From NCBI RefSeq assembly GCF_004421105.1, contig NZ_CP038033.1, positions 1,755,659 to 1,819,658 of the forward strand: 64,000 nt of DNA, given 5' to 3'. Source of the DNA: Nitrosococcus wardiae. GTDB lineage: Bacteria > Pseudomonadota > Gammaproteobacteria > Nitrosococcales > Nitrosococcaceae. The notes under the pieces were generated by a model. It searched no databases. It worked only from the letters and a program-made list of their open reading frames with translations, and was not told where the DNA came from. Positions 1-64,000 of this stretch are shown here, one piece after another (the stretch's first letter is position 1; each line of letters opens with the position of its first letter). Position numbers and translations under genes: made by a program.

Positions 1-93
1 GTAAAGGCTGTAATTTTCATGCCGGCCAATGCGGGCCAAGGCCTCCACATCCGCTTGAAGCCGCTCGAAGTTTACCCTGAGGGACTTCGCCAT
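1..93 (-). CDS. 5' end of a gene, possibly an M20-type carbamoylase/amidase (partial)
   Basis: Only the first 31 codons are in the window and the gene runs off the left edge. It begins MAKSLRVNFERLQADVEALA and continues with an ALARIGRHE stretch. This resembles the N-terminus of hydantoinase/carbamoylase-family Zn-dependent amidohydrolases, which open with a similar leucine-rich helix followed by an A-x-IG motif. The catalytic part is not visible, so the family call is tentative. Its ATG overlaps the TAA stop of the preceding gene (TAATG), so the two are probably translated together. Confidence 0.45.
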   Translation of the reverse strand, partial: MAKSLRVNFERLQADVEALARIGRHENYSLY

Positions 94-590
94 TACTTCG
101 ACCTCTCTTTTTTACTAGACCGGGCACCAGAGATGATAAGGACTAGGGTAGCAAGGAATACTATGGCCCCAGCAGTAAAGAAAGCAAAAGCGCGCTCGGG
201 AGGATGGTGCCTGACGGTTACCGCTATTGGGGAACTCCATGGGCTTGTCGGCTGTCCCTGGTTCAGGGCACGGACCCGATAAAAATATTGGCCGTTGTCC
301 CGTCCGCTAATTAGGGTCGCTTGATCAGGGCCTTGGTAAACTATTGTGGGGTGGGTGAATTCCGTATCATGGGCTTCTTGGAGTTCATAGCTTGAGGCTA
401 ACAATCCGTTTCCCTGCCATTTTAAATGGTAAAATCCTGCTGTTGCAGTACGGCTGTCAGAGACGAGTTCCGGGACAACGGCAGCCGTTTCAGTTGCCCA
501 TGCCGATGAGGCTATAGGGAGAAAGACCACAATAACTGAAATAATTAATCTTAATTTTTCCGTGATACTAGCTCGAATCCTCATGATCAT
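93..590 (-). CDS. Exported single-pass protein with fibronectin type III-like domain
   Basis: 165 residues. The N-terminus carries a hydrophobic signal segment (about residues 13-32, ending SSAWATE). The middle resembles a fibronectin III fold (around 55-125): SYELQEAHDTEF, YFYRVRALN and PWSSPIAVTV are the typical B, F and G strand patterns. A C-terminal membrane helix (about 136-155) is followed by the basic tail SSKKERSK. The likely topology is a periplasmic domain anchored at its C-terminus. An alternative ATG lies two codons downstream. The start codon faces glrK across a 129-bp divergent gap, and the stop overlaps the next gene. The function is unknown; binding of a ligand or partner through the FN3 domain is an inference. 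Confidence 0.7.
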   Translation of the reverse strand: MIMRIRASITEKLRLIISVIVVFLPIASSAWATETAAVVPELVSDSRTATAGFYHLKWQGNGLLASSYELQEAHDTEFTHPTIVYQGPDQATLISGRDNGQYFYRVRALNQGQPTSPWSSPIAVTVRHHPPERAFAFFTAGAIVFLATLVLIISGARSSKKERSK

Positions 591-719
591 TTACGGCTGT
601 TTCGGCCCTATTTCTCCTGCCATGTCAGAAGATATGGCGAACGGGCCAGGGGTTGTTGGGTCATCATATCCAAGGCAAATCTTGTTTCATTATACAAGCT
701 TAGGTCCTAGGTTCCATAA

Positions 720-2312
720 ATGGAGAATCAATCCGTTACTGCTCACGACCGATCTCGTAAGTCTGGTGCTAAAAAAGGCGTTTGGATTTTCAGAAAGTTT
801 GGAATTGTCCCATTTAGGCAGCGGCTGTTCAAATTAGTACAGGCCAAAATAGCCCCCTTAGGGCGCTTCTACTGGGCGCGCCCAAATTCTTTTATCGCAC
901 TGATCTTAGGGGGATTCTTGATTGTAGCCTTGCCCTTGTCCACCGGGCTAATTATCGCCACTGTGGAAATGGAATATTTGGCGCGCCAAAGTACGGCAGC
1001 TGTTTATAAAAGCGTTCGGGTAACCCAGGGAAGCCGAATTTTGGGACAACAGCTTATTGCGATGGAGCGTGCTGTGAGGCAGTTTCAGGTGTTGAATGAC
1101 CCGGCGCTATATCAGGCCTATATGACTAATCGCAGCAAATTCCAGGATATTCTAGGGCAAATGTTAGAATTACCTCTCAGCGAGGAGCAGCGGCAAGGAT
1201 TTGGCGCACTGGCGCGCAAAGAGAACGAAATTTACGATATTTTGAGGCTTAATATTTTAGATTCCGATGCCAGCAAACAAGCTATCAACCAGTTTCCTGG
1301 TTTGGCACGCCAGGCACAGGCACTGCTAGCGGAGAGTAACCAGTTAGTGGGCGAAGAGGTCAATGCTTTGCAAGAGACGGCACGCAAGGCGAAGGAGTGG
1401 CTTTTTTGGCAAGCATTAATTCTCATTCCTGCGGCAGTGGTCCTGGCCGGTTTGGTTACGGTCTTGATTAGACGGTATTTTCGTCAGTTTGATAACTCTA
1501 TAAGACGCCTGGGTGATGGGGATTTTGAGACCCCTATTGAGGTGATGGGTCCCCGGGATCTGGAAGCACTAGGGCAACAATTGGATTGGTTACGACAACG
1601 CTTGGTCGAGCTAGAAGAAGCTAAAACAAAGTTTCTTCGCCACGTTTCCCACGAACTCAAAACACCTCTGGCCGCCCTGCGGGAAGGGGCGGAATTGCTT
1701 TGTGATCAGGTCACGGGCCGTTTAAATGCGCAGCAATTAGAAGTGGCCCGGATCTTACGTGACAATAGTTTGCGTTTGCAAAAGCTGATTGAGGATATGC
1801 TTAGTTTTAGCCTAGCAGGGAGTAGCCAAATCGAACATGTCCCCGAAGCCGTGCGGCTGGATCAGTTGGTTAAAATCGTGCTATCTGATCACAAGCCCAC
1901 TACTCTATCGAAGCGGGTTAAGCTCATCGCGGATTTGAAGCCGGTGAGGATTTTGGGTGACCGGGAGCGTTTGAAAGTCATTATTGATAATTTAATGTCC
2001 AATGCCCTTAAGTATTCACCACCTGATAGTTCAGTGAAGGTCAAATTAGTCCAAGAAAGCAATCAAGTTCACCTTGATGTGTGTGATTCGGGTCCAGGAG
2101 TTGCGTCTGAGGATGGAGAGCGGATATTTGATTCCTTCTATCAAGGCAGGGCGCAGCCCCTAGGCCCCATTAAAGGGACCGGTTTAGGCCTTTCAATTGT
2201 AAAAGAAAGCGTCCTCGCCCATGGAGGTAATATTGAACTTATCAATGGGGGTCAAAAGGGAGCCCATTTTCGAGTTACTCTGCCCTTGACAGTGGCGGAG
2301 CAGCACCCATGA
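720..2312 (+). CDS. glrK: Sensor histidine kinase, GlrK/QseE type
   Basis: 530 residues. The order is a cytoplasmic N-tail, TM helix 1 (about 57-82), a helical periplasmic sensor, TM helix 2 (about 228-250), HAMP, HisKA with phospho-acceptor H311 in the motif SHELKTPL, and an HATPase domain with N box (NLMSNALKYSP), G1 (DSGPGV) and G2 (GTGLGLS). It phosphorylates the sigma-54 activator encoded two genes downstream. The ATGA overlap with qseG and the glrK-qseG-glrR order match the enterobacterial cluster, which controls the sRNA GlmY and envelope functions there; the targets here are not known. The roughly 50-residue leader before TM1 is long, so a later start is possible. Confidence 0.9.
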   Translation: MENQSVTAHDRSRKSGAKKGVWIFRKFGIVPFRQRLFKLVQAKIAPLGRFYWARPNSFIALILGGFLIVALPLSTGLIIATVEMEYLARQSTAAVYKSVRVTQGSRILGQQLIAMERAVRQFQVLNDPALYQAYMTNRSKFQDILGQMLELPLSEEQRQGFGALARKENEIYDILRLNILDSDASKQAINQFPGLARQAQALLAESNQLVGEEVNALQETARKAKEWLFWQALILIPAAVVLAGLVTVLIRRYFRQFDNSIRRLGDGDFETPIEVMGPRDLEALGQQLDWLRQRLVELEEAKTKFLRHVSHELKTPLAALREGAELLCDQVTGRLNAQQLEVARILRDNSLRLQKLIEDMLSFSLAGSSQIEHVPEAVRLDQLVKIVLSDHKPTTLSKRVKLIADLKPVRILGDRERLKVIIDNLMSNALKYSPPDSSVKVKLVQESNQVHLDVCDSGPGVASEDGERIFDSFYQGRAQPLGPIKGTGLGLSIVKESVLAHGGNIELINGGQKGAHFRVTLPLTVAEQHP

Positions 2313-3010
2313 GGGAGATAAGCTATGGAGTAGTGCTAGGGATATTTATGCTGGCTTTGCTATTAGGCAGTTGTTCTGCAGTGAGGCTGGCATATCCAAC
2401 TCCTGTTGATGAACTTTCTATTCCGCCACCCAACCACTTAGCACCGGATCCGAATAATTTGGAACTTCTGCTCCGTTACTATCGTGGTTTACGCTCTTTG
2501 TCAGAGGTGGCGCTGCGGCAGGAACTAGATCGAGCCTGGCAGGCGACCGCCAAAGAACCGACAGCCTTTGATCGCTTGCGATTGATTTTGCTCCTTTCTT
2601 TGCCCGAGACACCCTTCCAGGACTTGGAGCAAGCCCGGGAGATGTTGCATGATTTTCTAGAGACCGAGAATACGGAAGGACTCTGTGATTTGGCCCTGTT
2701 GCTCCAAGAGTTTGTAATGGAAGAGGCACAACAGAAACGTCACTACCGTCTCCTTCAAGAACAGCTTCAACAAAAAGAGGAGCAAGTGAGACGCTTGAGA
2801 AGTGGACTGAAGTACCTTGATGGTCGCCGTAAGCAGGAGCAGGAGTGGGCCAAGAGCTTGGAGAAGCAACTAGAAGACGAGCGAGGAAGAGCGGAAACAT
2901 TAGAACAAAAGCTTGAAGCGTTGAAAACCATAGAAAAAAGGTTAGAGCACCGAAATCAATCTAAGGAGAGTTTGGAACTACCCGAACAGGGAAAAGAATT
3001 AGATGAGTGA
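2309..3010 (+). CDS. qseG: QseG-like outer-membrane lipoprotein with coiled coil
   Basis: 233 residues with a lipoprotein signal ending in the lipobox LLGSC (Cys22), followed by a helical domain. A strongly charged coiled coil (about 145-225) is rich in Q, E, K and R, with heptads such as LQEQLQQKEEQVRRL. It sits between glrK and glrR with a 4-bp overlap upstream and an 8-bp overlap downstream, where QseG/YfhG is found in enterobacteria. The known role there is to bind the kinase periplasmic domain and modulate signalling. The coiled coil is longer than I expect for the enteric protein; that comparison is from memory. Confidence 0.75.
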   Translation: MREISYGVVLGIFMLALLLGSCSAVRLAYPTPVDELSIPPPNHLAPDPNNLELLLRYYRGLRSLSEVALRQELDRAWQATAKEPTAFDRLRLILLLSLPETPFQDLEQAREMLHDFLETENTEGLCDLALLLQEFVMEEAQQKRHYRLLQEQLQQKEEQVRRLRSGLKYLDGRRKQEQEWAKSLEKQLEDERGRAETLEQKLEALKTIEKRLEHRNQSKESLELPEQGKELDE

Positions 3011-4364
3011 AAAAAATAGGATTCTGTTGGTAGACGATGACCGTGATCTACTGCGATTGCTATCACTGCGTTTGGCTGGGCGTGGCTACGAAACTGTGGT
3101 AGCGGAAAGCGGGGAAGAGGCTTTGGCTCAGGTGGAGTTGGCCCGCCCTCAAGCCGTGATCACCGATTTGCGAATGGAAGGAATGGATGGGATGGTGTTG
3201 GCCGATTGCATTCACCGCAAAAACCCAGCACTGCCCGTGATTATTTTGACTGCCCATGGTTCGATCCCTGATGCAGTGCATGCCACTAAGAATGGAGTCT
3301 TTGCTTTTCTAACTAAGCCCTTCAATAGCCGGGAACTCTTGGCCCAAGTGGAGAAGGCGCTTCAGATTTCAGGTACCCACTACGACTCGGAGAAAGAGCC
3401 GGCAGAGAATTGGCGCGAGGAGATCATCACCCGCAGTCCACTGATGGAGGATCTCCTGAGTCAGGCCCGGCTAGTGGCTGAAAGTGACGCCAGCATTTGT
3501 CTGCGAGGTGACAGTGGAACGGGCAAGGAGTTACTGGCCAAAGCTATCCATAAGGCCAGCTCCAGAAACGAACAACCTTTTATTGCCGTTAACTGTGCGG
3601 CCATTCCAGAATTGCTATTGGAGTCTGAATTATTTGGCCACGCTAAAGGCGCATTTACTGGTGCAACCCGGGACTATCCGGGACTGTTCCAGGCCGCCCA
3701 TGGGGGTACCTTGTTTCTGGATGAGATCGGGGATATGCCGTTTTCGCTCCAGGTAAAATTGTTGCGGGCTTTGCAGGAGCAGCAAGTACGGCCGGTAGGG
3801 AGTACTTCCACTGTTATGGTGGATGTGCGTATTATCTCGGCCACCCACAGAGATCTGGATGCGGAAGTGCGCGATGGCAACTTTCGAGAAGATCTCTACT
3901 ATCGGCTTAACGTGGTGATGTTAGAGATTCCGCCCCTCGCTGAGCGGCGAGAAGATATCCTCCCTCTTGCTAGCCATTTTCTGTCAACTATTGGGAGTGG
4001 AATCAAGAAAAATGTTCGGGGGTTTTCCGCCGAGGCCATAGAGCTATTGGTGAGTGCTCCTTGGCCCGGCAATGTGCGCCAGCTCCATAATGTTGTGGAA
4101 CAAACCGTCGCTTTGTCAACTACCCCCATTATTTCTGCTAAATTGGTCAAAAAAGCACTGCGGCAGCAGTCAGGCCAATTTCCTTCCTTTGCTGAAGCCC
4201 GGAGGCAGTTTGAGCAGGAATATCTGGCGGGTCTACTCAAAATCACTAATGGCAATGTGACTCAGGCGGCTCGTCTGGCCCAACGTAATCGCACCGATTT
4301 TTATAAGCTTCTGCAACGTCATAACTTGGATCCTTCTGCATTTAAGCCTGTGAAGCAGCAGTAA
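3003..4364 (+). CDS. glrR: Sigma-54-dependent response regulator GlrR
   Basis: 453 residues. The receiver domain has the acidic pocket LLVDDD, phospho-acceptor Asp55 (VITDLRM) and Lys105 (FLTKPF). The AAA+ domain has Walker A GDSGTGKE (169-176), the sigma-54 contact loop GAFTGA (216-221), Walker B GGTLFLDEIGDM and arginine-finger region FREDLYYRLNV. The Fis-type C-terminal helix-turn-helix (GNVTQAARLAQRNRTDFYKLL) binds DNA. It activates RpoN promoters when phosphorylated by GlrK. The start overlaps the qseG end by 8 bp, so translation is coupled. Confidence 0.92.
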   Translation: MSEKNRILLVDDDRDLLRLLSLRLAGRGYETVVAESGEEALAQVELARPQAVITDLRMEGMDGMVLADCIHRKNPALPVIILTAHGSIPDAVHATKNGVFAFLTKPFNSRELLAQVEKALQISGTHYDSEKEPAENWREEIITRSPLMEDLLSQARLVAESDASICLRGDSGTGKELLAKAIHKASSRNEQPFIAVNCAAIPELLLESELFGHAKGAFTGATRDYPGLFQAAHGGTLFLDEIGDMPFSLQVKLLRALQEQQVRPVGSTSTVMVDVRIISATHRDLDAEVRDGNFREDLYYRLNVVMLEIPPLAERREDILPLASHFLSTIGSGIKKNVRGFSAEAIELLVSAPWPGNVRQLHNVVEQTVALSTTPIISAKLVKKALRQQSGQFPSFAEARRQFEQEYLAGLLKITNGNVTQAARLAQRNRTDFYKLLQRHNLDPSAFKPVKQQ

Positions 4365-4415
4365 ATACTAATTTAATAAAGCCGCGAATGCATGCCATCT
4401 CTTGAGCAGTGAGTT

Positions 4416-4733
4416 ATGGAGTACGCAGAATTTGGGCTCATTATCGTGGCCCTTCTTGGGGGGATGCTCCTGGGCGGATTTTATTTTGGAGGGCTCTGGT
4501 TTACCGTTCGTCGTTTGCCTTATGTGGGGCATCCTGCCTTATGGATGATGTTAAGCCTAATGCTGCGCTCCGCGGTAGTACTTGCCGGTTTCTATTTCCT
4601 CTTTGGGAGGCACTGGGAACAAATACTGGCTGCTTTGGGGGGCATGCTGATTATCCGCACCTTTTTCGTACGTCGCCTCCGGCCAAAGAGCGAAGAGATG
4701 GCTCCCCCCTCATCCCGGAGACAGCAAGTATAG
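4416..4733 (+). CDS. atpR: Orphan N-ATPase AtpR-like membrane subunit
   Basis: 105 residues with three predicted helices: LIIVALLGGMLLGGFYFGGLWF, then around LWMMLSLMLRSAVVLAGFYF, then around ILAALGGMLIIRTFF. The GGLWFTVRR turn and the buried arginine in helix 2 (LMLRSAVVLAGFY) are typical of AtpR of the alternative N-ATPase. AtpR is thought to help c-ring assembly or stability. In intact loci it lies between atpQ and atpB, but no such neighbours exist here. It follows glrR by 51 bp. A truncated N-ATPase gamma gene lies 3.5 kb away on the other strand, suggesting both are left over from one lost operon. The start codon has a weak ribosome-binding site. Confidence 0.7.
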   Translation: MEYAEFGLIIVALLGGMLLGGFYFGGLWFTVRRLPYVGHPALWMMLSLMLRSAVVLAGFYFLFGRHWEQILAALGGMLIIRTFFVRRLRPKSEEMAPPSSRRQQV

Positions 4734-5074
4734 GGCCGGTAAAGCGTTAGGGGAACCTATTGTTTTTTGATGCGCTGGGATATGTAAGCTGGTGGTTGTT
4801 TTCTGCTGGAATAGGGAAAAATGAAAGACTTTTATGCTCTCTAAAACTCTACCCATCCTACTCTGGCTGTCATAAAAATTTACAGTTAGGGTGCAAATTT
4901 AATTTCAAAGATATTAAAAAACAAGCAATTACTGATTAGGCATTGTTTTTGCAAAGGTGTTTTTGTGGGCAGAAAGTACCCTTTTATTTAGTAGGGTGAC
5001 ATTCATAAAAACATAAAACATAGCTTCAGGGATAATGTGGTGTTGATTATGCCTGAATACGATGGGTGGAGATT
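4734..5074 (+). other. Intergenic region upstream of the PEP-CTERM gene
   Basis: This AT-rich stretch has no supported gene. It should hold the promoter of the downstream PEP-CTERM gene, but I could not single out convincing -35/-10 boxes. There is no clear terminator for atpR. Confidence 0.4.
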
Positions 5075-5842
5075 ATGCATAAACTTTTATGGTCTAGTCT
5101 ATTGCTGTTTCTTGGATTTATAGCTGGTTCAGCCCAAGCTGTATTGATAAACGCACAGCTTACGGGAGATGGCCGGGCTGATAACCCTGACTTGCTCCAG
5201 ATCGATGTTTTGATAGATGTGACCGGTAATGTTGCAGAGTGGGATATTACTGTCGATACAACTGACCACCCCGACATCAAGCTCCATGAGTTTTATTTTA
5301 ATCTAAGAGATCCGTTTAACGGTGTCAGTTCTGATTCGCCTTGGACAGTTGAAACAAACCCGTCAGCGGGATCAAATACTGGAAGTGCTGATTTTTATTT
5401 TACCGATTTTGATCCAGCTAACTGGTTGATTCAGTCGCCTGCCGACACTGTAGGTGGGGGGACCTTTACGCCAAATTTCTTATTTGAATACTCAAGCTCA
5501 AGACCAAATGTTAATAATTTAACGTTATTGAGTTTTACAATGATTTCTAACATTGGCGATTTTGTAGCAGATGATTTTTTGATGGCGCCTAGTTCGATGA
5601 GTACGGATGGTGATTTGGGTTCCGGTCAATTGGGCGCTCATCTTCAGTCACTTGCAGTGAATAGCATCACTTGTCCTGAGGGTGAGTGCAGCGATAGTGG
5701 ATTTGCTTTGGGTATTTACAGCAGTAGTGAAGGCGGTGGTGGCGGACCCCAGGAAATCCCCGAACCCGGTGTTCTGGCCCTCTTCGGCACCGGTCTTCTG
5801 AGCTTAGGTCTCATTGGCCGTCGTCGTAAGCATTTAGCTTAA
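5075..5842 (+). CDS. PEP-CTERM sorting domain protein
   Basis: About 255 residues. The Sec signal peptide is MHKLLWSSLLLFLGFIAGSA followed by a QA cleavage region. The body is a beta-rich, Asp/Asn/Ser-rich extracellular domain (DITVDTTDHPD, FYFNLRDPFNG). At the end are a CPEGEC pair of cysteines, a GGGGG linker, and the sorting signal PEPG, a hydrophobic helix (VLALFGTGLLSLGLIG) and RRRKHLA. PEP-CTERM proteins are processed by an exosortase (EpsH/XrtA type) and usually exported with extracellular polysaccharide; no exosortase is in this window. A GTG three codons upstream (5066) is an alternative start. I prefer the ATG because the signal peptide then starts cleanly. Confidence 0.85.
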   Translation: MHKLLWSSLLLFLGFIAGSAQAVLINAQLTGDGRADNPDLLQIDVLIDVTGNVAEWDITVDTTDHPDIKLHEFYFNLRDPFNGVSSDSPWTVETNPSAGSNTGSADFYFTDFDPANWLIQSPADTVGGGTFTPNFLFEYSSSRPNVNNLTLLSFTMISNIGDFVADDFLMAPSSMSTDGDLGSGQLGAHLQSLAVNSITCPEGECSDSGFALGIYSSSEGGGGGPQEIPEPGVLALFGTGLLSLGLIGRRRKHLA

Positions 5843-5866
5843 AACAAAATTTTTGTATAAAAAATA

Positions 5867-5889
5867 GACACCGGCTTAAAGCCGGTGTC
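5867..5889. terminator. Hairpin terminator between convergent genes
   Basis: A perfect 9-bp stem GACACCGGC / GCCGGTGTC closes a TTAAA loop. On the minus strand it is followed by a T-rich tract (TATTTTTTATAC), so it is a good intrinsic terminator for the subtilase gene. On the plus strand only TTTGGGG follows, a weaker stop for the PEP-CTERM gene. Confidence 0.75.
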
Positions 5890-5920
5890 TTTGGGGTTGA
5901 ATTCTGCTACCAGATTTCTG

Positions 5921-7786
5921 TTATTTATTTTTACCTCCCTTCTCATTGCCATTGCCATTGCTATTGCCTTTTCCTCCCCCGGAGTCTCCTTTATTATCGG
6001 AACCTACGTTGACTATTATTAATGTCGTAGCGGTATTTCCTGCCCTGTCCTCGGCGACTGCACTGATGCTATGGAACCCTATGGTGTCTTTACGGGTATT
6101 CCAACTGTAGGAGAGGGGGCTGGTGTCGGTTGCGCTTCTCATTGCCCCGTCGATGAAGAGTTGAATGGCGGCAAGGGCGGTGTTATCGCTGGCATTCACC
6201 GTGATATGCACTGTACCGCTAATGGTGCTACCTTCTGCAGGTTCTGTGATGCTCACGCTGGGAGGGGTGATATCGCTTGAATCCGGGGTGTTATCCACGA
6301 GTACGGTGACGGTGGAGGAAACCCCTTCGTTACCGGCAGCATCATAGGCATAAGCGGTAAGGGATACTGAACCATCGGCTACCGTTGTGGAATCCCAGCT
6401 AAAGCCATAGAGGGAAGTGGTATCACTGCCAAGGAACTGGCCATTGGCATAAAGGTCGACTCGGGTTACACCGGCGTTATCCTCGGCACTGACGTCGATG
6501 GCGACGGTACCGGACACGGTGGCTCCCTCGCTGGGAGAGAGGATGGCCACCGAAGGGGCTTGGGTATCGATAGAATTTGTCTCGCTGGCGGCAATTACGG
6601 CGCTGTAAGCATTAATACGGCCATAGCCGTAGAAGCTATCCCAACCGCTGCTACCCAGGTCATCGGCGGTGCTTTCTAAAATGGATTCTATTTCTCCCGG
6701 TGAGAGGAAGGGGTTGGCGGATAGGATGAGTGCAACGACCCCGGCAGTAGCCGGACTGGCAAAGGAAGTGCCAGAAACCGAGCCGTAGCCGCCGCCCCGG
6801 GTAGTGGTCCAGATTCCCTCACCGGGAGCGGAGACATCCACATAGTGGCCATAGCTAGACCAACTAGCTTTGCTGTCGCTGCTGGTGGTGGCAGAAACTG
6901 AAATCATGTAGGGGTTATCGCTGTAACCGGGGTTGCTGCCACTGTTGCCGGCGGCGACCACCACAATTCCCCCTAGGCTACGGAAATATTGGGCGGCATT
7001 GGAGACGGTCGAGCTGTTGGTCACATCATAGCTGATATTGGCCACCTGGGCGCCTTGATCAGCCGCCCATGTGAGGGCTTCTGCAATATCGCTCCAATAG
7101 GCCCAGCCATTACTGGAATCCGTGACTCGAAGGGGCATAATGAGGGCATTCCAAGCGATGGAGGCGACCCCCTGGCTATTGTTGCTGCTGGCTGCGGCAG
7201 TGCCAGCTACCTTGGTGCCATGGCCGTGGATATCCCAGGTGTTGCTATTATTGCTGGCCGTATTCCACCCAGAGAGAACTTTGCCAAACAGATCGGGATG
7301 GGTGTCATCAACCCCCGTATCTAAAACAGCCACAGTAATGTTATCCCCGAAGGCAGTGTCCCAGGCTAAAGGCGCCGCGATCTTTGGCAAGTGCCACGCA
7401 CTTGGATATTTCGGATCATTGGGAATGGTTTCACTTAGCTCCACCACCCAATCTTTTTCGGCAAACTTGATGTGGGGATTGCGAGCCAGGGCCCGGGCCA
7501 CGGCATCTTCGGCTTGTTCAGGCACATTCACGATATGGACATTGAGGGGACCGATACGGCCCTTAGAGGTAGCCCCCGCCCGGGCAAAGATTTTATTCAA
7601 TTCTAAGTCTGGCAATCCCGCCTTAGGTTGCACCAGGAGGCGTCCGGGAGCCCAGGGCTTGGCTGGGGGCTCAGCTTGAGCCGGGGACATGAATAGGGGG
7701 AGGGCGGTTGCCAATAGAAAAAGTATGGAGACAGTTTTGATGCGTGAAGCAAAGCGCGCTCCTTGGCGCGCGATATAGTGTTCCAT
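5921..7786 (-). CDS. Secreted S8 subtilisin-like serine protease with two Ig-like domains
   Basis: 621 residues from the ATG at 7786, which has AAGGAG about 6 bp upstream; a longer TTG-started form is less likely. Order: signal peptide (to about residue 38, PAQA), inhibitor-like propeptide (about 45-118), and an S8 catalytic domain with Asp156 (VLDTGVDDTHPD), His189 (GHGTKVAG), oxyanion Asn281 (AAGNSGSN) and Ser341 (GTSFASPATAG). Two related bacterial Ig-like modules follow, each opening with APSV/PPSV and a P-x-EG-T-SGTV motif and containing a DxAGN loop. The tail is low-complexity G/N/K. The complete triad suggests an active exoprotease; the Ig modules and basic tail suggest surface or matrix attachment (inference). 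It converges on the PEP-CTERM gene. Confidence 0.9.
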   Translation of the reverse strand: MEHYIARQGARFASRIKTVSILFLLATALPLFMSPAQAEPPAKPWAPGRLLVQPKAGLPDLELNKIFARAGATSKGRIGPLNVHIVNVPEQAEDAVARALARNPHIKFAEKDWVVELSETIPNDPKYPSAWHLPKIAAPLAWDTAFGDNITVAVLDTGVDDTHPDLFGKVLSGWNTASNNSNTWDIHGHGTKVAGTAAASSNNSQGVASIAWNALIMPLRVTDSSNGWAYWSDIAEALTWAADQGAQVANISYDVTNSSTVSNAAQYFRSLGGIVVVAAGNSGSNPGYSDNPYMISVSATTSSDSKASWSSYGHYVDVSAPGEGIWTTTRGGGYGSVSGTSFASPATAGVVALILSANPFLSPGEIESILESTADDLGSSGWDSFYGYGRINAYSAVIAASETNSIDTQAPSVAILSPSEGATVSGTVAIDVSAEDNAGVTRVDLYANGQFLGSDTTSLYGFSWDSTTVADGSVSLTAYAYDAAGNEGVSSTVTVLVDNTPDSSDITPPSVSITEPAEGSTISGTVHITVNASDNTALAAIQLFIDGAMRSATDTSPLSYSWNTRKDTIGFHSISAVAEDRAGNTATTLIIVNVGSDNKGDSGGGKGNSNGNGNEKGGKNK

Positions 7787-8089
7787 AAATGGCTCCTTTA
7801 GGTTGCAGGACAAAACTTTGGTGATCGGAAAATCACCGAATCTGGGTTCGGCAACTTCAGCTTGAAAACCTTAACGGCAGGTTTTACCGAGAATTCATGG
7901 GGGCAATTGGGAGTTGCTTCACATCCTTGAGAATTGGTGGAGATAGGGTGGGCAGAAAACCGCAGTGAAACAAATGGGGGAGTGGAGTGTAGTCGCTAGG
8001 TAGGATGTTCATCGGCAGTCGTTGTTATTGCTTTTTGAGTTTTATAGCATTTCTCGTTTAAATGAGACCTAAGGCGCTTGGGGTTCTTA
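7787..8089. other. Intergenic region upstream of the subtilase
   Basis: No gene is supported here. The part nearest 7786 contains the AAGGAG ribosome-binding site of the protease. The remainder runs into the repeat element that begins near 8090. Confidence 0.4.
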
Positions 8090-8280
8090 GCGGCAGGCGT
8101 AACCAGATACGCTGTCAATCCATTCCTGGAAGCTCGATGTCGGCTTGCCACGCCAGCCTTTCCTGCCGGCGGGCAAGTCCTGCCTGGACGGGCGTTCACC
8201 GGTCTGCGTGGGTCCACCGGACCCACGGTCCCGGCTCACCCCTGCCGCCGACGGTCTGGTCACGTTGACCTCAAGCCCGA
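8090..8280. repeat. GC-rich palindromic repeat-like element
   Basis: This block is much more GC-rich than the sequence on either side and is full of short inverted repeats. The clearest is CGTGGGTCC / GGACCCACG (8207-8215 and 8219-8227, 3-nt loop). Its translations give low-complexity R/G/S/P peptides with no domain. It abuts the broken end of the N-ATPase gamma fragment, so its arrival or a deletion next to it probably truncated that gene. I see no second copy in this window, so the repeat call rests on structure only. Confidence 0.45.
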
Positions 8281-8289
8281 TGGAGTTCC

Positions 8290-8558
8290 ATCTCGTTAAC
8301 ATCCCCGCAGAACCCCCGTTCTGAACCCATCAGCAGATAGATGTGCCGGGAATCTTGGGCAAGGGGTTGGTGTGGGGGGTAGAAGTGATGAAAGTCAGCG
8401 GCAACCGCCTTAACGCTATTCACCACCTGTTGTTGGGCGGGGAGCAAACGCCCGAGCTTGCGGGGCTCCAACAGCGCAAGCATTTTCATGCTGTCCATGA
8501 TGCTACTGATCTCCTGCAGGGAATGAAGGTGTTGCTTGATTTCCCTGCGTCGGCTCAT
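8290..8558 (-). pseudogene. atpG: Truncated N-ATPase gamma subunit (5' fragment)
   Basis: About the first 90 codons of a gamma-type ATPase subunit. It begins MSRRREIKQHLHSLQEISSI, continues MDSMKMLALLEPRKL, and reaches the motif YLLMGSERGFCGD, the conserved gamma-subunit SDRGLCGG-like segment. A full gamma subunit is about 290 residues; everything after GFCGD is gone, replaced by repeat sequence. The reading frame stays open only by chance to 8271. The divergence from standard gamma sequences (e.g. LLEPRKLGRLL) points to the alternative N-ATPase, consistent with the orphan atpR at 4416. It is almost certainly non-functional. Confidence 0.7.
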
Positions 8559-8883
8559 TGCTTATCTTTGGAGGTGGTCAACAGCCATTTTTCCAATATG
8601 TGTAGCCAGTTGCTCCGATAAAAATAGGTAGAACTCCTAATATTATCGGCCTATCCGAGGTTCTATACTTAAAGTATGAATTTGGCTTATTGAAGGCCAC
8701 AAAGAGTTGTCATTTTTTTAGTGGCTCAGGTATTGGGAATATGATTTTTTTGCAGCACCTCTGCTTATTCTCCTCTAACTCAAGTCTGGTTCGCGAGTTT
8801 CTAAAGCTTATTTTGTATGAGCCCGTTTAAGCGATCTGAAACTTTTACGGGTGGTGTTTATGATATTGTTCTAAGGAGTGATC
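8559..8883. other. Intergenic region between the atpG fragment and the DUF6316 gene
   Basis: No gene is supported. On the minus strand a short open stretch ending at 8562 (peptide ...LATHIGKMAVDHLQR) sits just before the atpG fragment, where the end of atpA would be in an intact N-ATPase operon. It is too short to call. AAGGAG at about 8871 is the ribosome-binding site of the next gene. Confidence 0.35.
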
Positions 8884-9078
8884 ATGGTTAGGAAAAAGAC
8901 CCGCTTCCGTTGCGTTGCCCAAAAAGGGTGGTATTTTCTGACTCGGGAAGGCCGTATCGGTCCTTTCGATACCCGGCGAGAAGCCGAAGTAATGTGCCAG
9001 CGCTACCTTGATGAGATGATCATTCTCCGCAGGGAGCAACAAGGAAGGGTCCCGCAGGAGATCAGAAAAATAGCGTAA
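8884..9078 (+). CDS. DUF6316-like small protein
   Basis: 64 residues starting MVRKKTRFRCVAQKGWYFLT. AAGGAG lies 7 bp before the ATG, so I reject the GTG two codons earlier. The core is RFRC..GWYF.TREG.IGPFDTRREAE, the pattern of the small DUF6316 family of gammaproteobacteria. It has no signal or membrane segment and is basic overall. The function is unknown. It is monocistronic and converges on hpf. Confidence 0.7.
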   Translation: MVRKKTRFRCVAQKGWYFLTREGRIGPFDTRREAEVMCQRYLDEMIILRREQQGRVPQEIRKIA

Positions 9079-9159
9079 GAAATTAACTACCCAGATTAAA
9101 ATAGATATCGCTGTTGGCCAAGGAAGGGGAAGGTTGTGAGGTATGTAAGGAGGAGAGAA

Positions 9160-9195
9160 GGGCGGCGTTTTCACCTATAAACTGTAACGCCGCCC
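9160..9195. terminator. Inverted repeat between convergent genes
   Basis: A perfect 10-bp stem GGGCGGCGTT / AACGCCGCCC encloses a 16-nt loop between the DUF6316 gene and hpf. Neither side has a long T-run, so termination is likely but not certain. Confidence 0.5.
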
Positions 9196-9208
9196 TGAGA
9201 ATAGTTTA

Positions 9209-9757
9209 CTAACCCTTGAGGTGGACGGTGCTTGCCTGAGGGCCTAAATCTCCCTCTTCTTCAGTGAAGCGCACTTCCTTGCCTACTTGTAAGTCCTGGA
9301 AGTCCTCATTCAAGACACTATTTCGGTGAAAATAAATTTCCCGACCATCAATAGTTTCAATCTTCCCGTAGTCTTGTTCAGGGACTAGCAACGATATCCG
9401 ACCAGAGGGGGGCGGTTCATGATGCTTAACGTTGCCCCGTTGCCGCTGGGAGAAACTCTCAAGTTGACGTTGGGCTGCGTTAAAGGCATCTCGGAGCGCA
9501 ACATAAACGTCTTCGTGAGCTTTTTTTCCATGGTGTTCGCGGCTGACCACCAGTTCTCCGCCAGGCACCGTTAAGTCGATGCGGACATGATAAAGTTTGC
9601 CTTGGTGGCGGTGCCGATGAGGGGCCTCAACGACCACTCGGCAGCCCATAATACGATCATAGAACTGCTCTAATTTAGCGGCTTTTTCACGAATTCTGTC
9701 CTCTACGGCGATGGACGGCTCCATATGACGAAAGCTAATTTGTATAGGTAATTGCAT
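9209..9757 (-). CDS. HPF/RaiA ribosome-associated protein with cold-shock-like C-terminal domain
   Basis: 182 residues. Residues 1-100 match the ribosome hibernation fold: MQLPIQISFRHMEPS, EKAAKLEQFYDRIMGCRVVVEAP, and DVYVALRDAFNAAQRQLES. HPF/RaiA proteins bind the 30S A/P region and silence ribosomes in stationary phase or stress. A linker (about 105-128) leads to a CspA/S1-like strand pattern, YGKIETIDGREIYFHRNSV and VGKEVRFTEEEGDLGPQAS. This replaces the dimerisation tail of classical long HPF. An RNA-binding role for this tail is inferred from the fold. Start chosen at the N-terminal methionine of the conserved beta strand. Confidence 0.85.
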   Translation of the reverse strand: MQLPIQISFRHMEPSIAVEDRIREKAAKLEQFYDRIMGCRVVVEAPHRHRHQGKLYHVRIDLTVPGGELVVSREHHGKKAHEDVYVALRDAFNAAQRQLESFSQRQRGNVKHHEPPPSGRISLLVPEQDYGKIETIDGREIYFHRNSVLNEDFQDLQVGKEVRFTEEEGDLGPQASTVHLKG

Positions 9758-10106
9758 ACGGGTGCCTCTCCGACAAGGTTGGGCTTCAAAAATTTAATAA
9801 GGTATTGATGTGGATAGATTATCCAGCCCTGCTGGCCTGGATTTTTTAATTTGTTAAATGCAGTGTAAGAATAGTTCAAAGATATGAGCTTATTGGATGA
9901 TGGGTTATTTCTAATCTTTTCGGACATATTCTGGCTAAACTAAAGAAACCAGTTTGCACTCCTTACTTGATTTATAGACCATCCATGATAGAAAAGAAAA
10001 GAGGGCAGCAGAGTAAATTTCAATTTAGAGAACGGCGTCAATAATTGGAAAGCTTATCAAGAAGATTAGCTAAGGTATTGTCAATTAAATTTAAAGTGAG
10101 ATTAGT
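9758..10106. other. Intergenic region, AT-rich
   Basis: No gene is supported. It should contain the hpf promoter (minus strand) and that of the DUF1496-like gene (plus strand). No clear terminator or repeat was seen. Confidence 0.4.
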
Positions 10107-10352
10107 ATGCCAGAAAGCAGTGGTGTCCCCAATGTGGGTGCACCCGACCCAGAATTAAAAAATTCCCCCATCGCCTTGGAAAGCGACGAAGAAACTGAAG
10201 TATTGCGGTTGGAAGTGCCGGGTGAGCCCGTCTGCTACTTTAATAATCAAAGCTATAAAAATGGCACCCATGTTTGTAGTAGTGGTGTTTTGCTTCGTTG
10301 TGACTATGGCGTTTGGGTGCGGGTGGGGCCTTGTGACCCGGACAATCCCTGA
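10107..10352 (+). CDS. Small DUF1496-like cysteine protein
   Basis: 81 residues. The N-terminal half is acidic and probably disordered (LESDEETEVLRLE). The C-terminal half, VCYFNNQSYKNGTHVCSSGV followed by LLRCDYGVWVRVGPC, fits the DUF1496 pattern of four cysteines around a tyrosine and tryptophan core. There is no signal peptide. The function is unknown. Its last 49 bp overlap the end of the proline-rich gene on the opposite strand. Confidence 0.6.
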   Translation: MPESSGVPNVGAPDPELKNSPIALESDEETEVLRLEVPGEPVCYFNNQSYKNGTHVCSSGVLLRCDYGVWVRVGPCDPDNP

Positions 10353-10639
10353 GTAGCCGATCTGATAGAGAGAAGAAGTTTAGAGGAATCGATTTCTCTC
10401 CGGGGGGGCTGCTCAGGAATTTCTGGCGGAATTTCTTCCGGCACCTCCTCCGGTAGGGGAGGTTCTTCGGGTGGAGCTTCTGGTGGGATTTCTTGGGGTA
10501 CTTCCTCTGGAGGCATTTCCGGGGGGAATTCTGTTGGAATCTCAGGGTCTCCATGTAGCGACTTTCCCCCGTTTTCCATCACTCTATCAGGAAAAGGCCC
10601 ACAGGCAGGTGTTAAGGTTAAGCTTTGTATTTTCCACAT
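10304..10639 (-). CDS. Proline/glutamate repeat protein (hypothetical)
   Basis: 111 residues. The central part (about 33-80) is a degenerate P-x-E-x-P repeat, with units such as EIPTEFPPEMPPEE and EVPEEIPPEIPEQPP. It is flanked by a short N-terminal region, MWKIQSLTLTPACGPF, and a Ser/Thr/Gln tail. The repeat codons use varied third bases, so selection on protein sequence is plausible. GGAG lies upstream of the ATG. It has no family I recognise, signal peptide or membrane helix. An extended polyproline-type spacer is the likely structure. It could still be non-coding. Confidence 0.45.
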   Translation of the reverse strand: MWKIQSLTLTPACGPFPDRVMENGGKSLHGDPEIPTEFPPEMPPEEVPQEIPPEAPPEEPPLPEEVPEEIPPEIPEQPPRREIDSSKLLLSIRSATQGLSGSQGPTRTQTP

Positions 10640-10787
10640 TGGGGAGGTCTCCTTATCGTAAGCTAGTAAGAAATTTTCACTACCCCTCGTTTTTCCAAGA
10701 AGGGCTGTCGAGGCGCCGCTTGCGTTAGACTCGATTGGTCCCCTTTACAGCCCTCGCCGGCTAGAAAATCTATTCCGGAAGGGGCGT

Positions 10788-11093
10788 TTACTCACCCTCA
10801 TTCCCATATCTTTTGATAATCTTCGGTTCCTCCTCCGGGTGGGTATCCGTATCCGAATACCCCAAATCATCCGGCTCGATATCATCATAGGGAGTGGTCC
10901 AATTTTCTGGCGGCTCGATCCACTCTAAATCCGATCCTTCCCAGGCCACCATATCCATTTCCCCAATATCACCGTCTACATACTGGATTTCGATGAGGCT
11001 ACTAGTTTCATCTATATCGATAACCCGAAAGATTTGGTGTGTCTCGATATTTTCGTACCACTCGCCTGGGATGGGCTCTATCTCAATTGCCAT
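10788..11093 (-). CDS. DUF6763-like acidic protein
   Basis: 101 residues starting MAIEIEPIPGEWYENIETHQ. AGGAG sits 7 bp before this ATG, so I reject an upstream in-frame start. The pattern of a GEWYEN motif, IEIQYVDGDIGEMD and IEPPENW...YDDIEPDDLGYSDTD is a small conserved gammaproteobacterial family (DUF6763). It is very acidic and cytoplasmic, with the look of a small beta-barrel followed by a disordered tail. The function is unknown. Confidence 0.7.
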   Translation of the reverse strand: MAIEIEPIPGEWYENIETHQIFRVIDIDETSSLIEIQYVDGDIGEMDMVAWEGSDLEWIEPPENWTTPYDDIEPDDLGYSDTDTHPEEEPKIIKRYGNEGE

Positions 11094-11257
11094 TGTTATA
11101 TCTCCTAGGGATTGCAGCAAATCACGCCACAAACCAGCATAGACTAGTATTTATGAACTTTTAAAGAATTTAGAGAGCAGATATCGGGGCGGAAGTTGGG
11201 GAACAAAAAGCTAAATATAATATTCAAGGTATTATATAAGTAGAAGAGGAAATAGCT

Positions 11258-11524
11258 ATGGGCCAGACTGATCTAAGTGTGCGGGTTGAATGTTATGCCG
11301 GCTATCAGGGGGAAGAAACTCCCCGCCGTTTCTTTCTCGGTAGGAGGCCAGTAGAGGTATTAGAAGTCGTTGATCGTTGGCTGGCACCGGATTACCGTTA
11401 TTTTAAAATCCGGAGTGGGGATGGGAGTATATATATCCTGCGTCATGATGTGGCATCAGGGCGGTGGGAGCTGACGTTATTTGACAGCGGTAAGCGGGAA
11501 GAGACTCGCTTGTCCTCGACTTAA
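11258..11524 (+). CDS. Conserved hypothetical protein
   Basis: 88 residues beginning MGQTDLSVRVECYAGYQGEE. The middle RRPVEVLEVVDRWLAPDYRY and the end GSIYILRHDVASGRWELTLF suggest a small beta-rich fold with one helix. No signal peptide or membrane segment. AGAGGAAAT precedes the ATG. I do not recognise the function. It is separated from yidD by 69 bp and could share its transcript. Confidence 0.65.
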   Translation: MGQTDLSVRVECYAGYQGEETPRRFFLGRRPVEVLEVVDRWLAPDYRYFKIRSGDGSIYILRHDVASGRWELTLFDSGKREETRLSST

Positions 11525-11593
11525 GGAGCTGTTTTTGGCAGGGAAGCGAGATGGGTAGAGATGTTAAGCTTTAGTAAATAGGCCGTATCTGCA

Positions 11594-11836
11594 ATGAAAA
11601 CTATCTTATTGTCTTTAATAGCTGCTTATCGCTATGGCATTAGCCCCCTAATGGGCAATCACTGTCGTTACTATCCCTCCTGTTCAGCGTATACTCAGGA
11701 GGCTATCCAGCGCTATGGTGGATTTCGGGGAGGCTGGCTCGGGTTAAAACGCCTTTTGCGTTGCCATCCCTTTCATCCAGGTGGCGTTGATCCAGTACCG
11801 GATATCCCTCAAAAGCAATGGCGATCCAAGCATTGA
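11594..11836 (+). CDS. yidD: Membrane protein insertion efficiency factor YidD
   Basis: 80 residues with the family hallmarks: a short amphipathic N-terminal helix ([20 protein letters not shown]), the cysteine motif [38 protein letters not shown] and VDPVP. YidD attaches to the inner membrane and helps YidC insert proteins. It is usually next to rnpA-yidC; here it is isolated, followed after 56 bp by an M23 peptidase. Confidence 0.92.
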
Positions 11837-11892
11837 CTTACTGGGGGCGGAAAAAAGTTTTCCTGTAATCAAATCAAAGAGGGGATAGGCTT

Positions 11893-12726
11893 GTGCATGG
11901 ACTGACTGGATTGCTGGGGTTTGGGTTGTTGCTCCTAAGCTATGGGTGGGCGGCGGAACTGGCCCTGGAATTTCACGGACCCTTACAGCAAGGAAGTTTG
12001 CTCATAGGGAAAACTGAACCGGGAATAGAGGTATTCCTGGATGGGCGTCAGCTGCGGGTCTCCGAGGATGGGCTATTTTTGATGGGCTTTGGCCGTGATG
12101 CCAAGCCGGAGGCGACCCTTAAGCTTGTTTTTCCCGATGGTACACATGAGGTCCGAGAACTTGAGATCGCCCAGCGCCAGTATCAAACCCAGCATATTGA
12201 GGGGCTGCCTCCCCGTAAGGTGACCCCCCGCACCGAAGATTTAGTGCGTATCCGCAAAGAGGCTGCCTGGGTTAGAAAGGCGCGGGAACTGGATGATCCC
12301 CGTACTGATTTTTTAAGCGGGTTTATTTGGCCTGTGCAAGGTGCTATCTCTGGCGTTTATGGGAGTCAGCGAATTCTGAATGGCCAGCCCCGGCGCCCCC
12401 ATTATGGAATTGATATTGCGGCACCTACCGGAACGCCTGTACGGGCCCCCTCGGATGGACTCGTTACCTTGGTCCATCCCGATATGTTTTTTTCAGGAGG
12501 AACGCTTATTCTCGATCACGGGCATGGACTTTCATCCGCGTTTTTGCATTTGCGGCGGATTCTAGTCGAAGAAGGTGAGCGGGTAACCCAGGGAGAGATT
12601 ATCGCCGAGGTGGGTGCCACGGGACGGGTTACCGGCGCTCATTTGGATTGGAGAATCAACCTTTTTCAAACTCGGCTTGATCCTCAGCTCTTGGTTGCTC
12701 CAATGCCGACGGGGGCTAGGGAATGA
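11893..12726 (+). CDS. M23-family peptidase (LytM-like) with altered HxH motif
   Basis: 277 residues with a GTG start, preceded by GAGGGG. Signal peptide about 1-21 (LLLLSYGWAAE). A small beta domain (about 24-95) precedes the M23 domain (about 145-265). Metal ligands H170 and D174 (HYGIDIAAP) and the catalytic-type H219 (FLHL) are present. The usual final HLH motif reads HLD (H250-L-D252), so the third zinc ligand histidine is replaced by aspartate. The same HLDW form may exist in related proteins; I recall it but cannot check. It is either an endopeptidase with an Asp ligand or a regulatory, inactive LytM protein. It is periplasmic. Confidence 0.85.
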   Translation: MHGLTGLLGFGLLLLSYGWAAELALEFHGPLQQGSLLIGKTEPGIEVFLDGRQLRVSEDGLFLMGFGRDAKPEATLKLVFPDGTHEVRELEIAQRQYQTQHIEGLPPRKVTPRTEDLVRIRKEAAWVRKARELDDPRTDFLSGFIWPVQGAISGVYGSQRILNGQPRRPHYGIDIAAPTGTPVRAPSDGLVTLVHPDMFFSGGTLILDHGHGLSSAFLHLRRILVEEGERVTQGEIIAEVGATGRVTGAHLDWRINLFQTRLDPQLLVAPMPTGARE

Positions 12727-12805
12727 GCGGTCCTCGTTCCCTAGCTAGGAAATCCTGGGTCAGACCAATAATTTTAGACATCCCAGTTCGGTAGTTATTA
12801 ATAGC

Positions 12806-13267
12806 TTAATAGCCGCATTGGCTGGGGGTCACGACAATTTCGCCGATAGGTTTAAGATCCTTGCCATGAAAAGAGTAGCGAGCATTGACTCCGTGTTCTA
12901 AGAAAACATGTAGATCCGGGCTGTTGCAAGCCAATTCAAGTGCTTTCGGGCTGGTTTCCTCTACAAACTGGTTGCTATCGAACTGATCGGAAGAAGCATT
13001 TATTTTAATGTAATTGTACCTAAGTTCCCCGTCTCGTCCCTCAACGCTGCGAAGCTCTGTTTCTCTGTCCACCTTCTTAGGGAGCGCCTTATTGATCTGT
13101 GCGGCGATAATGTTAAGGGCCGCTTGAGATTGTAGTTCTTCCGGACTGATGTTTTCTCCATTGGGTAGAGTAATTTCGTTTGAATCTAGCCACTGGGTTT
13201 TAGCTGCGGCTATTCCCACCACCAGGATAGGAAGAAAAATCCAAAGATATTTCAAGGACTTTTTCAC
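12806..13267 (-). CDS. Exported hypothetical protein
   Basis: 153 residues. The N-terminal helix LKYLWIFLPILVVGIAAAK looks like a signal peptide or anchor. The mature part has a helix (QAALNIIAAQINKALPKKVD) and a beta-rich half (ELRYNYIKINASSDQF, VNARYSFHGKDLKPIGEIVV) with two cysteines (CNSPD and a C-terminal QCGY) that could form a disulfide. No family recognised. It stands alone between the M23 gene and a dispersed repeat, both on other transcripts. Confidence 0.65.
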   Translation of the reverse strand: MKKSLKYLWIFLPILVVGIAAAKTQWLDSNEITLPNGENISPEELQSQAALNIIAAQINKALPKKVDRETELRSVEGRDGELRYNYIKINASSDQFDSNQFVEETSPKALELACNSPDLHVFLEHGVNARYSFHGKDLKPIGEIVVTPSQCGY

Positions 13268-13463
13268 CTCTTTTACCTCTTACATGATTCAGTGGTTACG
13301 GTATTTATATAATTACCCAAGTATAGGTTTTAGGTAGAGTTTGGCAAAAATACACCAACCTTGTGGTTATTATGGACTAAGGGATGCTTGCCTGAATAGC
13401 CCTGACAGGGGTTAGAGAGCCAAATCGTTGGATATAGCGGCTTCCATAAACGAGAAATGCTAA

Positions 13464-13625
13464 ACTCAGTGAAAGTTTTGAGGTCTTTCTGGAGCGAGCC
13501 GGTGGCGTGGAGCCAGGGGACAGAGAAGTCCCGGAAAACCCTTTTTTCAGGAGGAAAAACGGGTTTGCGGAACACCTCCGGCTCGCTCCTAAAACACCTC
13601 ATATTTTATTCTATAGGTACTTATA
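13464..13625 (-). repeat. Dispersed hairpin repeat, copy 1 (short form)
   Basis: Reverse-orientation copy of the 240-bp repeats at 56180 and 57459. The ends match: CTCAGTGAAAG on the left and the complement of TAAGTACCTAT...AATAAAATATGAGG on the right. It carries the terminal arms GAGCGAGCCGG / CCGGCTCGCTC but lacks the central part with the GCGCGCC and GATTCGC hairpins. It lies between an exported-protein gene and a DUF502 remnant. Confidence 0.85.
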
Positions 13626-13798
13626 TCGACAGATTGATATCGACTGATTGGACTGTTGATGAGGCCATGAATTTCCTTATTTCTGGTGGGGTGGTGGGGC
13701 CGGATGAGGTGAACTACCGAAAGGGGAGTACTAAAAGCAAATCCTCGCGCACTTATCAGTGGCGGAGCGGTCTATTTAGGAGTGGTTTATTTATTTAA
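13626..13798 (+). pseudogene. 3' remnant of a DUF502-family membrane protein gene
   Basis: The reading frame encodes DWTVDEAMNFLISGGVVGPD followed by a hydrophilic tail. This is the typical C-terminal segment of DUF502 proteins, which end with a V-x-EA-x-x-x-ISGG-V-P-like motif. The membrane-spanning rest of the protein is missing. The frame runs directly out of dispersed repeat copy 1, so the repeat marks the breakpoint. Confidence 0.5.
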
Positions 13799-13831
13799 TA
13801 TCGCCATTTCTAAATTTGTGTTTGCTGGCTA

Positions 13832-14293
13832 ATGCCTATTACCGTTCATTTACCTCTTCGCCGGGTTCTCCTTGGCTGCTTGTTGATGATGTCGGGTTTA
13901 TTTACTGAAGCCCATTCAGCGGGTACCGTTAGTGAACTACGCGCCCGTCATAACGAACGAGCTTTTGACCTTCGCATGGAACAGCAGCATTTTCGCCATC
14001 GCTTCCAAAGCGACCAACTTCCGCTGGCAAAGCAGCGCGGGTTTAATCTACGACTCCAGCAACAAAGAATACGCCAAGGGGATTTGCAACGCCAACAAAT
14101 CCTGGAGCAAAACCTCTTACGGCAGCAGCAAGGTCATCGACTTGACCCCACCCGCCGAGGAGAGCTAGAGCTGAAACAGCGCTTTCGGCGGGAGCATCAA
14201 GAGCAACAATTTCAGTTTAAGCAAGAGCGCAAAGGCCTCATGCTCAGGCAGCCGTCCTTGGATTCTCAAATGCCGGCGGATAGTAATAATTAA
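13832..14293 (+). CDS. Exported Gln/Arg-rich hypothetical protein
   Basis: 153 residues. The signal peptide is about 1-30 (VLLGCLLMMSGLFTEAHSA). The mature part is a highly charged, helix-forming sequence rich in Q, R, L and E (LRLQQQRIRQGDLQRQQILE, then QNLLRQQQGHR), probably a long amphipathic helix or coiled coil in the periplasm. No cysteines in the mature part. No family recognised; by composition it resembles small periplasmic chaperone-like proteins, but that is speculation. Confidence 0.6.
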   Translation: MPITVHLPLRRVLLGCLLMMSGLFTEAHSAGTVSELRARHNERAFDLRMEQQHFRHRFQSDQLPLAKQRGFNLRLQQQRIRQGDLQRQQILEQNLLRQQQGHRLDPTRRGELELKQRFRREHQEQQFQFKQERKGLMLRQPSLDSQMPADSNN

Positions 14294-14679
14294 ACTAACA
14301 AGATTTTGGACGACATTTTGGGCGACTATGGGGTGCCCAAATAACCAGGCTTTGCTGTCCATTTCTGGGGAGATAGTCCTCCCTCATCCAGAACCCACGT
14401 ACTCCCTGGCTACAAGTTTCAGAGGCAAGGAGGACAGCATCACCGCTTCCACCAAAAGTTGTCCACGCCGGTCACTGCCGTGGACCAATTCTCATTGCCG
14501 AAGATAGCGGTCAAGGAGCGACAGGAAGAGGAGGCTACGGCGGCAATAGTGCTGATTTCCCTAGCAATGGTTCGGCCTCATCCACGTCAAAGGGGGCTGT
14601 GGCGGAAGACAGACCAGGTTCTACTCTTTGGCCAGATCGAATTACCGGAAAGTTCTCCAGGGGTGTGGTGCTCCTAGCC
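14294..14679. other. Gene-free stretch between an exported protein and an ABC remnant
   Basis: No supported gene. One frame on the plus strand gives a Gly/Ser-rich peptide (GQGATGRGGYGGNSADF) ending near 14684, which could be a remnant. A short stem GTCCACG / CGTGGAC lies near 14460-14485. Confidence 0.3.
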
Positions 14680-14975
14680 ATTTAAGCCCACCGCCGCCAG
14701 GGCGTTCCGAGCCCAAGCATGGCGCACTGCCGCCGATATACCTCGGTAGATGAGGGGCAACTCTACATTTTCTAAGGCTGAGGTGCGGTTTAGCAAATTG
14801 AAGCCCTGAAAAACGAATCCCAGATAGTGGCGGCGTAGCCGGGCACGTTGGTTGCGGGATAGTCTGCCCACCTCGATCCCTTGAAAAAAATAAGCCCCCT
14901 GCTGGGGATATCTAAACAGCCCAGAATATTCAAACAGGTGGATTGATACTGTATTCTCTGGGAGGTCGTTAGAGC
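14680..14975 (-). pseudogene. Fragment of a MacB/LolD-type ABC transporter ATPase
   Basis: Two adjoining frames together encode the N-terminal third of an ABC ATPase. One gives STCLNILGCLDIPSRG, the segment right after Walker A. The other gives YFFQGIEVGRLSRNQRARLR, then RHYLGFVFQGFNLLNRTSAL (Q-loop) and ENVELPLIYRG. A frameshift separates them. The Walker A glycines, the signature motif, Walker B and H-loop are all missing. The FVFQGFNLL and ENVELPL patterns place it in the lipoprotein/macrolide exporter subgroup. Confidence 0.75.
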
Positions 14976-15175
14976 GGTAGTCAAAGCTAAGCAGGAAAAA
15001 GGAAGACACTCGCCTATGTTGTTGGATAAAATGGCAATATTACAGGACTTAGGGAGCTCCTTTAGGAGGATTTTTTAACCCTATTCCAGGCGGCAGGGAA
15101 ATCAATGTTAGGATGTGTTTTCTATAGAGAAACGCGGAAAATAAGCTTAAACCACATTTTTAGGGAATTTTATCA

Positions 15176-15895
15176 ATGAAAAGAATTAAGCGGCGATTAG
15201 CAAAAAATGAGTTAGCGCGGGGGAAATTGCAAGCTGAGAAAGCAAGAAAAACCTTAGATTCTAAGGCGGATGATTTGTTTGAAGCCGCCTATAAGAAGCT
15301 TTCCTCGGCGGCTTTACTGGATAATAGTAATGCAGAAATTTTCCATTATTGGGGATTAGTGCTTTACGACCAGGCCCAACGCAAACAGGGTAAGGACGCT
15401 AAGGAGCTTTATAAAACAGCATGCGAAAAATTTGAAGTGGCGCTCAGGCTTGAGCCGGACAACGCAAAGGTCATGAATGATTGGGCCGCGGCCTTAATTG
15501 AGCAGGCCAAGAATAAACCTGATAAACGTGCCGAAGCCTTTTATGGAGAAGCAAAAGAAAAAATTACTGCTGCGGAGGCCTTGGAGCCGGGGGTAGGGGC
15601 CTATAACCTAGCTTGTATCCATAGTTTGCGCGGAGAGCAGAAGGCATGCCAAAAATATTTAGAGCAAGCGCATCAGGCGGATAACCTTCCTCCCCTAAGA
15701 CACCTTAAAGTGGATAAAGATCTGGATAATGTCAGAAATGAGAAATGGTTTAAGAATTTTCTCGAAAAACTTGCTGAGGAAGAAGAAATAAAGGCTTCGG
15801 AAGCAGAGGCTGTAGAAAAGAAAGTAGAGGCAGAAAAGCAGCCAGAAAAAAGCCGGGAGGTTAGTTCTTGGTGGCGTCGATTAAAGCGCTCATAA
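15176..15895 (+). CDS. TPR-repeat protein
   Basis: 239 residues, cytoplasmic (no signal peptide). TPR-like helix pairs run from about residue 30 to 190: FEAAYKKLSSAALLDNSNAE and IFHYWGLVLYDQA; ACEKFEVALRLEPDNAKVMN and DWAAALIEQA; KITAAEALEPGVGAYNLACI. The tail (about 195-239) is a charged E/K helix ending in WWRRLKRS. It is probably an adaptor protein; partners are unknown. AT-rich upstream region, no operon partner. Confidence 0.75.
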   Translation: MKRIKRRLAKNELARGKLQAEKARKTLDSKADDLFEAAYKKLSSAALLDNSNAEIFHYWGLVLYDQAQRKQGKDAKELYKTACEKFEVALRLEPDNAKVMNDWAAALIEQAKNKPDKRAEAFYGEAKEKITAAEALEPGVGAYNLACIHSLRGEQKACQKYLEQAHQADNLPPLRHLKVDKDLDNVRNEKWFKNFLEKLAEEEEIKASEAEAVEKKVEAEKQPEKSREVSSWWRRLKRS

Positions 15896-16302
15896 AGTTC
15901 ATGTTAGGAACTGGGACATCGGAAATAGGGTGTCCTGGATCCCCTTTCGCTTCATCCGGGCTGCTGATTTAGCAAGCCCTGTAAAAAAGAAAAATAAGAA
16001 CACCCCTGACATCGATCCCTGGTGGACTAGAAAACAGATGGCAGGAATATTTGGGACAAGATAATGGAAGCTAAAGTGGCTAAATCAGCGTGATAGGCCT
16101 TATCTGACCCACCTTGGCGGGTATATCGGCGCCATTGAGCAGTATACGTTTGGTGGGGTAGAGAGCTATATGTACTGTCTGATAAATTAAATGCCGAGGA
16201 AGTCCTGCTGTTTAAGGCGGTGAGGAAAGCGTGCCTCTTTCGCTGTTGATTTGGGGATAGCTAAAGTAGCTACCGATTCGGATGGCGAGTCGTTTTGCGG
16301 TT
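15896..16302. other. Gene-free stretch with a possible decayed gene
   Basis: No intact gene. One plus-strand frame (about 16080-16190) reads LNQRDRPYLTHLGGYIGAIE and QYTFGGVESY before a stop. It looks protein-like but I do not recognise it. Stops interrupt it on both sides. Confidence 0.3.
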
Positions 16303-17766
16303 CTACATCCGTCTCTTTCGGTTGAATATCTTAGACAAGTTTGAACAGTTCCAGCGACCTTGGAGCATTCTGTGGTGAGCATCGTTTAGTTTCTTGAGTA
16401 TCCGGTAGCAGTTATCCAGTTCCCGACGATCTTGATCCTGCTCCACCCGAGCGAGGCAGCGTTCGTAGATCAAAGTGCCGTGCTCGTATAGAACCTGCTG
16501 GTCCCGCTCCTGGTAGGTCAGGGGTAGAATCATGGCCAGGCTTTCCAGTAGCTTCAGCACTACGGTGATCTGCTCTCCGCCGTAGCGGCGCAGGGGACTG
16601 TAAGCCGCTTTGGCTAGGTCGGCGAAGGTGACCGGGTAATCGATTAGCCGAACCTGACCGTCGTTATCCCGGTAGGCAGTGGGTGGGGGCACTCGGGAAG
16701 CGGCTATAGCCAGCGCGGTGGCGATCCGGTCGATACAGGTCATGGCGGTGAAGGGGTCATTGACCCCGCGGGACAGAGCCCTAACCGCTACCTCTACCAA
16801 CTGGCGCACAGCAAACTCTGGGTCCTGTTCCGGGGTGGGATGGGAGCCTAGCAGCAGGGCGGTATTGACTGCCGTGACCAGCTCGTCGTCGGCCTCCGCA
16901 CAGGGGCCGAAGCGCGCCACTGTGGCCCCGGCCACTAGATAGCATCCCGGTCGATAGAGCAGTTCCAGTTGCCCGCTGCGGTGGTAGGCTAGTCGCACCA
17001 GACTTTGATGATCCACCGCCTGGATATAGCCACTTTGGCTGATAGGGATGGTGCAGATTGGAGCAGTGATCGTGGTGATTTCCCGGCCGTCGGCAGAGGA
17101 ATTTTCCCTGTCAGTAAATAGTCGTTCCAAGGTGCCATGTAATTCCCGGCTCACGGAGTTGAGCACATTCTCCACCTGCATGAAAGTAGTGACGTGATGG
17201 ATGTAATAGATCAGCACTGCAATACTGAGAATAGCCAACAGTATGGCCGTGACCAGGGATAAGCTGGGCACAAAAGTGATATTATCAACGGCCTGGATGC
17301 GGCGCAGGATCAGCAAGCAATAGAGATAAGTGGCAGTAAACACCCCCAGGACCAGCTGATTGCCCTTATTGAGCATAAAGTTACGGATTAGCCGGGGTCC
17401 AAACTGGTTGGAGGCTAACGTCAGCACCACAATGGTGATGGAAAACACAACACCGGCCACGGTAATCATGGAACCGGCCACGGTGGAGAGCATAGCTCGG
17501 GCTCCGGCCGGTTCATGGGAGTAGATCCAGCGCCACTGGGTGGCCCAGCCGGAGCCGTAACGATCATCAATGAACAGGGTCAGAAAGGACAGCAGCACCG
17601 CCCCTAGCAAGATCAGGGCAGGCAGAAACCAATAATTAATGGTAAAGCGGTACCAAAGTCTTTTCAGAAAGAACTTGATCCCCTTTCCCTTGAGTTTTTC
17701 CCCGGAACGCCAGAGCTGGGTTAGATTCTGGCTGCCACGGTGTATATCGAAGCGGATATTTTTCAA
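16303..17766 (-). CDS. DUF2254 family membrane protein
   Basis: 487 residues from a TTG codon at 17766 that has a strong AAGGAGG 9 bp upstream; the frame is open further upstream but without a good start. The N-terminal region holds four membrane helices (YWFLPALILLGAVLLSFLTL, SMITVAGVVFSITIVVLTLA, a LVLGVFTATYLYCLLIL helix, and LVTAILLAILSIAVLIYYI). A large soluble domain follows, with a VRQLVEVAVRALSRGVNDPF motif that is a DUF2254 hallmark. The function is unknown. No operon partner. Confidence 0.85.
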   Translation of the reverse strand: MKNIRFDIHRGSQNLTQLWRSGEKLKGKGIKFFLKRLWYRFTINYWFLPALILLGAVLLSFLTLFIDDRYGSGWATQWRWIYSHEPAGARAMLSTVAGSMITVAGVVFSITIVVLTLASNQFGPRLIRNFMLNKGNQLVLGVFTATYLYCLLILRRIQAVDNITFVPSLSLVTAILLAILSIAVLIYYIHHVTTFMQVENVLNSVSRELHGTLERLFTDRENSSADGREITTITAPICTIPISQSGYIQAVDHQSLVRLAYHRSGQLELLYRPGCYLVAGATVARFGPCAEADDELVTAVNTALLLGSHPTPEQDPEFAVRQLVEVAVRALSRGVNDPFTAMTCIDRIATALAIAASRVPPPTAYRDNDGQVRLIDYPVTFADLAKAAYSPLRRYGGEQITVVLKLLESLAMILPLTYQERDQQVLYEHGTLIYERCLARVEQDQDRRELDNCYRILKKLNDAHHRMLQGRWNCSNLSKIFNRKRRM

Positions 17767-18309
17767 GGGAGTTTCCCTCCTTATAGTCTTGTTAACCCTA
17801 TCATCGAGACCCTTTTCCAAATTACTAGCCACTGGGCTGCCTCTGCCAGCGATAACCCTTGGCATAGGGATCCATAAAAAAAGCCTGGAGGAGATCCGGG
17901 CTAGAGGGTTAGAGAGAATATGCTGCAATTTTCCCGCCTCTCAACACAGAGAGACATGCCTAAGTTTAAAGTTTATTTTTCTACTAACTGGAGTTCTATA
18001 GAGGAATACCCTGTCACTTCAAAATTTTTGTCGAGGAACTTAAATCCCTACAGCCAACAGGTACTACGCTAGACTTGAGTAGCATTACTTTTTGAGCACT
18101 ACTATATTTTGAACTATGCTTTTAGTAGTTAGAGACGAGTCGGGAATATCCGCCGACGTTTAGCCTGAGATTGACGAGTTGCTGAGGCCGATGGGTGTGA
18201 AGCAAGCCGTCGCAGTGAATCCAAATCAGCGTGCCCCATTAGACGCGTGTTGGCAAAATGTTGCGTGTCTTTTGTTTTGGGCTAGCCGGCTATCTCAAGG
18301 AGAGAAGTT
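17767..18309. other. Intergenic region with left arm of an inverted repeat
   Basis: No gene is supported. At 18084-18102 it holds the left arm of a 19-bp inverted repeat whose partner lies downstream of the next gene. CAAGGAGAGAAG near 18296 is the ribosome-binding site of that gene. Confidence 0.4.
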
Positions 18310-18872
18310 ATGAGCGACTCAGCGACAAAATTAGGTGATGAAACCCGCGGTGAGACACTTGCGGATTACTGGCCGCTAATCTCGCTGATTGGTGGCGCAG
18401 CGCTAGCGGCGTGGGCAATCGCCGATGGTTTCTCTAGCGTTGATATGCGCACATTTATGCACGCTTACATGGGTGTTTTCCTGTTGGTGTTCGCATTATT
18501 GAAGATTTTCAACTTGAGCGGATTTCAGGACGGCTTTGTGATGTATGACTTGCTGGCCAAGCGGGTCAAGGCATACGGATACGCGTATCCTTTTATTGAG
18601 CTGGCCCTTGCGATCATGTACTTAAATTTCATTGCGCCTAATTTTACCTACTGGGCTACAGTGGTGGTCTTCGGGTTCGGAGCGATTGGTGTCGTAATAG
18701 CACTGAGACAAGGGCTCGATATTAATTGTCCCTGTATGGGCAGTGTACTCTCAGTCCCGCTCTCTACCGTAACGCTAACGGAAGATATTGGGATGTTGGT
18801 CATGGCACTGATTCTGCTATTTGTCTAGGCGTTAGCCCCTAAGTACATTGTAGGTAGTGCTCAAAAGGTAAT
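18084..18872. repeat. 789-bp unit bounded by 19-bp inverted repeats around the MauE-like gene
   Basis: Left arm ATTACTTTTTGAGCACTAC (18084-18102) and right arm GTAGTGCTCAAAAGGTAAT (18854-18872) match as inverted repeats at 18 of 19 positions. The unit contains exactly one gene, the MauE/DoxX-like protein, and no transposase. It could be a non-autonomous mobile unit; I found no obvious target-site duplication. Confidence 0.55.
18310..18828 (+). CDS. MauE/DoxX-like redox-associated membrane protein
   Basis: 172 residues. Four predicted membrane helices: PLISLIGGAALAAWAIADGF, FMHAYMGVFLLVFALLKIF, YPFIELALAIMYLNFIAP, and ATVVVFGFGAIGVVIALRQG, with a last hydrophobic helix at the C-terminus. A CxC motif (NCPCMGS) near the end of helix 4 is the feature shared with MauE/DoxX redox proteins. 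Those help disulfide or metal-centre formation in partner proteins. No partner is adjacent. Good ribosome-binding site (AAGGAG). Flanked by 19-bp inverted repeats. Confidence 0.75.
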   Translation: MSDSATKLGDETRGETLADYWPLISLIGGAALAAWAIADGFSSVDMRTFMHAYMGVFLLVFALLKIFNLSGFQDGFVMYDLLAKRVKAYGYAYPFIELALAIMYLNFIAPNFTYWATVVVFGFGAIGVVIALRQGLDINCPCMGSVLSVPLSTVTLTEDIGMLVMALILLFV

Positions 18873-18981
18873 ATTGCCCAAGCTTGGCGCATTGCCTCTT
18901 AAGGGTAATGGCAGATAAAATAGTCGTTTAAGCCGATATATCAGTCCGCATTCCATTTGACAGCTCGTCCGAGATGTGATC

Positions 18982-19446
18982 ACTTCAGCTCATCCAATGA
19001 ACTCAAAGAAGAAAAAAACAGGAGGCTTCGATGGTGTTTCTCCCCGTGCATTGTCCCTATTGCCAAAGCCATCGAGTAGTCAAAAGGGGAAGGAGTGAGA
19101 GCGGAGAGTAGCGTTATTGATGACAGAATGAAGCCTGCGCCCATCGCTCCTTTCGCTTGGATAATGTGTATAAGGGTCGTTTGCCACAAGTCAAGCAGCA
19201 GATTATCGAGATGGCGCTGAACGGGAGTGGGATACGAGAGACGGCGCGGGTTTTAGAGATCAGTCCCCACACGGTGCTCAAGGAGCTAAAAAAAAGAGTC
19301 CCGTCTTAAGTCGGTCAACCCCGCGCTGTTGAAGCGTTTGCCTGCAGAGCAGGCAGAAGTGCAGGTGTTGCGGGTTGAGCAAGAGAAAGTTGATGAAATG
19401 TGGAGTTTTGTGGGAAAGAAAGAGGGATCGGGTCGGAGGGAGAAAT
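18982..19446 (+). mobile_element. IS1-like remnant, copy 1 (truncated)
   Basis: An InsA-type zinc-ribbon protein is encoded from the ATG near 19031 (HCPYCQSHRVVKRGR), then three in-frame stops (GAG TAG CGT TAT TGA TGA), then the rest: ACAHRSFRLDNVYKGRLPQV and LNGSGIRETARVLEISPHTV. The InsB start (RLPAEQAEVQVLRVEQEKVD, EMWSFVGKK) follows, and homology stops near 19430 where the IS481 element begins. The same stops occur in copy 2 at 23235. Confidence 0.8.
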
Positions 19447-19465
19447 TTGTAAAGCACACGATTTG

Positions 19466-20099
19466 ATCTGACATTTTGCTGAAAAAAAGTCTATTCTGGG
19501 GGCATGCCCCCAGAATAGACTTAAAACGAAAAAGAGGCGTGTCAGAAGATGAGCACCTATCAAGAAAAGATCATCAAACCGAAATTGGGCGTGTTGGAGC
19601 TAGCCAAGCCACTGGGGAATGTCTCGCAGGCCTGTAAGGTGATGGGCTTATTCTAGAGACAGCTTTTACCGGTTTAAAGAACGGTATGAGACCGGCGGGG
19701 AACAGGCGTTGGTGGAGATCAGCCGCCAGAAGCCGATGATCAAAAACCGTGTGCCGGAGCCTGTAGAGCAGGCGGTGGTGGATTGAGCCATCGAAAACCC
19801 GGCGCTAGGCCAGCGGCGGGCCTCGGCCCAATTGCAGTAGCGGGGAATTATCGTCTCTTCTTCAGGGGTGCGCTCCATCTGGTTGCGCCATGATTTGGAG
19901 ACCCTGAAAAAGCGTCTCAAGGCGCTGGAGGCCCGCTCGGCCCAGGAGGGGCTGGTGCTGACTGAAGCGCAACTGGCCGCGCTGGAGAAGGCCAAAGAAC
20001 AACGCGAAGCCAAAGGGGAGATCGAATCGGAGCATCCCGGTTATCTGGGCTCACAGGACACCTACTTTGTGGGGACGATGAATAGTGTGTCTGTCAGAT
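19466..20099 (+). mobile_element. Internally deleted IS481-family element
   Basis: The frame from 19549 encodes [30 protein letters not shown] and [20 protein letters not shown], then after in-frame stops [20 protein letters not shown] and [18 protein letters not shown]. This is the DNA-binding half of an IS481 transposase. The DDE domain is absent. Both ends keep an inverted ATCTGACA / TGTCAGAT (19466-19473, 20092-20099), so this looks like an internal deletion derivative. A palindrome TCTATTCTGGGGG / CCCCCAGAATAGA lies just inside the left end (19490-19519). Confidence 0.75.
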
Positions 20100-20244
20100 T
20101 AAGTCTAGAGTTTTACACGACGTCTCATTGCTACTGGAGCGGACACTGCGCCGTGGCTGTGCCTCGTGCTCGCGATGGGCTCATTCGGATTGCCCACTCT
20201 GCTTGGGGTGCCGCTCAGCTCTCGGGCCGTTAGGAATGTAAGAG

Positions 20245-20556
20245 GTGGATGTATTCAGGTGTTCAGTGAGGTTCAGTGATGGCCTGGTGGTGACCTGCGA
20301 TGGAATAGCCTACGAAGGGAAGCTTTGGCTCGTTCCTTTGTGGCTTAGACATCCGAGAAACCCCGTTGTCCTACCCGAGCGAATGATTCGCTTCGATTTG
20401 TGCCCGCATCAGAAGGCGGAAGGGGGTGATCTAGATTACCAAAACATCCAACTCCCCATACCTAAGTCCGCCCTTCGTGGCGAGGTACCGCAAGGTATCG
20501 AATATATCGATCGCCCACAAAACCTTGAGGTTCCAGTTCACTTACTACGCCGTTAG
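20245..20556 (+). CDS. Hypothetical protein
   Basis: 103 residues from a GTG: MDVFRCSVRFSDGLVVTCDG, then IAYEGKLWLVPLWLRHPRN and ALRGEVPQGIEYIDRPQNLE. The composition is protein-like, with no signal peptide or membrane helix. No family recognised. It lies between two insertion elements and may be accessory. Confidence 0.5.
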   Translation: MDVFRCSVRFSDGLVVTCDGIAYEGKLWLVPLWLRHPRNPVVLPERMIRFDLCPHQKAEGGDLDYQNIQLPIPKSALRGEVPQGIEYIDRPQNLEVPVHLLRR

Positions 20557-20656
20557 TAGATAGGACATTTGCCCCTATGCACTCGTTTCCTGTGGCCACG
20601 CCAGGAAATTCTCAGGATCTACCCTGGGTTTTTGCCGTTTGCAAGCCTGCCCCAGG

Positions 20657-20683
20657 CTAATACCAATTTCATGTAATTTTGCA
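20657..20683 (+). repeat. Left arm of a 27-bp inverted repeat spanning 8 kb
   Basis: Begins CTAATACCAATTTCATG and continues TAATTTTGCA. Its inverted partner at 28697-28723 differs at one base. It lies just outside the left end of the IS630 element. Confidence 0.75.
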
Positions 20684-20710
20684 CTGTATAGGTCTAATGT
20701 ATAGCGGTTC

Positions 20711-21283
20711 TCACTTAAGTGAGGGACAGAGTCCACAATGTTTAAAATAGGCTTGACAGTCTTGGGGGGAAATCAGCGTGAGTGCTTCGCTGAGGGCGTG
20801 ATAAAGTTGCTCTTTTGTCCGGGCCGCTTTTTTCTTTAGGCAATGTTTTAGCTTGGACCAAGCCTATTCAATAGGGTTGAGTTCAGGAGGATAGGGTGGT
20901 AAAGAGACCACCCTAGCGCCGGTCTGCTCGATTGGCTCAATCGCCTCTTCATCTCGGTGAGCGGCGGCATTGTCTAAAATGACCACCTTCCCTTCGTGGA
21001 GGTGAGGCCAGAGGAAATGCTCGACATCATAGAGGAAAACCGGGCCATTGAGCGTGCCTTCAAAACACATCGCAGGCAGGACTCCGTCCCTGGATAGGGC
21101 CCCGATGGTGCTAATGCGTTCGCCTTGGGTCGTCGGTTTTTTTCCATAGGCTCTTTGCCCTTGAGGGGCCCGTCCATAGGCGGGGGTCAGATTCAATACC
21201 GCTCCGGTTTCCTCGAGCACAATGAAGTCTTCGGGGGAACACAGGCTCACTTCGACCCAATACTCAAGCCAGCGTTGTTTCAC
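20711..21283 (-). pseudogene. IS630 transposase catalytic half with internal stop
   Basis: The DDE domain: FIVLEETGAVLNLTPAYGRA (the first D is read as E in this copy), VVILDNAAAHRDEEAI and LPPYPPELNPIE. A TAG follows directly after NPIE, after which the frame resumes AWSKLKHCLKKKAARTKEQL and ends SPQDCQAYFKHCGLCPSLK. Catalytic aspartate 1 appears changed to glutamate and the amber codon removes the last 50 residues, so it is probably inactive. Confidence 0.7.
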
Positions 21284-21671
21284 CCGGGGCGTGTGTTTTT
21301 TGGGATCGTAGAACGTTTTTTTTTCGCGTGATCCGGTGCTTTTTCAGCCCTCGATCCATGGCCGAGGTGCTTATCGTTTCACCAAAGCGGGCTTCAAATC
21401 GCTGGCACAATTCGTGGAGCGTTAAATCGGGTTCGCGCTGGAGCACCTCGGCCAAATACTGGGCCCTTGGCTCATCAATTTTTGCCGGATGCCCCACCCC
21501 TTCTCGGCGCTTGGGATGGACCGTCCCCGTCTCCCGAAAGCGCCTCAGAAAACCACTGACTGTGTTCTTCGATACTTTAAATCGTTTCGCCAGCTGACGG
21601 ACCGAACCCTCTTTGTTCCTATAGGCTTCAATGACTTTTTGGCGTAGGTCTAATGAATAGGGTGCAGGCAT
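21264..21671 (-). CDS. IS630 transposase N-terminal half
   Basis: About 135 residues starting MPAPYSLDLRQKVIEAYRNK. The paired helix-turn-helix region is VRQLAKRFKVSKNTVSGFLR and a linker HPKRREGVGHPAKIDE. The second HTH is LTLHELCQRFEARFGETIST. The frame runs into a run of eight A at 21308-21315 (minus strand CGAAAAAAAACG) where a frame change joins it to the catalytic half. An upstream ATG five codons earlier is less likely. Confidence 0.8.
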   Translation of the reverse strand: MPAPYSLDLRQKVIEAYRNKEGSVRQLAKRFKVSKNTVSGFLRRFRETGTVHPKRREGVGHPAKIDEPRAQYLAEVLQREPDLTLHELCQRFEARFGETISTSAMDRGLKKHRITRKKNVLRSQKTHAPGETTLA

Positions 21672-21751
21672 CGTATTTAAACCCATTCAATCGGGTTGAA
21701 GAAAATAAACAACTTTAATATTGTACCTAATGAAAACGGGAATTGCTATAA

Positions 21752-22594
21752 AGCCGCCTCTGGAGCCGGAGCGGAGGTGAGCGTGCGTAGTAAACAGGGT
21801 GATGACAGGCGCCGCTCTGATTGTGGAGCGTGTGGAAGAGGCCGCTCCAGGCATGTTTCTCTAATAACATTAGAGCCTCACATGGAGGTTAGGCGCTCCC
21901 CTAGCAAAGTCGCGAAGTGAAACGGCGCGCCGAGCGCGAGGAGCGGTAAAGACCCCAAGACCAAGGTCACCCCTTCGTCGAGGACCGCGAGGAACCGCGA
22001 ATTCTCCAGATTGATGAAGTTTTGTAGGAACAAAATTGAAATCAGTCATGGCGAAACTCCAAAGAGCCTCCCTTAAGTGCGAAAGCTCTTGCTGTTATTG
22101 GGCCGCCTGTACTTAAGGTAGCTTTTAGTAAATTTAGAATGAGAACCTAAATGAAGTTCAAAACTTCCTGGGCGTGATTCTCTTTCTTCTACCGGAGATT
22201 TACACCACGAAGATCAAATACTTCCAGGATACAGATACACTCTATATGTAAACTTCGTCATTAGGGCACAGGAAGGCAGCGGGGGATACTAGAAGGAAGA
22301 ATGATAAGCAGGCGAGAGAGAAGGGGGTGTCTGTGAAAAAGCTTCTCTCAAAGCGGATAGGCACCCTCTTCTTTGCTTCCAATCAGAATGTGGACATTTT
22401 GTGGACAATGGTAAGAATCCATTCTACACAGTAGGGCATTTTGCAATGGGCGCCCATATAATTTGATTAATAAAAACAATGGCTTACTATTTTCTCGCAT
22501 CTCGGTGTCAAACCTTGCCTACTGTCAATTGTGGCCTTGCGGTAATATCCATCTCACTAGCCACACTTTAATCACCCGGCTAAATTCAGGTTTT
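21752..22594. other. Gene-free stretch in the mobile region
   Basis: About 840 bp with no supported gene. It contains a short repeat (21893-21959) shared with 33243-33402. The rest is AT-rich and many stops break all frames. I see nothing else I can name. Confidence 0.4.
21893..21959 (+). repeat. Dispersed GC-rich repeat, copy A
   Basis: GCTCCCCTAGCAAAGTCGCG, AAGTGAAACGGC and GAGCGGTAAAGACCCCAAG match the reverse complement of 33243-33402 at both ends. The middle is deleted relative to copy B. Confidence 0.65.
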
Positions 22595-22825
22595 TTAAGA
22601 ACTAGGTAGCACGGCTCTATCTTCTGCCGCATTGATGAGGCGCGGAAAGGCAATGATAGCGGGTTTCCTGCCAGCTTGCTTACGCAGAATCGTTAAAATA
22701 CCTACCTGAAGAAGCTGGCGAATAAGCGGATGGGCGCTAGGTTTTGGAATACCGGTGCGCTCTATAAAATCACTGGCGCGAAAAATAGGTCGGTCAAATA
22801 GAGCATCTACAATTTCATGTGTATC
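22595..22825 (-). pseudogene. C-terminal remnant of a Fic-family protein
   Basis: 76 codons with no start: HEIVDALFDRPIFRASDFIE, RTGIPKPSAHPLIRQLLQVG and ILTILRKQAGRKPAIIAFPR, ending AAEDRAVLPSS. This is the winged-helix C-terminal domain of large Fic (AMP-transferase) proteins, which usually ends with the same PAI-x-x-FPRLI pattern. The catalytic HPFxxGNGR domain is missing. A TAA stops the frame upstream. Confidence 0.7.
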
Positions 22826-22913
22826 TTATTTCTATAATTTGAGGGTGCCAGCGAAAGGAGGCGGGGCAACTCAAGAATTTGCATTTGCATAGGCAAAGGA
22901 TTAACCTTTTTAA

Positions 22914-22972
22914 CGTGACTAAATCGTGACGCAACGCTGTCAAAAGGGGGGGTCGTGACATATTTAGTCACG
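22914..22972. repeat. Inverted repeat with 37-nt spacer
   Basis: Arms CGTGACTAAAT (22914-22924) and ATTTAGTCACG (22962-22972) are perfect complements. A further CGTGAC lies inside each arm. It could be an operator or element end; nothing adjacent identifies it. Confidence 0.5.
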
Positions 22973-23032
22973 CTAGGCGCGGGGAATGGCTAGTAAGTTG
23001 TTGAATTTATTAACCCATGTTTGTGAATTCTA

Positions 23033-23080
23033 GGCCTTCTAAGCCGAGGGTAGTAGGTTCGAATCCTACCGGGCGCGCCA
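23033..23080 (+). other. 3' half of a tRNA-Arg(TCT): probable attachment-site remnant
   Basis: The sequence contains part of the anticodon stem and the loop CTTCTAA, then the full T arm (GTAGG TTCGAAT CCTAC) and the acceptor 3' strand CGGGCGC-G-CCA. The 5' half (acceptor, D arm) is absent, so it cannot fold as a tRNA. Such a 3' fragment is what remains when an integrase-borne island recombines at the 3' end of a tRNA gene. No integrase is in the window. Confidence 0.75.
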
Positions 23081-23234
23081 TATAAAATCAAGGACTTATC
23101 ATGATACAGGAAGTGCAAGGATCTACCTCTGGCACAGTAATGGCACAATTAGAGGTTGAAGTGGCTAGACTATTCCGGACACACGAACTCAAGTCATCTT
23201 AAAGACAAAATGAGGAAAGTGTGTTGTGATGAAT

Positions 23235-24030
23235 ACTTCAGCTCATCCAATGAACTCAAAGAAGAAAAAAACAGGAGGCTTCCCTGGTGCTTCTCCCCGT
23301 GCATTGTCCCTATTGTCAAAGCCATCGAGTAGTCAAAAGGGGAAGGAGTGAGAGCGGAGAGTAGCGTTATTGATGACAGAATGAAGCCTGCGCCCATTGC
23401 TCCTTTCGCTTGGATAATGTGTATAAGGGTCGCTTGCCACAAGTCAAGCAGCAGATCATTGAGATGGCGCTGAACGGGAGTGGGATACGAGAGACGGCGC
23501 GGGTTTTAGAGATCAGTCCCCACACGGTGCTCAAGGAGCTAAAAAAAAGAGTCCCGTCTTGAGTCGGTCAACCCCGCGCTGTTGAAGCGTTTGCCTGCAG
23601 AGCAGGCAGAAGTGCAGGTGTTGCGGGTTGAGGAAGCGAAAGTCGATGAGATGTGGAGTTTTGTGGGAAAGAAAGCCCAGCCGCGCGGGTTTGCGGCATG
23701 CCATCGACCATCGCAGCGGGCAGGTATTGGCCTACGTTTTGGGAACCCATCAAGACACCGTCTTTTTAAAACTCAAAAGACTTCTTGAGCCTTTTGGACT
23801 CACCCGTTTTTATACCGATGACTGGGGAACCTATCAGCGCCATCTGGACCCCAACAGACACCACATTGGCAAACAAGATACCCAAAAAAATAGAAAGAAA
23901 ACATCTCACCTTACGCACCCGCATTAAGCGATTGGCACGCAAAACGATTTGCTTTTCTAAAACCCAGCAAATGCATGATATTGTCATTGGGCTTTTTATT
24001 AATCGATATGAATTTGGGGTGCAAGTGTAA
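23235..24030 (+). mobile_element. IS1-like remnant, copy 2
   Basis: It starts with the same leader as copy 1 (ACTTCAGCTCATCCAATG) and encodes the same InsA with the same three internal stops. InsB follows across three frames: KRLPAEQAEVQVLRVEEAKV, then DHRSGQVLAYVLGTHQDTVF and RLLEPFGLTRFYTDDWGTYQ, then RKHLTLRTRIKRLARKTICF and INRYEFGVQV. Two frameshifts break InsB. Degenerate and inactive. Confidence 0.8.
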
Positions 24031-24364
24031 ATTTGGAACCTCCAGATCTGGAACACTACTCAGGTAAAGCATAGCCACTCCAGGTCTGGGTGCAGGCGGG
24101 TTCATGAGTATCATCAAACCGACATCTCTATTTAATTTCCTCGTCATATTGTTCGCCTAGACTATCACATCACAATATATCCTTATAGGTCGTTTACGAC
24201 TTCTTGGGAGTAAGTATCCGCTATTGTCCTTATCATCCCAGTGCTTGTGATAAAAGTAATGCAACACCATTCGAGTGCATTTTTCCTGATGCAGGTCAAA
24301 AATTGCATTAGTCCTTGACACTGGGGCCAAGGATCTCCAGAAACAAAAAACAGAGGAACCTAAC
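24031..24364. other. Gene-free stretch upstream of phoX
   Basis: No supported gene and no convincing Pho box. It should contain the old phoX promoter. GAGGAAC sits about 6 bp before the phoX ATG. Confidence 0.35.
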
Positions 24365-25802
24365 ATGTCCAAACTATCACGCCGACAGTTCGTAAAAACA
24401 GGTTTGGCGGTGGGAGCTGCCACTCTCGCATTCTCGTCACTTGCCGCACGGGTACCCAATGGCCGGGGCTACGGTAATGCTGCTTACTCGCCGGGCTATG
24501 GACCATTGACGCTGAAAAAAGATCTTTCAACGGGTTTGAAACTGCTGGCTTTGCCGGAAGGCTTTGAGTACCAGTCCTTTGGCTGGACCGGGCAGACGAT
24601 GACCGATGGCCGCCCCACACCAACTGATCACGACGGCATGGCTGTGTGTGCCAAGCAGGGTAGCACTATTGCCCTGGTTCGAAATCATGAATTATCCGCT
24701 GGCGAGGGCACTCAGTGTCTAGTTCCCGGCGGTATGTACAACATGAACGAGTACGGAGGGACAACCAATCTCGTATTCGATTTTGTTCGCGGCGAGTTCA
24801 TCGATTCCTATACCAGTCTTGGCGGTACTATCCGTAACTGCGCTGGCGGTCCAACCCCCTGGGGTTCCTGGGTATCTTGTGAGGAAACATTCCACGGCTG
24901 GGATAGCCGCACAGATGGTTTCAATCATGGCTATGTCTTCGATGTCCCCGGCTTCGGTATCAGCAACGGCCAGCCTATTCGCGCAGCGGGTCGGTTTTCG
25001 CACGAAGCCGTGGCAGTGGATCCAATGACGGGAGTTATGTATGAAACCGAGGATACGGGTGAAAGTGGTTTCTACAAATACGTACAACCGGGTGCGGGTC
25101 ATCCCAATTGGCGCGGCGGACGCGATAAGAACGAGCTGTTACGTGATGGTGGTGAACTCTATGCTATGGTCATCAACGATGAATTTCGTAAAGATATGAC
25201 TAACAGAAGTGGTGAGTTCGCCGCCGGCGATAGCTTCAGTGTCTCTTGGCAGCGGGTTGAAGACCCTGAAGCTGTCCATGGACGCGCGTTCGATTCGGCA
25301 CCTGCTGCCCGCTATCTTCTCGCGCGGTGAAGGCTGCTGGGAGGACACGGGCTTAATCTATTTTATCTCTACGGATGGCGGGGCCGCCGAACTAGGCCAA
25401 GTCTGGGTATACGATCCGCGCGCTGAAATACTCACACTTTTATATGAAGCCAGCAATGCGACGGAGTTAGATGGCCCGGATAACATCGCTATCAGTCCTC
25501 GTGGTGGTATTGTCCTATGCGAGGACGGTGGTTCGAATCCTAAACGCCTGATCGGCCTGACTTCGGATGGATTGACATTTCCATTTGCGGAAAACCAGAT
25601 CGTTTTGGCACAAGGCGATATTGACCTTATTGATGCGGTATTCCCAGGCGTCAAAGATAACTTTTGGGATAATCCGGTAGGCGACTACAGAGGTCGTGAG
25701 TGGGCAGGGGCGACATTCTACGGGGACTGGCTGTTTGCCAACATACAATCGCCTGGTGTTACTTTTGCGATTCGCGGCCCTTGGAAGAAAGGCGCACTTT
25801 AG
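24365..25802 (+). pseudogene. phoX: PhoX-like alkaline phosphatase with Tat signal, frameshifted
   Basis: The first frame (24365-25330) begins with a twin-arginine signal (SRRQFVKTG) and reads FEYQSFGWTGQTMTDGRPTP, ALVRNHE, TPWGSWVSCEET, HGYVFDVP and SHEAVAVDPMTGVMYETEDT, all typical of PhoX/DUF839. Near 25300-25328 the frame shifts by one base, and the rest (SRGEGCWEDTGLIYFISTDG, LDGPDNIAISPRGGIVLCED, GPWKKGAL) continues in another frame to 25802. Together it would be about 479 residues, full length. PhoX releases phosphate from organic phosphates in the periplasm and needs Tat export. It is either a recent pseudogene or a sequencing indel. Confidence 0.85.
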
Positions 25803-25897
25803 AGCGATTCCCGTTTGAATCGGAAGTGTGAATAGGGAGGGGGTACCCTGTTTTTGGTGTGGGCCATTGGCGAAGCAGGAAGATTATGGGGGATTAT

Positions 25898-26179
25898 GGG
25901 GTATGTTCGGGATACGTGTAATAGGGAGTCACTTCAAATAGTGAAGGGTGAGTTCAGATAGATGTCTGAAAAATGGTTTGCCTATCCAATTTATCACCCA
26001 TTATGGATAAAATTTTTTTAAAGACAAAGAAGAACGTCCAGAAATGAGCACATTGTCGGACAAACAGTGATCATCAGTGAACTAATACGGGTAACCACTA
26101 AAAATGGGTTACAAAAATAATATGAAATCAAGCACTAACATCCAGTGACTACTTATTACACGTATCTTGAACATACCCC
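25898..26179. repeat. MITE-like element with 35-bp terminal inverted repeats
   Basis: The left end GGGGTATGTTCGGGATACGT (25898 on) and the right end (26145-26179, reverse complement GGGGTATGTTCAAGATACGT) match at 31 of 35 positions. 282 bp, no coding capacity. A second, truncated copy of its left 97 bp lies at 27841. Confidence 0.75.
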
Positions 26180-26467
26180 AACTAGACCGACGTTTTGGCT
26201 TGTTGGGATTGGAAGAAAAAGCAAATCGGGGTCCACACGATGGCAGTCAATGAAACAGGGGGCATTTTTTGTAGGTGTTGGAGAGGGCAAGGTGCGAGGC
26301 GAGCTTGTTCATGAGGGATTATCTACACGGGGATAAACTGCCGACCTTTAAGTAGCGTTAAAAAACCAAAGACAAATATATTACGCTTATTCTAGCGATG
26401 ACGGGAAAGAGGAAAAATCCACACGCTAGTTGAAACAATTGCACTCACCCAAGATGTGGAATAGACC
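26180..26467. other. Leader region of tatA
   Basis: No gene is supported. It should hold the tat promoter; I could not identify boxes with confidence. Confidence 0.35.
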
Positions 26468-26743
26468 ATGGGATTTAGCGGAATCAGTATTTGGCAGCTT
26501 CTTATTATCCTAGTAATTGTATTGCTATTATTTGGTACTAAAAAACTGCGCTCCATAGGTGCTGATCTAGGCAGTGCAGTGAGGGGGTTTCGTAACTCCT
26601 TACGTGATGAGGAGCCGCCAAATACCGAAGAAATGGAAACTATCGAGGATAAGCAAAAATCCACCTATAAGACCGAATCCGTCTCTGAGAAAAATCAAAG
26701 TGACGCTGACTTTAAAGTAAAGTTGGGCGACGAGATTAAGTAG
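26468..26743 (+). CDS. tatA: Sec-independent translocase TatA
   Basis: 91 residues: [20 protein letters not shown], a single membrane helix, then [20 protein letters not shown] (the conserved FGxxKLR-x-x-G-x-x-LG amphipathic helix), and an acidic, variable tail. TatA forms the pore-like component of twin-arginine export. First gene of a tatA-tatB-tatC set that lies next to the Tat-dependent phoX. Confidence 0.92.
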
Positions 26744-26759
26744 CTCACACTTTTCTATC

Positions 26760-27065
26760 GTGTTCGATATTGGTTTTTGGGAAATTCTAGTCATTCTAAT
26801 TATCCTACTCCTCGTAGTGGGTCCAGAACGATTGCCAACGGTAGCTCGCACGATGGCCATATGGATAAGGAAAGCACGCCGCCTAGTAACTCAAATCAAG
26901 CGCGAAGTGGAGCAAGCATTACAAGCCGAGGAACTTCGACAAGCTCTCAAGGAAAACAAAGACTTAAAAGATTTTGACGAATTCCCTGGCGAGTCTACTT
27001 TTTCAAAGCCGAATCCCCACCAGGAAAAATATTCTAATGCAAAAGCGTCCAATGACGGCGCCTGA
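26760..27065 (+). CDS. tatB: Sec-independent translocase TatB
   Basis: 101 residues from a GTG 17 bp after tatA: MFDIGFWEILVILIILLLVV, then GPERLPTVARTMAIWIRKAR, the conserved GPERLP motif of TatB, followed by a long amphipathic helix (KREVEQALQAEELRQALKEN). TatB works with TatC as the receptor for twin-arginine signal peptides. Its end overlaps the start of tatC. Confidence 0.92.
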   Translation: MFDIGFWEILVILIILLLVVGPERLPTVARTMAIWIRKARRLVTQIKREVEQALQAEELRQALKENKDLKDFDEFPGESTFSKPNPHQEKYSNAKASNDGA

Positions 27066-27772
27066 GCACTTTGACAACGACGAACAACCCCTCGTCTCGC
27101 ATTTGATCGAGTTGCGGGATCGCTTGCTGCGCGCCGTTGTTACCGTCCTGATCATCACAGTGGCGCTTATACCCTTTTCCAACAGTCTCTACCGTTTGTT
27201 AGCCCGCCCCCTCATGGCTCACTTACCCGAGGCAAACTCAATGATTGCTACTGAGGTAGCCTCGCCCTTTCTTACCCCCTTTAAACTGACCCTGGTTACA
27301 GCCATTGTGCTCTCTATCCCCATGCTCTTGTACCAGATCTGGGCCTTTATTGCTCCTGGTCTCTATAGCAGTGAGCGTCGCATTATACCGCCTTTGTTAG
27401 CTTCCAGTACCCTGTTGTTTTTTTTAGGCATGGCCTTCGCCTACTTTGCGGTTTTTCCCCTGATGCTAGGCTTTTTCACTCAAGCAGCCCCTGAAGGCGT
27501 TGCTGTCATGACCGACGTTACTAAATATTTGGACTTTGTATTGACAATGTTCTTTGCTTTCGGGATTGCTTTTGAAGTTCCCGTGGCTACCGTACTGCTC
27601 GTGTGGGCTGGGGTTACTAAATATAGATCGCCTTCGAGAAAAGCGCCCTTACATCATTGTTGCAGCCTTTATTTTTGGCATGTTACTCACCCCCCCTGAT
27701 GTGATTTCACAAACTTTGCTGGCCGTACCGGTATGGCTACTGTTCGAAGCGGGATTGTGGTGTGCCCGCTAG
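27052..27772 (+). pseudogene. tatC: TatC, frameshifted
   Basis: The first frame reads MTAPEHFDNDEQPLVSHLIE and LRDRLLRAVVTVLI, then EVASPFLTPFKLTL, YQIWAFIAPGLYSSERR and TKYLDFVLTMFFAFGIAFEV, all conserved TatC motifs, through four or five of the six helices. Near 27617 one base is gained or lost and the remainder (LLNIDRLREKRPYIIVAAFI, FGMLLTPPDVISQTLLAVPV) continues in another frame to 27772. An alternative ATG lies at 27037. TatC is the essential receptor, so this copy is inactive unless the shift is a sequencing error. Confidence 0.85.
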
Positions 27773-27840
27773 TTCGTCCCTAAAAATCCAGCAGAAGAAA
27801 TCTAATCAGCTGTTAATATAGCGCTTTCGTGCCCCATAGA

Positions 27841-27936
27841 GGGATATGTTCGGGATACGTGTAATAGGAGTCACTTCAAATAGTGAAGGGTGAGCTCAGA
27901 TAGATGTCTGAAAAATGGTTTACCTATCCAATTTAT
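27841..27936 (+). repeat. Truncated MITE copy (left end)
   Basis: 96 bp matching 25898-25994 with about four differences (GGGATATGTTCGGGATACGT at the start, CCTATCCAATTTAT at the end). The copy stops 6 bp before the IS1595 element. With the first copy it forms a direct repeat around tatABC. Confidence 0.8.
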
Positions 27937-27942
27937 AATCTA

Positions 27943-28487
27943 GGCTCAATATGGATTCCAGTCAGCTGAGTTATCATAGCGTACCGATCCTGCTAACGAA
28001 CATAGACGCCCAGCGATGACCCAATGATAAAGCTCCAGAATCTGCTTGACGACAGCAAATGCTATGAAACGGTCCGCGAGTTGCGCTGGCCCGAAGGTGT
28101 TGATTGCCCGCACTGCCACTCGAAAGCGATCACCTACTGCGGACAACCCTCCAGCCCGGTACCCAAATTTATACCGATGAATACCACATCTACTCGCGAT
28201 TGTCCGACTGGGGGTAGGGTCATCGTACGGTCTGCCACAGCCAAGGCGAGTACGCGCGCGATGAGGATGGCGATGGTTTTCATGAGGTTCACGTCAATAC
28301 TATCGAAGGCTTTTGGTCGCTACTACGCTTATGGCTACGGCCTCATCGTGGCATTTCACAAGAGAAATTACCGCTGTATCTGGGCTTCTTTCAATTCGTC
28401 CATAACGCTAGGCGATGCGGCAAGGGACTGCTGAAACCGTTGCTCAGTGCGCTGCTGGCGTAGCTGACTGGAATCCATATTGAGCCA
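27943..28487 (+). mobile_element. Internally deleted IS1595-family element
   Basis: 545 bp with perfect 25-bp terminal inverted repeats (GGCTCAATATGGATTCCAGT on the left; complement on the right, 28463-28487). It encodes the zinc-ribbon start (LRWPEGVDCPHCHSKAI) joined in another frame to the end of the transposase (YTDEYHIYSRLSDWG, VHVNTIEGFWSLLRLWLRPH, GFFQFVHNARRC). The first two catalytic aspartates are deleted, so it can only move in trans. Confidence 0.85.
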
Positions 28488-29100
28488 AAAAATAATGAGG
28501 GGATAAAGTAGAGTTGGGAGCTTTTGTCAGTTTTGGCAGTCTACCCGTGGTGGAACGGTTGGCCGTGAAGGTGAGATCCCCTATAAGGGACCGAGGTCGG
28601 TTTTGTCAATCCTGTCTAGTGGGTATTTTTACCAATTTAATCAAAGAATGCAATCTATTAAGTCATCAAGTAGTTGTTTTGACTGAATATATATAATGCA
28701 AAATCACATGAAATTGGTATTAGAAAAAAAATACAGGTGCGGGTTACACTGAATCAACAGGGGATTGCAGTGTAGATGAGGCGGGGCTAGCTAAACGGGC
28801 TGGCAATGTTAGCTACACCCCATTAGGACTCAACTCTACAGTGAAAAAGATCCGCTTAGGGATTGTGAAACCATGGCCATTTTGTTGATCTCCATGGGGT
28901 TCAAAACCCCACAGCAATTGCAAGAGTATATCCAGGTTGCGGATCGGGATATTCCAGGGGCAGATTATTGATACTTACCCCCGGTTGTTTTTTTTATCTA
29001 TAGGACTTGTTGGGGACTTGATTTTAGAAGGGATAAAACAATGATACTAAGCACCCCAGAAAATGCAGCTTTTTAAGTATTTGTTTATAAAATGTTTAAA
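28488..29100. other. Gene-free stretch after the IS1595 element
   Basis: About 610 bp without an intact gene. It contains the right arm of the 27-bp inverted repeat (28697-28723). A short frame (28732-28887) reads STGDCSVDEAGLAKRAGNVS and ends after LGIVKPWPF, and another gives SMGFKTPQQLQEYIQ. They may be remnants, but I do not recognise them. Confidence 0.35.
28697..28723 (-). repeat. Right arm of the 27-bp inverted repeat spanning 8 kb
   Basis: TGCAAAATCACATGAAATTG followed by GTATTAG; the reverse complement matches 20657-20683 at 26 of 27 bases. Confidence 0.75.
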
Positions 29101-29175
29101 TGGTGGGCGATACTGGGATTGAACCAGTGACCCCTGCCGTGTGAAGGCAGTGCTCTCCCGCTGAGCTAATCGCCC
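29101..29175 (-). tRNA. tRNA-Val(CAC)
   Basis: 75 nt including an encoded CCA. Acceptor GGGCGAT / ATCGCCC, D arm GCTC-AGCGGGA-GAGC, anticodon stem CTGCC / GGCAG with loop TTCACAC (anticodon CAC, reads GUG), T arm ACTGG-TTCAATC-CCAGT. All stems pair fully. It sits at the edge between the mobile region and the housekeeping block. Confidence 0.95.
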
Positions 29176-29242
29176 TAAATTATCTCAAATTTTACGGCCA
29201 GATTCTTTTGGGGTCAATGACAACTTAATAGAGGGGAAGGGG

Positions 29243-30891
<1,649 letters not shown>

Positions 30892-30965
30892 AAGGGGTAG
30901 CCCCACGGTGTCGTCGCGCCTTGCCATCTTGCATAATTAGGCACGTTCAACTGCCGTTTCTAGGA

Positions 30966-31880
30966 TTATTGCGGCCCGCCTACTAGCAGTTTTTCCAACA
31001 AGGCCTTTTGAGCATAGAGGCGATTTTCTGCTTCGTCCCAGACTACGCTTTGCGAGCCATCAATCACCTCTGCAGTGACTTCCTCATCCCGGTGGGCAGG
31101 AAGACAGTGCATGAAAAGGGCATCCTCCTGAGCTAGGGCCATCAGTTTGCTGTTGATTTGGTAGTCTGCAAAGTCTTGAAGCCGGCGTAGCTTTTCTTTT
31201 TCTTGTCCCATACTGGTCCAGACGTCAGTAACCACCAAGTCAGCTCCTTTGGTCGCCTCCCGTGGGTCTGTCATGATTTGCGCTCGTTCTCCCGCTGCCT
31301 GCAAAATAATGGAGTCGGGTTCATAGCCCACTGGGGTGGCGATACGCAGTTGGAAATCGAATTGGCAGGCCGCATTAATGTAGGATTGGCACATGTTGTT
31401 ACCATCGCCTATCCAAGCGACGGTTCGTCCTTGGATATCTCCTCGGTGCTCAAAATAGGTTTGAATATCCGCTAATAATTGGCAGGGATGATAGCTATCC
31501 GTGAGGGCATTGATTACGGGTACCCGGGAGTAGGCCGCGAAGCGCTCCAGCATCGAGTGGGAAAAGGTGCGGACCATCAAACAATCCACCATCCGGGAGA
31601 GAACCCGAGCCGTATCTTCTATGGGTTCTCCCCGTCCGAGTTGGGTATCCTGGGGTGAGAGAAAAATGGCACTGCCACCAAATTGGGCCATACCTGCCTC
31701 AAAGGAGACACGGGTGCGGGTGGAGGATTTCTCGAACAGCATCCCGAGTACTTTGTTTTTCAAGGGCTCGTAGATTTTCCCCTGCCGTTGCAGAGTTTTG
31801 AGATCGATAGCCCGTAGCACTAACTGTCTGAGCTCGTCAGCCGGTAGGTCGAGTAAAGTCAGAAAATGCTGTATTGCCAT
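30966..31880 (-). CDS. argF: Ornithine carbamoyltransferase
   Basis: 304 residues. Carbamoyl-phosphate loop [32 protein letters not shown], ornithine-side [17 protein letters not shown] and [12 protein letters not shown]. It makes citrulline from ornithine and carbamoyl phosphate in arginine synthesis. It follows argD by 27 bp in the same direction, so they form an argD-argF operon. Confidence 0.95.
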
Positions 31881-31907
31881 CCCTATCTTCCTGATTATCC
31901 ATGAGTC

Positions 31908-33092
31908 TCAGCCTTCTTTAAGAAATGCTCTGATGAGCTTATTAATCTTTGCCACAACAATATCGGCTTCCCTATCGCTAATAATAAGGGGGGGAAGTAA
32001 CCGTATGACACTGCCTGCTGTGACATTAATCAGTAGCCTTTCTGCTAAGGCCTGTTGCATCAGCTTACCACAGGGCCGATCCAGTGCGATTCCCATCATC
32101 AAGCCTTGTCCCCGAATAGCCTGGATTTCAGGTAAGTCGCGTAATGTTTCCCGGAAGGCCTCGAGCATTCGTTGGCCTAATTGATCTGCCCGTGTCGCCA
32201 GCTGCTGCTGCTCTAAGATTTCCAATACCGCCAAGGCGGTACGACAGGCGAGAGGGTTGCCGCCACAAGTGGAACCGTGACTGCCAGGCTGCAATACTTG
32301 GGCGGCTTTGCCTTGGGCGAGGCAAGCACCAATGGGAATGCCATTACCTAGGCTTTTGGCAAGGGTAATCACGTCTGGTTGGGACTGGCTGTGCTGGAAG
32401 GCAAACCAGCGGCCGGTACGGCAAAGCCCGGTTTGCACTTCATCCAACATCATCAACCAGCCTTGGGTATCGCAAATTGCCCGGATCTGGTCGAGATAAG
32501 TACTTCCTGGGACTATGATGCCTCCCTCGCCCTGGATAGGTTCCACCAGGACGGCAACGACTTCTTTACGGGTTGGTTCGGGTAGTTTTTCCAAGGCGGA
32601 AGCATCGTTATAAGGCACCCGAATAAAATTTTGAACCAGGGGTTCGAAGCCTGCCTGAATCTTGGTATTTCCGGTGGCGCTCAAGGTGGCAAGGGTGCGT
32701 CCGTGGAAACTGCCCGTCATTACGATAATCTGGGGATTATCGATGCCCCGTTCATGCCCATAGCGGCGCGCGATTTTAAGGGCGGCTTCATTAGCTTCGG
32801 CCCCAGAGTTAGCAAAAAAGACTCGCTCCATTCCAGCCAAAGCATTGAGCCGCGTGGCTAAGGCTTCCTGGAGGGGAATACGGTAAAGGTTGGAGGTATG
32901 CAGTAAACGCCCTGCCTGCTCTCTAATCACCTCGGTAATGGCGGGATGGGCATGGCCAAGGCCACAAACTGCAATACCGGCTAGAGCATCCAGATATTCA
33001 TTGCCAGCGGTATCCCATAGCCGGGCGCCTTCTCCCCGTTCAAAGGCTACGGGAAGACGGGCATAGGCAGACATTAACGGCTCGTTCATTGC
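31908..33092 (-). CDS. argD: Acetylornithine aminotransferase
   Basis: 394 residues from the ATG at 33092 (MNEPLMSAYARLPVAFERGE), which matches where the family starts; the frame is open another 21 codons into a hairpin. PLP-enzyme motifs: GIAVCGLGHAHPAI, FFANSGAEANEAALKIARRY, FHGRTLATLSATG, MLDEVQTGLCRTGRWFAFQH, and the PLP lysine in ITLAKSLGNGIPIGA. Converts N-acetylglutamate semialdehyde to N-acetylornithine. The ribosome-binding site is weak. A hairpin with a T-tract lies just upstream (33121-33153). Confidence 0.93.
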   Translation of the reverse strand, partial: AMNEPLMSAYARLPVAFERGEGARLWDTAGNEYLDALAGIAVCGLGHAHPAITEVIREQAGRLLHTSNLYRIPLQEALATRLNALAGMERVFFANSGAEANEAALKIARRYGHERGIDNPQIIVMTGSFHGRTLATLSATGNTKIQAGFEPLVQNFIRVPYNDASALEKLPEPTRKEVVAVLVEPIQGEGGIIVPGSTYLDQIRAICDTQGWLMMLDEVQTGLCRTGRWFAFQHSQSQPDVITLAKSLGNGIPIGACLAQGKAAQVLQPGSHGSTCGGNPLACRTALAVLEILEQQQLATRADQLGQRMLEAFRETLRDLPEIQAIRGQGLMMGIALDRPCGKLMQQALAERLLINVTAGSVIRLLPPLIISDREADIVVAKINKLIRAFLKEG

Positions 33093-33120
33093 GGTGCGAT
33101 CAAACTTGACGGTGAGTTTT

Positions 33121-33153
33121 GAATGAAAAATGGCAGCCCCCCTGGAGGCTGCC
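33121..33153 (-). terminator. Hairpin with T-tract before argD
   Basis: Minus strand: GGCAGCC - TCCAGGGG - GGCTGCC followed by ATTTTTCATTC. It could terminate sodB transcripts about 330 bp downstream of that gene, or act as an attenuator in the argD leader. Confidence 0.6.
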
Positions 33154-33480
33154 ATAGGCTAATTGGAGTTTTATCGTGACTAATTTCTCATCAGTCCGGC
33201 AAATTCACGTTTCTCAGCAGTCCTCGGGCGACAGCTCGGCTGCAGCCCTTGGGGTCTTTACCGCTTCACGCGCTTTGCCTTCGGGTTCTCCCGACCCTAG
33301 GTTCCATGAGCGAGAAAATCATAGCGCCAATTTGACGCTGAAACAACATTTAACCGACCCTTGCCCTCGGCGAGCCGTTTCACTTCGCGGCCTCGCTAGA
33401 GGAGCATTCACCATCCAAGGGGAACTTCAAGGGATAAAAAAGGAGGAATGACCCCCTGCTTCCGATGAGTTTAACTCATC
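33154..33480. other. Region between argD leader and sodB, mostly repeat
   Basis: No gene is supported. It holds dispersed repeat copy B (33243-33402) and the hairpin near argD. Confidence 0.45.
33243..33402 (-). repeat. Dispersed GC-rich repeat, copy B
   Basis: Longer copy of the element at 21893. Reading the minus strand: GCTCCTCTAGCGAGGCCGCG, AAGTGAAACGGCTCGCCGAG, and at the other end GAAGCGGTAAAGACCCCAAG. Contains additional sequence in the middle not present in copy A. Confidence 0.65.
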
Positions 33481-34062
33481 TTAGCCTGTCAAGTTTTTGG
33501 CGACAAAATCCCAGTTTGCTAGATTCCAAAAAGCTTCCAGATATTTGGGTCGAGCATTGCGGTAATCAATATAGTAAGCATGTTCCCAGACATCGCAGGT
33601 CAGTAAGGGAGTTTTGCCTTCTGTCAGGGGGTTGCCAGCATTACTGGTACCTACAATATCCAAGGAACCATCGGGATTTCTAACTAACCAGGCCCAACCG
33701 GAACCAAATAGGGTAATGGCTGACTGGCTGAATTTCTCTTTGAAATCGGCGAAAGAGCCAAAACTTTCCCGGATAGCATCCATCAGGGCACCATTGGGCT
33801 CCCCGCCTCCCTGGGGCGTTAGGCAGTTCCAATAAAAGGTGTGATTCCACACCTGAGCGCCATTATTAAAAATAGCACCGGAAGCTTTGGTAATGATTTC
33901 TTCTAAAGACGCATTTTCAAACTCAGTCCCAGGAACAAGGCCATTGAGTTTGTCCACATAGGTTTGATGGTGCTTGCCATAATGATATTCGAGCGTTTCC
34001 TGGGAAATATGGGGTTCCAGGGCGTTCATAGGGTAAGGGAGTTCTGGTAAACGATGACTCAT
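33481..34062 (-). CDS. sodB: Fe-superoxide dismutase
   Basis: 193 residues from the ATG at 34062, preceded by AAGGAG 7 bp away. Metal ligands in the motifs [24 protein letters not shown] and [29 protein letters not shown] and the glycine-rich GGGEP loop complete the family pattern. The [10 protein letters not shown] form favours iron. It detoxifies superoxide in the cytoplasm. Monocistronic. Confidence 0.95.
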
Positions 34063-34282
34063 GCCCAATCTCCTTTGTCGTGTCGTTGGTTAGGTGTGGT
34101 ATAAAATGGAATGACTGACTAAAAATATCAGGAATAGTCTAAGGTGCCCTTAGTTGTGATTGCAAGGGCAGTGGTTAGCGCGATTCGAGCTTTGCTCGCC
34201 TTGACTTAGCAAGGAACCTTTGCGCGATGTGTTAAGTCTATTCAAGTTTGTTTAAATACATGACATCTCGGAGGTATATGCT

Positions 34283-34612
34283 ATGGATGTAATGGAGCAG
34301 ATTAAAGGAGCGGTGGAATCTAATCCAATCATTTTGTTCATGAAGGGATCGCCTGAATTACCCCAGTGTGGTTTTTCTAGCCGTGTAGCTCAAGCACTAC
34401 AAGCTTGTGGCGCAGAATTTGCCTACGTAGATGTGCTTGCTAACCCGGAAGTCCGTGCCAATCTACCCAAGTACGCCAATTGGCCTACTTTTCCCCAACT
34501 CTATATTAATGGCGAACTGGTGGGGGGGTGTGACATTACTTTAGAATTGTTTGAAAGCGGAGAATTGCAAAAAATGGTGCAGGAAGCTGCTCCTCATCCC
34601 TCGGAGGGGTAG
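34283..34612 (+). CDS. grxD: Monothiol glutaredoxin GrxD
   Basis: 109 residues. The active site CGFS starts at Cys29 (LPQCGFSSRVAQAL), with WPTFPQLYINGELVGGCDIT later, both diagnostic of Grx4-type proteins. It carries or senses [2Fe-2S] clusters with glutathione. GGAGG precedes the ATG. Stands alone between sodB and clpS. Confidence 0.95.
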   Translation: MDVMEQIKGAVESNPIILFMKGSPELPQCGFSSRVAQALQACGAEFAYVDVLANPEVRANLPKYANWPTFPQLYINGELVGGCDITLELFESGELQKMVQEAAPHPSEG

Positions 34613-34801
34613 CTTCTGTTTTGACGGTAACAGCTCAGGCGGGTAGCGCGCAGTGAGCTTAAGCAGGCACTTTGCGTGCTTTCCGCCCTTGAACCGGCAT
34701 CATGGCCTCCTTACTATAGCGACAAGAAATTCTATAATTGTTAGGGTACCGGTTTTCTCTTTATCGAATAGAAAGGGTCAGGAGGAATCGGGTTGTGATT
34801 T

Positions 34802-35125
34802 ATGGGTAAAATAGATCCAGATGAAGAGAACGAGGGTGGCTTTGCCGTTGATACGGCAAAGCCAAAGCTCAAGCGACCACCCATGTATAAAGTGGTGATG
34901 CTCAATGACGACTATACCCCCATGGAGTTTGTCGTTGAGGTGTTGCAGACTTTTTTCGCTATGGACAGGGAAAAGGCGACGCGTATTATGTGGCAGGTTC
35001 ATACCGAAGGGAAGGGCATTTGTGGTGTATTTACCTATGAGATCGCAGAAACAAAGGTAGCCCAAGTGAACGAGTATTCTATGAATCACCAGCATCCGCT
35101 AAAGTGTGTTTTAGAAAAAGCTTAA
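34802..35125 (+). CDS. clpS: ClpS adaptor
   Basis: 107 residues. After a charged leader comes [20 protein letters not shown], the conserved substrate-binding pocket region, then the [20 protein letters not shown] segment. ClpS delivers N-end rule substrates to ClpA. It lies 137 bp upstream of clpA in the same direction. AGGAGG lies rather far upstream of the ATG (about 16 bp). Confidence 0.95.
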
Positions 35126-35262
35126 TGGAAGCTGTAGGACTTAATTTTATCAGTAGGGTCTTGCAGGTCTTGGCGGGTTGCGGTAGCGTCCTAAGGAAGA
35201 TTTAAGGTTTTGATAAGTTTTTTTTCTGGTGGTATAGCCCCGCCGAAGTGAGGTGATTGGCC

Positions 35263-37524
35263 ATGTTGAGCAGGGACCTGGAAACAAGCCTAAACCAGGC
35301 CTTTAAAGATGCGCGGGAGAAAATGCATGAGTTTCTCACCGTGGAGCACCTCTTACTTGCCATGCTGGACAATCCGGCAGCGGCCACTGTGTTACGCGCC
35401 TGTGGCGCGAATCTGGAGCAGTTGAAGGAAGAAATAACGGTTTTTCTTAATGAAACCACGCCCTTGTTATCGACCAAAGATGGTCGAGATACCCAGCCGA
35501 CTCTCGGTTTTCAACGGGTATTGCAGCGGGCGGTACTTCAGGTCCAGTCCTCGGGGCAAAAAGAGGTCACCGGCGCTAATGTTCTGGTTGCGATTTATGG
35601 CGAGCAGCAGTCCCAAGCAGTCTACTTTCTGAAACGCCAGCATGTGACTCGCTTGGATGTCGTTAATTACATCTCCCATGGGATTAGCAAAGTTGATCCC
35701 CAGGGCAGTAGCGGAGAATCGGCTGGGGCCTCGGAAGAAGCGGAGGCCACCGGTGTTGAAACCCCTGGGCAGAGCCCGTTGGAAACCTATGCCACCAATC
35801 TTAACCGGTTGGCAGTACAGGGAAGAATCGATCCCCTGATTGGGCGTCGCATTGAGTTGGAGAGGACGATTCAAATTCTGTGCCGGCGACGTAAGAATAA
35901 TCCCTTGTTTGTCGGTGAGGCTGGGGTAGGGAAAACTGCCCTGGCCGAAGGGCTCGCGCGGAAAATTGTTGAAGGGGATATTCCCGATGTGCTGCAGGAC
36001 TGCACCATTTACAGCCTGGACATGGGCGCTTTATTGGCTGGCACCAAGTACCGGGGGGATTTTGAGAAGCGTTTAAAGGGTATCTTGGCCCAGTTAAAAA
36101 AGGAAAAAGGCGCTATCCTTTTTATTGACGAAATCCATACGGTGATTGGGGCGGGTTCAGCTTCCGGTGGAGTGATGGATGCCTCCAATCTCATTAAGCC
36201 CGTGCTGGCTTCCGGTGAGCTTAAGTGTATTGGTTCCACGACCTATCAGGAATACCGGGGTATTTTTGAGAAAGATCGGGCTTTGGCGCGGCGGTTTCAG
36301 AAAATCGATATTCCTGAGCCCTCGGTAGAGGAAACAGTGCAGATCCTGCGGGGGTTGAAGTCCCGCTTAGAAGAGCATCATAAAGTTCGATTCTCCCAGG
36401 CTGCGCTCCGTACGGCTGCTGAGCTTTCAGCCCGTTATATTAACGATCGCCATCTCCCGGATAAGGCCATTGATGTGCTTGATGAGTGTGGCGCCAGTCA
36501 ACAGCTGCTAGCACCCTCCAAGCGCAAAAAGGTTATTGGGGTGCAGGATGTGCAAACGGTGGTTGCTAAGATGGCCCGTATCCCGCCTAAGCATGTTTCG
36601 ACTTCCGATAAAGAAAGCCTGGCTAAGTTGGAAGCCAATCTCAAGCAGGTGATCTTTGGGCAGGATGAAGCCATTGAAGTGTTGAGTTCGGCCATCAAAA
36701 TGTCTCGCTCTGGTCTGGGGGATACCGCTCGACCGGTCGGATCTTTCCTGTTTGCGGGTCCTACGGGTGTTGGCAAGACAGAAGTAACTCGTCAATTGGC
36801 GTATATCCTGGGGATTGAACTCATCCGTTTTGATATGTCCGAGTACATGGAACGCCACACCGTATCTCGCCTTATTGGAGCTCCGCCGGGCTATGTGGGT
36901 TACGATCAAGGTGGTTTGCTTACCGAAGCCGTCTGCAAAAATCCCCATGCGGTTTTGTTACTGGATGAGATCGAAAAGGCTCACCCCGATGTATTCAATC
37001 TGCTCCTGCAAGTGATGGATCATGGTACTTTAACGGATAATAATGGGCGCAAAGCGGATTTTCGCAATGTTATCCTGGTGATGACCTCTAATGCGGGGGC
37101 CCAAGAGATCAGTCGAACCTCCATCGGTTTTACCCCACAAGATCATTCTACCGATGCCATGGAAGTGATTCGGCGGACATTTAGTCCCGAGTTTCGCAAC
37201 CGGTTGGATGCGGTTATCCAGTTCAGTGCCCTGGATGAACCTTCCATTGGTCGAGTCGTCGACAAGTTTGTGCTGGGGTTGGAGTTCCTCCTGGAAGATA
37301 AAAATGTAACCCTAGAAGTGAGCGAAATGGCTCGGGCTTGGTTGGCCGAGCATGGCTATGATGAAAAGATGGGCGCACGACCCATGGCTCGCCTCATACA
37401 GGAGAAGATAAAAAGGCCTTTGGCAGATGAGTTGCTATTTGGCAAGCTAGCCAACGGGGGGCATGTGGTCGTCGATATGGCTGACGGCGAACTCGAAATT
37501 ACTTGTCAAAGTAGTCGTGACTGA
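35263..37524 (+). CDS. clpA: ClpA ATPase subunit of ClpAP protease
   Basis: 753 residues starting [21 protein letters not shown] prefer this ATG over a TTG two codons upstream. N-terminal Clp repeat domain, AAA-1 with [15 protein letters not shown] and Walker [16 protein letters not shown]-2 with [15 protein letters not shown] and [15 protein letters not shown], and the sensor region around [10 protein letters not shown]. Unfolds substrates and feeds them to ClpP. No long middle domain, so ClpA rather than ClpB/ClpC. Confidence 0.95.
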
Positions 37525-37601
37525 ACCATTGCCTAGGCTGTATTAGGTATTGTCGGCCCATGAGGCGCTGTTCCGGCTGTTTTCCCTAGCTCTGAAAATT
37601 A

Positions 37602-37616
37602 TGTTATAAAGTTACA
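37602..37616. promoter_or_regulatory. Probable Zur box upstream of zur-znuACB
   Basis: TGTTATAAAGTTACA, 27 bp before the zur start, resembles the gammaproteobacterial Zur operator with core TGTTATA-n-TATAACA, though the right half is imperfect. It suggests zinc-dependent autoregulation of the operon. Confidence 0.55.
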
Positions 37617-37642
37617 ATTGCTAGGTACAGTCGGGGTTTTTA

Positions 37643-38134
37643 GTGTCCTATACTAACATTTTGGTCCCCTTCAGGGGGCCCAGCCATAATCACTATCACT
37701 GTATCCGCGATGCTTTGGCAGTGGCGGAAAAAACCTGTGCTAGTCGGGGCCTGCGGCTGACTAAGTTGCGGCGCCGAGTTTTAGAGTTAGTGTGGGAGCA
37801 CCACGTACCAGTTAAGGCCTACGATATTCTCGATCAGTTGCGCCAGGAGCATCGAGGGGCCGCTCCTCCCACCGTTTATCGGGCCCTGGATTTTCTGCTT
37901 CAGGCCGGCTTGATCCATCGCTTAGAAACCCTCAACGCCTATGTCGGTTGCGGCGATCCTGACCGTCCCCATATCGGACAATTTTTATTATGCCGGCAGT
38001 GCGGTACGGTCGCTGAATTGGATGCTCCTGAGATTACCGGAATTCTGAGCCGAGAAGCGAGACATTTAGGTTTTCGGGTGGATCGCCAGACCGTAGAAAT
38101 TAGAGGGTTGTGTCCTCAATGCGACGGAATTTAG
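37643..38134 (+). CDS. zur: Zinc uptake regulator Zur (Fur family)
   Basis: 163 residues from a GTG. Winged-helix domain with RLTKLRRRVLELVWEHHVPV and PPTVYRALDFLLQAGLIHRL (recognition helix); metal-binding part with CxxC pairs at 117/120 (LLCRQCG) and 157/160 (LCPQC). The AEK-x-C opening and the TVYRALDFLL motif fit Zur. The first 20 residues exceed the usual length, so a later start is possible. Directly upstream of znuACB, which supports the zinc assignment. Confidence 0.88.
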   Translation: MSYTNILVPFRGPSHNHYHCIRDALAVAEKTCASRGLRLTKLRRRVLELVWEHHVPVKAYDILDQLRQEHRGAAPPTVYRALDFLLQAGLIHRLETLNAYVGCGDPDRPHIGQFLLCRQCGTVAELDAPEITGILSREARHLGFRVDRQTVEIRGLCPQCDGI

Positions 38135-38156
38135 CTGTCCTTGTAAGTTTAGGGTG

Positions 38157-39047
38157 ATGAAATTCGGTCGCCGGGGTATCCCCGCTTATCTTGCCAGTCT
38201 TTTGGTCATCATCATGGGGTGTTGGAGCTGCCATGTTCATGCCGCAGATCCCCTTTCCGTATTCGTCAGTATTTTGCCCCAAAAGTATTTTGTCGAGCGT
38301 ATTGGTGGTAACCGGGTGCAGGTAGCGGTGATGGTGGGACCGGGCCAGAGTCCGGAAACCTACGAGCCCACTCCCCGGCAGATGGTAAAGCTAGCTCAGG
38401 CCAAGCTTTATTTTCGTATCGGTGTTCCCTTTGAGAATGTCTGGTTGAAGCGGATTATTGCCGCTAATCCCCAAATGGAAGTGGTGGATTGCCGACAGGA
38501 TATCCCTCTTCTGTCTACCGGGGAGACCTATGGGACTGGAGGGAGAGAGGAAGAGCACGGAGCGATAGATCCTCATATTTGGACCAGTCCAGCTCTGGTG
38601 AAGATAATGGCCGGTTATATTCGGAATGCTCTGACCACAGTAGAACCGGCCTATAGCCACCTATTTGAGGAAAATTACCAGGCGTTTGTCCAAGAGCTGG
38701 AGCAGCTCGACCGGTTCATCCGTCAAACCCTGGCCGAAGTCACTCACTACCGCTTTATGGTCTTTCATCCCGCTTGGCGTTATTTTGCCCATACTTATGG
38801 ACTTGAAGAAATTGCTATTGAGCAAGCGGGTAAGGAACCGGGTGCTAAATCCCTGGCTGCCCTGATTGAACGGGGACGCAGGGAGGGTGTTCGGGCCATT
38901 TTTGTCCAGAAGCAGTCTAGTCGAGCGAGTGCGGAGGTGGTGGCTCGCGCAATTGGTGCCAAAATCATTACCCTTGATCCCCTTGCGGAAGACTATGTTA
39001 ATAACCTGCGTTATGTGGCCACCGTGTTGGCCAGGGTGTTGCAGTGA
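38157..39047 (+). CDS. znuA: Zinc ABC transporter substrate-binding protein ZnuA
   Basis: 296 residues with a signal peptide to about residue 30 (SCHVHAAD). Motifs of the A-1 metal-binding family: VSILPQKYFVERIGGNRVQV, PGQSPETYEPTPRQM, an HGAIDPHIWTSPAL metal histidine site, and FHPAWRYFAHTYGL. The His-rich loop of enteric ZnuA is reduced to EEEHG. It captures zinc in the periplasm. 22 bp after zur and overlapping znuC by 4 bp. Confidence 0.88.
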   Translation: MKFGRRGIPAYLASLLVIIMGCWSCHVHAADPLSVFVSILPQKYFVERIGGNRVQVAVMVGPGQSPETYEPTPRQMVKLAQAKLYFRIGVPFENVWLKRIIAANPQMEVVDCRQDIPLLSTGETYGTGGREEEHGAIDPHIWTSPALVKIMAGYIRNALTTVEPAYSHLFEENYQAFVQELEQLDRFIRQTLAEVTHYRFMVFHPAWRYFAHTYGLEEIAIEQAGKEPGAKSLAALIERGRREGVRAIFVQKQSSRASAEVVARAIGAKIITLDPLAEDYVNNLRYVATVLARVLQ

Positions 39048-39775
39048 AGCAGGAGTTGGTTATCTCAATTAAAGAGGTTTGTTTTTCCTACACTGGCCCT
39101 ATGGTGCTGGAGCATATTAACCTCGATGTGCTCCGTGGGGAGTTCCTTGGCCTGGTGGGTCCTAATGGGGGAGGGAAGAGCACCTTGCTGAAGATTATAT
39201 TAGGGCTGTTGAAGCCCTTAGCCGGTCAAGCCTCCGTGCTCGGTTTACCGCCAGAACGAGGGCGGGGGGGGATTGGTTATGTGCCCCAGCATACGGCTTT
39301 TGCTGAAGACTTTCCCATATCAGTAGAGGCTGCTGTCCTCCAAGGGCGTTTAGGTAAAACTCGCGTGATTGGCGACTATACTCGAGAGGATCGAATGCTA
39401 GCCCGGCGTGCCATGGAGCAAGTGGAAATTTTAGAGCTCAGTACTCGCCCCTTAGCTGCCCTCTCGGGGGGGCAACGTCAACGGGTGTTGATTGCACGGG
39501 CTTTAGCTGTGGAACCTGAAATTTTGATTCTGGACGAGCCTACCGCCCATGTGGATTTGCGTTTAGAAGAGAATTTTTTTCACTTGCTTAAGCAGCTGAA
39601 TCAGCAAATGACGATTATTGTGGTCTCCCATGATATTGGCTTCATTTCCCATTATGTCAATCGGGTTGCTTGTCTTAACCAGACTTTAATCTGCCATGAG
39701 ACAGCGGCTGTCAGTGGGGAGGTGATAGAGCAACTCTATGGCGCCAGCGTACGCATGATTGACCATATCCATTAA
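39044..39775 (+). CDS. znuC: Zinc ABC transporter ATPase ZnuC
   Basis: 243 residues from a GTG within the znuA end (GTGA). Walker A GPNGGGKST (39-47), signature LSGGQRQRVLIARALAVEP, Walker B ILILDEPTAHVD, H-loop VVSHDIGFI. It powers zinc import with ZnuB. Confidence 0.92.
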   Translation: MKQELVISIKEVCFSYTGPMVLEHINLDVLRGEFLGLVGPNGGGKSTLLKIILGLLKPLAGQASVLGLPPERGRGGIGYVPQHTAFAEDFPISVEAAVLQGRLGKTRVIGDYTREDRMLARRAMEQVEILELSTRPLAALSGGQRQRVLIARALAVEPEILILDEPTAHVDLRLEENFFHLLKQLNQQMTIIVVSHDIGFISHYVNRVACLNQTLICHETAAVSGEVIEQLYGASVRMIDHIH

Positions 39776-39780
39776 TATCC

Positions 39781-40626
39781 ATGGGATTTTGGGAGACATT
39801 AACCCACGCGGTCTTTCTGCAGAATGCCCTAGTCGCTGGAATTCTGGCCAGCCTAGGCTGTGGTATTGTCGGCAGCTTTGTGGTGGTCAAGCGGATTGGT
39901 TTTTTGGCAGGAGGCATTGCCCATACGGTTCTGGGAGGCATGGGGATCGCCTATTATTTGGATAAAAACCCCTTTGCCGGGGCTTTGGTCGCTGCTTTGT
40001 TGGCGGCCTTGCTCATTGGTTGGGTGAGTCTGCGGTGGCGGGAGCGAGAGGATACCTTAATTAGCGCGCTTTGGTCCATGGGGATGGCGGTGGGCATGAT
40101 CTTTATTTCCCAGACCCCGGGTTACAATGTGGACCTCATGAGCTACTTGTTTGGCAATATCCTCATGGTATCCCGGGAAAAGCTTTACCTGATGGCGGCT
40201 GTAGATGGGGTCATTGTCCTTACTGTGATGTTGTTTTATAAGCAATTCCTGGCCCTCAGTTTTGATGAAGAGTTTGCTCGCCTCAGGGGAGTCCCGGTAA
40301 CGTTTTTCTATTTATTATTACTCTGCATGGTGGCGCTTACCGTAGTCCTTTTAATTCAAGTGGTCGGTTTGATTTTGGTTATTGCCTTGTTGGTGTTGCC
40401 GGCAGCCATTGCGGGCCAGTATATGGGGTCTCTGGCAGGCATGATGCTGTTAGCCGTTATCCTGGGGAGTGTATTTACCAGCACCGGTTTAGTGATCTCT
40501 TATGAGCCGGATTTACCGGCAGGGTCTACCATTGTACTGGTGACAGGAGCTGCGTATCTCCTTTCTACCTTAGGCACGGGATTGCGGCAACGTTGGCGGG
40601 TGCGGCGCCAAATTCAAACCCGGTGA
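39781..40626 (+). CDS. znuB: Zinc ABC transporter permease ZnuB
   Basis: 281 residues with eight or so hydrophobic helices, e.g. FLQNALVAGILASLGCGIVG, GFLAGGIAHTVLGGMGIAYY and VVGLILVIALLVLPAAIAGQ. The SHAVLGG-like motif reads AHTVLGG. It forms the membrane channel of the zinc importer. It starts 5 bp after znuC and closes the zur-znuACB operon. Confidence 0.92.
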   Translation: MGFWETLTHAVFLQNALVAGILASLGCGIVGSFVVVKRIGFLAGGIAHTVLGGMGIAYYLDKNPFAGALVAALLAALLIGWVSLRWREREDTLISALWSMGMAVGMIFISQTPGYNVDLMSYLFGNILMVSREKLYLMAAVDGVIVLTVMLFYKQFLALSFDEEFARLRGVPVTFFYLLLLCMVALTVVLLIQVVGLILVIALLVLPAAIAGQYMGSLAGMMLLAVILGSVFTSTGLVISYEPDLPAGSTIVLVTGAAYLLSTLGTGLRQRWRVRRQIQTR

Positions 40627-40667
40627 GAGAAAGTTGTATTTGAATGCTTAAAATGGGAAATACCCCT

Positions 40668-41114
40668 ATGACGACGCCACAGTATGACCAGGATCTTTAT
40701 AGTTGGGCGCTGGAGACCGCCCGAGCTATTCGAACACGACGTTTCGCAGGGATAGATTGGGATGCGATAGCCGAGGAGCTAGAAGATATAGGGCGAAGTG
40801 AGGCGAGGGCGTTGGAGAGCCAGCTGATACGGTTGCTCGCCCATTTACTCAAATGGCAGTATCCACCTCGCCAAAGACAACAGTCTGAAAACAGTTGGTG
40901 TGGGACTATCAGGAACGCGCGGCGGGAGGTCCGAGATCTTTTGAGAAAAAACCCAGGACTTCAAGCCAACCTGCAAGTGCGTTTTCTGGAATCTTATCCT
41001 AAAGGCGTAGACTGGGCCGTTATCGAAACTAACCTGCCTGAGACCACTTTTCCCGCTGAGTGTCCCTGGACTTTTAAACAGGCGATGGATGATGATTTTT
41101 GGCCTGAAGCCTGA
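40668..41114 (+). CDS. DUF29 domain protein
   Basis: 148 residues: MTTPQYDQDLYSWALETARA, then FAGIDWDAIAEELEDIGRSE, LLAHLLKWQYPP and VLES/LESYP-type segments typical of DUF29. A longer start at 40644 exists; the conserved family start is nearer TTPQYDQDLY. Cytoplasmic; function unknown. DUF29 proteins are common in cyanobacteria and Chromatiales. Downstream of znuB, 41 bp away, possibly by chance. Confidence 0.8.
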   Translation: MTTPQYDQDLYSWALETARAIRTRRFAGIDWDAIAEELEDIGRSEARALESQLIRLLAHLLKWQYPPRQRQQSENSWCGTIRNARREVRDLLRKNPGLQANLQVRFLESYPKGVDWAVIETNLPETTFPAECPWTFKQAMDDDFWPEA

Positions 41115-41127
41115 AATAAGCCTATAG

Positions 41128-41838
41128 TTAAAGCACGGGATCATTAAAAATGGAATACTCGGTTTCTCCTTCATTGACGGCCCAACGAATATCACGGGCT
41201 ACTCCCTTACCAATCCCGGGTACGGTCATCAGCTCTTCAAGCTGGGCGTTTAAGATAGCTTCTACACTGCCAAAGTGAGCGAGCAACTGCCGTGCCCGTT
41301 CCGGACCTATCCCAGGAAGTCCCTGTAGTAGGGTAAGTTGGGTGCGTCGTTTCCCTTTGGGACGGCGACCCTTCCGCGGCAGCGCTCCTGTGGCGACGCG
41401 GCGCATTTGCTGGGCGGCGTAAATCAGTAACTTGGCGCTTTCTTCAGAGTGGCGAGAGCGAAGCAGGGGAATGCCTAAAATCAAAGTCAAAGTAATGATC
41501 GCGCCTTGGATGGCCTCTCGGCTCATCTTGTTGTCAGCTAAGCTGGCAGTGGTTCCTTCCAGAAGAATAACGGTTCGATACTGAGATGTTGCGAGCCGGC
41601 ACCCTTGGCGAAATAGACGGCCATCCTGAATGGAGGCAATCAGATCCATCAAAGTCTTGCGCTCTGCCAGTAAACGATTATCAATCAGATAATCCCCCAA
41701 GGGGAGGCGCTGGAATTTGATAGACATCCCCTCCATTGCTGCTAAAACGGCGGCCGGTCCACAATTGGCTTCCCGATCATCCACAATGACGGATAAGGGG
41801 GGATTGATTTCTGGAAATGCCTGGGTTGATATTTTAAT
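41128..41838 (-). CDS. ERCC4 (XPF-type) nuclease with helix-hairpin-helix domain
   Basis: 236 residues if it starts at an ATT codon at 41838. Motifs: LSVIVDDREAN (active-site DRE), LLAERKTLMDLIASI (ERK-x3-D) and GRLFRQGCRL, followed by tandem HhH (LLQGLPGIGPERARQLLAHF, LMTVPGIGKGVARDI). This is the XPF/Mus81 nuclease fold fused to DNA-binding HhH, a structure-specific DNA nuclease. A GTG at 41784 would cut off the beta strand LSVIV before DDRE. The ATT has a perfect AGGAGG 8 bp upstream, and no other in-frame start lies between. It converges on the DUF29 gene. Confidence 0.75.
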   Translation of the reverse strand: MKISTQAFPEINPPLSVIVDDREANCGPAAVLAAMEGMSIKFQRLPLGDYLIDNRLLAERKTLMDLIASIQDGRLFRQGCRLATSQYRTVILLEGTTASLADNKMSREAIQGAIITLTLILGIPLLRSRHSEESAKLLIYAAQQMRRVATGALPRKGRRPKGKRRTQLTLLQGLPGIGPERARQLLAHFGSVEAILNAQLEELMTVPGIGKGVARDIRWAVNEGETEYSIFNDPVL

Positions 41839-42073
41839 GACTCCATCCTCCTGAGGGGGCTTATTTAATATTTATCGGTGCTTTTAAATAAGCTAAAGTG
41901 CCAGAGAAGTGACTCATTACTCCAGCCTCTACGGGTGCACAATTCTATTTGTGGGCTCAGAGGGGCGGTTAAGCAGCACGAAGCCGATCGCATTCTGCTC
42001 AAAATTTTGCCTAGCTACTTAATGTAACCTTGGGTTGTGGTATTTTTTTAAAACTGCTTCGCTATTTAGCCAC

Positions 42074-42655
42074 GTGATTGATAAAGAACGTCATAAGCCG
42101 CAAATCGTTGCCATCGAGACTATCGCCAAGACGCGGTTATTTCGGGTGGAGAGTGTTGACTTGTGTTTTTCCAACGGCGTTGAAACCCGCTATGAACGTC
42201 TCAAGGGGGGAACACATGGTGCGGTCTTAGTGGTACCCCTACTTGATCGGAATACGGTGCTGCTTATTCGAGAATACGCTGTGGGGACCGATCGATATGA
42301 ATTAGCCTTACCCAAGGGGCGGGTTGAGGCGGGGGAGGAGTTACTCGCGGCAGCTAATCGGGAGATGATGGAAGAGGTGGGTTATGGCGCCGGTCGCCTT
42401 ACTTATCTCACTTCTTTGACCGTGGCACCAGGCTATATGGGGCACAGGACCCATGTGATCATGGCTGAGGATCTCTATGAAGAACGCCGTCTAGGGGATG
42501 AGCCCGAGGAGATCGAGGTCGTGCCGTGGCGCTTGACGGAATTATCCGCGCTGCTTGCCCGGGAAGACTGTACTGAGGCCCGCAGTATTGCAGCCTTGTT
42601 TATGGTCAAAGAGAAATTAACTCAAGAGGAAAACATCAATGCCACGAGGAAGTGA
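42074..42655 (+). CDS. nudE: ADP compounds hydrolase NudE
   Basis: 193 residues from GTG at 42074 (VIDKERHKPQIVAIETIAKT), which matches the family length. An upstream GTG at 42035 is also open. The Nudix box is GRVEAGEELLAAANREMMEE followed by VGYGAG. The opening K-P-x-I and the RLFRVESVDLCFSNGVE segment are NudE-like. It hydrolyses ADP-ribose, Ap3A and NADH-type compounds. Overlaps cysQ by 17 bp, as in many proteobacteria. Confidence 0.9.
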   Translation: MIDKERHKPQIVAIETIAKTRLFRVESVDLCFSNGVETRYERLKGGTHGAVLVVPLLDRNTVLLIREYAVGTDRYELALPKGRVEAGEELLAAANREMMEEVGYGAGRLTYLTSLTVAPGYMGHRTHVIMAEDLYEERRLGDEPEEIEVVPWRLTELSALLAREDCTEARSIAALFMVKEKLTQEENINATRK

Positions 42656-43478
42656 TCCAGCAGCATTGCTGGAGCCAGTGATGGAGATTGCCATAGAGGC
42701 CGGAGAGCAGATCCTGGCTGTCTATAAGACGGCATTTGTGGTAGAGCATAAGGAGGATTGTTCGCCCCTGACTGAAGCGGATCTCGCCTCCCATAATACT
42801 ATTGTGCAAGGACTGGCAACGTTAACCCCAGGGGTGCCGGTGCTATCAGAAGAGTCCAAGGAAATATCCTTTGCGGAACGCCATACTTGGCAACGTTATT
42901 GGTTGGTCGATCCCTTGGACGGAACCCGAGAATTCGTCAAGCGTAATGGAGAGTTTACGGTCAATATTGCCCTCATTGAGGATCATCAACCTGTTTTGGG
43001 AGTGGTTTATGGGCCTGTGATGAAAGTGCTGTATTACGCTTCCAGGGGGCAGGGGGCTTACCAAAAGGAAGCTGATAGGGCTTCAACCCCACTCAAAGTG
43101 CGTCCTTGGAGGGGAGGCACCGCTCGGGTGGTGGGTAGCCGATCTCATGCCGGTGAACACCTTAAAGCTTTTCTAAATAAGGTGGGGCAGTATGAGTTAG
43201 TCTCCATGGGGAGTTCGTTAAAAATTTGCTTGGTCGCGGAAGGACAGGCTGATGTTTATCCCCGCTTTGGGTTGACCTCGGAATGGGACACGGCGGCGGC
43301 CCAGTGTGTAGTAGAACAAGCGGGGGGGATGCTCGTTGACCTTAATAGAGTGCCGCTTCGCTATAATGCTAAAGAATCGTTGGTCAATCCCTATTTTTTA
43401 GTGATTGCCGATCCTGCGGGCCACTGGGAACAGTTTATTCCTGAATCAGTAAAATTGGATTCCCATTCCGGAAATTAG
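42639..43478 (+). CDS. cysQ: 3'(2'),5'-bisphosphate nucleotidase CysQ
   Basis: 279 residues. Inositol-monophosphatase fold: SEES (metal site), WLVDPLDGTREFVKRNGEFT (signature DPLDGT), and SEWDTAAAQCVVEQAGGMLV (second signature WDTAA). It degrades PAP from sulfate assimilation. Translationally coupled to nudE. Confidence 0.93.
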   Translation: MPRGSDPAALLEPVMEIAIEAGEQILAVYKTAFVVEHKEDCSPLTEADLASHNTIVQGLATLTPGVPVLSEESKEISFAERHTWQRYWLVDPLDGTREFVKRNGEFTVNIALIEDHQPVLGVVYGPVMKVLYYASRGQGAYQKEADRASTPLKVRPWRGGTARVVGSRSHAGEHLKAFLNKVGQYELVSMGSSLKICLVAEGQADVYPRFGLTSEWDTAAAQCVVEQAGGMLVDLNRVPLRYNAKESLVNPYFLVIADPAGHWEQFIPESVKLDSHSGN

Positions 43479-43573
43479 CGTCTTTTTTGGTCCTTTTCCC
43501 AGAAAAGGAGGGGTTGGTTTCTTTGTGTCCTTGGTGCCTTTGTGGTGATCTCATTAATTATCCGGGATAATTG

Positions 43574-43612
43574 TAAAAAAGAAAGCCCCATCAAAGCAGA
43601 GGAAGATGGGGC
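43574..43612 (-). terminator. Intrinsic terminator of the porin gene
   Basis: Minus strand: stem GCCCCATC / GATGGGGC with a 12-nt loop, then TTTCTTTTTT. Confidence 0.8.
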
Positions 43613-43670
43613 CTAAAGTGAAGGAGACGATATCTAAAGCTGAGTGCGTCAGTGAATCGCCAAAGAGTAT

Positions 43671-45059
43671 TTAAAAGACGATTTGACCTCGTAAGGTATA
43701 GATATTGACATCCTCATCTATGCCTCCCAGACTGGTCGCTTCGCTGTTGGGATCCGGCTCAGCGCGGATATAATTAGCGCGGAATAAGATACTGGGGGTG
43801 GCCCACCAGTTGAGGCCCACAGTAAAGTTATCCTCCTCTCCTCCCAGAAATCCGTTATCTTCCAGATCGATGGTGCTATAGCGGAAAGCGATTTCCCACG
43901 CTCCCCAACCGCCTTGACCTACAATGCCTTTGGGGATAACCCGGTTATAACGGCCTTTGTCCACCTCATAATTGCGGGACTCGCCGGTGAGAAAATACCC
44001 CGCCTGGAAATACCAGCCGTCAAAGTCAGGTTCAGGCAGTCCATTTTCCCGACCGACTTCGGCTCGAAGGTACTCCCCTTGAGCATGGAATGAACCCCAA
44101 ACGGTAGAAAGTTCTCCTCCCAAGAGTAAGAGCTCATCGGCTTCAGGAATGACACCCGTGTTCACTAATCTAGTCCCTGCAATATGGGCTTCGGGACGGT
44201 TTGAGAAAGCGAGCTCTGGATCATGTTCGAAATTACGGTAGTAGGCAGCCCCCCCTACATGCACCACCCGAGTGGCTTCAGCAATAGGGGCAAAGGTCAC
44301 TCGGCCGGCCACCCCCCAATTTTCATTAGATTTGCCTGCGTCGTCAGTGCCTTCACCAAAGAATCCGCCATTGACGGTCCAGTTATTGCCATGGGTACCC
44401 ACATTAAGGCCTAAGCGGCGGCGACCAATGTCTTCATTATCAAGAAAACCATCAATTAGTGCCCGTTCCTGGAAGACTTGCCAGTTAGAACTGGTCATAG
44501 ATTGAAGGCTAATCGGGACCTTTTGGTGGCCTAAAGTGAAGCTGACAGGTTTTAGCCCGTTGAATCGGATATAAGCATCGTTAATTTCACTTTCGCCCTC
44601 GGCAAAATCGACTTGGAGTTTGTAGTCCCAAATCCTCCACATGGTCCCTTGAGCTTTGAGGCGGGCACGGCGGATTTCTGCTCCGCTTCCCAGGTCGCTT
44701 TCATCTTCATCAAAGAAATTCGCATCGGCCTGAATACGGCCCCCCACATTGAACTCAAAGGCGCCATCAGTGGATTCCACCGTAAGCCCTTTATAGTCCG
44801 TTTTCACTTTGACCGAAGCTTGGCCGGTTTCGGCCACTTCTTTCTTGAACTGTTCTTGCTCGGCAATGGCTTCTTCTTCATCGGCCATGGCGGCATTCCG
44901 TAATATTTCGAATTCGTCCTGACTGATGGTCCCCCGGTCCCGGAGAACCTTAAGCAGGTCCAGCAGGGCCTCTGTGCCCCCGTAGGTGGGACCAGCTAGT
45001 AAGCCAGTGCAACCTATAACCGCACAATAGGTAAGCAGATTTTTAAGTCTGTATTTCAA
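43671..45059 (-). CDS. Phosphate-selective porin (OprP/OprO family)
   Basis: 462 residues. Signal peptide (to about 27: LLAGPTYGG), an N-terminal helical stretch that starts TEALLDLLKVLRDRGTISQD and contains EFEILRNAA, a coiled coil of OprP/O type, and then the beta-barrel: FEFNVGGRIQADANFFDEDE, EIRRARLKAQGTM, DYKLQVDFAEGE and a terminal aromatic F (TLRGQIVF). OprP-like trimers pass phosphate or polyphosphate across the outer membrane. It is divergent from phoB, with Pho-box-like repeats in the shared region. Confidence 0.88.
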   Translation of the reverse strand: MKYRLKNLLTYCAVIGCTGLLAGPTYGGTEALLDLLKVLRDRGTISQDEFEILRNAAMADEEEAIAEQEQFKKEVAETGQASVKVKTDYKGLTVESTDGAFEFNVGGRIQADANFFDEDESDLGSGAEIRRARLKAQGTMWRIWDYKLQVDFAEGESEINDAYIRFNGLKPVSFTLGHQKVPISLQSMTSSNWQVFQERALIDGFLDNEDIGRRRLGLNVGTHGNNWTVNGGFFGEGTDDAGKSNENWGVAGRVTFAPIAEATRVVHVGGAAYYRNFEHDPELAFSNRPEAHIAGTRLVNTGVIPEADELLLLGGELSTVWGSFHAQGEYLRAEVGRENGLPEPDFDGWYFQAGYFLTGESRNYEVDKGRYNRVIPKGIVGQGGWGAWEIAFRYSTIDLEDNGFLGGEEDNFTVGLNWWATPSILFRANYIRAEPDPNSEATSLGGIDEDVNIYTLRGQIVF

Positions 45060-45172
45060 AGCTTTGTCCTCCCCCTATAGAAAATTACCTGAAGAATAAT
45101 GGATAACTAGGCCTATACCTTTAAATAGAGAGCGACCATAGCGGGGGTTTATGACGAAGATGTGAAAGTAAA

Positions 45173-45190
45173 ATTACAAAACTGTTACAG
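45173..45190 (-). promoter_or_regulatory. Pho-box-like motif for the porin
   Basis: Minus strand CTGTAAC-AGTT-TTGTAAT has the 7-4-7 spacing of a PhoB box, though each half departs from CTGTCAT. Confidence 0.5.
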
Positions 45191-45294
45191 TGGGAGAGCG
45201 CATGAGCCAGTATGCTCTACTAGGGCTCAACTCTTTCTATTATTTAAGAGGGTGGAACTCTAACGGGGATTGATTAAGCCAAGATGAAGGTTAA

Positions 45295-45312
45295 ATGACA
45301 AAATTATTACAA
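45295..45312 (-). promoter_or_regulatory. Second Pho-box-like motif upstream of the porin
   Basis: Minus strand TTGTAAT-AATT-TTGTCAT, again with 7-4-7 spacing. It lies about 235 bp from the porin start and might serve either gene. Confidence 0.45.
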
Positions 45313-45408
45313 TTAAAACGGCATGGAAGGGGAAATTTATCGACAATCTGGTTATTTCCTATCGGATTGGCGTCAAAATTAAGCAGGCTTAGAATACTTA
45401 AGCTGAGG

Positions 45409-45440
45409 TTGTCATAAAGTTGTCATAATTTAAGTGTCAT
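45409..45440 (+). promoter_or_regulatory. Pho box upstream of phoB
   Basis: TTGTCAT-AAAG-TTGTCAT (45409-45426) is close to the PhoB consensus, and a further GTGTCAT follows (45434-45440). It suggests autoregulation of phoBR. Confidence 0.75.
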
Positions 45441-45504
45441 AATTTTAAGTTAAAGCAAGGATGGTTAGGATTTTTTAAACGGTGTATAAGAAACGAGATT
45501 AAAA

Positions 45505-46194
45505 GTGCCTGCAACAATATTGGTCGTTGATGACGAAACCGCAATTCGCGAAATGCTGGGATTCGTCCTTACTCAGGAAGGTTATCATTATCAGGCGGCG
45601 GCTGATGCCGAACAGGCATGGCAACGGATCAATGAGTCCCGCCCAGATCTCATCTTGCTAGATTGGATGTTGCCAGGAATTAGTGGAGTGGATTTAGCCC
45701 GCCGCCTTAAACGAGAACCTAATACCCGTAGCCTCCCCTTAATCATGCTGACTGCCCGCGATGATGAGGAGGATAAAGTTCGAGGCCTCAATGTGGGCGC
45801 TGATGATTATATCACTAAGCCCTTCTCGCCGACGGAACTGATAGCTCGGGTTAAAGCGGTGCTTCGGCGGAGTGCGCCATTGCTCAGTCGGGAAGTGGTT
45901 GAAGTGGATGGACTAAAGCTTGATCCGAGCAGCCATCGGCTGAGCGTTAAGGATAACCCCTTGGAAATGGGACCTACCGAGTTTCGTCTGTTACACTTTT
46001 TTATTACCCATCCCGAGCGAGTCTATAGCCGAGGCCAGTTAATCGACCATGTTTGGGGGGACAATGTTTACGTGGAGGAACGTACGGTGGATGTGCATAT
46101 TCGCCGGTTGCGTAAGTCCTTGGAGCCGAGTGGTCACGATAGATTTATCCAAACCGTACGGGGGGTAGGGTATCGCTTTTCTACCCATTCCTAG
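45505..46194 (+). CDS. phoB: Phosphate response regulator PhoB
   Basis: 229 residues from a GTG. Receiver domain with ILVVDDE, phospho-acceptor Asp53 (LLDWMLPG) and Lys (YITKPFS). OmpR-type winged helix: [20 protein letters not shown] and [20 protein letters not shown]. It activates Pho regulon genes under phosphate limitation. Directly upstream of phoR. Confidence 0.95.
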
Positions 46195-46367
46195 AGGAGC
46201 CTCTCGGACGATGTCTCACCTCTGCATTGCTGCCCCAATTTTCGCCAGGCAAGACGCGACCGACGAAGTTGGGTGGTTACCAACAAGGAGGAAGCAACGC
46301 CGCATGGCGAAAATGGGAGCGCAATCCGTCGTATGCGCGAAATATTGCCCGGGAGGATTCTAATCCC

Positions 46368-47678
46368 ATGCGTGCAGATCTTTGGCGTTTTGGGGGGGGG
46401 CTGTTACTAGCTTTGTTCTTGGGACTCGTTTTAGGGCGGGTCTTTTTTTGGCTTTTTCTCTTTACCTTTGGTTATGTCCTGTGGCAACAACGCCAACTCT
46501 ATCGCCTTTATCGGTGGTTGCAAAAACCAAAAAAGAGAGCGCCTCCCAGTGAGATTGGAATAATGGGGGGAATTGTCCGTGAGATTGATTTTAGGCGTCA
46601 GCGCCACCGTTCTCGCAAGGGCAAGCTTACTCAATATCTCAAGCGTTTTCAGAAAGCGACGGCGGCTCTTCCCGATGCAACCATCGTTCTTAACCAACAC
46701 GATGAGATTGAATGGGCCAATGAAGTTAGCCAACGGCTCTTGGGGATAAAATCCCCCTGGGATGTGGGCCAACGCATCACCAATCTGATCCGTTATCCGG
46801 ATTTTGTTGAATTGATGGCGCTTGACCGCAACGAGGCTAGCACCATTGAGTTGCCTTCGCCCGTTAACCCGGAGTTGCATTTAAATATCCGCATGGTTCC
46901 TTACGGTGAAGGGCAGCGTCTGTTGGTGGTGCGGGATATCACTCGACTCCATCGGTTAGAGCGAGTGCGGCGTGATTTTGTGGCCAATGTGTCCCATGAG
47001 TTGCGGACTCCTTTAACTGTCCTCCGCGGTTATCTGGAGATTCTGGACAGGGGAAGGGAGGGCAACCCCGAGGTTTGGGTCCGTTCCTTTAAAACCATGC
47101 AGGATCAGGTCGCGCGCATGCAACATCTTATCGACGATCTGCTGATGTTGTCGCGGCTGGAAAACCGGAATAAAAAACCGGCTGAGGTTCCAGTTGCGGT
47201 TCCGGAGATGTTGGCAGGGATTTGTCGGGAAGCCCGGATGCTGAGTGGTGACCGCCAATATCAGATTCAACTCGAGGCGGATACCAGCTTGTGGTTACGG
47301 GGAGACGAGCGGGAACTGCATAGCGCTTTTTCCAACCTGGTAGTCAATGCCATTCGCTATACCCCGGCCCAGGGAAAGATTACCCTCCACTGGTTTAAAC
47401 AGACGGATCAGCCTTGCTTGGAGGTGAGAGATACTGGCGAAGGGATCGCAGCCGAGCATATTCCCCGTTTGACAGAGCGTTTCTATCGGGTTGATAAAGG
47501 GCGCTCACGGGAGAAGGGCGGTACTGGTTTGGGGCTGGCCATTGTCAAGCATGTTCTAAACCATCATGAGGCCCGGTTAGAGATCGAGAGTGAATTGGGT
47601 AAGGGGAGCGTATTTCGTTGTCTTTTTCCTGTTGAGCGAGACCACCGGCCCAAAATGCATTTATCCGAAGCAAGTTAG
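46368..47678 (+). CDS. phoR: Phosphate-responsive sensor kinase PhoR
   Basis: 436 residues from the ATG at 46368, with GGAGG about 10 bp upstream. The frame is open another 47 codons, but the family starts with the membrane hairpin seen here (LLLALFLGLVLGRVFFWLFL). Membrane pair, charged linker, PAS domain (PDATIVLNQHDEIEWANEVS), HisKA with H210 (VANVSHELRTPLTVLRGYLE), HATPase (NLVVNAIRYTP, DTGEGI, GTGLGLAIVKHV). It senses PstSCAB-PhoU status and phosphorylates PhoB. Confidence 0.93.
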   Translation: MRADLWRFGGGLLLALFLGLVLGRVFFWLFLFTFGYVLWQQRQLYRLYRWLQKPKKRAPPSEIGIMGGIVREIDFRRQRHRSRKGKLTQYLKRFQKATAALPDATIVLNQHDEIEWANEVSQRLLGIKSPWDVGQRITNLIRYPDFVELMALDRNEASTIELPSPVNPELHLNIRMVPYGEGQRLLVVRDITRLHRLERVRRDFVANVSHELRTPLTVLRGYLEILDRGREGNPEVWVRSFKTMQDQVARMQHLIDDLLMLSRLENRNKKPAEVPVAVPEMLAGICREARMLSGDRQYQIQLEADTSLWLRGDERELHSAFSNLVVNAIRYTPAQGKITLHWFKQTDQPCLEVRDTGEGIAAEHIPRLTERFYRVDKGRSREKGGTGLGLAIVKHVLNHHEARLEIESELGKGSVFRCLFPVERDHRPKMHLSEAS

Positions 47679-47691
47679 TGACTGGTCAACG

Positions 47692-47720
47692 CTGTCATAT
47701 AAATGTCATATTGTTGTCCT
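47692..47720 (+). promoter_or_regulatory. Triple Pho box upstream of pstS
   Basis: CTGTCAT-ATAA-ATGTCAT-ATTG-TTGTCCT: three 7-bp PhoB repeats with 4-bp spacers. TATACT at 47720-47725 would be the -10 box, placing the Pho box over the -35 region as in known PhoB promoters. Confidence 0.85.
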
Positions 47721-47845
47721 ATACTGGTGACGAGCTTGGTACATCATTGGTTTGTTACACGGCTTTCACTCCTGCAGAAATCAAAGCATATCCCATTGAA
47801 TAATCGTAACAATAAAGGCGTCCTACGTTAAGGAGAATTGAGTAC

Positions 47846-48826
47846 ATGCAGATTAGACACATCATTGCGGCTCTAGGGTTAGCCTCGGTCGCACTGTTTT
47901 CTAGCCATAGTATGGCGGCAGAACAGGTGGATTCTGATCTTAAGGAATACAGCAAGGCCAGTGGTGTCGCTGGCAACTTATCTAGCGTTGGCTCTGATAC
48001 TTTGGCTAACCTCATGACCCTTTGGGCTGAAGAGTTCAAAAAATTCTATCCTAATGTGAATATTCAAATCCAGGCGGCGGGTTCCTCAACGGCGCCTCCC
48101 GCACTGACTGAAAGTACCGCTAATCTCGGTCCTATGAGCCGGAAAATGAAGGACAAGGAGGTGGAAGCCTTCGAAAAGAAGTATGGTTATAAACCGACCC
48201 CCATTCGAGTAGCTATTGATGCGCTAGCGGTTTATGTCAACAAAGACAATCCCATTGAGGGAATCACCATCCCGCAAGTGGATGCGGTTTTTTCTGCTAC
48301 TCGCAAATGTGGCTATCCTAAAGATATTACAATGTGGGGAGATCTGGATCTAGGTGGCGAATGGACCCACCGTAGTCTCCAGCTCTTTGGCCGTAACTCC
48401 GTTTCTGGGACTTACGGTTACTTTAAGGAAGCGGCCCTTTGTAAGGGCGATTTCAAAAATACGGTCAACGAGCAACCCGGTTCTGCCTCGGTGGTTCAGG
48501 GGGTGACTAAATCAATTAATGGTATCGGCTACTCTGGCATTGGCTACCGTACCTCTGGGGTGCGTGCGGTTCCCCTGGCGACCAAGGCGGGTGCCCCTTA
48601 TGTGGAGGCGACCTCGGAGAATGCTGTGAGAGGGCAATATCCTCTGGCGCGCTTTCTTTACATCTATGTCAATAAGCATCCCAACAAATCCTTGCCGCCT
48701 TTAGAACGGGAATTTGTCAAAATGGTGCTTTCTAAGACGGGCCAAAGCGTGGTGATTAAAGATGGTTATATTCCATTGCCAGCCCGGGTCGCCGCTAAAG
48801 ATCTTGGCAAAATTGGGGGGGATTAA
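47846..48826 (+). CDS. pstS: Phosphate ABC transporter substrate-binding protein PstS
   Basis: 326 residues. Signal peptide to about residue 25 ([15 protein letters not shown]). PBP-like fold with [40 protein letters not shown] and [20 protein letters not shown]. The SSTAPPAL loop replaces the SGG-x-x-G type loop of short PstS; this longer marine-type form is known in Pseudomonas-like bacteria. Binds phosphate in the periplasm. Confidence 0.9.
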
Positions 48827-48876
48827 GGTAAGGGAGGCCTATTAGCCGTGCCTCAAACATCTCTATGTCCGGAAAG

Positions 48877-48905
48877 CGCCTCGCCAAGCGAGGCGTTTTT
48901 TCTTT
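48877..48905 (+). terminator. Hairpin between pstS and pstC
   Basis: CGCCTCG-CCAAG-CGAGGCG followed by TTTTTTCTTTC. Strong intrinsic terminator shape; partial read-through would give more PstS than permease. Confidence 0.8.
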
Positions 48906-48937
48906 CACATTTTTGTTATCTTTTCCCATAGATTGAA

Positions 48938-51223
48938 ATGGTTGCTAGAGTTTCAGAGACTGAAGAATCTGTCGTTCCTTCTCCCAATTCGCCGGTGGCC
49001 ATACGCCGTCGCCGCTGGCGTGAAATCAAGGACCATATCGCCCGATATTACATTGCTGCCGGTGGCATCAGTGTTATTATTGCCATTATTCTGATTTTCT
49101 TTTACCTCCTGTACGTGGTCATCCCCTTGTTTCGCCCGGCTCATGTGGAGCCAGGCGTCCAGTATTCAGCTCCTGGCGGCAGTCCTGAAAACACCCTTCA
49201 TCTGGCCTTGAATGAATATAATGATGTGGGTTTCCGCCTGACTGACCAGGGACGGGCCATTTTCTTCTCTACCGGGGATGGCAAGGTAGTTTCGGAAGCC
49301 CAACTGCCGTTACCTAAGGGAGTCACCGTGACTAGTTTCGGGGCCGGCGATCCTTCCCGTCAAGCAGTTATCTATGGTCTTTCCGATGGCCGCGCCCTGC
49401 TGTTACGCCATGCCTATGATATCTCTTATCCCGACGATATTCGCACTATTACGCCTCGGTTAGAGCACCCTCTCGACAAAGGACTGTTGGCGGTAGATGC
49501 CCAGGGGCAACCCTTACGCCTCATTAGTGCCCAATCTGATGAGGACCAGACCACTGTGGCTGCAGTCACTGGGGACGGACGCTTAGTTTTGGTGAACTTT
49601 GCCTTGCAGCGGTCTTTTCTTGATGATGAAGTGACTATTGAGCGGGTTGCCTCATCGCTGGATCTCTCTCCACTTAAAGTGACTCATCTGGCTCTTGATG
49701 TGCAGCAAGAGGAGTTATATTTGGCTGATTCGGAGGGCTATATCAACTACTACCAGGTAAGGGATAAGGAAGCGCCACGCTTGGTGCAGCGGGTGAAGGC
49801 AGTCCCAAAGGATGTTCAGATCACTGCTTTGTCCTTTCTCACAGGCGGCATTTCGCTCTTGGTAGGAGATTCTTCCGGTCGGATCGCGCAATGGTTCCCA
49901 GTGCGAGATGAAAATAATAATTATACCTTAGAGCAAATCCGGACCTTCGAATCTCAACAGGCACCGATTACGGCCATTGCCTCTGAGCATGCTCGTAAAG
50001 GCTTCTTAGCGGCGGATGCTTCAGGCCACGTGGGCATTTACCACACCACTGCGCACCAGACATTACAGGTCACACGCCTCAGCGAGGCTCCTTTGACGAC
50101 GGTGGGAATTGCGCCTAGGGCGAATGCGATGCTAGCCAGCGATCCCCAGGGCAATGTGCATTTCTTGAAGATAGATAATGAACACCCAGAGGTCTCCTGG
50201 CAGGCCCTGTGGGGGAAAGTCTGGTATGAAAGTCGGCAAGAGCCTGAGTTTATCTGGCAATCCTCATCAGCGAGTAATGATTTTGAGCCAAAGTTTAGTT
50301 TGACCCCCCTCACTTTTGGTACCTTCAAGGCGGCTTTCTATGCCATGTTGTTTGCCATTCCGCTGGCCATTATGGGAGCGATTTATACGGCTTATTTCAT
50401 GAGCGCTAAAATGCGGGGGTTGGTCAAGCCCACCATTGAGATTATGGAGGCACTCCCTACGGTTATTCTCGGTTTTTTGGCTGGTCTCTGGTTGGCACCC
50501 CTGGTCGAAAGTCATCTCCCGGGGATCTTCGCCCTCTTGCTGTTAATGCCTGTGGGTATCTTTATCGCTGCTTATTTATGGCACCGGCTGCCTAGCCGGG
50601 TGCGCCATCGGGTCCCGGAAGGTTGGGAGGCGGCACTGCTTATCCCCGTTGTGGTGGGTATAGGGGCCCTCGCCATGATACTGAGTAAACCGTTAGAGAT
50701 GGCATGGTTTGGTGGCAACATGTCTCAGTGGATCACCACTCACTTAGGGATTACCTATGATCAGCGCAATTCCCTCGTGGTAGGGTTTGCTATGGGTTTT
50801 GCCGTGATCCCGACGATTTTTTCTATCTCTGAAGATGCTATTTTCAGTGTCCCCAAGCATCTCACTTTTGGGTCCTTGGCTTTAGGCGCCACTCCGTGGC
50901 AAACCTTGGTGCGGGTAGTGCTTTTAACCGCCAGCCCAGGTATTTTCTCTGCCGTGATGATTGGTCTTGGCCGAGCGGTTGGCGAGACCATGATTGTGTT
51001 AATGGCTACGGGTAATACGCCCATTATGGATTTTAATCTTTTCCAAGGCTTCCGGGCCCTTTCTGCAAATATTGCCGTGGAAATGCCGGAGTCTGAGGTC
51101 AACAGTACTCACTACCGCATCTTATTCCTGGCGGCATTAGTTTTATTTATGGTGACCTTTGCTGTTAATACTCTGGCCGAGATTGTGCGCCAGCGGTTGC
51201 GAAAAAAGTACAGTAGTTTGTAG
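48938..51223 (+). CDS. pstC: Phosphate ABC transporter permease PstC (enlarged)
   Basis: 761 residues, versus about 320 for E. coli PstC. After the first membrane helix (YYIAAGGISVIIAIILIFFY) comes a roughly 400-residue periplasmic insert with beta-propeller-like repeats (e.g. QAVIYGLSDGRALLL, TTVAAVTGDGRLVLVNFALQ, HVGIYHTTAHQTLQ). The permease domain follows from about 460: FKAAFYAMLFAIPLAIMGAI, IEIMEALPTVILGFLAGLWL and ALGATPWQTLVRVVLLTASP (EAA loop). Forms the phosphate channel with PstA. The large form is known in some proteobacteria. Confidence 0.92.
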   Translation: MVARVSETEESVVPSPNSPVAIRRRRWREIKDHIARYYIAAGGISVIIAIILIFFYLLYVVIPLFRPAHVEPGVQYSAPGGSPENTLHLALNEYNDVGFRLTDQGRAIFFSTGDGKVVSEAQLPLPKGVTVTSFGAGDPSRQAVIYGLSDGRALLLRHAYDISYPDDIRTITPRLEHPLDKGLLAVDAQGQPLRLISAQSDEDQTTVAAVTGDGRLVLVNFALQRSFLDDEVTIERVASSLDLSPLKVTHLALDVQQEELYLADSEGYINYYQVRDKEAPRLVQRVKAVPKDVQITALSFLTGGISLLVGDSSGRIAQWFPVRDENNNYTLEQIRTFESQQAPITAIASEHARKGFLAADASGHVGIYHTTAHQTLQVTRLSEAPLTTVGIAPRANAMLASDPQGNVHFLKIDNEHPEVSWQALWGKVWYESRQEPEFIWQSSSASNDFEPKFSLTPLTFGTFKAAFYAMLFAIPLAIMGAIYTAYFMSAKMRGLVKPTIEIMEALPTVILGFLAGLWLAPLVESHLPGIFALLLLMPVGIFIAAYLWHRLPSRVRHRVPEGWEAALLIPVVVGIGALAMILSKPLEMAWFGGNMSQWITTHLGITYDQRNSLVVGFAMGFAVIPTIFSISEDAIFSVPKHLTFGSLALGATPWQTLVRVVLLTASPGIFSAVMIGLGRAVGETMIVLMATGNTPIMDFNLFQGFRALSANIAVEMPESEVNSTHYRILFLAALVLFMVTFAVNTLAEIVRQRLRKKYSSL

Positions 51224-51264
51224 GTAGTTAGATTGGATGAAGATAGATAAAGAGCTCAAAGCGA

Positions 51265-52917
51265 ATGAAAGAGTGGTTTAAATCGGGGACGCCGTGGGTG
51301 TGGTTGACTGCGGGTGCAGTGAGTACCAGTGTGGTCATGGTGGCGGGTTTATTGGTCCTTATTGCGGTCAAGGGATTGGGGCATTTTTGGCCAGCGCAGA
51401 TTGCAGAGATTGAGTACACCCAGCAGGATGGGGAAGTCGTACGTTTGATTGGGGAAGTGGTTAGCCAAGAGCAGGTTGCCCGCCAGCGCTTGCAGGATAG
51501 GGGTTATATGCTGCCCGAGGCCCCCTCTCTGGTGACTCGGAACCTGCTCAAAGTAGGCAACCGGGATTTCTTCGGTTTTGATTTTCTTTGGATTGTGGAG
51601 CCATTGGTCAACAATGAGCGTTATCCCAAGGAGTTGATGGCCATCGAGCGGCGGGAATGGGGCCATTTTTATGGCTATCTTCAGTCTGTCAAGGAGCAAG
51701 ACAAGGTTATTGCCGAAGGTGAAAATGCCTGGGAGACTCTTCAACAACGCTTGGCTAGAGTCAATGAGTTCCATGCTCAAATTAAGGATATTGAAAAGCA
51801 TGACATTGGTGCCATCAATTATCAATTGGAGAAGTTGCGTTTGCGTCGTCGGGGTCTGGAACTTGAAGAGGTGACTGATCCCCAGGCCTATGCAAAGGTG
51901 GAGGCCGAGGAGGCAGAACTGCAGGAAGCCTATGCTAATGTTCAGAAAAAGCTTAATGAACTTTACCAGCAAATTAGGCGAGATAGCCTGACGGCAGAGA
52001 TTGCTGATGGGCGGGTGGTGGAAATCCCCTTGGCAAAGGTGGTGCGGGCCTACCGTCCTAATGGGATGGGGATAGGAGACAAGAGTCATTTTTATTTGGC
52101 AAAGCTTAGGGAATTTGTGACCGAGGATCCCCGTGAGGCCAATACGGAGGGGGGGATTTTTCCTGCTATCTTTGGGACAGTGATGATGGTCCTCATTATG
52201 TCCGTTATCGTCACTCCCTTTGGCGTGGTGGCAGCCGTCTATTTACGGGAGTATGCTAAACAAGGGCTGCTGGTACGTATTATACGGATTGCAGTCAATA
52301 ACCTGGCAGGGGTGCCTTCTATCGTCTATGGGGTATTCGGTCTGGGATTTTTTGTTTATTTTCTGGGAGGGAACGTGGATCGCTGGTTCTTTCCAGAAGC
52401 GTTGCCGGCACCGACTTTTGGGACTCCAGGCTTACTTTGGGCTTCCTTGACTTTAGCCATCCTCACCGTGCCTGTGGTCATTGTGGCGACAGAAGAGGGG
52501 TTATCCCGCATTCCCCGTTCCATTCGGGAGGGAAGCCTGGCATTGGGGGCTACTCGAGCTGAAACTTTATGGCGCACTGTATTGCCCATGGCTGCTCCCG
52601 CCATGATGACAGGGCTTATTTTGGCCGTAGCGCGGGCTGCAGGCGAAGTCGCACCCCTGATGATGGTAGGGGTAGTGAAGCTAGCTCCCTCTTTGCCTTT
52701 AGATGAGAATTTTCCGTTCTTGCATTTAGACCGCAAGTTTATGCATTTGGGTTTCCATATTTATGATGTGGGCTTTCAAAGTCCTAATGTGGAAGCTGCT
52801 CGCCCTTTGGTTTATGCGACAGCTTTGCTGTTAGTCCTAATCATCGTGGCCCTCAATCTGACCGCTATTATGATTCGTAACCGACTCCGAGAAAAATACC
52901 GTGCAGCAGAGAATTAA
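51265..52917 (+). CDS. pstA: Phosphate ABC transporter permease PstA (enlarged)
   Basis: 550 residues, with an N-terminal membrane helix ([20 protein letters not shown]) and a roughly 240-residue insert resembling DUF3333 that includes a charged coiled coil (about 150-245: [35 protein letters not shown]). The permease domain begins around 290 ([20 protein letters not shown]) and has the EAA loop [20 protein letters not shown]. Pairs with PstC. The unusual insert probably faces the periplasm. Confidence 0.92.
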
Positions 52918-52933
52918 AGAAAAGGTTAATATC

Positions 52934-53785
52934 ATGAACCGGCAGACTAATGACAAAACGCCGCAGACCCATGGGGTTGATATCTCGTTAATCGAGCGCG
53001 GTGTTGAAAAAGTTAAGCTACAGGATGAAACGCCCTGTCTGCAGGTTAAAGAATTCAATCTTTATTATGATCAAAGTACGCAGGCGCTTAAAAACATCAA
53101 TCTTACTATTCCAGAGCGGCGAGTAACCGCTTTTATCGGTCCAAGCGGATGTGGCAAATCCACTCTGCTGCGCTGCTTTAACCGCATGAACGATCTGATT
53201 GATGGAGTCCGTATCGAAGGGGGAGTATTTCTCCATGAACAAAATATTTACAATAAAAACGTTAATGTGGCTGATTTGCGGCGCCGTGTTGGCATGGTGT
53301 TCCAAAAACCCAATCCTTTCCCCAAATCTATTTATGAGAATGTCGCCTATGGGCTGCGCTTGCAGGGGATTAAAAACCGCCGTACCTTAGATAAAGTGGT
53401 GGAAAAATCTCTTAAAAGGGCTGCCCTATGGGATGAGGTCAAAGGCCGTTTAGACGACAATGCGGTGGGCCTCTCCGGTGGTCAGCAGCAGCGGTTAGTG
53501 ATTGCTAGAGCCATCGCCATTGAGCCGGAAGTGTTGCTTTTGGATGAGCCTGCTTCAGCCTTAGATCCCATCTCTACTCTCAAAATCGAAGAACTGATCT
53601 ATGAACTGAAGAACGAGTATACCATTGTGATCGTTACCCATAATATGCAGCAAGCAGCACGGGTTTCGGACTATACGGCTTTTATGTATCTGGGGGAATT
53701 GATTGAGTTTGGCGATACGAGTACTTTATTTACTAATCCCAAAAAGAAGCAGACCGAAGACTATATTACCGGGCGCTACGGTTAA
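52934..53785 (+). CDS. pstB: Phosphate ABC transporter ATPase PstB
   Basis: 283 residues from the ATG at 52934 ([20 protein letters not shown]); AAAGG lies upstream, better than an upstream GTG at 52901 that overlaps pstA. Walker [11 protein letters not shown]-loop [20 protein letters not shown], signature [20 protein letters not shown], Walker [16 protein letters not shown]. Powers phosphate import and takes part in Pho signalling. Confidence 0.95.
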
Positions 53786-53822
53786 TGATTGCCGGCGCTC
53801 TATAAGGCACAAGGAGTGAATC

Positions 53823-54536
53823 ATGCCCCATAGCACTACGCCCCATACCTACCGGCAGTACGATAAGGAACTTGAGGATATCAAAAATCGGGTCCTCGCT
53901 ATGGGCGGACTCGTCGAGCGGCAGATCGCCGAAGCCGTGGATGCTTTGGTAAATGGAGATGTGGAAAAGGCCGAAGAAGTGATTAGCCAGGATTACCGGG
54001 TCAATGCCATGGATGTGTCCATTGACGAGGAGTGCACCCAAATTTTAGCCCGTCGTCAGCCCACTGCAGGTGATTTACGGTTGGTGATGGCGGTAATTAA
54101 AACTGTTGCCGATCTGGAACGAATCGGGGATGGGGCCGAGCGCATAGGCCGGACTACGATTCGTTTATCGGATCGGGAAAGACCCGCGAATACTTTTGAT
54201 TTGATAAGATCCCTCTCTAATCATGCCTTGGGGATGTTGCGGGATTCTTTAGATGCTTTTGCCCGTATGGACCCTGAGGCTGCCCTCAGCGTGGCGGCGC
54301 TAGATGCCCAGGCAGACGCCCGCTACGAGAGTATCCTGCGCCAGTTGATTACCTACATGATGGAAGATCCCCGCAATATTTCCTGGGCAGTGGAACTTAT
54401 CTGGGTGGCCCGGGCTCTAGAGAGAATTGGCGATCATGCCTGCAATATCTGCGAATATGTCATTTATTTGGTCAAGGGCAAGGATGTACGCCATATCAGT
54501 TTGGAAAGCATGGAGCAAATTGTCCACGAAGACTAA
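53823..54536 (+). CDS. phoU: PhoU regulator
   Basis: 237 residues of two three-helix repeats. Conserved metal-binding signatures DLRLVMAVIKTVADLERIGD and the second-repeat EDPRNISWAVELIWVARALE (about 180-210) with RIGDHACNICEYVIY. Links PstB with PhoR to shut off the Pho response when phosphate is plentiful. Good ribosome-binding site (AAGGAG). Confidence 0.95.
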   Translation: MPHSTTPHTYRQYDKELEDIKNRVLAMGGLVERQIAEAVDALVNGDVEKAEEVISQDYRVNAMDVSIDEECTQILARRQPTAGDLRLVMAVIKTVADLERIGDGAERIGRTTIRLSDRERPANTFDLIRSLSNHALGMLRDSLDAFARMDPEAALSVAALDAQADARYESILRQLITYMMEDPRNISWAVELIWVARALERIGDHACNICEYVIYLVKGKDVRHISLESMEQIVHED

Positions 54537-54673
54537 ATTTTAATTTTTCATTCGCTTAGGTACGCGCTTTCAGAATTGGAAAGGCGAAAGGATTATATTT
54601 GCCTCAGAAATTAGGGTCTTTTCTGTTTTTTTCTCCATGGAGGGAAGTTGGTGGTAAATAGGGAGTTTGACTT

Positions 54674-56182
54674 GTGTTAAGCCAGCGACATCCCGATACT
54701 CTGGCCGCCATAGACCTGGGGTCCAATAGCTTTCATATGATCATTGCCCGCGTGGTGAGAGAAGGTCAGCTACAGGTACTAGACCGCTTGCGGGAGATGG
54801 TCCAACTGGCCTCCGGCCTCGATAATGATAAGCATTTGAGCGAGGCGGCCCAGGAGCGGGCCCTGAGTTGCTTGGCCCGCTTTGGACAACGCTTGCGGAA
54901 TCTCCCTCCTTGGGCAATCCGGGCCGTGGGCACGAATACCCTACGGCGGGCGCGGAATGCCGATGAATTTTTGGAACGCGCCTGTACTGTTTTGGGCCAT
55001 CCTATTGAAATTATCGCAGGGGATGAGGAGGCTCGGTTGATTTATTTGGGCGTTTCCCATGCCCTAGATTTTGATAATGCCCGACGACTGGTGGTTGATA
55101 TTGGCGGAGGAAGCACAGAGTTCATTATCGGTGAAGGTGCTGAAGAGGGGCGTTATCGGGAAAGCATTGAAATGGGCTGTGTCCATTATAGTCACCGCTT
55201 TTTCCCCAAGGGAATCTTGAATGGAGCTTCTATGCAGCAAGCTGAAATTGCTGCCCGGACGATGTTGCAAGACATTGAACAGCAATTTCGCCATTTAGGG
55301 TGGGAAGAAGCCATAGGGGCTTCGGGAACTATCCGGGCCGTAGCCCGTGTAGTCGCTGCCCAGGGTTGGTGCGGCAGCGGAATGATTACGGCGGCTTCCC
55401 TAAAGGCCCTTGCCCACTTTATGGTGGAGACGGGCCATGTTAAACAACTAAAGCTTGAAGGGGTAAGCCCTGAGCGAGGGCCCGTATTTCCCGGCGGCGT
55501 GGCGATACTCAAAGGCATTTTTGAGAGTCTGGGTATTGAACGCATGACGGTATCGGATGGCGCCCTGCGGGAGGGGTTGCTGTATGATCTCATTGGCCGG
55601 ATTCGCCATGAGGATGTGCGTAGCCGCACTGTTGCTGATTTAGCCCAGCGCTACCATGTGGATCAGTCCCATGCCTCTCGGGTTAAAGAGACTGCCATGG
55701 CATTACTGGAAGCGGCGGCTTCCACCTGGGAGCTGGAAGAAGAAGAGCATTTTTTGTCTTTGCAGTGGGCGGCAATACTCCATGAAGTAGGTCTGGCCCT
55801 TTCCCATAGCCAATACCATAAGCATGGTGCCTATCTCGTGGCCTATAGTGACATGTCTGGTTTTTCCCAGCAGGAGCAGCAGGTCTTGGCGTTCCTGGTG
55901 CGGGGACATCGTCGCAAATTGCCAGTTGCCAAACTAAAGCTGCTTCCCGAGGATCTTCGTCAGCCTACGCTGCGTCTTTGCCTATTGTTGCGGTTGGCGG
56001 TGTTGCTTAACCGCAATCGTTCCCCCATTGCGCTGCCTTATTTAATATTCAAGGTCGATCAGAACACTTTAAAGCTTAAATTTCCTGAAGGGTGGCTGGT
56101 TCAACATCCGCTGACCGAAGCCGATCTGGTCCAGGAAGCCGGTTATGTGAAGGCGGCGGGTTATCGTCTCAAAGCCAAATAA
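54674..56182 (+). CDS. ppx: Exopolyphosphatase Ppx/GppA
   Basis: 502 residues from a GTG. Acetate-kinase/Hsp70-type ATPase motifs: AAIDLGSNSFHMIIARV, VGTNTLRRARNADEFLERAC, IAGDEEARLIYLGVSHALDF, and VDIGGGSTEFIIGE. The C-terminal HD-like helical domain follows (about 310-500). It removes terminal phosphates from polyphosphate (or pppGpp). Downstream of the pst-phoU genes; the stop codon coincides with the start of a dispersed repeat. Confidence 0.93.
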   Translation: MLSQRHPDTLAAIDLGSNSFHMIIARVVREGQLQVLDRLREMVQLASGLDNDKHLSEAAQERALSCLARFGQRLRNLPPWAIRAVGTNTLRRARNADEFLERACTVLGHPIEIIAGDEEARLIYLGVSHALDFDNARRLVVDIGGGSTEFIIGEGAEEGRYRESIEMGCVHYSHRFFPKGILNGASMQQAEIAARTMLQDIEQQFRHLGWEEAIGASGTIRAVARVVAAQGWCGSGMITAASLKALAHFMVETGHVKQLKLEGVSPERGPVFPGGVAILKGIFESLGIERMTVSDGALREGLLYDLIGRIRHEDVRSRTVADLAQRYHVDQSHASRVKETAMALLEAAASTWELEEEEHFLSLQWAAILHEVGLALSHSQYHKHGAYLVAYSDMSGFSQQEQQVLAFLVRGHRRKLPVAKLKLLPEDLRQPTLRLCLLLRLAVLLNRNRSPIALPYLIFKVDQNTLKLKFPEGWLVQHPLTEADLVQEAGYVKAAGYRLKAK

Positions 56183-56419
56183 ATACCTCTGAATAAAATT
56201 ATGAGGTGTTTTAGGAGCGAGCCGGAGGTGTTCCGCAAACCCGTTTTTTCTCCCTGAAAAAAGGGGTCGATGCGCGCCCTCCCTGGCGCGCCCCTGAGGG
56301 GCCTCCTCCGGATGTCCCGATTCGCTCCCGGCGAATCGGTGCGGGGACTTCCCTGTCCCCTGGTTCCACGCCACCGGCTCGCTCCAAGAATACTTCAAAA
56401 CTTTCACTGAGATACTTAA
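56180..56419 (+). repeat. Dispersed hairpin repeat, copy 2
   Basis: 240 bp between ppx and the CYTH gene. Contains terminal arms GAGCGAGCCGG / CCGGCTCGCTC and internal hairpins (GCGCGCC...GGCGCGCC; GATTCGC...GCGAATC; GGGGAC...GTCCCC). About 95% identical by eye to copy 3. It begins inside the ppx stop codon and ends 3 bp before the CYTH start codon, so it carries the leader of the CYTH gene. Confidence 0.9.
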
Positions 56420-56422
56420 ATT

Positions 56423-57388
56423 ATGCCGACAGAGAGCGAAATCAAGTTAAGGTTGGCCCCAGGGTACTTGTCCAAAGTGAGTGAACATCCCCTGGTGAGC
56501 CGGGATGTCCATCAGGGTCCGATGCGCAAGCACTTGCAAAGCATCTATTTCGATACCCCTGATTTAGGACTCCTAAAACAAGGGGTAGGGTTGCGGGTGC
56601 GCCGGATAGATCACCGCTGGGTCCAGACCGTCAAAGGAGCCAGTTCTGGGGGGGCTGGACTCCATCGTCGCCAGGAATGGGAAAGCGAGGTGGACAATAA
56701 CAGTCCCAATCTGGAGCGGTTAGCGGCAGAAGCCAAGGTAGGAGTACTTGGAGAAGCGGATCTCGCCGCCCGGTTAATCCCGGTGTTTGAAACGGATTTT
56801 TGGCGTACCAGTTGGATTTTACAGATAAGGGATGAGAGTGCAATTGAATTGGCTTTGGACGAGGGGCATATCTGTTCGAATAGCCGCACCGAGCCCTTAT
56901 CCGAACTGGAGTTGGAGCTCAAACAAGGAGAGGATAGGGATCTCTATTGGATGGCCTTGCAGCTGGCTGAGATTGTTCCCCTTACCGTGGAACATGCCAG
57001 CAAGGCCGAACGGGGTTATCGACTCTACACTCAACAGTTTTCCCCCCTAGCAGCACCAGAGCCCGCTCCCGCCGATGCAGTCACTGATTTCCGGCTATTG
57101 GGGTATTGGCTCGCTGACTTACAATACGGTGAACGGTTATTGCTTGAAAGGCGCGATCCCCAAGGGTGCGGCCACTTACAGGCAGCGGCTGAAAATTTGC
57201 ATAGAAGTTTGGTAGCGGCAGGCCAGGGAGTGGAGGTTCACCTTCAAGAAGATCTAGACTGGCTCGTCAGGGGTTTACAAGAAAGCAAGGATTTTGCTGA
57301 AGCTTGTCATTTGGTGGCGGCTCCCCGCTATAGCCGGTTGTTGTTACGTTTGGGAGGTTACCTGGCAGAGTTAGAAGCAAGGGGCTGA
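56423..57388 (+). CDS. CYTH domain protein with shortened CHAD-like tail
   Basis: 321 residues. Residues 1-205 are a CYTH triphosphate tunnel: ESEIKLRL (ExExK at 4-8), YFDTPDLGLLKQGVGLRVRR, WVQTVKGAS, RQEWESEV, IELALDEGHI and SELELELKQGED, with PLTVEHASKAERGYRLY near its end. Residues 215-321 are a helical tail that aligns loosely with CHAD (GYWLADLQYGERLLLERRDP, RYSRLLLRLGGYL), but it is about half the usual length and lacks the basic HQxR-type motif. Related to inorganic triphosphatase YgiF. Flanked by repeats, between ppx and ppk1. Confidence 0.85.
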   Translation: MPTESEIKLRLAPGYLSKVSEHPLVSRDVHQGPMRKHLQSIYFDTPDLGLLKQGVGLRVRRIDHRWVQTVKGASSGGAGLHRRQEWESEVDNNSPNLERLAAEAKVGVLGEADLAARLIPVFETDFWRTSWILQIRDESAIELALDEGHICSNSRTEPLSELELELKQGEDRDLYWMALQLAEIVPLTVEHASKAERGYRLYTQQFSPLAAPEPAPADAVTDFRLLGYWLADLQYGERLLLERRDPQGCGHLQAAAENLHRSLVAAGQGVEVHLQEDLDWLVRGLQESKDFAEACHLVAAPRYSRLLLRLGGYLAELEARG

Positions 57389-57458
57389 CTTGAGTTATGC
57401 TTATTTGCTGCCCCAGAAAACGGCTGGTGGTGGAATCCGGCTGAACCAGGCATAAGCA

Positions 57459-57699
57459 TAAGTACCTATGAATAAAATATGAGGTGTTTTAAAAGCGAGC
57501 CGGAGGTGTTCCACAAACCCGTTTTTCCTCCCTGAAAAAAGGGGTCGATGCGCGCCCTCCCTGGCGCGCCCCCTATAAGGGGCCTCCTCCGGATGTCCCG
57601 ATTCGCTCCCGGCGAATCGGTGTGGGGACTTCCCTGTCCCCTGGCTCCACGCCACCGGCTCGCTCCAAGAATACTGCAAAACTTTTACTGAGATACTTA
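57459..57699 (+). repeat. Dispersed hairpin repeat, copy 3
   Basis: Direct-orientation copy of the element at 56180, with the same ends (GTACCTATGAATAAAAT; TACTGAGATACTTA). Lies between the convergent CYTH and ppk1 genes. Its hairpins could act as a bidirectional terminator. Confidence 0.9.
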
Positions 57700-57777
57700 G
57701 GGTATAACATCGCAGGACACTTTGAAAACTTTTGCTGAAGCGTGGACCCAAGAAATTGGGGCTAGATCCGGTGGTTT

Positions 57778-59850
57778 TTAGTCAGCCCGCTTTTCCAGCA
57801 ATATCTGTTGGGCCGAGCGGGATTTTTGGTTGCCGGTGGGTTTGAGGCGTTTGTAACTGCCGTCAGATTGCAGTATCCAGGCCTGGGTGTTATCTGAAAG
57901 ATAGAGTAACAGCCCTTCTTTCAATAGCCGCTCGGCTAGGCGTGGGTCTTCAATGGGAAAGGCGGTTTCGACGCGGCGAAACATGTTCCGCTCCATCCAA
58001 TCGGCGCTGGAGCAGTAGATCTCGCTATGGCCATCATTGAGAAAATAATAAATGCGGCTGTGCTCTAGAAAACGGCCGATAATGGAGCGTACCTGAATGT
58101 TGTCGGAGACATTGGGAATACCAGGTCGCAGTCGGCAGATCCCGCGGATGATAAGCTCGATTTTTACCCCGGCCTGGGAAGCCTGATAAAGGGCTTGGAT
58201 GAGTTGGGGCTCAGTGAGGGAATTCATCTTGGCAATGAGGTGGGCAGGTTTGCCATCCTTAGCATGCTCTGCTTCCCGGTCGATATAGCTGATAAGCTGC
58301 TTATGCAGGGTAAAGGGGGATAGCCACAGTTTCTTGAGTTTGCGGGCTCGACCGAGCCCAGTCAGTTGTGAAAAGATCTTATGGGCATCATCGCCGATAT
58401 CCTTATCGCAGGTCAGCAGACCAATATCAGTATAGATCCGGCTAGTTCGAGCATGGTAATTGCCAGTGCTTAGATGGACATAACGCCGCAGGCGCTTCCC
58501 CTCCCGGCGCACGACAACCATTGCTTTAGCGTGGCTTTTATAGCCCACCACGCCATAAACTACTTGAGCACCCGCATCTTGTAGGCGGTTGGCCAAATGA
58601 ATATTTTCTTCTTCGTCGAAGCGAGCCCGCAGTTCCACTACTGCAGTGACTTCTTTGCCTGTTTTGGCAGCTTCCACCAGGGCATCGACAATGGCAGAAT
58701 CAGGACCCGTGCGGTAGAGGGTTTGTTTAATCGCCAGCACTTGCGGATCGGCCGCCGCTTTACGTAAAAATTCAATCACCGGGACAAAGGATTCGAAAGG
58801 ATGATGCAGCAGCACGTCGCCCCGCTGGATAATTTCAAAAATATCTGTGTTGCGGGTCATGCGCAGGGGAAGACCGGGGGTGAAAGGGGGATATTTGAGA
58901 TCAGGGCGGTCGACCAGGTCTGGCAGCGCTATCAGACGATTCACGTTGACTGGCCCATTCACTTTATAGAGGTCATCTAAAGTGAGGTTAAACTGTTTGA
59001 GAAGAAAGTCGGCCATCTCGTCAGAGCAGTTATCTGCGACTTCTAAACGGACAGCATCGCCATAGCGGCGGGTCGACAGTTCTCCTTCCAGAGCATGGAG
59101 TAGGTCATCGATTTCTTCCTCATCCACAAATAGATCGCTGTTCCGGGTGACCCGGAATTGGTAGCAGCCCGTCGCGGACATGCCGGGGAACAGGTCATCC
59201 ACATAGGCATGGATAATGGAGGAGAGGAAAATGAACTCGTAGGGTCCTTTGGCATAAGTGCGGGGCACATGGATGAGTCGTGGCAAAGTCCGCGGGGCCA
59301 TGACCACGGCAATCCCGTTTTCGCGGCCAAAGGCATCCTTTCCTTCTAGGGCAACAATAAAATTCAGACTCTTATTGATAATGCGAGGAAAGGGGTGGGC
59401 GGGGTCCAAGCCCAGCGGGCTGAGCATGGGGACTAGCTCGCTATTAAAGTAGCGTTTTACCCATTGGGCTTGTTTGGGAGTCCATTCCTGGCGCCGGAGA
59501 AAACGAATGTTTTCCTTTTCAAGTTGGGGAAACAAGGTTTCCTGTAAGATCCGGTATTGTTCTTCCACTATGCTGTGGGCATATTCACTGACCCGCTTTA
59601 AAGTTTCTTGGGGAGTTAAACCATCCGGACCTGCCTGGACTGAGCCTAGGGCAATCTGCTCCTTAAGCCCAGATACCCGGATTTCGAAGAATTCATCTAG
59701 ATTGGTGCTGGAAATGCACAGAAAACGTAGCCTTTCCAATAAGGGAATGCTTTCATCCGTCGCCTGGGCAAGTACCCGGCTGTGAAATTGCAGCAGGCTA
59801 AGCTCGCGATTGAGATAAAGATCCGGGTGTTTGAGGTCGGGGGCATCCAT
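57778..59850 (-). CDS. ppk1: Polyphosphate kinase 1
   Basis: 690 residues, the usual Ppk1 length. N domain (LYLNRELSLLQFHSRVLAQA), head domain (MLSPLGLDPAHPFPRIINKS) and two PLD-like C domains with the active-site region YKSHAKAMVVVRREG and RRYVHLSTGNYHARTSRIYT, then FLEHSRIYYFLNDGHSEIYC. Makes polyphosphate from ATP. Only 29 bp after bolA in the same direction, so it may be the last gene of yciB-yciI-bolA-ppk1. It converges on the CYTH gene. Confidence 0.95.
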   Translation of the reverse strand: MDAPDLKHPDLYLNRELSLLQFHSRVLAQATDESIPLLERLRFLCISSTNLDEFFEIRVSGLKEQIALGSVQAGPDGLTPQETLKRVSEYAHSIVEEQYRILQETLFPQLEKENIRFLRRQEWTPKQAQWVKRYFNSELVPMLSPLGLDPAHPFPRIINKSLNFIVALEGKDAFGRENGIAVVMAPRTLPRLIHVPRTYAKGPYEFIFLSSIIHAYVDDLFPGMSATGCYQFRVTRNSDLFVDEEEIDDLLHALEGELSTRRYGDAVRLEVADNCSDEMADFLLKQFNLTLDDLYKVNGPVNVNRLIALPDLVDRPDLKYPPFTPGLPLRMTRNTDIFEIIQRGDVLLHHPFESFVPVIEFLRKAAADPQVLAIKQTLYRTGPDSAIVDALVEAAKTGKEVTAVVELRARFDEEENIHLANRLQDAGAQVVYGVVGYKSHAKAMVVVRREGKRLRRYVHLSTGNYHARTSRIYTDIGLLTCDKDIGDDAHKIFSQLTGLGRARKLKKLWLSPFTLHKQLISYIDREAEHAKDGKPAHLIAKMNSLTEPQLIQALYQASQAGVKIELIIRGICRLRPGIPNVSDNIQVRSIIGRFLEHSRIYYFLNDGHSEIYCSSADWMERNMFRRVETAFPIEDPRLAERLLKEGLLLYLSDNTQAWILQSDGSYKRLKPTGNQKSRSAQQILLEKRAD

Positions 59851-59879
59851 GACTTGAGTCCCTGGGGAACGGCGATTAT

Positions 59880-60161
59880 TTAGCTTTCTGGATATTCCTG
59901 AGGAGTATACGCTTTGATGCTGAGGGCGTGAATTTCATTACCCATGGTTTCACCAACGGCGTCATAAACCAGGCGATGGCGTTCTATCCGGGATTTCCCA
60001 GCAAAGGCTTCAGCCACAATGGTCACCTGGTAATGACCCCCACCGCCATGACCGGTGTGTCCCGCATGGCGGGCGCTGTCATCTTTGATGACCACGGAAT
60101 GGGGGGAGAGGGCAGCCTCCAGGCGGGTGCGGATGAAAGCAACCCGTTCTTCTGGAGTCAT
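59880..60161 (-). CDS. BolA-family protein
   Basis: 93 residues: [20 protein letters not shown], then a His/Gly-rich loop ([18 protein letters not shown]), [20 protein letters not shown] and [15 protein letters not shown]. BolA/IbaG-type proteins pair with Grx4-type glutaredoxins in iron-sulfur handling; a GrxD is encoded at 34283. Start overlaps the yciI end by 4 bp. Confidence 0.9.
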
Positions 60162-60457
60162 GGCAACACCTGTTTAAAGGGTTTGACTGTCACCTGGGCA
60201 TAGACTCCAGCTGCCACATAGGGGTCAGCCTGGGCCCATTGCTCCGCGGCTTCCAGGGAGGGAAATTCCGCCACGATTAGGCTACCGGTAAAGCCTGCTT
60301 CTCCAGGTTCCGCGGTATCCATGGCAGGAAAAGGGCCTGCCAGTACCAAGCGGCCATTTTCTTGGAGCTCTTGGATTCGCCCAAGGTGGGCGGAGCGGAC
60401 TTGGCGACGGCGTTCCAGGCTGTGTTCAATGTCTTGGCCGATGATGGCATAGAGCAT
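60158..60457 (-). CDS. YciI family protein
   Basis: 99 residues from the ATG at 60457 ([20 protein letters not shown]), chosen over an upstream in-frame start because of the GAGG spacing. Conserved ferredoxin-like pattern: [40 protein letters not shown] and [17 protein letters not shown]. Function unknown. Sits between yciB and bolA, as in many proteobacteria. Confidence 0.92.
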
Positions 60458-60459
60458 AA

Positions 60460-61074
60460 TCAATCCTCAGACGGGTTGAGGTGTCGTGTCAGGTAAAAAG
60501 CCTGACCAACAACAAATAAAAGAGTCAAACCTAGCATACCAAACAGCTTGAAGTTTACCCAGACAGCTTCTGCGAACTGATAGGCCACATAGAGATTGGC
60601 TAGACCCGAGACCAGAAAAAATATCACCCAGGCTATATTAAGACGGCTCCATATGGAAACGGGCAAAGTGATCGCGGTACTCATCATCCGTTGAATTAAA
60701 GGCTTGCGGGTGAATATCTGACTAGCCAGAAAGGCGAGCCCAAAGAGCCAATTGACCACCGTCGGTTTCCACTTGATAAAAGTGGGATCACGAAACACCA
60801 GGGTGGCACCTCCCAATAGGGTCACTAGGCCTAGGGTAACTAGGTGCATGGGCTCGAAGCGATGGTGCTTAAAAAAATAGAGGCTGACTTGCAGGGTGGA
60901 GGCAAGGATGGCTACGGCCGTCGCAAAAAGAATGGCATCCTCCGAACCACCGGGGGTTAGCGTCAGGAAGGGGAGGCGATTAACTTCCTCTACGATTTCT
61001 GGAGGCAGCTTATCGTAGAATTGATAAGCGCAAAAAAATAGAATAACGGGAAAAAGGTCAAAGAATAGCTTCAT
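60460..61074 (-). CDS. yciB: YciB/IspZ inner membrane septation protein
   Basis: 204 residues with five or more helices: [60 protein letters not shown] (conserved FxDxxFIKWKPT region) and [19 protein letters not shown]. Affects envelope integrity and septation in enterics. First gene of the yciB-yciI-bolA run. Confidence 0.93.
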
Positions 61075-61148
61075 AGATTCAATAGTTTTATCCTGTAATG
61101 GCGTAAAAATATCTTACTGTATTTGCCATATGGGGTACACTGTATTAG

Positions 61149-61985
61149 ATGGCAACAGCAATCTACGATTTACACACCCATTCAACGGCTTCCGATGGGA
61201 CTCTTAATCCTACCGCGCTGGTGCAGCGGGCTGCCACCCAAGGAGTGGCAGTTCTGGCTTTAACCGATCATGACTGCACTGCGGGTTTGGCTGAGGCTAG
61301 CGCCGTCGCTGCAAATTTAGAATTGGCGTTGGTTTCCGGGGTGGAGATCTCCGTGACCTGGGGCGGGCGTACGGTGCATATTTTAGGGCTGGGCATTGAT
61401 CGGGAAGACTCAGAACTGCAAGCTGGCCTTCAGCAGTTACGGGCCTATCGGGATGAGCGGGCTCGCGAAATAGCTCAGGGCCTTCAAAAGGTGGGCATTG
61501 AGGGCGCCCTGGAGGGGGCATCATGCTATGCCCAGGGTAATATTCTTAGCCGTACCCACTTTGCCCGTTTTTTGGTTAAAAAAGGGTATGCCAAGAGTCT
61601 CCAGGCTGTTTTTAAACGCTATTTGGTTCAGGGCAAACCGGGGCATGTTGCAGGTCGTTGGGCGACGCTGGAGCAAGCTGTGACCTGGATCCGTCATGCT
61701 GGCGGGTTCCCAGTCGTGGCCCATCCTGCCCGCTACCGATTGACCCGTAGCAAATTGGGGCGACTGCTGGGTGAATTTAAGGAATGCGGAGGAGTTGCCC
61801 TTGAAGTGGTCTCAGGCAGCCAGCCCCCCGAGGCGACGGCCCTTTTACTTCGTCTTGCTCAGGAGATGGAGCTTTTAGGGTCTTGTGGCTCCGATTATCA
61901 TGGCCCCGAGAATGCCTGGATTGAACTGGGGCAGATTCCTCCTTTGCCTGAAGGCTGCAAACCAGTGTGGAGCCTATGGCAGTAA
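61149..61985 (+). CDS. rnm: PHP-domain phosphatase (RNase AM type)
   Basis: 278 residues. Metal-binding motifs of the PHP fold: DLHTHSTASDGTLNP, LALTDHDCTAGLAEA, VSGVEIS, ILSRTHFARFLVKKGYAKSL, VVAHPARYRL and GSDYHG. This architecture matches 3',5'-nucleoside bisphosphate phosphatase/5'-3' exoribonuclease YciV (Rnm), which also trims rRNA 5' ends in E. coli. Divergent from yciB and followed by a YciO gene, as in other gammaproteobacteria. Confidence 0.88.
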   Translation: MATAIYDLHTHSTASDGTLNPTALVQRAATQGVAVLALTDHDCTAGLAEASAVAANLELALVSGVEISVTWGGRTVHILGLGIDREDSELQAGLQQLRAYRDERAREIAQGLQKVGIEGALEGASCYAQGNILSRTHFARFLVKKGYAKSLQAVFKRYLVQGKPGHVAGRWATLEQAVTWIRHAGGFPVVAHPARYRLTRSKLGRLLGEFKECGGVALEVVSGSQPPEATALLLRLAQEMELLGSCGSDYHGPENAWIELGQIPPLPEGCKPVWSLWQ

Positions 61986-62011
61986 TTACAAGAATCACAA
62001 GGTAACGCCCC

Positions 62012-62641
62012 ATGAGTCAGTATTTTCGGATCCATCCCACTCATCCCCAACAACGCTTGCTTAATCAAGCGGCGACCATCCTCCGACAAGAAGGGTTGAT
62101 CGTCTATCCGACTGATTCGGGCTATGCTTTAGGATGTCAAGTGGGCAACAAGGCAGCGGCGGATCGCATTCGCCACCTTCGAGGTCTAGGCACTCGCCAT
62201 GAGTTTAGTTTGGTCAGCCGGGATCTTTCGGAGTTCTCCCTTTATGCCAGAATTGGGAACAGCGCCTTTCGGCTGTTAAAAGCCCTTACCCCGGGAGCTT
62301 ATACCTTTATTTTTAAAGCTACCCGGGAGGTCCCTCGGCGCTTGCAAGATCCTAAACGGCGCACTATCGGCATCCGAGTTCCGGATAATCCTATTACCCA
62401 AGCGTTGTTAGCGATCTTGGGCGAGCCCTTGATAAGCTCTACTTTGATTCTGCCCAGGGAGGAGATGCCCCTTACCGATCCAGAAGAGATCCGCGATCGG
62501 ATTGGCAATCAGGTGGATCTCATCATCGATGGGGGGTATTGCGGCTTTGAGCCAACGACCGTGGTTGATTTGGTCGAAGATGTGCCGAAGATTATCCGTG
62601 AGGGTAAAGGGGATACATCGCCTTTTAAGATTGAATCTTAA
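62012..62641 (+). CDS. YciO/Sua5-type protein
   Basis: 209 residues. YrdC-like fold: QAATILRQEGLIVYPTDSGY, LRGLGTRHEFSLVSRDLSEF, LTPGAYTFIFKATREVPRRL and RTIGIRVPDNPITQALLAIL. The T-D-S-G-Y form (instead of T-E-T-Y-G) is typical of the YciO branch, whose role is less clear than TsaC. Follows rnm by 26 bp. Confidence 0.9.
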   Translation: MSQYFRIHPTHPQQRLLNQAATILRQEGLIVYPTDSGYALGCQVGNKAAADRIRHLRGLGTRHEFSLVSRDLSEFSLYARIGNSAFRLLKALTPGAYTFIFKATREVPRRLQDPKRRTIGIRVPDNPITQALLAILGEPLISSTLILPREEMPLTDPEEIRDRIGNQVDLIIDGGYCGFEPTTVVDLVEDVPKIIREGKGDTSPFKIES

Positions 62642-62704
62642 ATCGATAGGTAGATGCTGGCCATTATTTGCCACAACTATCAAAGTATTTAGGTAATTTT
62701 GCGT

Positions 62705-63430
62705 ATGCTTGCTGAGATTGGGCTATGGCCTTTCCTCATTGTGGCTGCTGCGGCAGGCTGGTGGGGGTGGAGACAGGGCCTGCGCGCTTGCGAGGCTGCC
62801 AATGAGGTTGATTGGGGGGTGCGTTGGCTGAACCGTTTGGATGGTCTCAATCGCCTCTACTGCCGCCGTTTCCATCGCCTTGATTCTGCTTTGCTGCCCT
62901 TACCTGTTCAGGGGGGGGCTTTGGTGGTGGCTAACCATGTCTCCGGGCTTGATCCCCTACTTTTAGTGGCGGCGAGTCCTCGGCCACTGCGGTTTTTGAT
63001 TGCTCGTGACCAGTATCGCCGCTTTGGCTTTAGGTGGTTATTCCGCGCTATGAAGTGTATCCCGGTTGATCGGGATAGACGACCAGAAAAAGCTCTCCGG
63101 GAAGCGTTGTTAGCCCTACATGCGGGGGAGATAGTGGCTCTTTTTCCCCAGGGAGGGATTCATCTGGATACGGACCCACCCCGTCCCCTCAAAAAAGGAG
63201 TGGCTTGGCTGGCAGTACGGTCAAGTGCACCTATCTATGCGCTCCGTATCGAGGGCGTTGAAGGTCAAGGCCAAATTCTTGGGGCTTTGCTGCTTCGTAG
63301 CCAGATTTCTCTTCACTATAGTCCGCCAATTGCTTGTGCTTCCCTGTCGCGAGAGGAATGTTTGTCGGAAGTGGCTCAAATCATAGAGGGCCGAAAGTGG
63401 AGAAGCCCTCAGGTATTGCAGGGGGTTTAA
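62705..63430 (+). CDS. Lysophospholipid acyltransferase-like protein
   Basis: 241 residues from the ATG at 62705; an upstream TTG is less likely. One N-terminal membrane segment (GLWPFLIVAAAAGWW), then motif I NHVSGLDP (NHxxxxD with H and D), motif II-type AMKCIPVDRDRRPEKALREA, and motif III FPQGGIH. Likely transfers acyl chains to lysophospholipids at the inner membrane. The conserved FPEG reads FPQG. Confidence 0.85.
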   Translation: MLAEIGLWPFLIVAAAAGWWGWRQGLRACEAANEVDWGVRWLNRLDGLNRLYCRRFHRLDSALLPLPVQGGALVVANHVSGLDPLLLVAASPRPLRFLIARDQYRRFGFRWLFRAMKCIPVDRDRRPEKALREALLALHAGEIVALFPQGGIHLDTDPPRPLKKGVAWLAVRSSAPIYALRIEGVEGQGQILGALLLRSQISLHYSPPIACASLSREECLSEVAQIIEGRKWRSPQVLQGV

Positions 63431-63494
63431 TTTCCCTGACTAAGCCCCCATCTCTGTCTATAAGAAGAGATTTTAAGTACCAGAGGGTTTACCC

Positions 63495-64000
63495 ATGCGA
63501 CAGGACAAATTAACCACCAAGTTTCAGGAGGCCTTGGCCGATGCCCAGAGTTTAGCTGTGGGGCAAGACCATCAGTTTCTGGAACCGGCGCATGTAATGT
63601 TTGCCTTGCTAGAACAACAAGGGGGGACTGCAGCCCCCTTATTGATGCAGGCAGGGGTGAATGTCAATAATTTCCATGCCCAGCTCAGCGAGGCTCTGAA
63701 GCGGCTTCCCCAAGTACAGGGCGTTCCCGGAGAGATTCACCTCTCTCAAGATTTGATGCGGTTGCTCAATGTGACCGACAAGCTGGCCCAGCAACGCCAT
63801 GATCAATACATCTCCAGTGAATTATTCATGCTTGCCGCTGTAGAGGATAGGGGCCAAGTGGGCGAGCTGTTGCGTAAAAACGGCGCCACTAAGGCGAATA
63901 TAGAGGCAGCTATCAATACCATCCGTGGCGGGCAACAAGTGAATGAACCTGGAGCCGAGGACCAGCGCCAGGCCTTAGAACGCTATACCATCGATCTCAC
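63495..64000 (+). CDS. clpB: ClpB disaggregase, N-terminal part (runs off the window)
   Basis: 168 codons seen: MRQDKLTTKFQEALADAQSL, HQFLEPAHVMFALLEQQGGT, SQDLMRLLNVTDKLAQQRHD and GAEDQRQALERYTIDL, the start of the ClpB N domain and the linker to AAA-1. ClpB rescues aggregated proteins with DnaK. A CCCCATCT motif at about 63447 resembles a sigma-32 -10 box, but no good -35 is visible. Confidence 0.92.
   Translation, partial: MRQDKLTTKFQEALADAQSLAVGQDHQFLEPAHVMFALLEQQGGTAAPLLMQAGVNVNNFHAQLSEALKRLPQVQGVPGEIHLSQDLMRLLNVTDKLAQQRHDQYISSELFMLAAVEDRGQVGELLRKNGATKANIEAAINTIRGGQQVNEPGAEDQRQALERYTIDL

Follow-up and report, generated by a model that had tools for sequence, protein, structure and literature searches.

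The window examined here, a 64,000-nt stretch of the Nitrosococcus wardiae genome (contig NZ_CP038033.1), holds a polyphosphate cluster in which a CYTH gene lies between ppx and a convergent ppk, with a repeat on either side of it. A third copy of the repeat lies elsewhere in the window. The features are as follows.

54674–56182, plus strand: ppx, exopolyphosphatase family (Pfam Ppx-GppA 6.6e-77, domain III 5.7e-54)
56180–56418, plus strand: copy 2 of the probable MITE, in the long form, 235 nt (56182–56416) with TA on each side, at the ppx–CYTH junction
56269–56340, plus strand: 72-bp module M inside copy 2, forming two small hairpins
56423–57388, plus strand: CYTH gene, 321 aa, intact (Pfam CYTH 3.6e-21)
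57459–57699, plus strand: copy 3 of the probable MITE, in the long form, 237 nt (57461–57697) with TA on each side, between the convergent CYTH and ppk
57547–57621, plus strand: module M inside copy 3, 75 nt
57778–59850, minus strand: ppk, polyphosphate kinase, convergent neighbour (four Pfam PP_kinase domains)
about 13465–13621, minus strand: probable MITE copy 1, short form (~160 nt) without the 72-bp module M

The two repeats that flank the CYTH gene, reported in an earlier note on this DNA, were recovered both by direct reading and by a repeat search; they share one orientation on the plus strand, lie 1.28 kb apart and are ∼95 per cent identical (94–95.3 per cent over aligned columns). Copy 2 begins, as that note had it, inside the ppx stop codon: its left TA (56180–56181) falls within the TAA at 56180–56182. 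Its right TA is at 56417–56418 and the CYTH ATG at 56423, so that 4 nt separate the two rather than the 3 bp first given. A TA within a stop codon is weak evidence taken alone. Copy 3 is bounded by TA at 57459–57460 on the left and at 57698–57699 on the right. A repeat is indeed present where a further copy had been placed, at 13464, with the corrections that it occupies the other strand, is of the short form and has a degraded right end; the TA at 13622–13623 adjoins its intact left end.

The hairpin character ascribed to the repeats is borne out by folding, since none of 200 shuffles was as stable as copy 1 (z −6.9), copy 2 (z −9.2) or copy 3 (z −5.8). Copy 2 folds at −118.1 kcal/mol, its shuffles averaging −74.3, and retains a z of −7.1 when its flanks are included. 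Across 25 short copies 97 per cent of the cells in the stem are paired, and double changes of any kind occur at four of the 52 pairs, most of them confined to one sequence, a pattern that does not speak for selection on the structure. No Rfam family matched at its gathering score; the best was RsmW (24.4 bits against 52), and this sub-threshold hit was taken as a chance match.

A dispersed family with fixed ends

Four genomes of the genus were compared, the source genome of the window (G000) and three others (G001, G002 and G003). Where the earlier note counted three copies, the genome-wide count gives at least 72 places in G000, a lower bound because two of the repeat searches scored 40 candidates each, out of 100 and out of 86. 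The ends of the family are fixed, TA|AGTACCTATGAATAAAA...ACTGAGATACT|TA, with consensus termini AGTACCT and AGTATCT; left and right ends are equal at 15 of 24 positions and thus form terminal inverted repeats. TA stands on both sides of 44 of the 51 complete G000 copies and 12 of the 14 in G001, with the proviso that patterns containing TA were used to find eight small G000 forms and all but two of the G001 copies. For the G000 copies found by homology or by a core pattern, in which TA was not used, the figure is 37 of 43; as background, TA makes up 5 per cent of the dinucleotides in the window. The copies that are missing TA on one or both sides (seven in G000, two in G001) are read as decayed. 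The left-end pattern matched 61 times in G000 and 25 times in G001, and since its reversed control matched nine and three times, left-end matches without a right end are partly due to chance; the control for the right-end pattern gave no matches.

All but one of the 51 complete G000 copies span 61–243 nt, the remaining one being 341 nt, in length classes of 61, about 115, 162 and 235 nt, and they contain no transposase gene. By a simple ORF rule, no open reading frame of at least 100 aa reaches 60 nt past both sides at any of the 51. The gaps that hold them are co-directional in 27 cases, divergent in 15, convergent in seven and unclassed in two. No match to the repeat occurred in the 25 searched genomes of other genera, and a contig scan with the 22-base left-end pattern, which may omit the window's own genome or very near ones, returned no stretches. 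In the openly licensed literature searched, no paper on this Nitrosococcus repeat was met.

An IS630 element with similar ends

IS630 elements use TA as their target. One IS630-family element in the source genome (G000:3943800–3944870, 1071 bp) is flanked by TA and has the ends AGTACCACTGCATAAATTATGG / AGTACCTAAGCAAAAGTTATGT, which agree with the repeat consensus at 37 of 48 positions; none of 20,000 shuffles reached that agreement, the maximum being 27. Its transposase matches DDE_3 (6.5e-31) and the NCBIfam IS630 transposase model (136.2 bits, cut-off 100). The element is decayed, a single copy that is nearly complete but has a disrupted reading frame. Further fragments of the partner are a 31-aa piece at 3307682 in G000 (77 per cent) and pieces of 51–71 per cent identity in G003, and no intact transposase for the family was found in the four genomes.

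Ends were inspected at a sample of IS630 loci, and one of these carried ends like those of the repeat. An end finder run at IS630 loci returned L160 and one weak match with unrelated ends (14 of 22) at L178; it returned nothing at ten other IS630 loci, nor for the IS630 stretch inside the window, a silence that is weak evidence because some of the silent loci have clear limits. The multi-copy IS630 types examined were rejected as the partner, as their ends differ.

Occupied and empty sites among relatives

In the three relatives the gap between ppx and CYTH is 0–8 nt and repeat-free, where G000 has a hairpin of ∼240 nt instead. This insertion is thus present in one of the four genomes, G000, with both reading frames intact, and blastn of 4.8–5.6 kb around CYTH found the repeat in none of the three relatives. 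The site G000:637009 compares with G001 as a clean empty site, base by base, with one TA; the empty sites at ppx–CYTH and at G001:3851951 are approximate, with junction differences of 1–2 nt. Comparable sites were few (three empty and two shared), the comparison being restricted to insertions whose flanks lay in the relatives' stretches compared, and for copy 3 (57461) the left flank alone aligned with those of G001. The two shared sites are common to G000 and G001, so the insertions differ in age.

The CYTH gene is itself present in all four genomes of the genus, with orthologues in each of the three others. Its dN/dS is 0.17 against the sister species, and amino-acid changes number 11 on the G000 branch and 12 on the sister branch, values that show no relaxation of selection on it.

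Module M

The 72-bp core of the long form, module M, is also found alone, outside the repeat. In one demonstrated case it sits within a sister-species gene (L171) without breaking the frame: the orthologues in G000 and G002 align without gaps on either side of M, as does that of G003, which carries a separate frame change, and at the DNA level L171 carries a 72-nt net insertion relative to G000. For this one gene, M thus shows the in-frame insertion opposite an uninterrupted orthologue that marks an RPE-like element. By eye, M also occurs within palindromes that look GTAG-tagged.

The long form could combine two palindromes that move independently, an IS630-type MITE and, as its core, a 72-bp (24-codon) element that elsewhere in these genomes inserts in frame into protein genes and into GTAG-like palindromes, a reading for and against which we place about equal weight. 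If true, the MITE would be a vehicle for an element that has a separate means of spreading, and successive insertions close to the apex would have lengthened the hairpin through the classes of 61, about 115, 162 and 235 nt; the short classes may instead be deletions. Palindromes within genes are described in PMC3733652 as RPEs of Rickettsia and as in-gene REPs of several species. M resembles these as a palindromic unit in frame in a protein gene, and differs from them in being 72 bp long and in lying also inside MITEs and GTAG-like palindromes, a likeness by description. In the literature searched, no in-gene palindrome common to a MITE core was met.

Discussion

The repeats are very probably copies of a dispersed IS630-type MITE that inserts at TA, and copies 2 and 3 separate insertions rather than a cassette built around CYTH. 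The family is short, transposase-free and bounded by terminal inverted repeats with a TA duplication, its copies are dispersed and mostly intergenic, and their presence or absence varies among relatives. As a non-autonomous transposon derivative, it would depend for its movement on an IS630 transposase acting in trans, one that has since decayed or escaped the search. It resembles the IS630 family in being flanked by TA, in its end sequences and in sharing its genome with a DDE_3 transposase partner; unlike that family the repeats lack a transposase, and the partner is broken and divergent.

Other bacterial repeats offer partial parallels. BOX elements of Streptococcus have a modular interior and several length classes, whereas the Nitrosococcus length classes have common TA-flanked ends. 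Correia and ERIC elements both use a TA target. These elements, of Neisseria and Enterobacteria respectively, are described in PMC10969869 as short, palindromic MITEs whose copies, mostly between genes, number from dozens to hundreds. The likeness is one of description, not of sequence, and the Nitrosococcus repeats differ in that their ends match an IS630 element of the same genome and their long form carries a module also found alone.

Two direct copies, 95 per cent identical over about 235 bp, provide enough homology for deletion, and removal of CYTH by recombination between them is mechanically possible, as the earlier note had suggested. That the pair is a functional cassette permitting loss of CYTH, by phase or strain variation, is nevertheless very improbable: 1.63 pairs this close are expected among 72 random places (probability of at least one, 0.81), 0.82 of them in the same orientation (probability 0.57), and the gene is kept throughout the genus, with the low dN/dS and even branch changes given above and no repeat around it in the three relatives. 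The shared orientation and high identity of copies 2 and 3 might also suggest local duplication of a single copy and a recent common origin, but their flanks are not alike and, among 21 long copies, each matches some distant copy slightly better than it matches the other (copy 2 with 583882, 96.2 per cent; copy 3 with 583882, 96.6 per cent, and 3803694, 95.7 per cent, before copy 2, 95.3 per cent), by margins of a few bases; we give this origin hardly any credence. A REP/BIME-type repeat moved by a RAYT tyrosine transposase would likewise be palindromic, intergenic and present in many copies, and the GTAG-tagged look of some palindromes that carry M points the same way. REPs, however, are 20–40 nt GTAG units according to PMC3733652, and an element that reaches 243 nt, has terminal repeats and is flanked by TA does not conform to a 20–40 nt GTAG- or CGTC-tagged one; ends that are TA-flanked and match an IS630 element, together with the empty site that is clean to the base at G000:637009, leave this origin largely disfavoured and extremely unlikely.

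A role in regulation is somewhat less remote, though still improbable. Copy 2 could have been retained as a regulator of CYTH, whether as a hairpin leader, an RNase III site or an insulator from ppx: it sits exactly in the junction, ends just before the ATG, folds very stably and, in replacing a gap of 0–8 nt, is now by position the CYTH leader. RNase III cleavage and promoters are reported for Correia elements (PMC10969869), and by analogy the hairpin, if transcribed, may be cut by double-strand RNases. Against retention for such a role stand the scarcity of double changes in the stem, the presence of the insertion in one genome of four, and a simple scan of 56100–57800 that returned neither sigma-70-like promoters nor terminators (shuffle means 0.9 and 2.4). 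The insulation from ppx and leader RNA proposed earlier thus hold as far as position goes, without a promoter- or terminator-like site to go with them. The same note had named, as telling against its proposals, a copy number constant among relatives and repeats spread evenly over intergenic gaps; the copy number does vary between relatives, but complete copies turn up in gaps of every kind, so that the outcome is divided.

Read as MITE insertions, the copies beside CYTH lose their apparent special tie to the gene they flank and become ordinary products of a mobile element, and the counts guard against over-reading such pairs. A TA-flanked IS630-type MITE family is thereby added to the ammonia-oxidising Nitrosococcus, together with a palindromic element that a free-living bacterium carries in MITEs and also, in one proven case at least, within a protein gene and in frame. 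At the polyphosphate cluster, the insertion of copy 2 would have cost ppx and CYTH their translational coupling, and the splitting of this tight junction is a natural test of the effect of a hairpin MITE on such coupling.

Repeats at the CYTH gene

Hairpin repeats do lie at both sides of the CYTH gene, as an earlier note had observed and as both a reading of the sequence and a repeat search confirm; the interpretation offered with that observation was only partly supported. The identities of ppx, CYTH and ppk (polyphosphate kinase) come from Pfam, and all three copies of the repeat in the window (3/3) fold into structures far more stable than shuffled sequence.

Copies of the repeat in the window
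About 13465-13621, strand opposite to copies 2 and 3: copy 1, without the internal module, right end degraded
56182-56416: copy 2, TA dinucleotides each side, with the left one inside the stop codon of ppx and the right one ending 4 nt ahead of the CYTH ATG
57461-57697: copy 3, TA dinucleotides each side, between the convergent genes CYTH and ppk

A TA-flanked family of the genus

Three queries, namely one copy of the long form, one of the short form and a core pattern, were run against the N. wardiae genome (G000), a single contig of 4,022,640 bases. The long copy gave 54 matches (best 40 of 100 candidates scored), the short copy 51 (best 40 of 86) and the core pattern 91 versus 0 with a reversed control; merged, these yield at least 64 places, 50 with start and end assigned and 14 partial. 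End-pattern searches added eight further small forms, for at least 72 places in all. The stretches compared in the sister genome (G001) hold 14 copies with both ends, and weaker matches, old and divergent by eye, number four in G002 and eight in G003, one of the latter (locus L036) with both ends still present. Of 29 genomes searched, four belong to this genus, N. wardiae included, and no match to the repeat was found in any of the 25 from other genera. A literature search covering few subscription journals found no published account of it. The repeat is best placed in a known class, the IS630-type miniature elements (MITEs).

Where both ends are recognisable, the element runs from AGTACCTATGAATAAAA to ACTGAGATACT between TA dinucleotides. 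In G000, 44 of 51 copies have TA at both sides, as have 12 of 14 in G001; the patterns behind this count exclude the TA, yet patterns containing it had served to fetch the eight small forms of G000 and most copies of G001, and among the G000 copies recovered by homology or core pattern the figure is 37 of 43. TA makes up 5% of dinucleotides in the window. By length, the 51 G000 copies group as 61 nt (five copies), 89 nt (one), 115-123 nt (three), 140-165 nt (22), 178-243 nt (19) and 341 nt (one). The 61-nt form consists of the two ends and nothing else, the 162-nt form has an additional hairpin between two AGG triplets, and the long form carries a further 72-bp module (M) close to the apex. 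Growth by insertion and shrinkage by deletion are both compatible with this series; some short forms may be deletions, since long forms are present in G002 and G003 too. At G000:3584088 and 95487 the inner hairpin appears by eye to be flipped with respect to the ends, as though by recombination between the arms. A sister subfamily (G001 L107, L111, L116, L118, L120 and L126; G000:2423315) shares the left end and continues with about AAAATATGGGGGATGTTTAGGAGCGAGGGGGTAGTGC, and right ends such as CTCAAAACTTTCGCTGGGGTACTTA may go with it.

Matches to the IS630-type domain DDE_3 number 23, 10, 26 and 33 in the four genomes, and ends were inspected in a sample (eight groups, then 12 loci, six of them already seen, plus the window's own copy). 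One of these sampled loci, G000:3943800-3944870, is a TA-flanked element of 1071 bp whose ends match those of the repeat at 19/24 (left) and 18/24 (right) positions, a sum reached by 0 of 20,000 shuffles. Its protein is an IS630 transposase (NCBIfam; DDE_3 in Pfam) broken across reading frames; G000 has no second near-complete copy of the element, and those of its relatives that occur in G003 are fragmentary. With matching ends and a single broken partner, the likeliest reading of the repeat is an IS630-type MITE with a transposase that has decayed or that lies outside the sequences seen. Separately, the window holds a 300-nt direct repeat (18977-19276 and 23230-23529; 97% identity, 4.25 kb apart) enclosing an IS630 gene with an internal stop (about 20804-21220, minus strand), and a 70-nt one (25925-25994 and 27867-27936; 97% identity, 1.94 kb apart).

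Insertion sites and the pair at CYTH

The ppx-CYTH junction reads TAG-TC-ATG in G001, TAA-GTG in G002 and TAA-CTTGATAA-ATG in G003, and TA-[element]-TA-AATTATG in G000. None of the three relatives has the repeat within the 4.8-5.6 kb surrounding the orthologous genes; this insertion was seen in one of four genomes of the genus. The TA at this junction is part of the stop codon, and the reconstructed empty junction is 1 nt off that of G001. In G001 the counterpart of G000:637009 is empty, clean to the base and with a single TA, and that of G001:3851951 in G000 is likewise empty, with the junction off by 2 nt. Two insertions are common to both genomes (G000:3184467/G001:1628778 and G000:1605139/G001:3390556), and the empty and shared sites together indicate insertion both before and after the two species split.

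It had been proposed that recombination between the flanking repeats could remove CYTH. Of 29 related genomes 25 have the gene, as do all four of the genus, and such a pair is expected by chance, which together speak against the proposal: 72 random places in 4.02 Mb give 1.63 adjacent pairs within 1281 bp (one observed), and 81% of 5000 simulations contain one or more; for the same orientation the figures are 0.82 pairs and 57%. Among 21 long copies, the one at 583882 is the nearest to copy 2 and also to copy 3, by some 1% in each case. A reading of CYTH as a cassette has nothing in its favour except the homology that it requires. The earlier note had set against its own reading a lack of any effect on expression and of copy-number variation in relatives, together with an even spread over intergenic gaps; copies do occupy every gap type, and copy number does differ between relatives. 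By a simple ORF rule for calling genes, 16 of the 51 complete copies lie in co-directional gaps on the strand of the genes and 11 in such gaps on the opposite strand, 15 lie in divergent gaps and seven in convergent ones, and two are unclassed.

A nested module

Module M, of interest as a nested module within the long form, is 72 nt long with four of six consensus frames open, and has copies outside the MITE in G001 and G000. By eye, seven of these lie within GTAG-like palindromes (G001 L084, L085, L086, L088, L166; G000 L175, L177) with outer arms of about CCGGAAACGGCC...CCGGCCTAC. Others lie within open reading frames (G001 L087, L165, L167, L168, L170, L171, L173, L174; G000 L176), and one frame encodes the peptide RFAGSESG... 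By itself, position in an open frame is weak evidence. At L171, a gene with a HAD-like region, the G000 and G002 orthologues align gap-free on M's two sides, as does that of G003 with its own frame change, and the DNA has a net insertion of 72 nt relative to G000. For the MerR-type regulator at L165, two structure-database alignments end at residue 92-93 and restart at 122-128. At L173 (an efflux adaptor) and L087 (a copper P-type ATPase), both partial proteins with NCBIfam scores under curated cut-offs, M lies upstream of the recognised domain; G000 and G001 have the ATPase copy at one and the same site. For L174 neither library yielded a family match. Two M units stand in tandem, 72 bp apart, at G001:3128195 and 3128267.

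The second hairpin of M, as an exact 23-nt sequence, occurs in 53 stretches (L187-L239) of other genomes, most of them gammaproteobacterial; a few assemblies account for many of the stretches, and the genera include Nevskia, Dokdonella, Halothiobacillus, Thioalkalivibrio and Rhodanobacter. By eye it commonly follows a similarly built hairpin in a two-hairpin unit, and at L198, L199 and L238 the outer arms look like tRNA 3' sequence. M resembles the Rickettsia palindromic elements in its behaviour.

Possible effect of copy 2

In the relatives CYTH starts 0-8 nt past the ppx stop, a spacing that suggests translational coupling; in G000 a hairpin of about 240 nt lies between the two genes, and the bases preceding the CYTH start come from the repeat's right end. 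The suggestion that the repeat insulates CYTH or provides its leader thus holds as to arrangement, copy 2 separating the genes and preceding the start, while any functional effect we only infer. A simple scan around the repeats at CYTH found no promoter-like or terminator-like sites. Correia elements of Neisseria are reported to affect mRNA processing (PMC10969869), and by likeness copy 2 may do so too. CYTH dN/dS is 0.17 between G000 and G001 and 0.22 between G002 and G003, with 11 amino-acid changes on the G000 branch and 12 on the sister branch; ppx has a dN/dS of 0.08. As judged from its sequence, the gene shows no sign of decay, so CYTH probably continues to be produced, with its coupling to ppx altered and perhaps its mRNA processing as well.
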